Shown piece by piece: positions 1 through 64,000 of a stretch of DNA of 64,000 bases (positions within the stretch are counted from its first letter, which is position 1; every line of letters starts with the position of its first letter). Below the pieces are notes generated by a model. That model saw only the letters and a list, made by a program, of their open reading frames with translations, was not told where the DNA came from and did no database searches. The position numbers and the translations under genes are program-made. Source of the DNA: Antedon mediterranea (Eukaryota > Echinodermata > Crinoidea > Comatulida > Antedonidae); the NCBI RefSeq assembly GCF_964355755.1, contig NC_092675.1:8342312-8406311 (forward strand), given 5' to 3'.

Positions 1-1320
1 TTGTTAAAGTTTAAAAATCGTAAATCAGGGTTATTCAATATTCGGAACATAAAAATGCCAATTTGGTAATTATGAATATCGTCAATTTTTAATACATTAT
101 GTATGTGGAAGAGAGGACTTGTTGGTGCACGATAATCAGACCAAGTTATAGCTTGTATCGCTTTTTTCTGGAGTTTAACAAGTTTATCAGTATAAGAAGC
201 ATATGAATTAAACCAAATAATGTTACAATAGCTGATAAGAGGTTGCACAAGTGACTTATAGATTGAAAGGAGTGCACTTAAAGGAAGGTAGTGACGAATT
301 TTGAAAAGTAAACTAACATATTTAGATATTTTTGAAGTAGTGAGATCAATATGAGTTTTAAAATTAACAAATTCGTCAACAAAGACTCCTAAAAACTTAT
401 ACTAATTTGTTTGGGATATAGATTTATCAGCAATTTTAATGGATATATTATTAACATTAATTTTACTTCTTTTAGTTCTAAAAATTATATATCTAGTCTT
501 ATCACAGTTAAGAGAAAGTTTATTACACCTAAGCCATTTATCAATTTTAATAAGTTCAGAATTAACAATATCAATAAGTGTATTCAAATTGGGGTTTGAT
601 AAGAACAGATTTGTATCGTCAGCGAATAAAGTCATGTTTAAAATATTTGAAGAAATAAAAATATCATTTATATATATGATAAATAATAATGGCCCAAGAA
701 TACTTCCTTGTGGTATTCCATAATTATTAGTTGTGTGTTCAGAAGAAATTCCGTTAATGACTGTATATTGCCTTCTTCCATATATATAGTTTTTAAACCA
801 AGATAGTGCAGACCCCTAATACCATAGTATTCAAGTTTCCATAATAAAATCGAATGGTCAATCGTGTCGAAAGCCTTACTCAGGTCAATAAATATTCCAA
901 TAGCAGTATCTCCTCTATCTAAGGCAGCTTGTACTTTTTCAATAAGATTAAGTATAGCCATAAAGGTTGAAATGTTTTTAAGAAACCCATATTGTTCTTT
1001 GTGGATGATTGCAAATTTATCTAAAAAGGAATACAAACGGTTATAAACAATACGCTCTAAGATTTTTGATAGAGCAGGTAAAATGGATATTGGACGATAA
1101 TTATTAAACATGTTTTTATCACCAGACTTAAATAGAGGAAATATCCTTGCTATTTTGCTTAGCTCAGGTACAACACCACTTTCAAGTGATAAATTAAAGA
1201 TGTATGATAAAGGATGGAATAATATATTTAAGTAATTTACTGCTAATTTCATCAATGCCTTCAGAGTTAGATGGTTTCATTTTATTAACAATAGAAATAA
1301 TTTCTAAATCATCAGTGTAC
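1..1320 (-). mobile_element. Degenerate non-LTR retrotransposon fragment (reverse transcriptase)
   Basis: Read on the minus strand, this stretch encodes the middle and C-terminal part of a LINE-type reverse transcriptase. Visible motifs are the NNYRPIS-type motif near 1105, a [11 protein letters not shown] block near 850, a [10 protein letters not shown]-like block near 700 and the active-site FADD near 620. The coding frame is broken by a one-base change near 810, where the frame moves between the KAFDTIDH block and the PQGSILGP block. The C-terminal segment runs on through base 1, so the 3' end lies outside the window. The motifs fit the CR1/L2/Jockey group, but I cannot name the clade. It lies in an intron of the phosphatase gene and is a dead copy. 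Confidence 0.85.
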
Positions 1321-1510
1321 AAAAAATGTACAATTGTCTACTAAAATCTGTACAAATAGTTAAGATTTGCCAACTCTAACAACTAAAAAACAGAAACCTC
1401 TCCCAAAGCCAGAAAGTCCCAATGATAAAGAAGACATTTCGAGCCAATTCAATCAATGTGGTTCCGGTTTTCACTTTATTATTACTTTTGAATATGTTTC
1501 TTCAATTTAG

Positions 1511-4500
1511 GGCCTAACATTGCATCTGTTGATGATATTTGGAGAATGGCTTGGAAAGAACGTAGCTCTATAATCATCATGGTTACTAATCTATTTGAAG
1601 CAGGAAAGGTAAGAAACAGACAAAACAGAAGGACTTGCAACAACCTTAGATCAAATGGTTCATTATTATACAAATAATGAATGTTTATGAGTGTAATGGT
1701 ACAAATAATGACATTAGGTGAATGGTTATATTTGCCGAGTTGATATATAACCTTTCATCATTCACCAAATGCCATTATTTGTACCATTACATGGATATAA
1801 AACATTCATTATTTGTTTTAAAACATGCCATCTAAATAGATTCCTGTCATTTTTTAATAAAATAAAAGGTAGGCCTAGCCAAGACCTACATTTGATTCAA
1901 ATTGATTAAAACCGTAACATTTGGTTTTTAATAATATTATATTAAATATTATATTCATATGGATTTTATGAACACACCTACCGTAGTGGTAATTATGTCA
2001 ACAAACGATCAAACAATCCTAGGCCTAGCAAGGCTTAAAATGCCTAGTACTAGCTAGGCTGAAATGCAGCAAAATACAAAAACTTCAACTGGAACTCATC
2101 TAGGCTAATTATCTTTTTTCCAACAATTCCACGTCTTGTAGAGATGTTCCCATTAATTAATCAAAATCCTACAAACGATCTAAAGCTAATTGCCTTTTTG
2201 ATCTAAATTACAGTACATATATATCTCTCAAAAAATGTACTTCCATTGCGAAACATGGCTTAAAGGCCAGGTGCGGCAAAAAATTTCTATTGATCATACA
2301 TTCCAATAATTATATCTATAGTTTATTAAATCTATAGTTTCCCCTATGTTTCATAATTTGTTTTGATTTTTTTGTGTTACACGAGCTTGTTGAAAATAAG
2401 CACTTTCTTATCAGTGGGGGGGGGGGGGGAATAGTTCAAATAAACACAGTAAAATCTCTATTCTTTTGTACACAAATTTTGTAAAGGCATTTTAAAAAGC
2501 TATGAAAAATAAACGGTGTGGTAAAAAATGTTAACAGATGACTAAATATAGGTAATATAAATTGAATTTTACATTTCTGGTATTTTTATTCAACTTCAGA
2601 TTTTTATTTTCATGCTATAGCAAAAATTATTTCTGTTTCAAATATTTGATTAATTAATTCCCGAAAGTACAAAATAGGTGGCGCTGTTGTATTTCAAAAG
2701 CAATAGTATAAACAAAATATTTTCCAAACACGTAAAGATTTTTTTTTCGTACACGGAAAAAAGTACTTTTAAACGATCGTTTAATAGTGCATACTATTGC
2801 ATGCCATGTGACCCACAATCATCCAATCAAATGACAGGAATTATTTAGGTGTTATATAAAATGGTTTAAGATGATGGCTATGTGATTGGCTGTGATGATA
2901 CAACAAGCCAACCTAACCAATTACAGGGCAGTCAATTAAACATAAGTTACTATTACTTGTAATGTGGTGTGTATTACACTTTTGGTTTTGATAGAAAAAG
3001 TGTGAAAAATACTGGCCAGAGAAAAGTCAGACATACGGTAGAATTGATGTGAAAATAACTGATGAAGAAGAGTGTCCACAGTACACCATAAGGAGCTTCA
3101 AAATGACAAAGGTACAGTACAGATCTTAAATTAAGTCAAGTTATAGATAAACTTCTCCCCCTTGTAAAAATAAATAAAAAGCATAAAAAGAAAAATAATA
3201 ATAATAATAATAATGATAAAAATATAAAATAAAATAATATAAGAAAAATAAATCCAAACACAAAACCAGCTTTAAATACTGCCACCACACTGACTTAGTT
3301 CTGTGATAATCAACATGATGATTGTAACGATGAAGAGATCAATAACATGATTGAATGATTTTTTTTTACATTTTTTAATTTTTTTTCTATTATTCTGACA
3401 GGATGATGAAATTCGTGAAATAAAACAGTTCCATTTTACTGTTTGGCCGGATATGGGAGTTCCAGAGTTTGCAAATGACGTCCTCAGATTTATTGACGTT
3501 GTAAAAAAGAATGGAAACTTCGACACAGGGCCTACCATTGTTCATTGCAGGTAGAGGATTTGGAATTGAATACAATTTGCTTAATTTGAGCCTCTGGGCA
3601 ATCCATTAGTTTCAGAACCTTAATATTTAAGATGTATTGTCCCCCTGAAAAAATATTTTTTGTTGAATATACAAATTTAATGTTACAATTGTTATTCCCT
3701 TTTACCAAAGATTGGATCGGAAAATTGCCAGCCAATTTAACCGTTTATTTTGTCTTTTTATGTGTGAAAACATTATCGATTTTCCATTTTTGTTTCTATG
3801 AAAGTAATTAACTTTATTAAAGCTGCAAAATGGACTATTTAAAGTCTGATTTTATTAATCTTTAAAATTCATGTTTTAGGAGGACAATACATTTTTAATA
3901 CCCATGATTAATAATAAACAACTTTTTAGTATGTGCTTGATATTATTTTTATTTTTTGTGAGCCCTAGAAATACTTCAACTTGGTTTAAAAAATGTTGTC
4001 TGTGTGGCAATATACTCTATTAAGCTCTGTCTACAACATCAACCTAGTTTGACAGTGTAGACGTGCCCAAACATGGTAGTAATGTACCCAAATATGGTAG
4101 TTATATGACATATGACACGACATGTCCATATATGGCACATCACATTTTTTTATCATATAAGCTTAAAGCTCTGTCTACACTATTAAACTAGTTTGACAAA
4201 AAAATAGTGTAATGTGTGCTCAAATAATGGTATTGGTATGACATCATCGTGTACACCCAGTGTACTATGATGTAACCCCCTACTCGTCTCAAAAGATATA
4301 CTAGGTTCTTTAAAGTGCACATGAACCAGATGTGTACACTAGACCTATGGTTTATAGTCCTTATCTGAGAAGACTCGTTCTAACACCAGAACCTTGGAGC
4401 GAGTGAGCCTTGAACCCTTGCTGATGTTATTGCTACATATTACGGTTCCACTGTCTTAACCGCTCGGCCACTCACTCGCTAAAGGTTTGACAAAAAAGGA

Positions 4501-7500
4501 TTAAGGTTTTGTAAAGACCACCAGATCTGTTGTAGTTGTACAAATCGACATCCTTTTATTTGTTATATTCAGTGCTGGTGTTGGAAGAACTGGAACAATG
4601 ATTGCCATCAATGAGATGCTGGATATGGCACGAGATGAGGGAAAGATTAATGTCTTCAATTTTGTCAATCAGATGAGGAAAAACCGAGTGAAGATGGTGC
4701 AAACATTGGTGAGATTTTCAATTTGCTTAACTCCAATTGTAATACAGTCTACTCTCCCAATACAGACTTTTCTCAAGGTTCAAAAGGTCCCAAATTCATT
4801 TTTACTTTTAAAAACATGTTCCGAATACCAGACTTTCCGGAAAACCTGACATATTTGATCACCCTAAAGGTGTCCGGTAGGCCTATTGGGAGAGTTGACT
4901 GTACGAATTTACATAAACAATGGTGCTGCCATAGTTGTGTTAGCCATACCAGTGTGCAGATTTGGTGATGATTGTAATTATTGAAATTCATTTTTAGAAT
5001 TTAATTGACTTTTTTGTTTATAGCCAAGCATTCCTATCTATTCACATAACACAGACAGTTTTTATTATTAGATTTTTAGAATGTTGATTTTTTCTGTATT
5101 CAGTAATTTACTCTTTACTAAACTAACATTAGACTTGCTCCAAGTCTGTATTTATTGTCTTTTTTATGTCATTCCACACGTCGTCGTTTTGATTTTTGTC
5201 TGAAAATACAGACTTGTGAAACACGTATAGAAATCGATTTGCAGACCGCAAACATCCGATAAGAATGACATAGGTTATCATACCGTATTTGGCTATATGG
5301 GGCGGGCGGGATGTAAATATGGATTTCGAATCAACCAATGATCAATTGGTTTAAAAATGAAAAGATCGAGTACGTTCAGTCAAAGAATATATATCACAAG
5401 AATGAGTATTCCGCGATTTTTGCATGAGAAATTTGTAACAGAGAGCTCCAGTGAGTGATGCCCGCCCTCATAAGGGCGGATGTATACATACTAAATAAGA
5501 CTTGATTTAATAGATATTATACATGTCACATTAAATAGAATTATGATAATAGTTTTTGCAATTGTAAACTATTTTATAATACATATTTATTAACAAACTA
5601 GTGTACATTCACTTTTACAGACAATTATTTACTAACATGCTAAGTTAGTTCACAAAAAAGGCCTAACACAGCAACACCAAAAATCACGAATCGTTACTCA
5701 GCACGGCCTATTCTTTACCATTGCCGTGTACTACTCTATGCCCGGTAAATTAAGTATTGTTTTTATGATATAAATTAGTATAAAATACATGTTATTAATT
5801 GGACAAAATGTTAAATGTCATTAACATTTATTTGTTTTACCAGAAAGAAGTTAAATATAGGAATATTATTAAACTATCCTTTGTGAAAACGCGTAAACAC
5901 CAACACGCCCGGTCACGCTATCGTAGCACCCGGTTGATAAAGCAAACTGTTTATACGGCAATTTTTACTAAATAAATTGCATAAAACGAACAATTAAATA
6001 TCCAAATAGTATTTAACATGATGTTGGCATGTAATTGATAACATTTATTATCATGAAAATACTACCGGTGGTCTAGCCTTTGATTATTGAAACCGTCACA
6101 AAAGGTTGTATACATCCCAGATACATCCACACTTATGGCGGCGCCCTACCACATGGACAATATTACTGTTACAGGGAAAATTGTTCGTTTTATGCAATTT
6201 ATTTAGTAAAAACTGCCGTATAAACAGTTTGCTTTATCAACCGGGCGCTACGATAGCGTGACCGGGCGTGTTGGTGTTTACGCGTTTTCACGAAGGATTG
6301 TTTAATAATATTCCTATATTTAACTTGTTTCTGGTAAAACAAATAAATGTTAATAACATTTAACATTTTGTCCTATTAATAACATGTATTTTATAATAAT
6401 TTATATCATAAAAACAATACTTAATTTACCGGGCGTAGAGTAGTACACGGCAATGGTAAAGAATAGGCCGTGCTGAGTAACGATTCATTGATTTTTGGTA
6501 TTGCTGTGTTAGGCCTTTTTTGTGAACTAACTTAGCATGTTAGTAAATAATTGTCTGTAAAAGTGAATGTACACTAGTTTGTTAATAAATATGTATTATA
6601 AAATAGTTTACAATTGCAAAAACTATTATCATAATTCTATTTAATGTGACATTTATAATATCTATTAAATCAAGTCTTATTTAGTATGTATACATCCGCC
6701 CTTATGAGGGCGGGCATCACTCACTGGAGCACTCTGTTACAAATTTCTCATCCAAAAATCGCGGAATACTCATTCTTGTGATAATATTCTTTGACGTGAT
6801 ATATATTCTTTGACGTAACATACTGCATGCGCATCATCTTAGTTGTTGTGAGTCTTTGAAATTCTAAAATATGAATATTAAAACAGCGTACGAGTGAGTA
6901 GCCAATCGCATGCGGCTGAAACTAGTCAACTGGATAATCTATGCACCAAGAATTCTTGGTGTCAAACCATGTGACTTGTGCTTGTTTCCCCAGACGGAGT
7001 ATCCAAACTCAAGTAATACACGTATGAAACGCCATATGTGCAAAAATATTTATATTGTTACTAATATTAAGACAAAACTCCGTCTGGAGCCCAGACTAAA
7101 CTAACATATCAAAGCTAACAATTATTTGTATTAATTGATTTTCTAATACAGTTGATACAAATTAATCACAATAGTCATACGTTTTCATTTAATTGTGAAA
7201 ATTGCATCTTTAAGATGGCAATTATAATGTGTATTTTCATTATAAACTTTTCTTGCGTTCAGGACCAATACTTCTTCATTTTTGATGCGTTACTGGAAGC
7301 AGTAGTGTGCGGACAGACTTCAACAAAAGCAGCAGACATAAACCCTTTCTACAACAGTTTGTTGACATCAAATACTCTGACAAAAAGATCATACATATTG
7401 GAACAATACAATGTAAGAAAAAGCAATCAGCATAATATTATATAAACAAATGAAATAAAAGACATAGATTGTTTCTGCTTAAAATATGATTAATAAATTA

Positions 7501-10500
7501 TTAATGTTAGGGTGATGAAGTATCTGCAAGCAATATGCTATTTATTCTTATTGTTCCTATTTAAAAATAATCATTTTCAGGCTTTAGAAGCAATGAATGC
7601 TGTTATGACTGAGGAAAATACAGCTGGTGGAAGGTTACCAGCCAACGTGGCTAAAAACAGGTTTCTCTCAAGAATTCCAAGTAAGGACTATTGTTTTTAT
7701 TTATACAATTTGATGTTAGTGACAAGGGATTAAAAAAAAAGGAATTGATGAATTTTATGATGTTAGAGTATGCTAATTAATTAAATATAGCATGATTGAA
7801 CATAATATGTTTATTAAATAATGTTTATAATAATATTATATTTGTTATATTATAGTTGATGGATCAAGACCGTATCTTATGACACTTTCATCAGAGGACA
7901 GTACAAACTACATCAATGCATCTTTTCTACATGTACGTGAGAAAGTAACATATTAAGTTGTGTAGACTTTTCACTTCAGAGAAGTTTTTTTACAAAAACC
8001 TGGCAAATTTCTAGATTTTAATATATATAGTCTAAACACTTAGAGGAATGGCGAGAGTATCTGCTGTCGGAGGAGGCACTATGATGCTTTATGATAATAC
8101 AGTAATATGAAATTGTGAAATATTATTGTATAAAGAACCATAAATGCCATCTAACATACTATATGTTATGATGATTGAAAATGTTCATCTGGTTTGTAGG
8201 TATAAGTATATTGGAAATATTCTTTTTTTTTTCAAACCAATAATTAGTAAAACTAACCTTGACAGTTTCGCTGTCCTGATCGGACAGCTTCTTCAGAAAT
8301 AATGACGATCTATCATCAAACAGACTGACCTCTAGAGGGCCTATTCTGTTTAATGACAGAGTCATACACGCTACACGCTACACCTAAGATACACAAAGAA
8401 GGTAAAAAAGACCTATTGTGGACTATACAGGATCCATAGCATATGAAACCGCTAAAGCCATTGCTGATATTCTCTCCCCTTTAGTAGGAAGCACACAACA
8501 TCACATCAACAACTCAAAACATTTAGCTCAAGAATTTACGGAAGTCATGATAGAGGAGGATGAAATTTTCAACTCTCATGATGTTGTTTCTCTGTTTACC
8601 AACATTCCAATAAAAGATTCCCTGACCGTCATAACATCTCGACTACAAGAGGATAATGACCTTAAAAACAGAACACTATTGGACATAGATGACATCATGG
8701 AGTTATTAAAGTTCGTCCTAACTACCACCTATTTTACATTCCGAGGGATTATTTACCAACAAAGATTTGGGGCAGCCATGGGGAGCCCAGTCTCTCCCAT
8801 TGTAGCGAACCTGTATTTAGAATTTCTAGAACAGAAAGCTATAGCGTCAGCACCCTTAGAATGTAAACCTCGGTTATGGAAACGCTACGTGGATGACGTT
8901 CTTGAAATTGTCAAACAAGACCAAGTTGAAAATCTCACGACATCTCAATTCATCTGACCCAGCTGGCACCATAAAGTTCACCTACGAGAAAGAATATGAA
9001 AACAAGATTCCTTTCCTCGATTCTCTCATCATTAGAAAACCAGATGGATATGTCAAACTTTTAGTATATAGAAAACCGACACATACGGACCAGTACTTAC
9101 ATTTTGATTCCCATCATCCTGTACATCAAAAACTGGGAATAATTAGAACACTATTTGACCGTATGAATTCTATTGTCACTATGGATGCAGATCGTAATAC
9201 AGAAGAGGCCAATATAACATCAGCCCTTTCTAGATGTGGCTATCCTAAGTGGTCATTCAACCAAGTAAAGAAAAAAATGAAAGAAAATAAAAAAGTAACA
9301 TCCAAGAAGAAAGAAAACACCATGGAAAGTAAAGGATTGGTTGTTGTCCCTTATGTAGCAGGACTTTCGGAGCGAGTTAGTAAAGTGTTTAAGGAGTTTG
9401 GCATCCACAGCTATGAAACCCCACACTTCATTACGCCAACTACTTGTCCACCCAAAAGACCAAGTTGACAAATTGAAAGTGGCTAATTGCGTCTACAAAA
9501 TCTCATGTGCTAATTGTGATCACACCTACATTTGAGAAACGAGTCGCTGTTTTGACACAAGGTTAAAAGAACATAGAAAAGAAACAGAAAAGATAACCCA
9601 ACAGAGAAAGAACTTCACTCGTCAATCACACCGAGAATCAAAAAATGAACTGAGCAAATCAGCTATAGCAGATCATGCCGTCAAGTTAAATCACATAATA
9701 GACTGGACACAACCTAAAATCATCGACAGGGAACCAGATACAAACAACCGACGCATCAGAGAAGCTATCTGGATCCGCCGACGAGGAAACCAAATCATCA
9801 ACAGAGATGAGGGCACCCACCAACTCAGTCACGTGTATGACCCTGTCATTAAACAGAATAGGCCCTCTACAGGTCAGTCTGTTTGGTGATAGATCGTCAT
9901 TATTTCTGAAGAAGCTGTCCGATCAGGACAGCGAAACTGTCAAGATTAGTTTTACTAATTATTGGTTTGAAAAAAAAAAAGAATATTTCCAATATATATA
10001 TGTTATGATGTTTGTTTATTTTACAGGGTTATCGTGGCAAGGATATGTATATATCAACACAAATGCCATTGCCAAATACAATAGCTGACTTCTTGTGTAT
10101 GGTTTATGATTACAAATCAAAACTGATTGTAATGCTTAATGATGATCCAAGCACTGACCAGGTAATGAATCGGCAAATTCTTTACTTTAAGTATATATAT
10201 TTTTAATTATTTTATTTATTCAACTTATCACTAAGATGTAAATTAGTGAAGGATGGGACCAACCGGTGGTATACACCTCTAAAACAGTCCAGTCCCAATT
10301 GCACAGTGGCTGTGTGTGTGAACTAGTACACTGGTACTCCCCTGCTTGTCTTGAAAGACAAGAAGACTCGTACTCCCACCAGAACCATAGAGTGAGTGAG
10401 CCTCGAACCCTTGCAGATGTTATGGTTACGTAATTATGGTTCCACTGTCTTAAACGCTCGGTCACTCACTTGTTTAATATGTATCTATAATAATATTTAT

Positions 10501-12669
10501 ATCTTTGCTTATTTTACAAATGAATTTAAATGTATATATTTATTATCACTTGCACTGATGAAGGGCTATTGTTACCCGAAAGCTCTGCTAACTTTTCTGG
10601 CAGTTTTACTTTATCAGTTTGATTTAGATTTTTTTGGTATCTCGATTGAGATCCAGCCACTGATACCCACAGCATTGTCATTTTTTCAGTATTTTGCCTT
10701 TGGATTTATATATATTTATTATAAATATATCTCAAGTCATAAAAGATAGTGCATTTCTGCACAGCAGAACATACATTTTAATATTTGTACTCAAACATTT
10801 TTATTACATTTGTTTCTTTATAGACATATGGCAAATATTGGCCAGAATCTGGATCTGAACAACATGGACCAATGATAATTGAACATGTTTCAACAGAAAA
10901 CTCAAAGGCAGCCATCTGTAGAACATTCCAGTTAAAAAATACTTCAAGATCGGTATGTGAAGTACATGCAAGTGCAATAGATGATAAATACATATCAATA
11001 ATAAATACATTATATTAATCATTATTTATATAATGATAAGATAAGATAAGATAATTCTGTATTGTCATTTACCACAAACATAGGCGAACTTGACGTTTAG
11101 ATTCCTGATGCTTAAAACTGGTGTGAAGTGCCCAAATATGGTAGTTATATGATGTCATCATGTCCTTGGGTACATCACATTTTTTGTCACATAAAGTTTG
11201 ATAGCGTTGACAGAGCTTAACAACACAACTACTGATACCTGTAGACATTTCCCAGTTCATAATATACCTTTATTATAGTAATGTATAATTATCCCTGTAT
11301 ATAAAGATGTGAATTCAAGATTTAAATACATGTTCAACTGAATATAATCTAAGAAATATATAAATTCTATTTTTAGAAAGAGAAACCACGTGAAATCAAA
11401 CAATACCAGTACCTTGGCTGGCCAAGTTCAAGCAAGATCCCATCATCTGCAGAGTCTGTACTTGAGTTTCTAAAACTTTTGGACAGGGAAGATATTCCCA
11501 GTGATGCTCCCATCACAGTTCATTGCAAGTAAGTACATTCACAGTGACATTAGTTTTGTCAATTAATGACAACTTTAATCTATGGTTCAGTGCTTACTGA
11601 TACACCCATTTCTTTCCACATATAATAAATAATAATAAATAACATTTATAAAGCGCAAGAGACAAAGGTTTCAAAGCGCTGTGTTTTCCAAGATCTGGCA
11701 TTGTATGTCCAGTGTCACAAGCAAATTCTACAATACAGGTATCACATGTGGCACCTGTGATATGGTAAGGTTTAGGCCTTTGCCACATGTGATACATATG
11801 TATCACTGTCACAGCATATGCCTATGATACTGTAAACATTATAGAATGTATATATGAATGAATCTACATAAATTATTATTTTTTTACTAGAAATGGAATG
11901 GAAAGATGTGGTGTATTCTGTACCATTCACAGTGTTCTCCAACAACTGCAACATGAACAAATTGTTGATGTTTTCCACACGATTAGAAAATTCAGACGGA
12001 GCAAACCAAATATGGTGTCACCAGTGGTAAGAAAAATTTATAAACAGTGTATCCTTGTCATTTGATTGGTTGATTTTAAATCATGTGGTCTTAATTATTT
12101 TCTTCCATTTTAATGGGTAAATGCACAAATCAATCAATGTTTTTTTTTAAAGATTATTGTGCGATAGACATGATTAATGTGCGACAGAAAGTGGGTTTTT
12201 TTTGTCTTGTGTGAGTTCATCTCACGTTTATTTAAATTCTCAGTGATGAATATATTATATACATATAAGTACATTTGTGACAGAAAGTGTTGTTAACAAA
12301 CATGTAGAGCCGCCTGTAACTGCTTTCTTCAGAGGTCAAAAGCTGACCTCCACTTTATTGCATGTCTTCAACATCAGATCCATGGAAGAAACAGGTTAAT
12401 TGAATATTAATAGGTTTACTTTGTCTTATAAAACAAATAATGAATAATATCGTTGAATAATAGAACAGTCAACTCGTGGAAATATTCTACCCAATTTCAT
12501 TTTGTTTAAATTCATAAATGTTTGTACATTTTATATATGTAAAGTTTAATAATTTATTTTTTCCAATAACCATATCTATTTTTTTTTCTTGTAGAGCCAG
12601 TATGAGTTTTGCTTCAATACTGTTCGCTGTTATTTGGATGCTTTTGAGATTTATTCAAATTACAAATAA
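1511..12669 (+). CDS. Receptor-type protein tyrosine phosphatase, cytoplasmic D1 and D2 (5' part outside window)
   Basis: Twelve coding exons: 1511-1608, 2995-3111, 3402-3550, 4573-4708, 7263-7412, 7581-7680, 7856-7932, 10027-10161, 10824-10952, 11377-11528, 11891-12026, 12595-12669 (stop TAA). All introns are GT-AG and the phases agree throughout. Exons 1-5 encode most of D1, beginning just after the QGP region. They include the WPD loop (VWPDMGVP, exon 3) and the catalytic P-loop HCSAGVGRTG split across exons 3 and 4, so D1 should dephosphorylate phosphotyrosine at the inner plasma membrane. Exons 6-12 encode D2. Its WPD loop reads GWPSSS and its P-loop HCKNGMERCG, so D2 is probably inactive and regulatory. 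The extracellular and transmembrane parts lie upstream, so the RPTP subtype cannot be settled. The intron before exon 8 hosts a Penelope-like element. The first visible exon begins with two bases of a split codon. Confidence 0.93.
1671..1815. repeat. Short inverted-repeat (MITE-like) element
   Basis: CAAATAATGAATGTTT at the left end is mirrored by AAACATTCATTATTTG at the right end. The inner segments GGTACAAATAATG and CATTATTTGTACC, and TTAGGTGAATG and CATTCACCAAAT, also pair. The whole 145 bases can fold into one imperfect hairpin. It contains no coding sequence and lies in an intron of the phosphatase gene. Confidence 0.6.
4022..4250. mobile_element. MITE family A, one near-full copy plus a partial copy
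   Basis: The first copy begins with AAGCTCTGTCTACAAC and ends near 4164. It contains the family's internal CCCAAATATGGTAGT motif and a CACATCACATTTTTT block. A second left end (AAAGCTCTGTCTACACTATT) starts directly after it and runs to about 4250, where a tRNA-like SINE begins. The same family recurs at 11105, 16615, 36268, 39267, 50778, 53341 and 58968. No ORF is present, so it would be mobilised in trans by a DNA transposase. Confidence 0.75.
4251..4480 (-). mobile_element. tRNA-derived SINE (copy 1)
   Basis: On the minus strand the element begins GCGAGTGAGTGGCCGAGCGG. This resembles the 5' half of a Leu/Ser-type tRNA with an A box, and it is followed by a B-box-like GGGTTCAAGGCTC near 4410. 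A tRNA-unrelated body follows, down to about 4251. A second copy at 10236-10470 has the same head and body, which shows this is a dispersed family. It lies in an intron of the phosphatase gene. Confidence 0.7.
5373..6817. mobile_element. 1.4-kb foldback element (near-perfect long palindrome)
   Basis: The left arm (about 5373-5994) is the reverse complement of the right arm (about 6178-6817), with a spacer of roughly 180 bases. Examples: GCCCGCCCTCATAAGGGCGG near 5460 pairs with CCGCCCTTATGAGGGCGGGC near 6695, and GTGACCGGGCGTGTTGGTG near 6258 pairs with its complement near 5900. The arms differ only at scattered single bases, so insertion or gene conversion looks recent. No substantial ORF is present. 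It is a non-autonomous foldback element or a long hairpin-forming insertion in the phosphatase intron between 4708 and 7263. A fold-over assembly artefact is the alternative. Confidence 0.8.
8255..8305 (-). ncRNA. Candidate hammerhead ribozyme in left Penelope terminus
   Basis: On the minus strand the sequence holds CTGAAGA (8290-8296), a perfect 7-bp stem GCTGTCC/GGACAGC with a 5-base loop, then GAAAC and a possible GTC cleavage triplet. This matches the order of hammerhead core elements (CUGANGA, stem II, GAAA, NUH). Hammerheads with minimal helix III are known from Penelope-like elements. One extra A sits between CTGAAGA and stem II, and helix I is weak, so this is a candidate only. Confidence 0.5.
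9895..9950 (+). ncRNA. Candidate hammerhead ribozyme in right Penelope terminus
   Basis: This is the plus-strand copy of the motif in the left terminus: CTGAAGA at 9906-9912, stem GCTGTCC/GGACAGC, GAAAC at 9933-9937 and GTC at 9939-9941. The two copies match across the whole core. Such ribozymes would process tandem element transcripts. The extra A after the core and the very short helix III leave activity uncertain. Confidence 0.5.
10236..10470 (-). mobile_element. tRNA-derived SINE (copy 2)
   Basis: On the minus strand the head reads AGTGAGTGACCGAGCGTTTA and is followed by a B-box-like GGGTTCGAGGCTC near 10400. The arrangement is the same as in the copy at 4251-4480, and the segment around ACTCGTACTCCCACCAGAACC is shared. 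It lies in a phosphatase intron. Confidence 0.7.
10500..10745 (+). mobile_element. Solo Penelope-like terminal fragment with a second hammerhead-like motif
   Basis: The fragment carries CTGATGA (10555-10561), a GGG/CCC stem, GAAA (10578-10581) and GCTC. The bases GCA before the core can pair with TGC after the candidate cleavage site, giving a 3-bp helix I. The phrase CTGATGAAGGG...CCCGAAA is typical of Penelope-like termini. There is no coding region, so this is probably a solo terminus of a family different from the 8205-10001 element. The outer limits are approximate. Confidence 0.45.
11105..11219. mobile_element. MITE family A, right-half fragment
   Basis: It contains GTGCCCAAATATGGTAGT, TGTCATCATGTCC and the right end GTTTGATAGCGTTGACAGAG, matching the family described at 4022. 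The left inverted terminus is missing or degraded. It lies in a phosphatase intron. Confidence 0.65.
11620..11830. repeat. Interspersed repeat fragment with GCGC...AAAGCGCTG motif
   Basis: An ATAATAAATAATAATAA run is followed by TTATAAAGCGCAAGAGAC and TCAAAGCGCTG. The same paired motif appears at 13590 and 31160 in this window. Downstream are inverted CACATGTGGCA and TGCCACATGTG segments. This looks like a remnant of a dispersed SINE-like family; its limits are uncertain. Confidence 0.35.
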
Positions 12670-13584
12670 GTCATCATGTTCTCCAAAATATTGTATACAG
12701 CAATGTAAGCACACAAGAAAGTAAAAATAACAACTTTCGTAATGACAGTGAATGAATGTGAAGGATTTTTTCTTCTGATTCAGAAAATCATGATTTTGTT
12801 TTATTATTGTCCGCTCGCTATACCTATCACTTATCGCGGCTGTATTAAGGATTCCTTAATATTTATATTGGCAGTAACGCTATGCACTTAATATTGATTT
12901 ATTTATCGTGGCAATGTATGTCTTGGTCAGTCTGTTGTTTTTCCCAGCCTATTACTTTAGCATAGGCTTAACCCATCATAATTTGAAATAAGAGTGCAAC
13001 AAATTTGCTATGTAACTATTCTATTCTCACAATTAAGTTGTTTACAGAGCATTTCTTACAGTTGTTATGCAGGGGGATAACTGTGTCTGCCACAAAGTAG
13101 TATATAAATAATTTTTAAGACAAGTTTTCTGGACAAATTTATATTTTTCTCATTTTTAGTATATTACGAGTATATAATTATATTTTTTAAATACCGCAAA
13201 CATATCTTTCTATGCAAGTCAGCTTATGCAATAAACTAGAATTTATACTTTTTTCATAAATATATAAAATATATTTTTAGTAAGTTTTTAATGTAAATTT
13301 TGAATAGACTTTTTACCATGTTTTATATAATAGTACTAGAAATCAAAAAGTTTGTATTTTTATAATTGTGCTTATTATACATATTTATAACATTTTAAAT
13401 ATATTTAGTATTAAAATGTCAGTGTGTACTTAGTAGTGAAATCCAAAATCGAATAAAGCCTGTTCCTTACTAAATCACTACATATGTAAATACATATTTT
13501 AATGTGTATTTATATATGTAGTGTTATTCCATACTATGCCGGGTACACTAAAACATCATAGCATAACATCTGTACCCTGAAAAT

Positions 13585-13885
13585 AATAATAATATCCTGG
13601 ATTTATATAGCGCCTAATGTTGTGAAACCTCTAAGCGCTGAACATTATTACCCCAGTCATTTTTTTGGATCAAACACTCCCATAATGCAGCTAGTAATCA
13701 GCGCAAAGTTGTGTCTTGATCTAACCGAGTACCCATTTATACACCTGGGTGGAGAGAGGCAAATGTAAGTAAAGTATATTGCCTACGGATACAGGTAATG
13801 CAGCAAATGTAAGATTCGAACCTCGATCTCACGATCAGTAGTCCAACGTCCAACACACTGCGTCACACGCCAAACATTACCTCCG
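13585..13885 (-). mobile_element. SINE-like element with tRNA B-box-like sequence
   Basis: The minus strand contains AGATCGAGGTTCGAATC (a tRNA B-box-like sequence, complement near 13810-13830) preceded by a low-complexity head. The element ends at the other side with TTATATAGCGCC and AAGCGCTGAAC motifs and an (AAT)n run. This is the usual build of a tRNA-derived SINE in minus orientation. Its limits are approximate. Confidence 0.5.
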
Positions 13886-14015
13886 CCAAGGATGTTATTG
13901 TTATATTTATATTATTATTTATGATTTCTTATTATTTATGATTTCTTATTATTTATAATTATTTTAAATGTCTTTCATGTGGTTTATGTTTGTTTTCATG
14001 TTTTTTATACTAAGC

Positions 14016-14279
14016 CTGGTACCAAGATAACATAGCATACTGCATATTATCTCTACCATCTGGTACCAAGATAACATAGCATACTGCATATTATCTCTAC
14101 CATCTGGTACCAAGATAACATAGCATACTGCATATTATCTCTACCATCTGGTACCAAGATAACATAGCATACTGCATATTATCTCTACCATCTGGTACCA
14201 AGATAACATAGCATACTGCATATTATCTCTACCATCTGGTACCAAGATAACATAGCATACTGCATATTATCTCTACCAT
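14016..14279. repeat. Tandem array, six copies of a 44-base unit
   Basis: Six head-to-tail copies of exactly 44 bases (264 bases in all) begin CTGGTACCAAGATAACATAG and end TATCTCTACCAT. Copies are identical or nearly so, which points to recent expansion. The unit contains the palindrome GGTACC. There are no unique spacers and no cas genes, so this is a minisatellite. Confidence 0.95.
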
Positions 14280-15552
14280 GAAAATACAGTGAATTGACAA
14301 TTCATTAATATTTCTTATTTATGTTTTCTTATTATTTATAATTAATTGAAAGGTCTTTTGGCCTGTGATAATTTATACTGGTAATTTTGTTATTATGTAA
14401 ATGGTAGCAGATATGCTACAGTATGTGTTCAGTGATGTACATTTAAAATATTTGATTTATTTTGAGCCGTTATCAATTACAGTAAATGTAGCTTTGTACC
14501 CAACTTTGTTTGGAGCTTTAGTAACTAAAACAATTAAATAATATTCACAATTGGCAGATTAAGATATATTATATGTATATAGATTATGACACATAATCTG
14601 CACAACTCAGCACTATAAGCATTGGCATCAGTTCATAGGATAGCATACATCAACATTTTTGCGATCATATTTAAGGTACGTGCATGTTTTTGAAAATGAA
14701 ATGTCATTGTCATTAAAATTATAAAAATTACGAATAAAATTCTAGTTTTGATTGGATCTGTTTTATATAACAATTCAATATTTTCAAATTGTATGTTTTT
14801 TTGAATTCTGACACGCAATAAACCACTGTCTACACCATTACTATATATAATACAGAAAATCCAAATTTATTTACAATTATACAGTATAACTTTGCCTATT
14901 GAAGATATTAGTAATTAAGGTACGTAATGGCATAGTGCCCTTTTATTATATTGTTAATGTACACTATTTTTCTGATAAAGGCTTTGATACAACTATCATT
15001 TTATATCTTTGGCTTGCTTTAATCATAGTTCATCACTACAAACATATTACTGTTTTAAAAGAGGGAACACAACGTTCTATTCAATTCATAGGTTTTATCA
15101 TTTTCCTGATACGATTTTAGTTACTAATACTAACAGTTACATTTTTTACACAGTCAACATTTTCTTTTCCTGATCAAAATATTATATAATATATACAGTT
15201 TATATTTACACTTATGAACCATTATTAAAAATAAAAATGTATATTACTGAAGTGATGTGTATAAAACTTTTATCAATGCTGCACTATCATCACTATCAAG
15301 CAAGTGGGGCTATAACCAGGTATTTGGGACGTTTGCCTTCAGGATTTACTTCAAAAGTTAATTTAAAACAATTTAATGTTACACTGACTTCTTTCCGAAA
15401 AGATCTTTAATTTTCTATGAACATTTTATTAATAAAATAATGTACCATATAAAGGCTTTGGTTGTCTATAAAAAAAATATTTTAATTTAATTCTGAATTA
15501 TGTAACACTTATTTCTCTTAGCATGGAAAGTTGCCTCCGACAGTGTAAGGTT

Positions 15553-18288
15553 TTAAACTTTAGAAAACGGTTTCTTCTTCAACTCTATCGGACCAACGTT
15601 CGGACGTGCCGCAATGATGTACAATGCTTGTTCGTTTAAATACTCCTCCCATGATACGGTACTGTGGTATATATAATAATAGCAAATGATTAAACATGAT
15701 AAAAAAAAGTTAAATATGAGATATGTATTATGTTCTCATAATCGTATTTTAGCAAGAAGAAACTGATAAATGTGGCTGAGATAGTATTTTTATTCAAGAA
15801 GAGAATCAAGGGAAAAATGTTATTGTATAGCCTTATATAAATAAAACATTTATGTACAGAAATTTATGACACTCGGCATCACACGCATTTTATACATTTT
15901 TGTTTCATTTGACCTAAAATTAAAAGTAAAGAAAAAATGTAAATATCATACATGACAAAATACATACCCCGAATCGTCCTCGTCAGCACTCATCAACATA
16001 CGGGTATTTGATGAAACGTGTCTGGATAAATCTATGCTATTTGTCATTGAAACAGCGCTACTGATGCGACTTCTGAGTAAATGAATATAGAAAATATTGT
16101 TATTTTAAATATTTGCACCTGTAGCCTACTCGTGATCACTCAAGTGTAAATATTTAAATATTAGTGCACTTGTAATACGCATGGCAACGTTCCCCAAACC
16201 TTTCTGAGTACATACTACAACACACCAGAAAATAATGTAAGTTTTATCAGCCTGACGTAAATGTGCCTTAGAGATGGTAGAACAACAAAAAAAATTGGAA
16301 TTATACAGCACATTTTACAATACTTTATTTGCATGGATATTGTTTATCTTTGATTGTAGTTATAAAGGAATCTTACTTTTGCCTTGGTACCATAGTTTCA
16401 GGGTCTGAAATGAAGTTTGAATACCATCTTTTGTAAGCTCTCTTAGCTTCGTAATCCGTGATGCTTCCATCACCGTCTGTATCAAAGGCTCTGAATGTCT
16501 CTCTTGCTCGCTGAATCTCTTTCGGTGCCAACAGATTCACCAAATGCAACTAATGTAAAGTACAAATAGGAACATTTATTTATGTGGAGAGTCAGCATAA
16601 GAGGTTCGAGACGACTGCAGTGATATGACATCATCATGTCAATATAATATGACATCACATTTTTTTTCACATAAAGTTTGATAGTGTAGACAGAGCTTTA
16701 GAACCGAATTCAACCAATGGTATTGCAATGCAGTTAGGTTAAGCCTAACACTCTACCATCAAGTCATAAGATTTTCAGCACCATTAAAGTCGATATATTG
16801 CTGACTAGATTTGGTTACAAAGTTTCTTTCAATAGATATTTCAATAGATAGTTTTAAGATTTACGGTAATTTAAAGTTCAAATACCTTTGGTAGTGAAGC
16901 TAAATGCCTGACAGATTCGTGATTCAAAAATTCCCACCAAGTCAAAGAGCCAGTCATGTCAGTATCGATGGCGCGAAATAACACCAGCTCGTCATCCTCC
17001 TCATCGGCTGTCATTTCACGTCCCTCATTCTCCTTGATCAAATTCCGTTTATATTTCAAGAATTCTTCAACTGAAATTTCCGCATCTGTGGAATAAAAAT
17101 AAAGTTGACATTTTCTACTTCTAGCTTGAATATCAACTGCTTATCTTTTTTGTTGCCTCCATTTTCGTAGTCGAAATTCTTTCCCTGTGGGGCCTTTTAT
17201 AATTCTGCATCTCTCTCTCTCCTCCTCTCTCTCTCTCTCCTGGTCTATTTGTTCGTTAGATTCATACGCTCGGTAGTAATTGTTGAGCTTATTTGTACAC
17301 ACGTATTACTAGCGTCTAAGATAACCCGAACACATTTTCCTTAATATTGTAGTCATCGAACTTTAGAAACAAACATTTCGATGGAAAAAATTATCGAACT
17401 CCCAATTCTCAGTACACCCTAACTCTACTCGGTCTGTTAAAAGTTATCTTTAAATAAAATATTATTATATTATTAATTAAATATTATTAGGCCTATATTA
17501 ATTTATTATAGGCAAACTATCGAATCGATCCGAGTAAGCGAATGGTGGAACTTCTGTACGAAAAATAATCTAGCGTCCCGAATTATAAAGTTTCAAATAG
17601 TGTTGTTTGTTCATCACAATCAAGATTTTTGAACTGGTGACAACCCCCGTTGAACAATCACTATTGATTCTGTATTGTCACTGTAAGACTTTGTTTAGAC
17701 AGTTTTTGTTGCTTTGCTTCTAATCTTAAAATAGGTATATAGATGAGGAAATCTGTGAGAATGAGAAAAAGTCGTCCCAACCGAGACTCGAACTCGGACC
17801 GGCTGCTTGATATGCAGATGTCCTAACCACTATTAGACCACTGGGGCTTTCATGGTATTGTTCGAACTCGATTGGATAGCGACTCTTTAACATTCTCGGC
17901 GTGGTACGGCGGAACAGCACTAGTCCTCAGTTGTACGCACGCGCACCAGAGATCAAATTGATACACCCTCATCTTACAGTATTTTTATTCCCGAGGCGGG
18001 ATCTCCGAAGAGATACTTTTTATATATATAAACAAATCAGGCAAAGAACATTAATTCTAAACCGCCCGGTGATATACTCCAATCGAGTTCGAACAATACC
18101 ATGAAAGCCCCAGTGGTCTAATGGTTAGGACATCTGCATATCAAGCAGGCGGTCCGAGTTCGAGTCTCGGTTGGGGCGACTTTTTCTCATTCTCACAGAT
18201 TTCCTCATCTTTATCGTTTCAAATTAATTTATTAAATTTCAGTATATCACCGGGCGGTTTAGAATTAATGTTCTTTGCCTGATTTGTT

Positions 18289-18326
<38 letters not shown>

Positions 18327-18936
18327 ATCTAAAATCCAATGTTTAACCACTAATGTCTATAAATAGAAATTTTAAATGAACGCATGTCTGGTATGGTAAG
18401 TAAATCACCGGAATCTTAAATTATTACTTTTACTCTTCGCATGCCATCTGATGTGCAAACAATCTTTAATGTGTATTATTAACTGAAAACATTTGCGCAC
18501 GACATCAAAGTGACATAGAAAATATGATTTAACTATTAAAAATTGCTCGTTGTGTAGAAAAGGAAATTCTTGCAATTTCCCCTGGAAATTATAGTAAGGT
18601 TTTAGCATTCTACATCAAATTATTAGTTGGTGTATTTGTGTATAATTAATTTTATTTATAACAACATTTATTGATTTTCATTTCCACGCAATACAATTGA
18701 GGTCAGAAATATATAATCATAAGATATACTGCACAGATGTTCCAAACTGTTTTACCATTATCATAATTACCATTATCAGTTATTTGTTTAACTTTGCATT
18801 TTTTGTTAAAGAAAATAATCTCGAAGAAGTGCATTCACCGAATTTACGTTATTATATCATTAATATTGTCGTTACTATATTATCATCATCATTTCGCCAC
18901 TGTTGTCGTTATCGCCATCGATGTGTTATCATCGCC

Positions 18937-18968
<32 letters not shown>

Positions 18969-21900
18969 TATCATATTACGCCATTGTCAATGTCACCCAT
19001 TGTCATCATCATCGTCGCCGTCATCATCATCGTCGCCGTCATCATCTTTGTCTTCATCGTCATCATCTTCTCGGTGTGTGTACACATCTGACTCATGTGC
19101 ACTTTAAAACCTAGTAAATCTTTCGAGACGAGTAGGGGTTACTAGCCACTGTCACATACAGACACCATTGATTGTCAACATGTACGCTGTTTAGGGCCAC
19201 CCTCTATAAATAAGGTTAAATATAAAAGATAAAAAATCTTCGTCGTTGTTCTCGTTCGTCACGACTCGAGTATAATGACTAAAGTCAATGTAATTGGTGC
19301 CATTGAAATGTTTCAGGTATAATAGCATGAGAGCAGTTTATGTAAAGATTTGGTCACGGATTAGATATATTTGAACCGTAAGCTAAGTGGCGGATCCACG
19401 ATTTTAAAATTGACCTAAAATGGCAAAATTAAGTACTGGACGTAACCTAACATACTTTTGCATTGCATTGCAATTTCCGAAATATCTAAATATATACTGA
19501 TAAATAAAGATTAATGGAATTAATAATAATGAATTAATAATACCTGAGTCTACGTCACATTTTTCAAATGAATCCATCAACTCGAACATATCCTCTTCAT
19601 CTAATAGATTGTTTAAGCTCTCCTAAGTAAATAAGTTAAGAAAAATAAGCAAATATAATAAATAACAACAGAGTAAACAACACATTTTGTATGCCATGTC
19701 AAGTTAAACTTGGAAACCGGAAAATTCTAGATAGTATACTGTATTTAATAATTTCACATGAGAATGTAATGGAAGAAAATCAGTCGCCAAAAAAGAACAA
19801 GATATGAATAATATATTTGTTTCTTTAACCTATATATGATATTATTATGTTATTTTAATTGTTAGTAGGACTAATTCCATGTAATATAATGTGATGATAT
19901 GATAATGGACAAATTTAGATAAACAGTACCACGAATTCCTGCATCGTACAGTCACATGTGATATTCTGTATTAAAAATTGTGCATTTGAAAGTTTAACAA
20001 AATTGTCATTTTATTATACATCACTACAATGCGGGTGTACATCCACGGTTTCGTTTTGAGCACTCATTAGAATCTGTTCACGGACGCATATTCCATACAT
20101 TTTACTTGCGGCAAAATGAGTTTTAATATGAGTAGATTTAAATAAAAGTTACATTATAGAGACGCAATTCGATAACAATAACCATGTGTGAGTAGTGCCG
20201 TAATAAGTAATTTATGAGTGTTGATATAAAATATGAAGTTTTTAATAAAGAGTTTAATGACATCACTTTCATGAGGACAAATACAAATAAGTAAATATTA
20301 TTCTATGATAAAAATATTAACATATATGATAGCAATGACCTACTACCACAAAACGATGTTGAATCACCAACACGAGTTGATCTGTTGTCAAATACATTTA
20401 AGTGTTGTCAATTTCAACAATATTTTTAGAAAGTATAGTTAATTAATGCCATTCAATACATTTACATTAAGGCCTGTAGAAGATAACATTTCGATTGCGC
20501 GTAAATTCACAGATGAAGAACAGAAACAGACCAAAGCGATTATAAACACAAATAACTTGATTTAAGGCAAGACTGTGAGAAAACGGAGTCACATTTTCTT
20601 CTAACCCCCTTTTCTCTATCAGAAAATATTCATTGAATTTGCTTTTACTTACGCAATCGTGACACGACCATCCTATATTCATGTTTGCTCGTTTAAACTG
20701 TTGCAATGATGCACTGTCCTGTATGTGTCCAGAGCGTCGTAAACATGGTGCATGGAACACTTTGGTACATATTCGGCAAGGGAACAGCTCTCCTCCAGAA
20801 AATTTATTGCACACAGAGCAATTTCTGTCGTTTCTTACCTACAACATTAAAAGATAACAAAGTTGGTACTTTATTGAATGATTAGTGCACATTAAATTTT
20901 ACATATTTTCAGTTGGGTCTTTTTGGTGGTGAAATTGGGAATTGAAAGTAGGGCTACCTCTGGGGTTTTGGTCGTGTTTGATATAATGTTAAATATCGAC
21001 GCGTTCTTGTTTTACTTCCAACGTGGTACGAGGATGGGATATACCACAACTCATGGATGTATATATATATTTTAATTATTATTAATTTAATACTATTTCA
21101 TCGGTTCTCTTTTTATTATACTTCTTATTAGGGCTATGCTTCAAGGAATTATTTTCCCCACACATCATTATTAGATCATGTTGAGTTAATTATCAGCAAT
21201 TAAAAACTGTGTGCAAAAGGACACACTTTTCAATATATTACTATATTATTATATACTATATTATTATGTATATATTATTATTACATTTGTATTATACCTA
21301 AATCTACTAAATCTAGACAAAAAGTGAAAGTTCAGTATTTTGCATTTTGTCAAATAATAATTTAAACAATAAAATATTATTTTTATTTTCATTTTATTTT
21401 TTCAATTAACATTTTTGGGAATAAAGATATGATATATGTTGAAGATTATCTTCCACAATAGCAGTTAGGCCATAATAGTATTTAGGAACAGTAAAGTACC
21501 GTATGTCTTGATAAAATAATTTCAGTCATTTATCAGCCACCTTCAAAGTTTATAGTGTTAAAAGGTGAGCTCTCGAGCCACTTTGATAATAGTGGCTTTG
21601 CAACCAAACATGTATTAACGAGTTAATTTGAAATTTGGAACGCTTTTCTCAAGACATCTTTCCAACATGACTCTGAAAGTTTAATAGGTTGACCTGGTTC
21701 ATGTATAGTTTAATGTTACCCTAGAACATTGATACTATTTTTGTCGATAATTTTTTTTTTAATCGTCTGATATCCTGTCATTGCGATTTTCTGTTTTTTG
21801 CAGCTGCTAGTAAATGTCATATTGGAGTAATACGATATGAATATCAATTGATTAAAATATATAATTTGTCATGCCACTTGGCTGAAGGTTTCACCCAAGG

Positions 21901-24188
21901 AGGCAGGCAACTGAAAATGAAAGAAGTAGTCTAGTAGCCTAGTGTATGATGGTTTAAATATACATTAAAAAATATCTATTAAACCAAACAACTAGAGTTA
22001 TAGGCCTTTCCGATTCAAAATCTTTAACAAATATTGGACCTTACTGCATATTGTATGGTTACATATACTATAACATATATTTATCTTCTCGTTATGATAA
22101 AAGTAGTATTGCCGTAGCCTGTAAAGCGATTCTTTATATAATATGAAATAACATGGAAAGATCATTTCTTCAACAACAACAAATTTGTAACGATCTATAA
22201 TGTTGTACAAAATAAAAATCCATGTAAATATATATATATATATATATATATGTAGGCCTACTTTAATATGGATATTATCAGTGGAAAATTTATAACCAAA
22301 TGAACGTGATCAAGCCTACCTTTTATTTTAAGATTGCTTATTAAATTTGAGTTGACAGACCACTGCATATGGAGTTAATAATTAACACTTTAATCATCAA
22401 GTATTTTAAGCCTTAGGTTATTAGGTAAGGTTGTCTCGTAGTTTTATTGTGACGGTACTAATCCATCTTTTGCACGATCAATGAATGATGTTGCACAATG
22501 GTTTGGACTAGAAGTCGTAATAGCAGAACAATAGTAATTAATAGACAAGGTATTGTGATAATACAGGTTCCCTTGATTTCTGCATCCATAGTTACAGTGA
22601 CCAATGTCAATGTATTGATTATACCCTATATCAATAACAGCTCCTTTCAGTAATGTCTATTTTCTAAAATACTACACACATTTGTTTGCCTAATTTTTAT
22701 TTGACAAAACTACAAAATATTTAGAGAATAATAAAGTTAGCATTACTGTTGTTTTCCTTGTTGTTTCCCCTCTTCGGAGAGTGGAGATATATAATTAATT
22801 AACCATTATTCATTATTCTTTTTATTCATACTTAAAGAAAAATAATATTTGATTTGACTTCGATCAACAAAGACCGTTGAGGGACCTTTACAGTCGGCTG
22901 TAGGCCTACAACCCCTCCCAGTTCGATGTCAGTTTAGTGCACTTAATCCCCAGAGACGCATGTATGCCTAGCTACCAATGGCCTAATCACTATTCAATTT
23001 GAAGGAAATTTACAGTCGGCTGTAGGCCTACAACCCCTCCCAGTTTAGTGCACTTAATCCCCAGACGCATGTATGCCTAGCTACCATGGCTAATAACTAT
23101 TCAATTTCAAATTTAGTAAGAGAAACAATGCAAACACATTACATTTATACGAGAATTTTCCGGCACCAGTGCATTATAATTCAAACCAAACAATTTACAC
23201 ATAACAAACGATGACGTTTAAACAAATATATAAAACCAAACTTATTGCGGAAGTATAGATAACGAGTCTCTATAAACGCCTACGTAGGCATGATGTCATA
23301 AGACATATTCTGAGAGAAAATAATACATTTAAAATCTAAACTACCGAATTACTTAGGCCTAATATTTGGAAAATTACTTTCTTTAGAGAGAGGTAATACA
23401 TCGTGATGTCATAAGACATAAACTGAGAGAAAATAATACATTTAAAATCTACTACGGAATTACTAGGCCAAATATTTGGAAAATTAATTATTATAGAGGG
23501 GTATTATAAGAAAATTCTCCACATGATATTTTTTAAAGAATTTATACCACCCGTCAGCGTAATTCAATCATATAGCAACGAAATGTTAATATTATTTTTT
23601 GCTAATATCTCTTACCTTTCCATATTTCCAACCACCCGGCGGTTCGTAGGGGATAGAAAACTCCAACTGTTCATGTTCACCAGTCTTTGAAGCAAGTTCT
23701 GGAAGTTCAGAAGAATTATAAATAGGTTTATCATTAGAACTAATTTTCCGTCTCTCCACCGTTTTATGTCCACCGAGAGAAGAACTGATCATGGTTAATT
23801 CCGTAGAAGGAATTTCATCAGGATTCGGTGATTGTCCATCTCTTAACGCTGCCCAAGCATTACTCGTGTCTCTGTAGACAATCGTTCTGGAAGAACCAGA
23901 TTTGTTAGATACCAAGCTAGCAGTAGATTTTCCAAGGTAGATTGTATTTCCATTTACGCTATCTTTAATGTCATGAACAACAATATCGTTTTCAATTTCA
24001 TTTTTTAATAGTGTACTATTTTCAATTAATTCATTTGTAGGTCCTTGTACATTAATAGTCGGTTGCGTCTCCTGCTGACGTGTTGACGTCTTTTTAAATG
24101 CAGCAACAGTAAAAGCTGCTCTGCGAAAGGTTTGTACGGCTTTCTGTTGATTTGTTTGCTTTTTTTGTTTTCCAAGTGTAACTCCCAT
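15553..24188 (-). CDS. PHF24: PHD finger protein 24 homolog (PHD plus EF-hand protein)
   Basis: Seven coding exons in transcription order: 24188-23616, 20838-20653, 19622-19544, 17085-16886, 16549-16377, 16072-15968, 15661-15553. They total 1425 nt (474 aa plus stop), with GT-AG borders and matching phases throughout. The N-terminus MGVT... places Gly at position 2, as in the vertebrate protein, so N-myristoylation is possible, although residue 6 is not Ser. Residues 1-191 are polar and low in recognisable domains. The PHD-type zinc finger has a complete Cys4-His-Cys3 set (C198, C201, C212, C215, H220, C223, C250, C253). EF-hand loops follow at 320-331 (DTDMTGSLTWWE) and 369-380 (DTDGDGSITDYE, a canonical Ca-binding loop). 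The C-terminus contains YIIAARPN, matching the ILAARPN block of vertebrate PHF24. The fifth exon reads into an in-frame TAA if the donor is skipped. The family's function is poorly known; vertebrate PHF24 is neuronal. Confidence 0.92.
16615..16698. mobile_element. MITE family A, right-half fragment
   Basis: It contains CAGTGATATGACATCATCATG and the right terminus GTTTGATAGTGTAGACAGAG. The left half is absent. It lies in an intron of the PHF24 homolog. Confidence 0.65.
17774..17847 (-). tRNA. tRNA-like sequence, degenerate inverted copy
   Basis: This is the reverse-complement copy of the cloverleaf at 18107-18178. It carries the same anticodon-loop sequence ATATCAA and the same downstream T-run, but has two extra bases in the D loop and mismatches in the acceptor and anticodon stems. 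It is probably a pseudogene copy or the tRNA-related part of a SINE. Confidence 0.45.
18025..18290. repeat. Nested inverted repeat around the tRNA-like gene
   Basis: AACAAATCAGGCAAAGAACA (from about 18031) and its continuation through ACCGCCCGGTGATATACT are repeated in reverse complement at about 18241-18287. These arms enclose the tRNA-like sequence at 18107. The tRNA segment is itself inverted relative to 17725-17900, giving an interleaved A'-B-A-B' layout. A (TA)n run follows the right arm. Confidence 0.7.
18107..18178 (+). tRNA. tRNA-like gene with complete cloverleaf, anticodon AUC
   Basis: A 72-base sequence folds as a full tRNA: acceptor GCCCCAG/TTGGGGC, D stem GTCT/GGAC, anticodon stem TCTGC/GCAGG with loop ATATCAA, and T stem CCGAG/CTCGG with loop TTCGAGT. 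A pol III terminator-like TTTTT follows at 18181-18185. The body resembles Glu/Asp tRNAs. The loop gives anticodon AUC (would read Asp GAU), which is not the usual eukaryotic Asp anticodon GUC. It may be a tRNA-derived repeat rather than a translating tRNA. Confidence 0.5.
18895..19080. repeat. (CAT)n microsatellite with CGTCGC interruptions
   Basis: Long runs of CATCATCAT alternate with CGTCGCCGTCATC units. They create His- or Ile/Ser-rich open frames in all three plus frames, none of which looks like a gene. The tract lies in the intron between exons 3 and 4 of the PHF24 homolog. Confidence 0.9.
22888..23107. repeat. Tandem duplication of about 115 bases
   Basis: TTTACAGTCGGCTGTAGGCC and the following CTACAACCCCTCCCAGTT, TTAGTGCACTTAATCCCCAG and ACGCATGTATGCCTAGCTAC occur twice, starting at 22888 and 23009. 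The second copy lacks a short internal segment. It lies in the first intron of the PHF24 homolog. Confidence 0.85.
23289..23508. repeat. Tandem duplication of about 110 bases
   Basis: TGATGTCATAAGACATA, GAGAGAAAATAATACATTTA and AATATTTGGAAAATTA occur in the same order in two adjacent units starting near 23289 and 23403. Small deletions separate the copies. It lies close to the tandem duplication at 22888-23107, in the same intron. Confidence 0.85.
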
Positions 24189-25404
24189 GATGGCAAAAAT
24201 ATTTCATTTCAACTCAACATTATAAACACACTATTAGTAAATGGAACTTGAGACAAGTGCCAATGACACCTGTTTGACTGGAACCAAAATTGTCCTCAAA
24301 CAATTATTTCGTGTTTTCTTAACTTCTTAAAGTGTGACATCGAAACAACCAGTTCATTATGTTGTTATCCGTTGTGATCTTCGTTAATTATTAATTTCCG
24401 AAACAAAGTTAAAATAGATTCAATACAGTGCTGTTACAAACAAACAGTTTGACAGTTAGAGTAGAGAATGACCAATGATCTGGTCAATTATATGCCTAAA
24501 AAGCAATACAATTAAGCATCGGACTTTGTTCCCTGATCGTCCAATCACACAATCCAAATGGAAATCAGCTACTCAGAGTAGATTATAAGATCTTTGGTAG
24601 TGTAGTATTTTTTGGTATTGGTGCCCTCTATTGCACAAGCACAAACAAAAACCAACTAACTCGAGCGGAGAGGTGGTTGTCAAAGTGAACCGACGCTCAA
24701 GGAAGACAACAGGATCAAATAAATAAATATTGGATGATGATTTGGTTTTATAACCTTTTGCCATATTATTAGTGAAAAGGGAAAGGTATATTTGTTATAC
24801 AATGATCAGTATTATTATATCGAAATTATAAGTGTAGGTCTAGGCACTAGGCCTAGGAGGGTAGTGGTCGACGTGACGGATCTGAAAAGGTCCTGGGCTG
24901 GGCCCAACCTTGGCCAGTCCAGATCCTACTCTAGTAAGCTAGGCCTAGGCCCTAGTCTAGGCCTGACCTTCCTAACTAAATGATACTTTCAGATCAGTCA
25001 ATGCTATTTGATATCATTCATACATACAGAGGGTGTGACAAAAACCTGTCACGTTTGAAATCTTTTGTGATAACTTCATTCATTTGCTAGGCCTATTGTT
25101 TATTAATTAACAATAATATAGGTAGGCCTAGGCCTAATGTTTGAAGTTATTTATTATTATTATTACGAAAAATTTTAACCTTCTATTCTAAGAAGGCTTC
25201 TTGTTTATTTAGGCTTATAATAATATAGTATGCCTAGGTTGCATGCATGAGCTTTCTTTAACCAACCAACCAATAAGAGCTCGGCTAATGGATTTACAGT
25301 ATGTAGAAGTGTTGAGTATTAGGCCCTATGTATTCTATTGAAGTCGTCTCTTTCAGCAGAGTTGTGTGAATTGTTCCACATACCCGAGTCTTGCATACTG
25401 TATT
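24189..25404. other. Intergenic region upstream of PHF24 homolog
   Basis: This should contain the promoter and 5' UTR of the minus-strand PHF24 homolog. From 24830 to 25260 it is unusually rich in AGGCCTAG/TAGGCCTA palindromes and CTAG steps. I see no coding exon. The region ends at the repeated CAAGTT tail of the retrotransposon that starts at 25405. Confidence 0.6.
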
Positions 25405-28019
25405 GTAGTTCAAGTTCAAGTTCAAGTTCAAATTTATTCACATAATGCAAACATATACAAAATATAAAAGATACAAGTGGTTGGAAATTAAGTAAATAAT
25501 AGTTGCATTATGCCTGGAGAATACCATTTAAACCCCAAGGGGCTTTAAGCCTGGATCCACCAGAAAGAATAAAAAAGTTAAAAAAGATAATAATAAGCAA
25601 AGTGATGGTACGCTACTGACAGACAGAGACGGACATGTACGACGATACAAACACGACAAGGACGACAGGAAGGACAAACTGTATTTATATGATTTGCCTA
25701 ATTAAATTTAATTATAAGTTATTAATATGATCAAAATAATTAATTTATTTTATATTTTGATATTAGATAAGATTTGTAGTTTATTTTTAGAGTATTATTT
25801 GTTTTGCTATTAGTTATTGACGGATTAAGAGAGTTCCAGAGTAGGGGACCAGTATGTAGTATAGAGTTAAGTATTTGCTTACTGCTATAGTTTTTGGAAA
25901 TGTAGTTGTTTGCGTTCCTAGTGTTATATTTGTGTAGTTCGTTATTTTTAGTGAAGAAACCGTTGAAAGTGGATGGTAGTTTGTTATTTGAGTACCTAAA
26001 CATGAAGAGGGCAGTTTGCAATTTATTAATGTCAAAAATGTTTAGGGTATTTAGGGTGTGAAAAAGAGGTTTAGAGTGGGAGAAGTATTTTGAGAGAGTG
26101 CAAATGCGAAGGGCCTTTTTTTGGAGTTTGAAAAGTTTGTCTATTTTGGTTGTTTCCGTGCTGGTCCATGGACAGAGAGTTCGATGTTTTGAGTTAGTGG
26201 CTGCCCATGCAATGTTGCAGTAAGAGAGATGTGGAAGTATTAGAGTATTATATAAAGAAAAAAGGATGTTAGACGGAAGAGTGAATTTAAGTTTATTTAG
26301 TATGCCAATAGTTCTTGAAATTTAGTTTGATATGTTATTAATATGGAGATTCCAGTTCAGTTTATTATCAATAATTACACCAAGAAAATGGGTGTGGTCG
26401 ACTGGTTTGATGGGTATATTATCGATATAGATATTTGTATTTGTAGCATTATTATTGTTTTTATTTCCGGAAAAGTGAATGTAATTTGTTTTGCTGATGT
26501 TTAGTGAAAGCTTGTTGATTTTAAACCAGTTTGAAACGTTTCGGATTTCTCGGTTGAAAGTTTGAATTAAAGTGTTAGGATCTGGGCTGGAGAGAAAGAT
26601 ATTAGTGTCATCTGCAAATAGAACATAAGAGAAATAGTTTGAGGCATAAATCAGATCATTTATGTAGATTAGGAAGAGAAGGGGACCAAGAATAGAACCT
26701 TGAGGAACGCCACATTTAACAGGAAGGATGTCAGAGGAGTGAGAATTAAAAGAAGTGAATTGCATTCTGTCTTGAAGGTAGTTAGTAATTAGGGATAAAG
26801 GAATTCCACGGATGCCATAGTGGTTAAGTTTAGATAAGAGGATTGAGTGGTCAATAGTGTCAAAAGCTTTGGATAGGTCGAGGAATAGGCCAATGGTGTG
26901 ATGTTTATTTGATAGTGCGACAGAAATTTTATTTGGGATGTCAAGAAGTGCGAGATCAGTGGAATGTTGTAAGCGGAAGCCATACTGGTTGTTTTGAAGA
27001 ATGTTATGGGTAGAGAAGAAATGATAAAGTCTGTCATAGATAATGCGTTCTAGTATTTTAGAAAAGCAAGGTAGGAGAGAGATAGGTCGATAGTTTGAGA
27101 AGGAATGTGGGTCGTTCTTTTTGAAAACGGGGATTACTTTAGCAGTTTTTAGGGAGGAAGGAAAAATACCAGTAGAAAGAGAAAGATTAAAAATATGAGT
27201 AAGGGGACCGGCAATAAATGGTGCAATATCTTTTAAGACCTTAGGGTCAATGTCATCCGGCCCAGAGCTTTTGCCGTTTTTAAATTTTGATGTGATGTCG
27301 AGAATTTCTTTGCTAGAGGTGGGGGAGAAGAAGATAGAGTCTTTGGTGGGGTTGTTGAGAAAGTCAGAGAAATTTCCACCGTTGGATTGGATTTTTGAAG
27401 CAAGCTTGGGGCCAATTTCAGTAAAATATTGATTAAATTTGGTAGCAATTTCAATGGGATCAGTTAATTTAATGTCGTCATTTAGAAAAAATGTGGCTGT
27501 TGTCTTTTGGATGTTTTTCCCTAAGATATTATTGATTGTTTGCCATGTTTTTTTTATGTTGTTTTTGTAATTATCAAATTTATTTGTAAAATGTTGTTTA
27601 CTTGAAATTCTAATCAGATGGGTAAGTTTATTTCTGAATGTTATATAGTTGGTTTTATTGATTTGGGTAGGTGAATTTATGTATTTTTTATATAGTTTAT
27701 TTCGAGTATTTATAGATTTTATTATTCCATTTGTTATCCAAGGTTTGTTTAGTTTGCGTTTATTTATTTTAATTTTTGTCCTTGGAATATTAGTATTGTA
27801 TAATAAAGAAAATTTATCATGGAATGATTTATATGATTCCTCCGCAGAGTTGTTTTCATATACCTCATTCCAGTTTGTGTTGATTAAATTGACACCTAAT
27901 GATGCAATTGTTTTAGAATTAATTTTTCTTGTGGAGTACGTATTTTTAATTTGTATCTGACGAGTATGAGAGTTACCATTGGGATTATTTGGTATTTGGA
28001 ATATTGGGAAGTGATCGGA
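25405..28019 (-). mobile_element. 5'-truncated non-LTR retrotransposon (CR1/L2-like)
   Basis: The minus strand encodes the end of an endonuclease domain (SDHFPIF at about 28010), a linker, and a full reverse transcriptase. RT motifs are SNYRPISLLP near 27090, [13 protein letters not shown] near 26870, [10 protein letters not shown] near 26710 and VLFADDTN near 26620. A C-terminal region ends at a stop at 25740. A TAA at 26322-26324 interrupts the RT C-terminal part, so this copy is inactive, although the frame is otherwise largely open through the RT core. The 3' end carries a short tandem run of GAACTT units (25407-25430), typical of the CR1/L2 group. The 5' end is cut inside the endonuclease domain, about 110 bases before the start codon of the C1orf87 homolog. 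Confidence 0.9.
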
Positions 28020-28129
28020 AGTAGTCTATCTAAGCTTAATTCCTTGTGTTTAAAGAGAACACAATTTGATATGGTTTCGATAAGTACAATTTTCTATTAA
28101 TAAATGTTTACTTTCAGCACTATGATATC

Positions 28130-31100
28130 ATGAGTCGCAAGAAACACTCGGCGGCGTGCAATGCTCCATTTGGGACCGACGTTCAACCAACATGTGACAT
28201 GAAAATTATTGGGGGAAGAGCAGTGGAAATTCCTATGGAATCACCGGCAGTGAGGTAAACAAAATTCCAGCATTTTTTTCAGAACATTTAAATATACTAA
28301 ATAAATTATGCACTACAGTTCGTTATCAAATCCATCTTTCGGCCAAGTATCTCTACTGTGCTAATTCACCATCTTGAACCTAAACTACCATTTTGTTTCT
28401 TGAACAAATACTGTACATTCTTTATTTATTTATTACCTTTACTTATTTAGTGCAAAGAAGAGTGGCAGAGATTTACCTCCGGTGCATAACAGTCCAAAGG
28501 AAAGTCCCCGAATACCAAGCCAGTTCAACTACCAAACCTTTAATGATCTTTCACAGAATAAGCAATCTAAAGAACAGGTAGGTTTAAATGATCTGATTTT
28601 GGAATTATGATTGAAATCAACTGGAAAAGATAACAAAGAAGTCATGTCATGTAAATTTATTGTTATTTAAAGTAATGACATTCTCAGGAAGACGATTGTA
28701 TCATAACAACTGATATGTTGAGAGATTCTCAACCATACTTTATTTCCTTTTGTGTACTGCAAACATAAAGGCCAACTAAGACAGCGTCGTCGAGTTGTCT
28801 CGCCGGGAGAAGATTAAACATGTTTAAAGTTCTCGCGACAACCTAAAAACTATGCATATTTTGTCGTGCCTCATCGTACGATGCTGTTTGAGTTGGCCTT
28901 AACTTTACTCATTGTTCTTCAAAATTGTTGAAAATAGGGATTTTCTTATACCTAAGTTGGATATTCTTACATATTCTGAAATATATTGACAACAGAATGA
29001 TACAGATACAGATTCCTTTTCTTATCCAATATTAAATGGAAATTATAGATAGATAGATTCTATTATTTCGCCTAGTACTATTTGATTTTAAAAATACCCC
29101 TTTTTCAGCAAGAACGACTGCGAGCAATTGCTTCTAGAACATCTCCACCAGATAAGAGTAACTCCCACATACATGGTATTAGGTCAAGGTCAGGAAGCCT
29201 TCCAGGTGCTCACAGGTCAGTAGAAAAACTTGATTCACTTAAGCAAAATGTGTTATTTTGATTTTGCTTAAGCAATATAAACTTTGTTTACTTGCTTAAG
29301 AATAGTTATTTATACAGTATACAACAAGTAACATTTCATATGTTAAAGTTACCTGTGTAACTTTAACCTAGCCATGCATATCTAATAAACCAAAATAAAC
29401 AGAGAAAGTGACAAATTTGCACATGTAGTAGATTGCATTATTAAATGATCTTTAAAGGGCTATAGAAATTAAATTTAAGAATATTTACTTTCAGAATTCT
29501 TCCTCCAATACCCAAGTCTGATAGGCCAACCTATCCCTCTAGCGAGAACACACCATGTTCAACTGAAGTAATCTCACCAAATGAGATCCAAGACAAGTCA
29601 AAGATATCAATGACTGTTCAGTTACAAGGCATGCTTAAAGAGTTTGATCCAAATTGCTTTAAAGACATGTACAAGAGCCTAGCAGAGTTTGATCACAGGT
29701 TAACAGGCTATGTAAACCAAGCTCAACTCAACATGATAGCACTGCGGCATGGCTTACCTATTCCAACAACCATGTTGAGACTGCTTTTTAGTAGCTTTGC
29801 AAAGGGTAGTAACCCTGATATGGTCAATTATGAGAAGTTATTACAGTACCTTGCCAGGGCACAACTGGGTTCAGCCAAGGCTGAAACTATGCTTCATGAG
29901 TCGATAAACAGGTACATTTATTGGAATTTCCAGATTTAATCTTGTACTAACTTTTTTTATATTGGATCTTTTTGTTCCGGCGGTAATGACACTGTATCCT
30001 TTTCCGTGCTATGCTAACTTATGCCCATTCCTTTGTAGGTTCCTTCTCCTAGCATTACCTTTTTCCAATTCTTTTAAGTAGTTTTAATGGCTTTCGTATA
30101 TTATCTGATCCTCAACACAGTATTGTTTGACTCAAGCTTTGAGATAAAGAATTGGAAAATATGTATTACATGAAAGAATAGAAACATAAACTTCAAATCT
30201 TAGATTTTGTGCCAAATATATATATATATAGCAGAATATTGTCTGTCCACCAGATCAGACATAGTTCAATGATTGCCTGTAAAGCAGCACTTCTCATTAA
30301 ACCAAACCAGATGTTCTATTCTTTTTATCTATTTCTAGATTTGTGAGTGAAGTAAAGACTCTGGATGGTCCTGATGAACAAGTTTCCTTAGATGAGAAAA
30401 TGGCAAAGTTTGAAGCAATACTCATCAGAAATAAACAGATGTCGCATGAAGAAATTGCTTTAACAGAAAAAAGCCTCAGTCGACAACAAGAAGACTATCA
30501 ACAGATTGAACAAAGGTAATAATTGTTCTGCATGAATTTAATAAGCTACACCTGAGTCATAGCCACCAGTACTACAGGTGGTGAGGTTCACATTCAAATA
30601 GAAATAAGTGAATTTACCCTAGACAATGGATGAGTATTTGCTTTTTTCCAACTTTTAAAATGTAAAGGGAAAACACCATACTATATACAGTATAGCAGGA
30701 CTCTCTATGGTACAATTTGACACATTACTGTAAGGGAAAACACCAAACTATATATAGCAAGCATAGTACAATGCGACATGCGAACAATTAAAATTATTAA
30801 GATTGTTACTATAATAGTTCTTTCTCTTCTACAGTATCTTGCACTTACTACACTACTGTGCTACCAAATACTCCTCACCCCTCTTTAATCTGCCTCTGAA
30901 TTACACCCTTATTATCCTAGCTACATCTCTGAACAAGAAAAATATCATAACATGCAAAATGGATCTATGATTTATGAAGTAATTTAATTGATTGTTGTTT
31001 TAGGGAAAGTAGGCGTTCTTATGAGAAATCTGAAATTCAATCACCAATTATTTATAAGTAAGTAAAACCAGAAATTTTCCTTCAAAAAGCTTTATCTTTT

Positions 31101-33644
31101 AATTTCAACCATCCTACAGTACACAATAGCTATAGATTTTCTATTATTAGTGATTATTTATAAAGTGCCTTTCCAAAAGATAAAAGCGCTGTACAGAGAA
31201 TTAACAGAAACAATGTACAGATAAGATATATATATATAGTGTATACGGTATGATTTTAGTAATAAATATGATTCCACTTTCCTATGGTAGAAAACCAGTA
31301 AAGGTATTTTCTGAGCGAGATGATGCCATGTTGCTAATGTTAATTGAACAACAGATTATTCAAGGTAAAGAGGATAGCATAGATTTGGCAGAGATCAGTG
31401 ATACAATGTCAAGTTATGACAAATATAATGATGGAACCATTACACAAAAACAGGTAAATCAGCTTGCAGTAGAATTGTTGTCATTAAAATATTTTTTTCA
31501 TTGTGATATACTGTACAGTAACTTCTAGATAGCTGTCAATACCATTTTCTAAGACTACAATCGGAAAACAACAACTACTTACTAATACCATAAATGGTCT
31601 TATTTGCACTGTGTTCCTGTTTAAGGCACTCCTTGACCATAGTTATTGTGGTAGTACAAGTCTTCTCAGATAAGGACTGGAGGTCCGATATTACATCTGG
31701 CTTTTGAGCAGTAGGGGTTAACCTTTCTACTAGTGAATTTTGAGACTGAGTTGTTAGTCATTACTAACAACACAGCAGTTGAATCGCATTGTTACAGCTC
31801 AGAAACCACAAGAATGTCCCATTGGGAAGAAAAGAAATACATATTAGAACAGTTGAATAACACTAACTGTTTAACAATTAGTTTCAGGAGGTTTGTTTAA
31901 AGCATAGACTACCATTCCAAGGATCTGTATTGGAGAAGATGTTGATGCGATGTGACACAGGTGATTCAAAGTTAAGGTATATAGACACCATCAACTCAAT
32001 AGCAATTCCAACTGAAAAAATTACAATTTCGTCCCAGTTCACCATATTTTTTAGCTAGATTCAGTAACCTATTTGTAAAGTTACCTGGTTTAAATGGTTT
32101 AAATACTGTGTATGTACAGTGATTTGAGAATGGGTCAAGTAATTTAAGTTTGATTCTTTTTTTTGTCATGTTAGTTGGATAGCCTTCATTGATTTTCTAA
32201 GCAAGGTACAATCTATAAAAACATCGCAAGAACAAATGAATGGGTCCAGTCGTCCAGGCACATGGCCATCACTTGGTATAAGGAAGACGTATGAACAGGA
32301 TGAACATAATCAACCTCTTGCACAGAGCTTCAGGAAGGCACAAGAACAAGTTGATGCTCCATGGCAAAAGAAGAAACCCCTAGGGGTAAAATATATATAG
32401 ATATATATTCTATCTAGCTTTAAAGTAGAAATTAATTATACAAATATTGCCTGCTTATGGGTGTAATATAAAATTTGAGGGATTTATATTTTAGGTATTT
32501 CATATTCTGGTAGCACTAAGGACAAATATAGTCCTATAAAATACAATTCTCAATAATTTTAAACCAATAGAAAAGGCAATATTTGTAGCTAAAGCGTTTC
32601 TGTAGTCCGCAGGAATAACATGGCCTTATGGCTTTTCACCCTCCTTACCTCAACAAAGAATGACCATATCAATGCAAGTAATTACTATTTCATTGTCCTT
32701 ACAATACTGAATAATTCTTCTTCATTAATAAATTTACACTTAGCTTTATAACTACAAACTCTCTTGTTTCCAACCTTTCAGCCTGTCAGAAAATCGTCAG
32801 TAGAAGAGTATGTAACCAGAGATGACACACCATCACCTGCTATAGAGTCATCAAGTGACGGCGCAGAGGATGTCTACCAGCGTAAACAGCTGACTTATCT
32901 TGCCAAAAAGCATCAAGCATTGAGAGATCAAAGCCAAGAAATGATGGATGCTGTAGTAGACAATGAAGTTGAGCCATGGTTCTCTAGGTTTATGCACCTG
33001 GCCCAAGGATTGTACAACAGTGATAGTACAAACACAGGTAAGGTAGGCAGGCTAGGCCTATAATTTAATACCATAAAATAGTAGTTATGATGCTGCCATT
33101 ACTCTAAAGCTTAGAGTGCTAAAACTTATAAGTGCTTTCTATAATCCACTAGCAAAGTTTCACAAGTTAAGCTGTAGTTTGGTTGTTAATATGCATATAT
33201 ACAGTTCAATCCTGGCAACCACTGCACCACACTCCCTTGGCTTCAAATAGGACTATAAGGTTATCGTTCCTTTAATTGCCAAGCAAAAGCAAGAGATTTA
33301 GGCCTTCCAATTTCAAGTTCCAGGGAGACTTGCTGTAATTGGCGAGTTACTTGCTCTTGGATGTGTTTGTAAAAAACAATTCCAAAAATCAAAATATTAT
33401 AGCCATTTTTGTTTAGGCACGGTAAAATACTTTCAAGAAGATGATATTAAAAAGAAATAAATATATTTTTGCAGGTTACCTACCAAAGGAAGAAATGTTA
33501 CGCCTTGTAAACAACTACAATTTGATATACAACTTAAAGATACCAGCGGAGAGAATATATAAAGTGATTAACAGCTGTGTGGGGGTCAGAGGTCAAATAA
33601 TGATTGAACCAGTTCTTGAATCACTCAGGTTAAGTATATACTGA
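28130..33644 (+). CDS. C1orf87: C1orf87 homolog (EF-hand-related protein)
   Basis: Eleven coding exons: 28130-28254, 28451-28577, 29109-29215, 29495-29911, 30339-30515, 31004-31057, 31291-31453, 31888-31976, 32175-32385, 32782-33037, 33475-33644. They total 1896 nt (631 aa plus stop), with GT-AG borders and consistent phases. Recognised by similarity to human C1orf87: an N-terminal MKIIGG motif (residues 23-28), a PDMVNYEKLLQYL block in exon 4, and a C-terminal VNNYNLIYNL block followed by IEPVLESLRL. The protein has degenerate EF-hand-type helix pairs (exons 4, 7-9 and 10-11), a charged Gln/Glu-rich stretch in exons 5-6 that may be coiled coil, and no signal peptide or membrane segment. The human protein is described as a carcinoma-related EF-hand protein; its function is unknown. 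An acceptor at 28112-28115 suggests a non-coding 5' exon further upstream, across the retrotransposon. Confidence 0.9.
28768..28900. mobile_element. Short MITE with AAGGCCAACT termini
   Basis: AAGGCCAACT at the left end is mirrored by AGTTGGCCTT at the right end. The 133-base body is otherwise non-coding, and the element is intronic in the C1orf87 homolog. Confidence 0.65.
31140..31215. repeat. SINE/LINE-tail-like fragment
   Basis: TTATAAAGTGCCTTTCC and AAAAGCGCTGTACAGAG resemble the paired GCGC/AGCGCTG motif also seen at 11640 and 13600. It is a short intronic remnant. Confidence 0.35.
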
Positions 33645-34176
33645 AGCAAACAACAAGTGTTATATTACTTTACAGTTATTATACTGTTATTGCTATACTA
33701 TAGAGTGGCTGGGTGTGCAGTAGTGTTTAATATAATATACTGTACATGATGTGTCTTGCATGTGCATATTTGTAGCACTAAATTAATAACATACTGTAGA
33801 TTTGGTTGGTCATTTTTAATCGTTGAAAAGTTGCTTTGTTGTATTCAATGCATATTTTTCCCATGGTTTTGCTATTGAGTTTTGTTATTGTTGGCTAAAC
33901 TTTCTCTATATACAGTTCTGTGGTCAAAATGGGTAAAACTGCAAACGCTAAGCCTTGTATGCTAATTTGCATAATAAAAGTTTGTTATCAATTATATATA
34001 AATCTTAATTTGACTCCAAATGTCACTTCATGGAGCAATACACCGTTTAGCCTATGTTTAGTGTCCGGCTGATGTAGTGTAAAGACGAAGGTATTACTAC
34101 ATTATTTTATATACAGTTTAATATTACAATGTTATTCACCTATAAATGTATTTGTTTTGTAAATGATTTTTTAATA

Positions 34177-34645
34177 GGGAGGTTTCGCAACCTTACGAAT
34201 ACGATAACGGATACGTCATACATTTGTGAAACTTTTGAGCTGATCCCCATTTCATATTCGTAAAGCGTATTCGAATATCACCAGTCATATTCGTAACTAC
34301 AAAACGAGTATAGTTTTTGATCTATTTTGCACATTTTGCATTTGAATTGGGAATGATTCATGATTATAATATAATTATAGATTTATTGAAAGTAATTTAC
34401 TAAAATGCCAAGTAAATTTTGATAAGCAGTTTTTAAAGTCCTCACTCGCTTTGATGTTACGCTAGGCCTAGGCAACCAAGCAACACGTACCTGCGCTTCG
34501 CTCAAATTTACCGCAGCCATATTTTGGACGTGCCTCAATATTTCGTTGCCATGCGAAAAAGATTTTTTTATGGCTTACGAAAACGAATACGTGTGCGTGA
34601 CGTATCCGTTTTCGTTATCGTATTCGTAAGATTGCGAAACCTCTC
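34177..34645. mobile_element. About 470-base inverted-repeat element
   Basis: The left end GGGAGGTTTCGCAACCTTAC and the following ATACGATAACGGATACGTCA pair with TGACGTATCCG...GTTATCGTATTCGTAAG and TTGCGAAACCTCTC at the right end. Terminal repeats are about 55 bases and are flanked by TA. No ORF is present, so this is a non-autonomous DNA element. Confidence 0.75.
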
Positions 34646-36267
34646 TATTATATTACAGTATTTATTAATAACATACAGAGTACAGTATTTATGTATATGC
34701 CAAGAAATGTCTACAATATTGTATATATCTTTTTTCTTATGAAACACATTTTCTGTAATGATATTAATTTAATATTATGTACATTAGGTCTTTCAGATAT
34801 TGTAGTATTATTGCACAGTTTTTAAAAATAATATAAGCCTTGATTTGTTACCACTTAGACTTATGAAACAGTCAAAAGTGAATATAATATCTAATTTTAA
34901 TAAAAACATAAATTTCTAATCTTTTTGTTTGTTTTTTTTATATATAATAAAAGTATAAAACCTACAAAATGTAACATCAACTTGTCACTGTTCAAGTATT
35001 GTTAAGTGAATGTTTTAATACAAAGAACATATTATGTACAATATTAATGTATTTTCCATGTGAGTTATAACACATGGCGATAACTGTTTTAAAAAATATA
35101 ATACTCAAGTTTGTAGGCTACGTAACGCGGCGCTCTTGTATACTTCAATTTGATCATTTTAAATAATTAAAATGCATACTAAATTGATTTTTTAATACAG
35201 CAACAGCTTAAATACTCTACCAAATGATTAATTTAAAAGACCAAAAACCAAATGTTTACTTTTAATTGTTTAAAATTATTTCTAATAGTTGCATAGCAAC
35301 CACATCATTCACCAAATTGTTCATAAAGGATCAAATAACACCAGATGTTGAAAATGCACAAAGCATAGAAAAGCAAATATAGACTTTATTAGTAACCTGT
35401 TGATCAAATAAATCTGGATTGTTAATATGCTGTAATGAACAGTAGAGTAGAGAGTTCTTTAATAACCTGACAAGCATGTACTGTTGTGAATGTGAGTATA
35501 GGCCTATTTTTTAAATGTTTTTATTTATTTGCATATTATTCATGAGACAATATTTTAAACTTTTGTTCTAGTTTCAGTTGGTAAAATATTCCATTCTGTA
35601 TTTTAAGGTTCGTTTACCTTGAAAATTTTCCAATTTGGTGTTATTAATGTTTTACAACTTTGCCTACGGGTGCATTTGGCGTTGAGGCAGTCATTAAACT
35701 TAAACATTGAGGATAAATATGATGGTGAAAGGCCTTAATGCATCTGAAAGTTGTAAATAGTAGATATTTCCCTCCATCTTTCATTTAGTTTAACCCAATT
35801 AAGTGTTTTAAAAATATCATTTATTGGTGTATATATATCAGCGGATAGCAGAACTCTACCTAATCTATTTAATAATATTTGAAGCGTATTTAAATTTTTT
35901 GAAGAAGTAAATACAGCTTTATGTATTTAGAATATTATACTATAATGATTGTTTACCTCATGGAATTATTTGTTCCATTGCATTAAACAATTCATTATTT
36001 GTTTTATAACACACCTCCAAATTGGAAAATTTAGTTAGAAAGCATATTACTACAGGTTAATCGAAAGTCAGTCGACCACAGCCTAGCGTCTTGACTTGCA
36101 TGTGGTTGCTTAATCGATGTGTAACAAAAATAAAGGTGCAGAACAACATTTCAGTACTCGCGTGCATATAACAACATTGCACTCTTTATGACGCAATTAA
36201 GAGTGCTATCAAACATTTATTTAACATCATGTGACCCACAATCTTCTAATCAAATTACAAGCTACTT

Positions 36268-36428
36268 AAGCTCTGTCTACACTATCCATCTAGTTTGCAA
36301 AAAAATGTGATGTGCCCAAATATGGTAGTGATATGCTCAAATATAGTAGTGATATGACATCACCATGTCTATATATGGGCACATCATATTTTTTGTCACA
36401 TAAAGTTTAATAGTGTAGAAAGAGCTTA
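36268..36428. mobile_element. MITE family A, full-length copy
   Basis: It starts AAGCTCTGTCTACACTATCC and ends GTTTAATAGTGTAGAAAGAG, with internal GCCCAAATATGGTAGTGATA and GACATCACCATGTC blocks. At about 160 bases it is a good model of the family. It is intergenic. Confidence 0.85.
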
Positions 36429-37880
36429 TAGAAAGATCAAAACACTGTTGTATATATACTACTGAAGGGCATCATTTACATATACCTGTATTTTCTATTT
36501 TGTGCTCCTTAGTATGACTATGAGTATTTTGTTTCAAAATGCATACATATATTGTAGGTAGGTCTATTTTGTGCACCAAACATCTGTATAATGTGCATTT
36601 CTGTGCATTGGAAAACATACTTATTTTTGTGCATTTTAAATTGCAAAAGATAGTCATCCATAATTGAAAATAAATTAATAGATTATTCTTCATATACAGT
36701 GAATAAAAGTAATTTCAAATTGAATGGAAAGTAAAATGAAACCATATTTAATATGCCTTAGACCCCACTACAATACATCTACAAGCTGTTTAAGCTGTGT
36801 AGTGTTACTACAAATTAAATTATTGATTTTTTTTAGTCATCCACTACCACCACAAGCCACAATTTATTCATCACTGAATGCTTTTATTTAAATTTAGATA
36901 ATTATTCATATTTCTCATCTGTATGAAATTGGATATAGAATTGTTGTTTAATATTCAGTCAGACAATTTATATTCTGTGCACGTATCGGTTTGCTTCGGT
37001 ATAATTTTACAGCCTAGTTTTTTTTCCTCACTGCAGTTTATATAACATTCAATTTAATGGATGGATTCTATTTTAAAAATCTTCCCCCACGCCAAACTTT
37101 TCCTCACGAAAACAACTCAAAATGTCAATCTTTGATATAACCAAGGCAATCTATGCCTTAAAAGTAGTTGTATGACACTATTGAATAATAAATACATATA
37201 TTTTTAGAATTTAATTACTATTCTCTGTATGTTGCATGTCATAAGACCATGTTATCCAAATATAACAAATATATTAACAGGTTGCAATGATGCCTATTTT
37301 TCGAAAAAAATGTTTTAATACGATATTATGTATTATGTATCTTTCATGTTTTTTTTCATAACCGGTTGTTATGCGTCTATGAAGATAATAACATGATATG
37401 TTCTCATACATAGCAATAATATTGTATAAAAAATTCTATATTTTGGCTATTTCTTTAAATCTCATAGTAGTTGAGAGATAAATACTAAAAATGTGTACTT
37501 TTCTGGATTTAATGTACTAATATTTCTAAATGTGCCTTACGATCATGTTATCATATAAATGATATCTATTTTTAGAAAGAAAAAAATCATGAGCTGTTAC
37601 TACACAAGGTTTATTTAAAAATTACTCAAAGTGTGGATTGGATTCAATATAGGCCTACGTAATTGTGTCCTCATCCCCCACCCCCACCAACTATTAATTT
37701 AAGAGTAGAAAGTTGTTAAACCTATGATACAGTTTACTTATAGAAGTAGATGCAGCTATTAAATTATTCAAATTTATTCATTTATATGTTTAGATTACAT
37801 TAATAATTGTTATTTTTATGTCACAGTTAACCTTTTTTTATACACTGTATTATATTAGATGATGACCGAATTATTTTATT

Positions 37881-40800
37881 ATGCAAGTTCTACTGATCAA
37901 ACGCTTTCTGCTTGGACTTGCTACAGTGCTCTTTCACCTGTCATTCGTTAACACATCTGGATGTAGAGATAGCGCCTGTTTTCCACAAACTGTAACATTC
38001 AGTCAAATCCCAACAACCTCCATAACAGTTTTACCACCAGATGTAACATGTGACAACTCTATTTGTAAGGTACTGTAGATAAAACAAAATTAACAATAAA
38101 TAATATGTATAATTCAATTAGAAACATAGAAATCAAAAAGAATTCTACCTCAATATCTATAATTAGAACTTACATTACAATAATCAATAATCAACTGAAG
38201 TATAAATAATGATGATCTCAAAAGACAATCAAAACAAGCTGTTGGCTGTCTGCTCATCAAAGTGTGTGAACAATGTTTGTTGAATTACAACATTACATTG
38301 GCAGCACAGTAATCACATTACAATGTCTCGGTTGGGGCAAATTTTACCCTTTAGATTGACAGAATTATATCCCAGAGAAACATCAACAGTATTGTACTGT
38401 ATTACTTGTCTGCCCATGTTTGCTATACATTGTACAAAAGGAAGAAAATAAAGAAATAAAATAACAGTTTATTTAAACTCCAAACTGTACTTCCCAGTTA
38501 AAGATAATGTAGCATTTAATTGTTTAAGTGTATATTTTATATTATATTCTTTTTAGATAAGTCCAATATCTGAAAAAGTTGTACCAGAATTAATAATTGA
38601 CAATGAAGGAGAAGACACTACGACTTGGTCAAGTAAAATATGGTCCAGTACATCGACCATTCCAGAGGTCATCATTACTGTAGATCTCGAAAAAGACCAC
38701 AGTTTAGAAGATGACCTAACTATAACGTTTCGGTCTGAGCTTCCAGAAGCAATGATACTTGAAAAATCTAGCGACTACGGAGAAACATGGAACACTTTAC
38801 AATTTTACTCAACAGATTGTTTTAAAGATTTTTCAGTGAATGAAAGTTCTCGTAGCTCTGATGTTCAAAAGACTACAGATGTGTTATGTGTTAATCCATT
38901 TCAAAATCAAATTGACAATGGTGTACAGTATGTTTATTTCTTGGTTACGCAAAGGTTTGAGTTGCTTTCACCAGGCTTGTCAAATCCAGAAGAGCTTTTT
39001 ACGGGTTTAGAGGAGGATGTTGCATTAAGAGAATTCTTAAGCCTTACGAATCTAAGACTGAGGTTGTCTAGACCTACATTTAAAAATCAAACCAGTTTTG
39101 ATCCAGGAAACACATCAATGATGTATCATACAGCTCAATACGCAATTTCAAACATTGAGACTATCTTAAGGTATTTACAGAATTCTAACACTACTTCTTC
39201 TGATGTCAACCAAACATCTCTAAAGCTGACCTTCCACATAAATAATTCTAAAAATACTGTACTAGAGCTCTGTCTACACTATCAAACTAGTTTGACCAAC
39301 AAAAATTGTGGTGTGTCCAATGGTAGTGATATGCTTAAATATGGTAGTGATATGGCATCATCATGTCCACATATGGGCACATCATATTTTGTTGTCACAT
39401 AAAATGTTATAGTCAGACAGAGTTTTAACGCAAAATCTCATTTTACAATACACATAATTAGTGAGGAGCCATAACTGTTAAAATTGTTAATAATAAAATC
39501 CTTATTTATTCCAAAACATTTAACAATAAATGTTATGCTAAGAAATATATTTACTATAGTAAAACCTAACATGAAAATTATTTACTATAGTAAATATAAA
39601 TATACATTTTCTTTCTTTTCTTTATAATTTTCAGTTGCAACTGTAATCTACATGGCAACTACTGTGATTTAAAAGATGGTGAATTGTCTTGTCAATGTCA
39701 ACATAACACAGAGGGACGGGACTGCCAAAAGTGTTTACCCACCTATGATCTTGTGCCATGGCAACCGGGATCTTTTTTACCAGTCACTAAAGGTACTGCC
39801 AACAGCTGCAAATGTAAGTTTACAACTAAAGTCTCCCTGTATATTGAATTTAGTGGTGTTGTGTTGAGAAAAAAAGTGATTTGCATAAAATATGTGACTT
39901 GGCAGCCATTAGATCATTCACCCAATATTGAAAAAAAATATTTCTTTTTCTCCATAATACTCTTATAGAATACAATTTTACATACAATGAATGCAATTAT
40001 AAAAGGCTAGTTTGAATAATTTTCAGTTTTATAAATAAACAAAAAAAACCAAAAAACTGTTTGCTATTATTACGAGTGAAAACTTGACAAACATAAATTG
40101 ATAATTAAGGACCGGGTGTATTATACCCATTAAATGTGATATTGATGATATGATTCAAATAACTTTAAGATTACAAACTATAGAGGGTGGTGTACAGGGT
40201 AGGAAAATATCCTTTGGGGCATGTAGTGAAGAGTTTTGGGAAAGGGTTCAATAACTTTTCCAAATTTAAAAACCCATAAAAACCATTTAGTAGTAGTCGG
40301 ATTTATTTTAAAGTATACATGAGATGAAACAAATGAACTAAATTATGATTATGATAAATTTATGGTTGGTAAAAAGGAATCATATCTGGAATTATGAATA
40401 TTTATATCATGTTATTTTTTAAAGATTAATTTTGGCTCAGCAAGCACACCCATCAAATAATGGATAAGTCCAAACTCTTATTGTGTATCAATGCATGAAT
40501 TGTTTGACAGCACACAAAATTCCAATTACATCACAATAAAGGAACTACTTTTAAATCTCACTATTCTTCCTACCATCATCTTTATGACAATGCTTACCGA
40601 AGCGCAACCAAACAATTCATTCAGGTATAGTTAGGTTTATTCCAGTCGAAAGACCAATCCACCTTGATAACGCTTTCGTGACACTTTATTAACATATGGA
40701 CTGTTTAACCAAAGATGTCTGTGAGAAGTTTAGTTTAAGATAATAGGAATTTATAAGTGTTTATGTTGGCTGTCAGAATGAGACACAGTTGTAGTAACTT

Positions 40801-43800
40801 TTCTTGCTGTATTATTTTGTATGGCTATGCATATTATTATTATTTTATATGTATTGGATTAACACACAGTCAACAAGGTAAGAAAAGTGGTTGTATATCA
40901 CTATACTAGAAATTATTTTGTTACTGACAATGCACAATTAAAAAAAAATATGTTATACCATATAACTACAGTAATTACAGTTATATAGGCAGACTAGAAG
41001 CAGGTGACATATAGCCATTCAAATACATATAGTATACATAAGATTCTGGAGTAAATCAAGAAAGAGAAGATACTGTGATCACATTGGTGAAATCAATGAA
41101 AGTACACTTATCAAACTTGAAAACTTGTTCACAAAATCAACTTAAATATCACCTCAAAATGTTTTAAATGATTTTGCTATTCTAATGTTCGTTTTCAGTA
41201 AGTCCTATTCAAACCACCATAGCATCTATACAAACCACAGCAGCAGCTGAACTGCTTCCTACCACCTCAATATGTGAAACAGAGCCATGTGAGAATGGAG
41301 GAACTTGTCAGAAAACAAACAATGGATTCTCATGTCAATGTACTGAAGCATACACAGGTAACATTTTTACATTTCTCTATTATATCTTATTGTATGTCAA
41401 TAAGAAAGTAAACAAACACTCTTTAGAGTTTACTAAGTATGCTCCTTTGTTTTAATATACAATAGAATTGTAACACAACTAATCAAAGGTTTAAGGCAAA
41501 TCTCCGCCGCAGTTGGCGCAAATGTAAATGGTCTGTCAGTTTATACATTTTTGTAGTATAGTCAGTAGCGTTACAGAGAAAAGGGTCTTTCACACCTGTT
41601 CTGGCACGGTTTCAGTCCGACACCGGCAAATCCAATCGAATGTCAATGTTTCGCTTTTACGCGGCTACGCGCATATCGATTGCCGCACAGCCGTATGGAG
41701 CGACGTGAAAACAAAACATTGACGTTCGATTCGCCGGACCGGAACAGGTGAGAAAGACCCTCAATACATTACTCTGTGTGTTCATGTTGAAAGGTAGCGT
41801 GCAAAGTTGGCTCTCTTCGGCTCATTCATTCATCAGTGGAAAATTACTTTGTTTAATTGATTGTTTACATGTTGAATAAAGTTACAGAACCAAAAGATGT
41901 GTGTGTGTGTGTACCTGTGCTGTATGTTATGTGTTGTATTCAAAACAAGCTAAATATAACAATTTTAATATAAAAAGAAGAATTGGATACAAGTAAATTA
42001 CCAATTCACATTTTTACCGGTAGTCATGCTTTTGTTGTTTAACAGGAAATAGCTGTGAGAATGCTGTAGACCCATGTCAAAGTAACCCATGTATGAGTGG
42101 TCATATTTGTACTAATGACAACAATGGATATATTTGTAAAGTAGAAGATGTAAGTACACAATAATTACTATCACCACATACTGTAAAGATATTAGCAGGC
42201 TTTTTAACAGAAGAAGCAACACTGTGGTATATAATTCAATTATTATACTGTTATTATTTAAGTTTCAATGACTATGGACTTCGTCAAGTGAAGACGTGTT
42301 TTATCTTTATTATAATTTAATTTAAATTCATTCTGGTTATACGGTACTTCCAGAAAGTGTCCGTTGCCATTTGTTATGTCTTCTGCTGCTGTTCACTATA
42401 AATTAAATTGAAACTTTTACAGTTTTTGCTTTATTTTGTGTTGAAAATACTGCAATAAATTTAGGCGAATAAATGATAAACTGATACTTTAACACTTATT
42501 TACATTACCTGTTATTGATTATTATTATTAAAATATAGTTCTATATAAAAGGTTGGATATTATAATGTATGCACTTTTATAAAAAAAAATATTTTACCAA
42601 CTAACTAACCAGCAAATAGCTTCTTTATTTTTTTGTTAATAGTATATTCAAACAATTGTTAATAAGCTTTAAATATGAAAAAAAAAAAAAATAATGGAAA
42701 TTCTAGAGCAAATAATTATTAACTTGGATACCTTTAAATGTCATTACCATAGATACACAAAGCAACATTTTCCAACATAATCACAAAATAGGTTTGTTGG
42801 GTATATTATAATAATACCATGGAAACGTATACAATTGCTTTGGAATTTAATTTTAAAAGTAATTTTTATGCATTTGTATTTTTTAACTATATAAATATGA
42901 ATTGGCACTATTCATATTTTTGTTGTACAGTATATTGATTACTAAAAGTTTTCTAATTTGAATGCAATGAAAGATGATAAACAGCAGTCTAGATTCTAGA
43001 TAGCATCTTGACTTACTGTACACTGTAATATTGATAAAAAGATAAATATTTTGGCATATATGGCGTTTCATACATTAATAGACAAAAATATATGCCGACT
43101 CAGCTGGTGGACATCAACATAAAAAAAGACAATAACTAGATACTGTACTTTGTATACACTGTCCTTGAATAATTTTGAAGTAGTATTTGATAAAGTTAGT
43201 ACTAACTCAAATACTGGACACGTTTTTTGCTCGCCCAAAATGGTTTCCAAATACAATTTCAATAGTATAAACCTTTTTAAAAATTCTGGTCAAAAAGGTA
43301 CACTGAAATGTCTGAAATAAAAACTCTGAAATCATACACGTGTTCCAACATGTAATATACAGAATTTTGAAACATAACCATCTAGCTTCTTACATGCGGC
43401 CTAGGTCTATTCAATTCTGGCAAGACGACCACAAACGGCAATTATTTAATATTTTGAAACATAGAGGAAAATCAAATAGAGAATAACAAAATAGAACACA
43501 ATCATGCTGACTGTTCAAAGTCTCTGTAAATCATTTGAACAAACAAGAAACAGGGAAACACTGAAATCTCTTGGGAAACATTTTCTAATTTCTCACTACT
43601 AGTTAACACATCAGATATGATACTGGAAAAAATCAATAACCAATCAATTTAAGATTGACAATATCTTGTAGGATTTCCCTTTGGAAAAAACAGTGATGAA
43701 CAGTTAAAATGGTCATATCCTAATGGTCATCTGTGATCTGTAGATTACTGATGTTTTTATGATCTGGTATTTCTGGATCTTTTATACTATATATGGTCAG

Positions 43801-46800
43801 TGCCAACCTAAACAAAACTATTGTATCTCAGGGATTAATTGTCTCCCAGGGATTAATTGTCTCCTGACAAACCACTTAATAATAACCTTGGAAATTCGTA
43901 AAATAATTTCCAAGGGAAGATTGAGGGGGCTTGCTCCCTCATTTTGTTAGAGCTTTAATGTTCAAATGCTTATAAGCCATGTGTAATTAAAATTTACCGT
44001 GAAATAAATGAAGCATGGTCCGGCCGTAGAGATAGAATAGCCTTCGGTTTTATTATACCTATACTGTAGGTCTAATCAGTCTGCCTTAAGTTTTAGTAGT
44101 GTACAGTATGTGACTGATGAGCTATAGCAGCTACTGTAGACACTATGGGCTAAGTACTCAAAGTCATAATCTTCAAAGTTATATATTACTGTATACTAAT
44201 GTGGCTACTTAAACAAACTGTTATTGATCCAAAAGAAAACCGTAAGATACATAGCAAATGCTCCTCCTTTATCCCATTCCAATCCTTTATTTTCTTTATT
44301 TGGTCTTCTTAAAATTCAGGATATTAACCATCTTCAACAAAGTGTTTTCCTTTATTCATGGCTAAACTCGATCCTGCCATCACACTTTGATGATTTATTT
44401 AGTTTCAATCTTAATTTTCATAACCACACTACTCGGAGCGCTAATTAAATACGTATTCCTTTTTTTAAAACTACTTCTTTTAAACATAGCATTAAGTTTA
44501 CTGGTCCTAAACTCTGGGATAACGTACCAGTTAATATAAAAAGTGCTTTGTCTAAGAAGAGTGTTTCTTTTAAATTGAAACGGCACCTCTTATCTAGTTA
44601 TGTTTAATTATCCTTTCACTCATTGTAGTTTTGATATTTAGTCTTTTCGGTACCCTGAAACTAAAAGTCTTCATTACTGTTTTTGTCCTGTTTCCGGTTC
44701 CTGTGTTGTCCTGTTTTATTTTTCAGTTTCTATGGGCTGCCTTATACAAGCTTCGCTTTCTAGGAATGTTGCCCCTCTTATTTTAATCATATTTACTGTT
44801 AATTTTTATTTTCTATGAAAGACAAGAAGAGAAATAAATGTTACTTTGATTGATTGATTGATTGATAATTAGTAAATTACAATGCTACAGTACTGTATGA
44901 TGACATAATGAAATGCAGTACAGTACTGTATGATGACATAATGAAATGCAGTGTGTATTTACACATTCACTCTACAATGAATTCAAGCAATTAAAATAGG
45001 CTCTTGGGGTTAATTGAATAAAAGTTCCTTAAAAAAGACTATCTATAATAATGATACATAGATATCTATATTATTATGCATCAGGTAAAGTAGCTAATTG
45101 AATAAGACAAATGTGGGTATGCTCTGACGAAAGATTTAAGATCTACCAGAGTATAACTTAAATGTTTTAAATGTACTGAGCACTGGTACAATTTTAATTA
45201 TAAGTACAGTGTATTATAAAGTAAAGTGTGTTCTACAGGTAAACCATAATTCCGAAAATATAATTTGGTGTACATTGGTGGAGCTCAATTCCTTCATACA
45301 CTTAAAACTTTTAGCGCCACCAATTTTTACCAGAGGTTAAAGGTCATTATGTCTAGATATTTTTAAAATGCATGTCTAATTAAAAATCAATACATCTGGT
45401 ATCAGTCATATTGTTTATAGATTGTCTATTTATATCTGTGTTTGATTTTGTCACTTTTTAATTATTCGTCACTAAGCTTTTTAATTAATCAATATAATAT
45501 ATTGAGCTTTCATATTGTAATTTAGATTTAAATTCTATGGCATTTAGTGATATGTTACACGTTTAGGGCATGCAAATATAATTAGTGTGTTTATCTGGTA
45601 AGTCAGAATTAAAATTGTTCTATAGGCAAATATTTTTATTTAGTAAATGTTTTGTAGATATTAGTGTTACAATGATGTAGTACTGTACTCTAATGGTATA
45701 ATTGTTCTATAGGCAACAGTTTTAGCATGATACGACTATTTAGTCTTTCTTTTAGAATGTTATACTGTAGTGTCACAGTGACATCTGTTAATGAGTAGTA
45801 TAATTTTGTTCAAACTTATCTGATATTTGAGTCATCTCACCGACTTGAAATCAAATCGTTTTTGTATTTTTGTGGATTAGTGAAACAATTAAAAATCAGA
45901 AAGAAATCTTCTTTGTTGGTTAAATTTTACTATTATGCCTCCTTTAGTATAAAATGCTTACATTTTTTAGATTATAAAAACACATTTAATTATTTCAAAT
46001 ATTCACAATACTATTAACCATTATTTATTATAATTTTTATATTTCTTAACAGGAAAGTGGTTTATCTAAGAAAACTATCATTACAATAGCAGCCGTATCT
46101 GGTGGTACTGCAGTGTTCATTGTATGGGTGTGTTTTATAATTTACTACGGAACTTACAGACAAAAATTGCAAACGATGAACCGCAAATCTCAGAAGTATA
46201 ATGTACAAACAGCTAAGGTAAATGGTCAGTCTATGTCCGGCCATTACACTGTAAGTTAAATAAAAAATATTGATAAAAAGCATATACCCCCCTCATCAAT
46301 GGGATTCTACCCTTGCACCATTTATCCTGCTTTAACCTTTGACATGGTGTAATGTTATTTTTTTTAAACTTTTAACCAGCTAGTTAAAATTTACACACAC
46401 CTATATATTACCCACTAACACTCATACTTGATACAGCTACTGTAATCTACACTGCATTTTAACTTAATATTATTAAGAAAAATATTTTGGCACACATGCC
46501 ATTTCATACGTAAGTACTTGACATTGTAATTTACAGACAGGATACCAAACATAAAGAAGATAGACAAATACAGTATGGCCTATTTTAATAATTATTCCAT
46601 GGTAATACTGGATCCTTTAACACAATGAAAGAGCATTAAATGAAATCTAGTTTACTTAAATATACAGTCTAGAACACTTAAAAGGGATAGCCATATTTTG
46701 GAAACAAACAAACCAAGTTAAAATAATCATTTGAGTTTCAAAGGTTCTTAAAAATGACTGAAAATATTTAGTAAACAAAGTTTAAACGGTATATTTTCTT

Positions 46801-49800
46801 ATTAAAATGAGCTGTTAAGCAAACAATATGGAGAAATTGACCTTTACTAATGAATCCTATCTGCATTAGTAAAATAACAAGTAATGAACAATACATTGTT
46901 AACAAAAATAGCCAAATTAACATAATTTAAATAGTTTATATTCTATTGTTCCCTTTTTTTTGTTGGTATTTTGGTAAAAATTACTTTTTCTAACTGCATG
47001 GTATTTTATTTACCGACCTTCCTCCAAACCTCAATTACTGGTCTTATTTCTACTCTACTATCTAAAAATTATGAATTACTATTCAGAATATTATATACTA
47101 CATTATAACAACAGTACTGTATATTAGTTTCAACAAAAGCTAACACAGCGCAATATTAGTCTATATCCATTTTCTAATACCCAAATATGCAAGTGCTTCA
47201 TTAACTTACAGTTATTATCATAAAGCAATTTTGCTATTGGCGTAATTTATATATAATATACAGATAACAAATTACTATAACTGTAATTTATAATAGCTAG
47301 TAAATATGAAAATAAAAGACATGATATTTTTTTTTTTATTTAAGAGCATTAAGCAATCGCAATTGCTTGGTGAATGAAGATTAAAACCAAATAGTAACTT
47401 CAAATTGTATGCAATTTTGTGTTTATTGGGTAAAGATATTCAACAGAGGGGTTTTAATATAATATAATAAAATAATAATAATATATACTAATATAAAATT
47501 GGAAAAGCACTTTTACTTTAATATTTTCATTAAAATAATAGAAATTTAAAATAACAAAAAATAAAGATAGCATTCTGTATACTTCACGCTTGTATAAATA
47601 TTATAAAATAAAGCAAAATCCTACTATTGTTATTCCAACCATAGAAGAGTACAGATTTGTTGATACCTGATGGTTTAAGCTCTGCAAGAGTGCATGAACT
47701 CCAAGACAAATGGAACATCAAAGAAAACAACCTGATGTTGGGTAAGCTGCTCAGAAGCGGCAAGTTCTCATATGTGTGCGAGGGATCGCTGAAAGAAGAC
47801 GATGATACCGTAGCCGAAACCAAAGTTGGTGTCAAGTTACTTAAAGGTATCAATAACACATTTTTAATGATCACAATCAAAAAAAATAATATTACATATA
47901 AATATAAAAACAATTTATAATTTTATTTTTATTATTATCAATGAAAATTTCAATTTAAAAATCCGCAATTCTGGCAAGATGTTATAAATATTTTCATAGA
48001 ATCTTGTTATGTATTGAAAATACAACAAAATATAAAACTTTTACATTTTGACTCATATTCTCCACCAAAATACACAACTTCTTGGCGTGTCCAATGGTGG
48101 GAATAATTGATTTGATTTTAGTAAATTCTTTTAATTGTTTATAGATGAAAGCGATGAGACAAGTAAAAATGAGATGTTAAATGAGTTTAGTATTTTGTCT
48201 ACTATTGGCAAACATAATAATACAGTACATCTACTAGGAATGTGCACCAGAGTACTGGAACAATCAAGTAAGTCAACAGCAAACCTTTTCCACAATCTGT
48301 GGCCTAATATTCACAAATCTTAAGAAATATATTAAAAAAAACTTAAGACACCAAAAAACACTTCATGGCGAGACAGAGGTCCAGTGGCTAACATAATAAA
48401 TATTTAAGGATTTGTCTTATGATTTGGTACTGTATTTTAATGTAAATTTGTCCAAGCCGAGTTGTGGACGCCGAGCCACTGGACCTCTGTCTCGACATGA
48501 AGTGTTTTTTAGTGTCTTAAGTGTTTTTGCAGAACTCCATTTGGTTGACTGAAACATGGAGTTTTTTCCTTCATAATTGAATGTCTATGCGATGGCATAG
48601 CAATTAATCAATCAAAAGATTAAGTGACATTGGACATTTAGAAGGCTTTTGCATATACAAAAAAAAAAATATCCTTTTCATCATAAATACAGTTTTATTG
48701 AGAAAAAAAATTACCTTTCCATGCCAGTACAGTAGTTGATATTGACTGAAAGTTGATATCAACTAACATCAATGTATCAATAAGTTTGTCTGAACAGTTT
48801 TAATTGTAATGCAATCCATTCTTGTTTCAGCTCAACTTTGTTTAGTATTGGAATACATTTCTAGAGGAAATATGCTGAGGATTTTGAGAAGGTGCAGAAG
48901 CAGGCGAAGGGACCAGCCCCCGATAGATGCCCTCCCAGAGGATGAACTGCTTGGATATGCTAATGATGTCATCCAAGGTCTCAAGCACTTAGATTCACTA
49001 GGGGTAAATTATCCTTTTTTATATTCAGACTATAGCATACAATTCATGAAAAGGTATCAGACCTGTGAGATTACATATTCAAATGAGTAACAATTTCTAC
49101 AATAATAACAAATTTGGGAAAACTATTCTAGCAACATTAAAAGCATCACAAATATAATTTTAAAGCATCCTGGTACCTGTTTTGATAAAAATTTGCTATA
49201 CATTTTCTCTATGTGTTTTTTAACATTTTTGATGCAGATTCCCGATAGCCACAACCTACCCTTAAAAATCCAATAACTCTGCGACAGATTAGAATAATAA
49301 ATAAATATAATAATTATTTCTAATGAATTATAAATTGTTTTCTCTAGATTCTTCATTTGAACATATGTGCAGAAAATGTTCTCATCACGTTCAACAATAA
49401 AGCAAAAATATGCGACTTCAGACGATCTGTTGAGATTCAAGAGCCTGAGCAATATATTAAGTACACTCCTCATCATGATGTAAGAATGCTATGGATTTAT
49501 ACAGTCACCTTTTTCCAAATCGAACTTTTTCAAAAAAGATCTGCAATTCTTTCCTACTGTTCAAAATGTATTATGAGAGACTTTCTAGAAAAAATACATT
49601 TTGTCACGTATGTGTTAGAAAAGTAAGATTATAGAGGATAAAAACGATTAATATCGTACTTGAAAAAAAATGTCAACTTGACATGATTGAGGCTATGTCA
49701 AAAGAGGACCATCCCACCTCCCTCAGTCAAAACAAGATTGAGCCTTCAATTGTTCCTTTTCTGCCAGACCAAGGGGTTTGGTATTATGAGAGTTTTAATA

Positions 49801-51580
49801 CTTACATATCTAAGACACCACCACTTTTGTATGTGCAATAGATATCAATTATCATAAAAATTGTGCAGAAAATAAAACAAGATGGAGAAGCAGGGACACA
49901 CCATGATATCCCATGTTCCACAACCGACACAGTTGAATTACACATTTTTTCTTCTATCATTTCAAAAGAAAAGCTTGCCATTACATACTATATGTATGAA
50001 TATAAATGAACAATAATTTCTCTTTACTTAGGAACAAAAGAAAAGGTGGATGGCATGTGAAACACTAGACGGAATCTACAACACCAAAAGTGAAGTGTAA
50101 GTCGCTGCTATGCTTTCATTTAATTTCATTTAAAACTTTATTACACAGTACAATGCTTTATAATACACCATAGTTTTTAAATTTAAAATATCAGATACTA
50201 ACTAGCAAAAATACCTGCCAGTGCCACCCCACACCCACACTCCCCTCGCCATCTAGAAATATTATGGCAAGATGGGATTTGAACCAAGCATGTCAACCAC
50301 AAACCTACAACGTCACTCAAAAATTATCTTTCTAGCAGCACACAGCAGTGTGTATGCTTCTGAGCTGCATGTAGTGTTGTAAAAGAAGTGCAGTAACTTC
50401 TGGGTGTCATTTTTAACTTCTCCATAAACAAATTCAATAATAAAAAGTATTAATTGTATTATTATTTATTTCATAGCTGGTCATTTGGAATGTTATTGTA
50501 TGAAATTGTAACATTAGGTAAGTACAGTACATTTAAGACACTACATAGGATATTATCAAGTAGACATTTTGAATTGAATTAATGTGTGAAATGCCAGATG
50601 AGATAGGCTTCAGTATAACAGTAGACTCATCATGAAGAAAAAAAACAACAAATTCTTCATTCTTCTTCTCTTTTATATGGTGTCACCATCACCAAACTTG
50701 GAAAGGAATAACAATAAAGTATGATGATAGTGTTGATGTGTACAGCATAGAGCCTTACATTACAAAACATTCTTCTAAAGCTCTGTCTATACTATCAAAC
50801 TAGTTTGACAAAAAAAGTGTGATGTGTCCAAACATGGTAGTGATATGACGTCATCGACAGTATACAGTATAATAAACTGTGGATTCTCAAAATGTCAATT
50901 TTTTGGTACACAAACATTAAAAGATAAAAGCATACCTTATCAAAACCATTTACTACTTGCTTCTCAGGTGGAATCCCATATGCTGATATCAAGATACGGA
51001 ACTTGAAAGAGAAGCTTAAGGAACACCATCGCATGGAATGGCCACGGCACTGCTCTCAAGATCTCTACAACCTTATGCTAAGCTGCTGGCATCGGCGTCC
51101 AGAAAGTAGACCAACTATCAACCTGTTGTCCAAAGAAATGAAGCTTTTTAAATCATCAAGCAAGGTATTAATACAAATTTAAATCAATGTAGTAATATAT
51201 ACAAAATATTGAATGTAAATTATTTGTATAACACATAAACTATACTATATATATCTATACTACAGTATACTGACAACCAATGACCTAACTAGGTCAGATC
51301 AATTGATAAATTCATCAAAACTGTGTCGAGCGTGTATTATCCCCGCTCAATGAATTAACATGACATACTTTGTTCGTCCATTGTCTCAAATCAAAAGCTT
51401 CCTAATAACAAATTCATAAAAAATGATTGCTTGTTTTTTAAAATAGTAAATTTACTTTTCTCCTTTTTTTTCTTTCAGAAAAACCTCTGTTTAAAGGACT
51501 ACCCTTTCCAAATGTATGTGGCTATCAGATATCCAGAGGAGTTTGATGATCCTATGGCTATTCAAGACTCATTTGTTTAA
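37881..51580 (+). CDS. Netrin-like ectodomain receptor with tyrosine pseudokinase domain
   Basis: Fourteen coding exons: 37881-38069, 38557-39170, 39635-39813, 41199-41357, 42046-42149, 46053-46250, 47645-47846, 48145-48267, 48831-49003, 49348-49479, 50032-50096, 50477-50517, 50968-51164, 51479-51580. They total 2478 nt (825 aa plus stop), and all phases close. Residues 1-25 look like a signal peptide. Residues 28-267 form a laminin N-terminal domain resembling netrins (DYGETWNTLQFYSTDC). A laminin-EGF module follows (CQCQHNTEGRDCQKC ... VPWQP, to 327), then a Thr-rich linker, one EGF and a truncated EGF (to 415). The transmembrane helix is at about 423-447. The RTK-like kinase domain spans about 505-790, with the beta-3 Lys at 545. 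It is closest in style to FGFR/RET kinases (IGKHNNTVHLLGMC). HRD reads HLN (650-652), DFG reads DFR (670-672) and the Gly loop is RSGKFS, so it is probably a pseudokinase. Exons 1-3 could instead belong to a separate gene (see exon 40778). I do not recognise an established name. Confidence 0.82.
39267..39427. mobile_element. MITE family A, copy directly after a laminin-domain exon
   Basis: It begins AGCTCTGTCTACACTATCAA and contains CCAATGGTAGTGATATG, GGCATCATCATGTCC and ATAGTCAGACAGAG at the far end. It lies about 100 bases past the donor of exon 2 of the receptor gene. The open frame of that exon runs on through the donor and into this element, which can mislead ORF-based prediction. Confidence 0.8.
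40778..40877 (+). CDS. Candidate alternative first exon with signal-peptide-like sequence
   Basis: From ATG 40778 this frame encodes 33 residues, MRHSCSNFSCCIILYGY then a Tyr/Phe/Ile-rich stretch, ending THSQQ, followed by a GT donor (GTAAGA) at 40878. The exon leaves one base over, exactly the phase needed to splice to the acceptor at 41199 (giving VSPIQTT). It would yield a shorter receptor with only the EGF, transmembrane and pseudokinase parts, either from an alternative promoter or as the true start of a separate gene. No transcript evidence is available here, and the hydrophobic core is unusually Tyr-rich, so confidence is limited. Confidence 0.4.
41582..41761. mobile_element. 180-base hairpin MITE
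   Basis: AGGGTCTTTCACACCTGTTC at the left end pairs with GAACAGGTGAGAAAGACCCT at the right end, and inner AATGTCAATGTTT pairs with AAACATTGACGTT. Its GC content is higher than that of its surroundings. It is intronic in the receptor gene. Confidence 0.75.
44200..44870 (+). mobile_element. 3' fragment of a non-LTR retrotransposon with (TTGA)n tail
   Basis: The frame encodes a LINE C-terminus: KKTVRYIANAPPLSHSNPLF, then a TAA at 44446-44448, then GPKLWDNVPVNIK and a stop near 44607. The 3' UTR ends in a TTGATTGATTGATTGAT run at about 44848-44867. 5' truncation and a microsatellite tail are typical of the CR1/L2 group. It lies in the large intron before the transmembrane exon of the receptor gene. 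Confidence 0.8.
48336..48528. mobile_element. Hairpin MITE in the pseudokinase gene
   Basis: AAAAACTTAAGACACC and TCATGGCGAGACAGAGGTCC at the left pair with GGACCTCTGTCTCGACATGA and AGTGTCTTAAGTGTTTTT at the right. The arms are about 60 bases with a loop of some 70. No coding sequence. It is intronic between pseudokinase exons 48145 and 48831. Confidence 0.75.
50778..50860. mobile_element. MITE family A, left-half fragment
   Basis: It starts AAGCTCTGTCTATACTATCA and contains TGTGATGTGTCCAAACATGG and TGATATGACGTCATC, then is cut off. It lies about 100 bases upstream of exon 13 of the receptor gene. Confidence 0.7.
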
Positions 51581-53513
51581 ACTTTTTTGTGCAATATTTT
51601 TACGCCTTGATTAACTATCATAAGAGACATCCACTATTTGCAGCAAAAAGTTTCAAATATTCAATTACTTTATTTTTACTATTACTATCAAAGAACAACA
51701 CATAATTGAAGTAAAACATTTTTTTTGAAATATGGAATAAAGATTTGATACTCCAATATAGTATCAATTTTATCAAGTTTTGAAACAACAACAACAAAAA
51801 AACAATATCATTTGGACATGAAAAGGAGAGTAAAATACTGGTAACAACAACAATCATTCTGTTATAAAGGAAGCTTTCCTAAAATTACCATACACACACT
51901 TGGGCAAGATGAAAATGTATCCCTTTAATTTCTGAAAAGTCACAATTTAAAAATTGTCCGGCTTATCTTAATTTCCAGTTAATGAATAATGTCCAGTGTT
52001 TTAAGTATTAACTTCTAATGGTAACTTAAGTGTTTATACCAAATACTCATAATCTTTACATGCTGTCATTGAGCAGGCATTAAGTATTTAAATTTAATTA
52101 AGATGTTGTACATTTTTAATACTAGGAATATCTTTTTCTAATTTAGCTTTCTTTTTTCAGACAAGACATTAGTACAGTTTAATTGAATTAAGATGACAGA
52201 TAATAATATAACTTTCAGTAACTTACAACTTGTGTTCATATAATTTTAAAGAATTTTATAGTAAACTAAACTGAGGAAATAATAAAAATTATTATTATTA
52301 AAACATTATCAATTATTAGTATGATTTTAAAATGTATTACTTTTAAATTATAATAGTTAATTTATTTGAACAAAGATATATTATAAGCATAATAAAAAAA
52401 TACAAATAGGTATTGCTTTTTCCTTGAACATTTTTTTGAATAATTTTAATAAAGATATTTGACTGTTTTAGTAGTAGTCTGTATTCTGTATTTTTTAACC
52501 ACTTCTAAACAATAGGATAGTGAATTACATAAATTACATTTTTATGAATCTACCACATGAATTTCCACAGAGTTTGCGATAGTTATTGAATTGAATAGCC
52601 CAAACCTATTATTCTTTGGACACAATTTTCCATACGGACTAGAAGTGCATCTATCTCAAGGCTTTACCTTTGGTAATGCTCTAATACCTCCATAATCAGA
52701 TGATTGTTGTGCGGAAAATGGCATTCAATTCTAGTCAATTTAATAAATACTTATCCATGGTATACCTCCCCTATTAATTTTTGCAATGTCTCATTTTCTG
52801 GAGAATCACCAGAAATTGTAACATCTGGTTGATCTACCTAACTTCTAAAAAAATAAATCAGACTGTTTTTATAGCAAAATATTAATATATATCTTCTTAT
52901 TTTTATAGTATCTGGTATAACAACCTAATGTATTCCAGCATCAATTTTATTCCCATGACAGCACAGTACAAAAGGACATCCATGTGTTTCTATCCTAGCC
53001 TAAACTTGGGATTTATAAATAGGGCATATACTGACCCCAAATAATACTCCTGGTTCTAATCGTATGCCTTTTCTCTTCCTGTGTTAATCCTGTACAAAGT
53101 TAGCGAGATTTCTTTCATAATATTTCTTTCAAATTCTGTATTTTAAACATTTAATATTCTAACTTAATTTTTTTTTCTTTGGGGGGTTATTTTTGTTGTG
53201 ATTTCTGTTGTGAAACATTTTTCATTTATGGTAATGTAACCAAATATTATATCTGCCTGTACCTTAAAAGGATTAAGAAAGGATTAATCATGCAACAGCA
53301 ATCATGAATGTATTATTAATTCCAGCTATCATAAAGTCTTAAGCTCTGTGTACACTATCAAGCTAGTTTGACAAAAAAATGTGATGTGCCCATATATGGA
53401 CATGATGATGTAATATCACTACCATATTTGGACTTATCACTACCACACATTTGTTGTCAAACTTACCTTTGAATATTTAACTACATCGATAAGTGAATGC
53501 CTGCTGTAGCACA
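51581..53513. other. Convergent intergenic region, receptor gene and LRRC41 homolog
   Basis: Holds the 3' UTR of the receptor gene (candidate AATAAA at 51736-51741) and the 3' UTR of the minus-strand LRRC41 homolog. A MITE copy lies at 53341. No further exon or RNA gene is evident. Confidence 0.7.
53341..53464. mobile_element. MITE family A, rearranged copy
   Basis: It begins AAGCTCTGTGTACACTATCA and TAGTTTGACAAAAAAATGTG, but the right half (ATATCACTACCATATTTGGA ... TTGTTGTCAAACTT) is a reversed left-half sequence. It is therefore a foldback derivative of the family, lying in the presumed 3' UTR of the LRRC41 homolog. Confidence 0.7.
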
Positions 53514-56500
53514 CTACATGTTAGCCACATGATCCGTAAAATCAGTTTCTATATCCTCAGAAGGTCCAGCAAGATGAACTGTAACAATTTCATGTAGTGC
53601 TTTGAAGTAACTGGATTCATTTCCTACAGTATAATTATGTTGAAGTCGTAAATGTTCCAGTGTCAATGGTATAAAACTTTGTTGAAGTTCTATACCAAAT
53701 GTCCGCAAACCTTCTGATGATATTTTACTATTGAAGCTACAACAGAATAAATAAGCGTTAATATTTAAAACACTTTTTCTTTACGGACAAAAATGATTAG
53801 TACAATTTTTAGAATAAAAAAAAAGTGTGGAATCGTATCTTGTATGACACTAGTGAGACACACCAACATTTGTACTCTTGATAGAAACTTTCCTATATTT
53901 GATATATCAAATTTATACGATGTATTTTTAAACAGTACAGCACTATAATATAATTGACATTATACTATGGTATCAACATTTTTTAAATGGTTAAATGTCT
54001 GATGTTGCAGGAAATGTGGGGTTTTATTTAAAATGAATGCATTTTGAATGTTAAAACTAATTTAGTATTAATGAAATATTATGAAAATTCTTGTTTTTTT
54101 GGGAGAAGTCATTTGAGAGAGTAAACCGAAGAAAGCTGTACCTGATATCCATTCTATTCAATTGAGAATTAGATGACTCATCTGTCAGTCCTTCTGCAAG
54201 TTTCATGAGACATGCATCACCTGCAGATAAGGCATAAAACTGTGATATCAGGTCTTCATGAGCGCCTTAGGTGCTAGTTACGCCCGGTTGAGTTCAAAAA
54301 CAGTGTTTTAAGTATTAACTTCTAATAGTAACTTAAGTATTTTCTATTTGCAACATTATGTTCACTATTATCTAGATATTTCCAAAAATAAGTCAAAAAA
54401 TGCCCAGTGAGTAATTAGGTTTATTCCAAAATTGAAGTATGGCAACTATTATGTGAAAGAGATTACAGATTTAAGTTGTCACAGCTACGACTTCAAACTG
54501 CATAACAATTGCATTAAAAAAACAAAATTAACATTATGTTATGGTCGATGGCAGCCGCCATATTGTGCGGTCCCGGTCCATGAAGAATCACTTTTTAAAC
54601 TGCAATAACATTTGAGTCTGCCCTCTAGCCAATCTATAATACCTCAATGGTGACAACTTACTTAACAAAGTAGAAGCTAGACCCAGATACTTTAAGTGTT
54701 GGTTATTCATCATAGCAGAAAGCAGTTGCATTACAAAATCTGTAGTAATACCTGCAAAAGAATGTTACTTCTTAGCAATTAGTCTATACATTCCCAAGGT
54801 TTCAATGTAACACTTGAAATTCAGAAAAGCTTAGTAAACTTGTAATAAAATATATGAATATTTAGTATTTCTTAAATTCTTAATGTTTTTTTTATTTAAA
54901 AGATCTAAAATACTTTCTATTAAAAACAATAGAAATATTGAAAACTATACATTTTTCAGAATTGTTTATTTTTGGCCAGTTTGTTCGGTTTTCTTTGTCA
55001 TAGAGTAAACCATATATATACATATACCAAACACTGGTATTTTTTTAAACTTACCTTGATCCGAAAGTGTAAACTTAGTTTGGCCTAGGTCAAGGAATTG
55101 TAAGCATCCATCTTGGAACAGTTTTACAAGTGATGACTGCATGCTGTTGGCTTGATTGCCATGCACACTTAAAAAAATGATTTTCTTGTTTTCTGAAAAA
55201 GTAAACACTCTAATATTAAACAAGACCTTATATTACATAGCCTATGTAAATACGCTAACGTGATTGGTTGAAACTGCATCACATGACTACCGCTGCGAGG
55301 ATCGTAAATCGTATATATCCTCGAGAACGATGATATTGACTGTGTAATTTTCGCGTAATTATCGTGTCCCCTGTCATTAAACATATAGATTCTCGAGTAC
55401 GATGATATTGACTGTGTAATTTTCGTGTGCCAACACTCGCGTTGCCGATAAATAAACAAAAGTCATCTACTCGATCTTGAACTCGGGTGGAATTGTCACT
55501 CCATTGCAAGACAACGTTTCATCCGCTGGGCCACGGAATTTGCTTGAAGAAATTAATCTTCTAAACTATTTAAGCTATGCATACATAGCGCCCTCATTTG
55601 TTATAAGTCCACCCTAAATGTGATGAAACACCGTTTGTGATTGGTCAATACTCACGGTAGTAACCTAGTAACTAGTACGCGCTGAACATCCGGTGATTCG
55701 GCTCCTCGAAGATCGAGAGAAGACGAATTGTTTATTCGGCCTACCTGATTATAATATTATTATTAATAGGCTTATTGATGGAAATTCTTCTGTTAATTTA
55801 AACGACCTAGGCCTAAGTGAATATTTTATTGCCAAGGAATCATTAATTATCTGTATATTATTCTTCGCAAGGTAAGGTGTCTAGGCAGGCTTGTTTTAAA
55901 TACAATACAAATAATAGGAGGCCTAGCCTAGCTTCACCCAACCCAGCAGACTTGTTCTTGGCTATATAATATAACAGATATTGCCTTTTATATCGGTTAA
56001 ATATAAGATTTGACATCCCCTCGGGAATGATATTAAGTTCTCGGGGAATATATATTTCCCTCAGCTGGCGCTTCGGGAAATATATATTCCCTCAAACTTA
56101 ATATCATTCCCTCGGGGATGTCAAATCTTATATTTAACCTCTAAGCAGTCAATATCTGTATAATAATTGATGGTTATTGTACAAAACATAGCAGCAAAAT
56201 ACATCAATTAATCAATGTACAAAATAAATGAAAACGAAAATTGAATAATCACATAGATATAAATTAATTGTTTCTTTGTACTTACCAGATACTATTGAAA
56301 ATAGTTGTGACAGCATCAATGATGTCATTGAACAAAACTCCAATGAAAGATGGGTAATAAAATTGCTTGTTTCTAAATCATATAACATATTAAATCATAA
56401 GCAAACTTGAAATCATATTTTCCAAGGATGGAATGGACATTGATAAGAAAAAAAAACACTTGCATATCTTGATTTGACTTAAAAAGCATAATATAACTTT

Positions 56501-59500
56501 TTCTCTCATCAGTATCAATTAGTAATAGTTCTCTATTATGTTACAAATATTTAATGAATAAGTTATTCTATTATTCATATGCATATTAAAAATGCATAGT
56601 TTAAAGTGATATACAATTCAATTCAATAAACTTTATTGTCTAACTCATGAATGGCTTGAAACTTTGGCTGAAAGTACACACATTAACATTGTCTAAAAAC
56701 ATTGTCGCACAGACAGTAAAATAGAATAAAATCACATAAAACAGAGAACAAGATGTTATATAAAAAAGTTAAAAGAGGACACACAAAGTACAAATTGAGT
56801 TAAAAAATAGCTAAGATACTTATTGCGGTTATCGTTTCCACATTAAATTAAAATGCCTCATAGCAGATGGGAGAAAGGATCTACGTAGGCGTTCAGTGTT
56901 CCAGCGAGGATATGTAATGCGCCCAGACCGGCTTACCTGTAATTCCTTGATAACGTATAATTTCTTGTAATGATTTAAAACAACCTGAAATTATATTTTG
57001 TTCGTAGCTGAAAACCGACGGTAATCGTTGTCCATTATTCACACTTAGCCCTAGACAACTCAAAATATCAACACTGCTTGATATATCTATAGAAAAAAAA
57101 CATGGTAAAGGGACAAAATAGAAAGAAATACTACACCATTATCAAAATTCTAAATGCAGTTACTGATTTATAATTTTTTCATTTTTCAGAATATATAGGA
57201 TTTGTTTCATGCCTGTTTATAAAAATATTTGGATCCGGGTTGGTTACTCTTAACTTTTTTCATATGGCGAGGTGCCGCATTTACGGGGGATAATTTCGTG
57301 GGCACAAGTGTGGAAAAATATGGGAAGTTGAAGCATTTATGGGGTATATTTTCAATGATTTGGTAGCACAAGTGTTGGAATTGTTCCATAGCCATAGCTT
57401 CAATTAGAGAGCCATTCAAATAATATATAATAGACGTTCCAGTCACCCAGTTAGGGACCATGTCAAAATTATTCTACTGCACTTACTGCAGTACTGTAAC
57501 TATATTTTACCATTGTCTATAAGTTCAAGTTCCTCCAATCCATCAATATTCGAAAACAGGTCCCTTAATGTGTCCATTCTTTCAATTAGAAAACCGACAC
57601 CAATAAGTGAAATTTTTCTGAGTTGAGAAATGGCGCTGCAGGGAAGAGGGTCTACCTTTAGATCGGATCTGTCATTTTTCATACGCTTTTTAGGAGGCTC
57701 GGCTGAAGAAGACATTAAACATTCTGGCACTGAAATAAAAAAAAACAAAAACACTAATTAACATTTGAATTTGTTCAAATATAATTTACTATTAAAGAAA
57801 GTTAAAATAAAGAGAAACTGAAGGCAGGCATCAATAAGGGTTTGTTTTTGCTGAAAAGGTATTTTTAAGAAACCATTGGTAATTTGTTACAAAAACCTAC
57901 ATAAAATAAAACTTTTTTTCATTTATTGATCGTTGATGGTTGGTTTTTATAATGACATCATTATTGTCCAGAGCAGTCAAATGTTCACTCCTTACAGTAA
58001 TCTTATGAAGTTCATAATAATCATAATCTTGGTTTAACAAATTGAAGTTTAAAAAGTTAAGTCAAATTGAGACTTTGATTAACTATGTTGCAGCTAAGAA
58101 TTGTTCCAAGAAAACCAGTATTTACAATCAAGTTCACAGTCAATTATCATTTGAAAAAAAAGTTGGCGTTTTTGTGTGGTAGTGCAATTTCTAGTGAAAG
58201 CAGAAATAGGCCCGAAATAAAGTTATAGTGGGTAGGGGATTTTATATATGAGTGAAATTCTACAATCAGATAGAATACAAGAATAAAAAAAGAAGCAAAA
58301 AATGCAGACAACTGCAGTACTTACACTGATGTTTTCTTGATACAAGATATAGAAATTGATCTAAAAAATAGTATTTCACATCCTTCAAAGTGATTGTATA
58401 AAGATGACCTTTCTGTAACAACTTGTGAATTATATCAGCAACAGCTTCAGATTCAGAGGGAAATAGTAAATGTTCAAATGTAATTTCTTCTACATTATTA
58501 GCAAGAATTTCAAGAGCAATTGGATTGTTTGCCAGGGTATTGCAAGTTTTCCCCCAAATATTGATTGATTTAGGAGTATACTTATAACAGGATTTGCTTA
58601 TGTTTAAACAAGCTGGTTGTACTAGAGGGTCTGTCAACGCTTTAATGACTCTTTCATCTTTCTTGTTATCTGAAAGAAAAAGACAACATCTTTTGATAAT
58701 AGGTGAAAGAAATTAAAACCATTGGTTTGATTAAAAAATTGCAAGATTACTGTTATGTAATAGTATAATTTCAATATTATAGAATTCACCAGACATTTAT
58801 ACTCCAATGACCAATGTAGTCTTCACAAATTCGTCATATAGACATTCCCATAAAAGAATTGACCATGAGTTGTTTATCAAGAAATATTAGAACCAATTCA
58901 TCATATTTAAGGATCAACAGCTTTGGAGCAAATATATATCACAACAACAAAAAATGATGTACAGTCTACTGTTAAGACACTATCAAACTAGTTTGACCAA
59001 AAAAGTTTGATGTGCCCAAATATGGTAGTGATATGCTTAACTATGGTAGTTGGTAGTGATAAGACATCATCATGTCCATATATGTGCACATACCATTTTT
59101 TTGTCACATATCTGTAAGGTTTAATTGTGTAGACAAGGCTTTAAAAGTACTGACCATCAAAAAACATTAGCTGTCTCAATAACATGTTAGCCTTATTGTC
59201 ATGATACTTCTGTCTCCAATCACATTGACTTATATCACCTGGCAACCGAAACTCTCTTCTTCTGTTGTACTTGTTGATCTTGCATTTCTTTTTAAAGTGT
59301 TTTATCCATACATACTGTGAATTGATGCCTGAAGTTTGTAAAAAGCATTATTGTTATGGAAAAACTTAAAAACACCTTTTCAGAACTTAGGCCAAACATA
59401 TGTACAAATGTTTTACTTGGTGTAATATTTTTTGTATTTCGATGTTTTTTAAGGGGCAACTGACTCTTTGAGTTATAGTAATTGTTTTGCTTTAGTTGCC

Positions 59501-62500
59501 CCTGACCATTGTGCTCTGTTTCTGTTCTGTTCTGTACCTGTGTATTGGTCGAATAAATAAATGAAATGAAATATGTGTTATAAGTAAAATTACACAGCCT
59601 GAATGAAAATACAATTTGCTATCTTAGATGGACTATAATTCATTTTTACTTTAAAGCTTTTACACAGGTAATCTGTGAATTCCACTTATTATTTTTAGGC
59701 ATACTGTACATGGGTAAAATATAAGACAATAACTGGCCCTATGTGAACATTCATGAACGCATGGCATACGACTTCACTCAACATCATTGCAGGGGGTAAA
59801 TGTTTCCAAACTGTGTGAAAGCAGACCTCCCAACAACTCTCCTTTTTCCCATGTTTATCAAGATAGCAATATCTTTCTATTTTAATAGCGCCCTCTCTGG
59901 TTTGAATAAATGTTATAGTGTGCCCTCTATAGTTTCGACATGCTTTCAATAATCCTTTTTTTCCAAGTTGGGAGGTCTGCGAAAGAATGGTAGAGCCGAA
60001 AATACATACCCTTAACATTTAAGTCATCATGAAAGGCATTCAAACAGCAAATGGGCAAAAGATGAATTAAATCACAAAGAACATGATGTGGCAAATCTAA
60101 AAAGAATACAAAATAACATTTATTAACAAATCCCTTTGTTTTTGCACTTGATTTACATATTTCTACTTATACTACTCTCTCTATCTATGGCCTGTTTAAA
60201 TAATTTTAAAGAGGCCTAGCCTAGCTAAGCTAAGCGGCGCTTTAGACCTAGCTTAAGCCTAGGCCTATGCTCTCTGGTTAGTAGAGGCAAATATAATAAA
60301 TAATAGTTAATACTGCTGAGGCCTAACTAAACTAGCTAGCTAGAGTAGCTAGCTATAGAGAGTGTTGACAAAGTGCGAGGCAGCGAGGCACGCGAGGCAA
60401 GCGAGGCATGCCAAATATTTGTGCGAGGCATCATTTTATCATTTCCAAAAGTGCGAGGCATGCGAGGCATATACTGTAGTTTACAATTTCAAAAAGGTGC
60501 GAGGCATATCTTAACGTGCTATTATGATATATTATAGGCCTAATAATCAATCGATACAAGCGTATCTAAATAGATTCGTGTATACACTCATCATGTTGTT
60601 TATTTTTATGTAACGATTGTTTTTTCATTCAAATCATATCGTGTCAAATTTTACTTTTACAAAAGTGCCCAAACTACGGTTCAAAAATCTGAACGACAGT
60701 CTTCAACTTTCGATAAACAATAATTGTTATAGCGACACACTCATCAAATGACTGCAATGTTTGTTGGCATTTCGAGCGTGTTCACTCACATGTCTCTCGA
60801 ACATAGCAGAGTGAAAATAATATTTTGTCACACCCCTGCGCCTAGATCCGGTAGACCCGAGAGATGGACAATCCCTCTTTACTATTTAGCAGGTAGCGGA
60901 ATGATTCAGCCCTCAGCTCAGAGGATCGTGGTGCATTCCCCTCCTATAGCACGTGGTTTCAGCAGCAACGCACAGACTTCTCTCTGAGCGGCGTGCCAAA
61001 GACTTTTTTGACATTCCATTCTCTAGGAACAACACGTGTACCTCTCTCGCAAATAAGGTGAACAGCGATTGCCAGGACAAGTTCAATAACTGGCGGTGAA
61101 TAAAAGGTAACTGATATGCCGATCCAATAACATGCCGCAAAGAAAAAAATTGCGACAGAATTCTGGAGCGCGTGTGAAAAAAGACTTACGTCCGACAATT
61201 GTAATACTAGGCCTAAAATTAAACTTTAGCTAATATGCTTAGCCCTAACCTAGATAAGAGGCCTATGTAGAAAATAATTTAATCAATTTTGATAAAATAA
61301 TAATTGGTGTAATATTTAATAATGATACACTATTCCTGTTTTAGTAAGCTAGGTATATTACGAACGATTTTTATTTATTGTTGTCCATGTACGTACTAAT
61401 AAACCTGGCGCTAGTTTCCTTCGCTTGTATTTTTACTCCAAATTTGATAACTAACTTTATCGTGTGAATACCACACCTTAGAAGTATACCTCATGAGTAC
61501 TTTAATGAAAGAATCACATAAAAAGTAACAAATAAATCCTTAAATTAATGATTTTACAGGCGTGTTTCTCGCACACTGTTCGCGAATTTCACTTATTCAA
61601 TGTTCAATATTTTTGTTTCTATGGAGCGCCAAAAGAGCAACGATAATAGAGGACTAAAACTCAGTGGAATGCGTCAATTTCTCATGCATTTATTGGTGAA
61701 AAACACGTTTTATTTCAATATATTTGTTAATTTGTCAATAAAAATGTTGTAATATGTTACTGCTGATACTGTTCTGTTTTCAAAGAATAATAATCGATCC
61801 TAAATCAACATCACTACCTAGTCTAGACCTAGGACATCCTACTAAGGATATTATGATGAATTTTTCTATTTTATTCTTTAAAAGGTTAACGAAACCGTGT
61901 ACATTATCAACAGTAACATTTTTCCTTACTGACAGTGACAAAATCTATTGAAATTGTACTTGATTTTCACCAAATAATGCGTTAAATATAAATGGATTCC
62001 ACAGAGTTTTTAGCTCTCTAATTAATTTTGCTCTTTTGGCGTTCCATAGAAACCAAAATATTGAACATTGAGTGTGCGAAATGCGAGAAAAACAACGTCT
62101 GTAAAATCACCAATTTAATGGATTTATTGTTACTTTTATGTGATTTTTCTTCATTAAAGTAGGCCTACTAATTCTAAGCTGTGGTATTCAGGATAAAGCC
62201 TTGGTTAAATTACAAGGCAGGTGCAAAAGGAAACTAGCCTAGCGGGCCTAGGCCTAGGCTACTTAAATTTCGGTGATTTCCTGCCTTGCAATTTTGAGAA
62301 ATGATAAAATGATGCCTCGCATTTTTTGATGATGGTAAAACGATGCCTCGCATAAATTTCTGACTTGCCTCGCATGCCTTCCCTGCCTCGCGTGCCTCGC
62401 TGCCTCGCACTTTGTTACTACCCAGCTATAGATAGAGGGCCTTGCCTCTACTAGGCTTCTTAGGCTAGCTAGCCTCTCCTAGGCCTAGGGCCTAGCTAGG

Positions 62501-62814
62501 ACAGTAGCCTAGGTCTATATATTATATAGATTGAGGCATATGGCTAGCTATAGCTAGAGCCTCTAGTCTAGTAGAGGCTAGCCACATGCATGGCCTGGCC
62601 TGGCCCTAGATAGCTAGGCCTAGGTCTATTGTTTCCATAATATGGAGGCTTTCAGCCTACCTTTAACTAGATTCCATCCCAAGCTATCACTTAATTCAGC
62701 AACAGTCAACAAACATTTGTCATACAATGACATAACCTGCAGTAGCTCTATCCTCTGCATTTTGTTTTGTTTTCCTTGCTTGTTTTTAAAACGCACACGT
62801 GCTTTAAAGGTCAT
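53514..62814 (-). CDS. LRRC41: LRRC41 homolog, probable Cul5/elongin substrate receptor
   Basis: Eleven coding exons in transcription order: 62814-62661, 60096-60010, 59328-59155, 58669-58325, 57729-57511, 57086-56937, 56372-56286, 55192-55055, 54751-54662, 54220-54142, 53736-53514. They total 1746 nt (581 aa plus stop), with GT-AG borders and closing phases. Residues 29-38 (SLYDKCLLTV) match an elongin BC-box, and DLPHHVLCDLIHLLP (from 52) resembles a Cul5 box, as in mammalian LRRC41 (MUF1). EHLLFPSE in exon 4 aligns with the RHLLFSD region of the mammalian protein. Exons 5-11 hold irregular leucine-rich repeats, and the C-terminus FTDHVANM parallels FADYVSTM. By family knowledge it would recruit substrates to a Cul5-Rbx2 ubiquitin ligase. 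It is shorter than human LRRC41 (about 812 aa), lacking most of the disordered insert. Met 19 (62760) is an alternative start. Confidence 0.9.
55320..55427. repeat. Direct duplication of a 34-base motif, 72 bases apart
   Basis: CTCGAGAACGATGATATTGA plus CTGTGTAATTTTCG occurs at 55320. Nearly the same sequence (CTCGAGTACGATGATATTGA...) occurs at 55392. It is intronic in the LRRC41 homolog. Confidence 0.75.
55995..56139. repeat. 145-base near-perfect hairpin
   Basis: GGTTAAATATAAGATTTGAC, ATCCCCTCGGGAATGATATT and AAG pair with CTTAATATCATTCCCTCGGG, GATGTCAAATCTTATATTTA and ACC. Inner GGGAATATATATTTCCC segments pair as well. This is probably a small foldback MITE, intronic in the LRRC41 homolog. 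Confidence 0.8.
56615..56936 (-). mobile_element. 3' end of a LINE abutting a splice donor
   Basis: On the minus strand this reads from GGTCTGGGCGCATTACATAT to an AATAAAGTTTATTGAATTG tail with short ATTGA repeats, like a truncated CR1-type 3' end. Its 5' border lies within a few bases of the donor of the LRRC41 exon ending at 56937. No domain is left to assign the family. Confidence 0.45.
58968..59143. mobile_element. MITE family A copy
   Basis: It contains GACACTATCAAACTAGTTTG, GATGTGCCCAAATATGGTAG, GACATCATCATGTCC and a right end TTTAATTGTGTAGACAAGGC. The copy lies just downstream of the LRRC41 exon ending at 59155 (minus strand), with its border about 12 bases from that exon. Confidence 0.75.
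59400..59580 (+). mobile_element. Possible LINE 3' tail
   Basis: AAGGGGCAACTGACTC and a TTAGTTGCCCCTGACC segment are followed by GTATTGGTCGAATAAATAAATGAAATGAAATA, a poly(A)-signal-like and microsatellite-like tail. This resembles the 3' end of a non-LTR element. The GGGGCAACT/AGTTGCCCC pair also forms a hairpin. Weak evidence only. Confidence 0.35.
60363..62418. mobile_element. 2-kb element bounded by inverted GCGAGGCA repeats
   Basis: The left end AAAGTGCGAGGCAGCGAGGC is followed by several GCGAGGCA units to about 60510. The right end (62290-62418) carries the inverse TGCCTCGC units and finishes GCCTCGCACTTTGTTAC. Internal arms pair too: 61405-61660 (for example TTCTATGGAGCGCC) with 62020-62260 (GGCGTTCCATAGAA). 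The flanks are similar (GCTATAGAGAG and GCTATAGATAGAG). No transposase-like ORF is seen, so this is a non-autonomous foldback element in the first intron of the LRRC41 homolog. Confidence 0.7.
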
Positions 62815-63622
62815 AGTTCACAGTGTTTATGAAGTACAAATGTTGACAAAAAATCTAATAAATGTTATTGAAATAACAGTTTAATACTGTTAATAATAAT
62901 ACACAATTAAATAAATAATACGCACTTAGGCCTATATCAAATCACCCTAAATAACGACTGATTCACAAATGGTTAACTCTCCCTTCAAATTATATGGTTT
63001 TTACTTGAAATCATGAAGATCCGTGTAAGCGCGTTGCATTATGAGATATGTTTTGATCGAAAACTTTGACTGGAAGTCAAAGTTATTTTTTGAACAAAAA
63101 ACGTCTGTATTTCAGTTAAATGATTTTTTTTTTCGACTAATTATTATGATACTTCAAAATGACCTACTTTTTTTCGAAATCTTTTTTTAAAATGTTTTCG
63201 GAATTAGTCAAAGGGACATCTTTAAGTTTAAGCTCACAAAAAGGAAGATACAAAAACATAATATAATCGCCATAATATTTTTACACAAAAGAAGGTTGTA
63301 GGCACACTCCGCGCTCCATACTGTTTTAATTGTCGTATTCGATTTAGACTTTCACCGTTGAGTACAGTTTTTCCGTTCTTTTGAGATTGTTCTTAACGAA
63401 AAAGCTTTCGTTGTCAACGTTTTCTATTCGAATGACTTTCTGTTGAGCACAAATTTACAATTCGAATACAAAAAGTACTCAACGAATCTTTACGTTGACA
63501 ACGAAAGTTCCCAATCGAATACGACAATTGTGTGTGGAATTGTCTACTTTTTAAGAGGGAGATCAAGTCATACCGTCTATAGAAGCTCTGCATTTTGTAT
63601 TTGAGACAAAACAACATTCGAA
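62815..63622. other. Divergent intergenic region, LRRC41 homolog and sulfotransferase
   Basis: This 808-base region separates two genes transcribed away from each other, so both promoters should lie here. It contains the 200-base inverted repeat at 63328-63529. I see no other gene. Confidence 0.65.
63328..63529. repeat. Inverted repeat upstream of the sulfotransferase start
   Basis: AATTGTCGTATTCGATT at the left pairs with AATCGAATACGACAATT at the right, and GCTTTCGTTGTCAACG pairs with CGTTGACAACGAAAG. The element ends 94 bases before the sulfotransferase ATG, so it may lie in the promoter or 5' UTR. Confidence 0.75.
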
Positions 63623-63770
63623 ATGGACCACATGAAAGCCGCATTTGATACGTGGAACTACGAAGGAATAGAGTTGCCTGTGTTTGTCAAGAAAGATGTT
63701 TTGTTAGGTCCAGTAAAAGATTTTGAGGTAAAAGACGATGATGTTTGGCTTTGTACCTATCCAAAGTCTG
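63623..63770 (+). CDS. Cytosolic sulfotransferase, first coding exon (gene continues past window)
   Basis: From ATG 63623 the exon encodes 49 residues plus one base, ending DDDVWLCTYPKS before a GTGAGT donor at 63771. The TYPKSG start of the 5'-phosphosulfate-binding loop (TYPKSGTTW) is the hallmark of SULT-family enzymes, which transfer sulfate from PAPS to hydroxyl or amine groups in the cytosol. The next exon would begin with the rest of the Gly codon. The upstream MDHMKAAFDTWNYEGIELP fits SULT N-termini. Remaining exons lie outside the window, so the subfamily is not assignable. Confidence 0.85.
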
Positions 63771-64000
63771 GTGAGTACAAGAGTCGATATATAAAATGAT
63801 TAATTGTCACCCACAAATGTACAGTAGTATAAAAATACGTCAATAATATTGATGATAACACATACACAACTGTATAATTATTACTAATTTACTACAGTGA
63901 GTTACAGGAGCTTAAATTAATGTGAGTGATAGCTCTTTGCAACAGGAGCAGTGTTGGATCTTTAGTTGTGCTTAAAAAAAGGATCTCCGGGGTTAAAATG
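63771..64000 (+). other. First intron of the sulfotransferase gene (partial)
   Basis: AT-rich sequence following the GTGAGT donor. I see no acceptor followed by a SULT-like exon before the window ends. Confidence 0.6.

Follow-up and report, generated by a model that had tools for sequence, protein, structure and literature searches.

A netrin-G-like LN-LE1 module probably joined to a predicted receptor tyrosine pseudokinase in the crinoid Antedon mediterranea

The window, a 64,000-nucleotide stretch of the Antedon mediterranea genome, harbors a 14-exon gene model (Table 1) that, upon splicing and translation, encodes 825 amino acids up to a TAA stop with the frame open throughout. The 14 exons and 13 in-phase junctions proposed in an initial annotation are confirmed; all 13 introns are of the GT-AG type, and no exon of the model contains a stop or a frameshift. 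These features argue against an assembly error that joined two unrelated loci or a gene in decay, either of which is very improbable. A Pfam scan of the protein identifies Laminin_N and PK_Tyr_Ser-Thr (Table 1) as well as EGF_laminin (4.3e-7), with EGF slightly below the cut-off (4.5e-4; 20.9 vs 21.5 bits). The single transmembrane (TM) helix claimed earlier corresponds to the one strong hydropathy peak, formed by 19-residue segments inside residues 423–448 with the maximum in the segment starting at residue 427. The predicted model has the layout of a receptor tyrosine kinase (RTK), i.e., a signal peptide, a single TM helix, and a tyrosine kinase domain.

Table 1. Features of the locus, in window coordinates.
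Feature	Position	Strand	Description
Exon 1	37881-38069	+	Signal peptide MQVLLIKRFLLGLATVLFHLSFVNTSG, start of LN domain; phase 0 donor; hydrophobic-core score 2.19
Exon 2	38557-39170	+	Body of netrin-G-like laminin N-terminal (LN) domain; Pfam Laminin_N 1.3e-29
Short high-copy repeat, non-coding	39258-39420	+	Intron 2, ~90 bases downstream of the exon 2 donor
Exon 3	39635-39813	+	LE1; CNLH motif, netrin-G PGSxLP insert; phase-1 donor
Candidate alternative first exon E0'	40778-40877	+	MRHSCSNFSCCIILYGYAYYYYFICIGLTHSQQ; donor AAG/GTAAGA (exon/intron), phase 1
Exon 4	41199-41357	+	Linker followed by an EGF module whose final Cys lies in exon 5; aligned to netrin-G1
Exon 5	42046-42149	+	End of EGF1, partial second EGF with 4/6 cysteines (translation)
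Exon 6	46053-46250	+	Single transmembrane helix, juxtamembrane segment; hydropathy maximum 2.37
Exons 7-13	47645-51164	+	Tyrosine pseudokinase, FGFR/RET class by similarity; Pfam 2.3e-61, PDB RET/FGFR
Exon 7	47645-47846	+	Pseudokinase
Exons 8, 9	48145-48267, 48831-49003	+	Pseudokinase
Exons 10, 11	49348-49479, 50032-50096	+	Pseudokinase
Exons 12, 13	50477-50517, 50968-51164	+	Pseudokinase
Exon 14	51479-51580	+	C-terminal tail, TAA stop

Exon 4 had been described as a linker exon. It does join exon 3 in frame, but it is not a plain linker, as it also carries an EGF module. Of the EGF repeats proposed for the ectodomain, the first stands, while the second is incomplete. The repeat in intron 2 has at least 47 matches, with 40 of 3296 first-look candidates scored.

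The ectodomain begins with an LN-LE1 module, the netrin type of which was recognized previously. Compared with PDB entries, exons 1–3 match netrin-G1 and netrin-G2 at 178–180 bits (E about 1e-51), followed by netrin-1 at 77.5 bits (about 1e-20). Thus, the netrin-type assignment holds, with netrin-G rather than a classical netrin as the closest match. The netrin-G LE1 insert, PGSxLPxxxGxANxC, is present in netrin-G1, netrin-G2, the window protein, and a relative on C4, and is absent from all four other rows from the same genome that align to the end of LE1; row L031 ends at PWRPGS and lies outside this comparison. By sequence, netrin-G is the closest counterpart of the LN-LE1 part, and both the scores and the LE1 insert speak against the LN domain having its nearest relative among the classical netrins.

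A genome scan yields 19 LN matches, including the LN domain of exon 2 itself (C6:8380892-8381470). The C4 relative, a laminin-like stretch at C4:27.638 Mb, has a netrin-G-like LN-LE1 (netrin-G1 1.7e-65, netrin-1 1.4e-32 against PDB) with identical intron phases around LE1. By eye, it continues with further LE modules and then other long open reading frames, belonging to one gene or several, and no kinase is seen in the 29.7 kb read. A second LN-kinase gene is likewise not seen in the stretches read around part of the 19 LN matches. Netrin-G is described as vertebrate-only in two papers (PMC4706652; PMC6408995), and one Hox cluster is seen in this genome. A netrin-G-like module outside the vertebrates is therefore noteworthy even without the fusion discussed below. 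A C1-set search gives two weak matches above the family cut-off (5.6e-4 and 8.6e-4), which do not enter into the question of vertebrate status.

Phylogenetic trees leave the LN domain unplaced among the ten rows compared. The alignment is query-anchored on netrin-G1, which may favour netrin-G1, and several rows are partial; a C11 row of the same genome (96 columns, below the minimum of 100) and rows L038–L040 were left out. In the first tree, netrin-G1 and netrin-G2 alone form a split with support of 84.7/73, and a split that adds the window and C4 rows has 86.2/52. The split of netrin-G1, netrin-G2, and the window has 10.9/47 in the first tree and 50/40 with a mixture model, and the window LN forms a long branch. 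Under the mixture model, neither the grouping of netrin-G1, netrin-G2, the window, and C4 (p-AU 0.436) nor that of netrin-G1, netrin-G2, and C4 (p-AU 0.338) is rejected. Grouping the window with the netrin and C4b rows of the same genome is borderline rejected (p-AU 0.043).

The intracellular part resembles the kinases of the FGFR/RET class by sequence. Exons 7–13 contain the motifs VGVK, HLNICAEN, CDFRRS, WMACET, and EVWSFG. In alignments with RET and FGFR1, HRD is replaced by HLN, such that the catalytic aspartate is lost, and DFG is replaced by DFR. These motifs bear out the earlier designation as a tyrosine pseudokinase, in which the predicted kinase fold is retained and essential catalytic residues are lost. 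As a control, HRDLAARN and DFG are intact in an FGFR-like gene on C10 of this genome. The top kinase matches outside the locus are C6:1737032 (30% identity) and C6:20648371 (27%). They are followed by an FGFR-like kinase at C10:16983516; another match, C1:16763317, lies in an EGF-array gene.

The joining of these two halves can be assessed at the exon 3/4 junction. When LE1 through exon 5 is used as the query, the alignment to netrin-G1 (3zyj_B) runs through LE1, linker, and EGF and crosses the junction, with an E-value of 7.7e-19. With the same query, Delta-like 1 (1.6e-28) and Notch1 (2.9e-25), whose E-values sum several EGF repeats, outrank netrin-G1, so the exon 4 EGF cannot be traced to netrin-G with confidence. 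LE1 and exon 4 joined score 263 against netrin-G1, vs 196 for LE1 alone. When the exon 4 EGF is swapped for EGFs of the same genome, 3 of 225 reach 263 (median 237); in a first comparison, 6 of 217 fit netrin-G1 equally well or better.

The introns flanking exon 3 are in phase 2 and phase 1 and interrupt the same residues as those around the LE1 of the C4 relative, and the strong exon 3 donor (7.1 bits) therefore looks inherited. An inherited donor of this kind needs a phase-1 acceptor, which exon 4 provides. The scan of intron 3 yields a single further acceptor with a score of 1 or more, which runs directly into a stop. Nothing convincing emerges from scanning introns 3 and 5 for a terminal exon, whether of GPI type or not. 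Because the scan discards acceptors with a score below 1, and 5 of the 13 acceptors in the gene model fall in that range, it can miss real ones.

The in-frame join of exons 3 and 4 (39813–41199), noted earlier, proves little. Intron 3 contains a signal-peptide-like exon, overlooked in the initial annotation, that joins exon 4 equally well and in the same phase as exon 3 does. This candidate exon encodes a basic n-region, a hydrophobic core, and a small-residue cleavage site, and its donor is near consensus. It keeps alive a reading as two tandem genes. Gene A (37881–39813, with a 3′ end that is not seen) would encode a small netrin-G-like protein, either secreted or anchored. Gene B (40778–51580) would encode a receptor pseudokinase with EGF and TM parts, and its signal peptide would come from the candidate exon, in the phase that a separate receptor gene needs. 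We consider this arrangement rather unlikely. No convincing 3′ exon of gene A is found in the scan, exon 3 keeps its strong donor at a position common to the C4 relative, and the netrin-G1 alignment continues into exon 4.

The rarity of the candidate exon speaks for the two-gene reading and against a chance open reading frame. With criteria set after the exon had been seen, such an exon occurs in 0.0003 of simulated introns (n=3000) at its donor strength and in 0.013 at a lax cut-off. In other DNA of the genome, coding stretches included, the count over 238,112 strand-bases is zero at that donor strength and rises to 14 with the lax cut-off, corresponding to 0.08 per such intron. On both strands of the window, no other such open reading frame reaches the donor strength of the candidate, and a genome search with it returns one match, itself, so it is not a repeat. 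A gene with a plain single-promoter fusion, in which this exon is a chance open reading frame in an AT-rich intron, is a sub-case of the one-gene reading and in our view unlikely. Part of its hydrophobic stretch does come from TAT/ATT-rich DNA, and at lax thresholds such frames occur in the window at about 0.06 per kb per strand, as well as in other DNA at the frequency given above; at its own donor strength, however, the case is single.

On balance, the LN-LE1 module and the TM pseudokinase probably belong to one gene, most plausibly a read-through fusion that keeps an old internal start. The junction-crossing alignment, the shared donor, and the lack of a good terminal exon in the simple scan of intron 3 make the single gene the better reading of the proposed netrin-type receptor, and the two-gene arrangement the less likely one. 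The product would be a single-pass receptor comprising a signal peptide, a netrin-G-like LN domain, LE1, a linker, one and a half EGF modules, a TM helix, and an FGFR/RET-class tyrosine pseudokinase. Its most likely origin is transcription that did not stop at the end of a netrin-G-like gene and ran on into an adjoining EGF-receptor gene. Read-through transcripts of this kind omit the final exon of the upstream gene as well as the initial exon of the downstream gene. The old signal-peptide exon of the receptor would consequently be left behind within intron 3 and may still act there as an alternative start, giving an LN-less receptor. The partner bound by the LN-LE1 tip would sit on another cell or in the matrix, with the EGF part as a short stalk. 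By analogy with HER3, the dead kinase may signal without catalysis, assisting an active tyrosine kinase as its scaffold or allosteric partner. The complete proposal, in which a non-vertebrate netrin-G-type adhesion module is built into a receptor tyrosine pseudokinase and a second promoter makes an LN-less form, is tentative and falls somewhat short of an even chance.

Among the open-access papers listed by a literature search, none shows an LN domain and a tyrosine kinase in one receptor, and these papers do not contradict the earlier remark that a laminin N-terminal domain is not known from any described RTK. If correct, the receptor would have an architecture that is absent from the papers listed, and the netrin-G-type LN-LE1 module would appear older than vertebrates. 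An adhesion module would signal via a dead kinase, wired straight to a cytoplasmic signalling scaffold in place of a GPI anchor, and the locus would exemplify a read-through fusion that retains the old first exon of the downstream gene.

Classical netrins (netrin-1, UNC-6) have LN and LE1 in common with the window protein. However, the Pfam scan (E up to 0.1) detects no NTR domain in the latter, nor a second laminin-EGF stretch as in classical netrins. The LE1 of netrin-G1 and netrin-G2 starts with CNLH and carries the PGSxLP insert, both of which are also found in the window protein, and in the predicted model LE1, linker, and EGF follow one another as they do in netrin-G1 of PDB 3zyj. Netrin-G1 and netrin-G2 are GPI-anchored, whereas the window protein instead has a TM helix and a pseudokinase; a simple scan of intron 5 finds no GPI-like terminal exon. 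In NTNG1, too, splice variation extends from the end of EGF repeat 1 to repeat 3 (PMC6408995), a point in favour of the one-gene reading.

RTKs of the FGFR/RET class are alike in kinase domain sequence, but the catalytic aspartate is lost in the window protein, and neither FGFR Ig domains (E up to 0.1) nor a cadherin domain is detected by the Pfam scan. HER3, as tabulated in PMC13259870, has an asparagine for the HRD aspartate and keeps the DFG aspartate and the β3 lysine, a combination likewise seen in the window kinase. HER3 also keeps GXGXXG and has a histidine for the helix-C glutamate, whereas the window kinase has a degenerate glycine loop (RSGKFS) and keeps the glutamate. HER3 belongs to another kinase class and carries another ectodomain than the window protein.

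The 14-exon model of the initial annotation holds together when rebuilt: on the plus strand, each of its 13 introns has GT-AG borders, and an uninterrupted reading frame of 825 residues runs from the ATG at 37881 to a TAA ending at 51580. Pfam recognizes Laminin_N (1.3e-29) and laminin EGF (4.3e-7) within the first three exons; the C-terminal half holds a tyrosine kinase domain (2.3e-61). One clear transmembrane peak lies within residues 423-448. The EGF of exon 4 scores 20.9 bits, slightly below the Pfam cut-off of 21.5; exon 5 ends this first EGF, and of the six cysteines that a second would have, it carries only four.

The predicted ectodomain is netrin-G-like in sequence. In a search of PDB sequences, the protein of exons 1-3 has matches of ~1e-51 to netrin-G1 and netrin-G2 and of ~1e-20 to netrin-1; laminins reach no better than 2e-20. 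Its first laminin-EGF module (LE1) starts with CNLH and ends with an insert, PGSxLPxxxGxANxC, that is common to the window, netrin-G1, netrin-G2, and a relative on another contig (C4:27638470 onward). The insert is absent from the four other own-genome rows that reach the end of LE1 (L025, L027, L032, and L034), a count that leaves aside L031, which ends at PWRPGS. The C4 relative is nearer to netrin-G1 than the window protein is (1.7e-65, versus 1.4e-32 for netrin-1) and is a candidate for a non-vertebrate origin of the netrin-G module. The surrounding C4:27636659-27655300 is laminin-like, with the laminin N-terminal domain (LN) and LE1 followed, by eye, by further laminin-EGF modules and other long ORFs.

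In query-anchored LN trees of 10 rows, the window groups with netrin-G1/G2 at 10.9/47 (SH-aLRT/bootstrap), and the split that also includes the C4 relative receives 86.2/52. A mixture-model tree places the window with G1/G2 at 50/40 (bootstrap/SH-aLRT), the window being flagged as a long branch. Because the 10-row trees leave membership unsettled, “netrin-G type” denotes similarity plus a common insert, not a proven clade. Netrin-G is described as vertebrate-only in section 10 of PMC6408995, and no counter-claim was found among the open-access papers listed, few of which contained netrin-G terms. In the genome searched (354 Mb, 18 contigs), apparently non-vertebrate, netrin-G-like LN-LE1 sequence occurs at two places, and one copy lies directly upstream of a receptor tyrosine pseudokinase, to which it is probably fused.

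Two separate tandem genes for the netrin and receptor parts are the less likely reading. In favor of a single gene, an alignment to netrin-G1 (7.7e-19, LE1-to-exon-5 query) crosses the exon 3/4 junction and the linker into the netrin-G1 EGF. Against it, Delta-like 1 (1.6e-28) and Notch1 (2.9e-25) score better than netrin-G1 with this query, although their E-values are sums over several EGF repeats. Against the netrin-G1 EGF, the exon 4 EGF scores 82, a value that 6 of 217 other EGF repeats of the genome also attain; with LE1 attached, 3 of 225 own-genome EGFs reach the score of the joined LE1 and exon 4. The introns flanking LE1 (phase 2 before, phase 1 after) interrupt the same residues in the window and the C4 relative, such that the exon 3 donor (7.1 bits in our own matrix) looks inherited and requires a phase-1 acceptor. 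Exon 4 offers one. A scan of intron 3, insensitive in that 5 of the 13 model acceptors score below 1, gave a single further acceptor with a score of 1 or more, immediately followed by a stop codon. Unspliced extension past the donor would add 51 residues before a stop.

The two-gene reading draws on a candidate first exon within intron 3, at 40778-40877, which encodes the signal-peptide-like MRHSCSNFSCCIILYGYAYYYYFICIGLTHSQQ and ends AAG/GTAAGA (slash at the exon border) in phase 1, joining exon 4 in frame as exon 3 does. The initial annotation had relied on the in-frame 39813-41199 joining; phase is indeed kept, but since the candidate exon joins equally, this is a weaker argument than it looked and no proof. 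At its own donor strength, the candidate is the sole such element on either strand of the window. Its chance rates are rough because the criteria were set after it was seen: 0.0003 in simulated introns of equal length (n = 3000; 0.013 at a lax cut-off), and 0 hits in 238,112 strand-bases of other DNA of the genome, coding stretches included (14 at the lax cut-off, or 0.08 per intron). A genome search with the surrounding 211 bases matches itself alone.

First exons have no acceptor and are hence skipped by read-through transcripts. A read-through fusion would thus skip the downstream gene's first exon and could account for both the joined exons 3 and 4 and the leftover first exon. We lean toward one gene, perhaps with two starts. 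The initial observation holds at the level of sequence, and the interpretation first given to it is plausible, not proven.

A short, high-copy interspersed repeat occupies 39258-39420, ~90 bases past the exon 2 donor, with at least 47 matches in the genome (40 of 3296 first-look candidates scored); copies are seen by eye near 36270-36430, 50780-50860, and 53340-53470. Elsewhere in the genome, 12 of 22 homeodomain matches form one Hox-like cluster (C2:7827797-8206135, or 7.83-8.21 Mb), with 11 members on the plus strand and 1 on the minus strand. Their residues look ambulacrarian, and a single cluster speaks against a vertebrate genome; a C1-set search, intended as a further test of this, gave two weak matches that do not settle it either way.

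Other features of the window
Feature	Position	Strand	Evidence and remarks
Reverse transcriptase ORF, 567 aa	25740-28025	minus	Pfam RVT_1 2.9e-37; non-LTR-like by eye; adjoining 193-aa ORF
LINE 3' end-like translation, intron 5	44150-44820		by eye
ORF with DUF5580 N-terminal domain	29466-29936	plus	8.8e-15; probable exon belonging to an upstream gene
KIAA1045-type RING finger (zf-RING_15)	20470-20838	minus	7.5e-19

RET and FGFR are the best PDB matches of the kinase domain, and its N-terminal 201 residues match FGFR, CSF1R, KIT, and RET about equally. The best whole-domain matches elsewhere in the genome, C6:1737032-1737841 and C6:20648371-20649180, are kinase domains, each encoded in one uninterrupted frame of ~400 aa. 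A term search of the main text of a holozoan tyrosine kinome survey (PMC8662651) returned neither laminin nor netrin. Aligned with RET and FGFR1, the window kinase has RSGKFS as its glycine loop, HLN in place of HRD, and DFR in place of DFG, and it retains the β3 lysine and the helix-C glutamate. In an FGFR-like gene of this genome, HRDLAARN and DFG are intact. In the table of one review (PMC13259870), HER3 carries HRN, with DFG and VCIK kept. By analogy with HER3, the window kinase may act without catalysis, as the partner of a kinase that is active.
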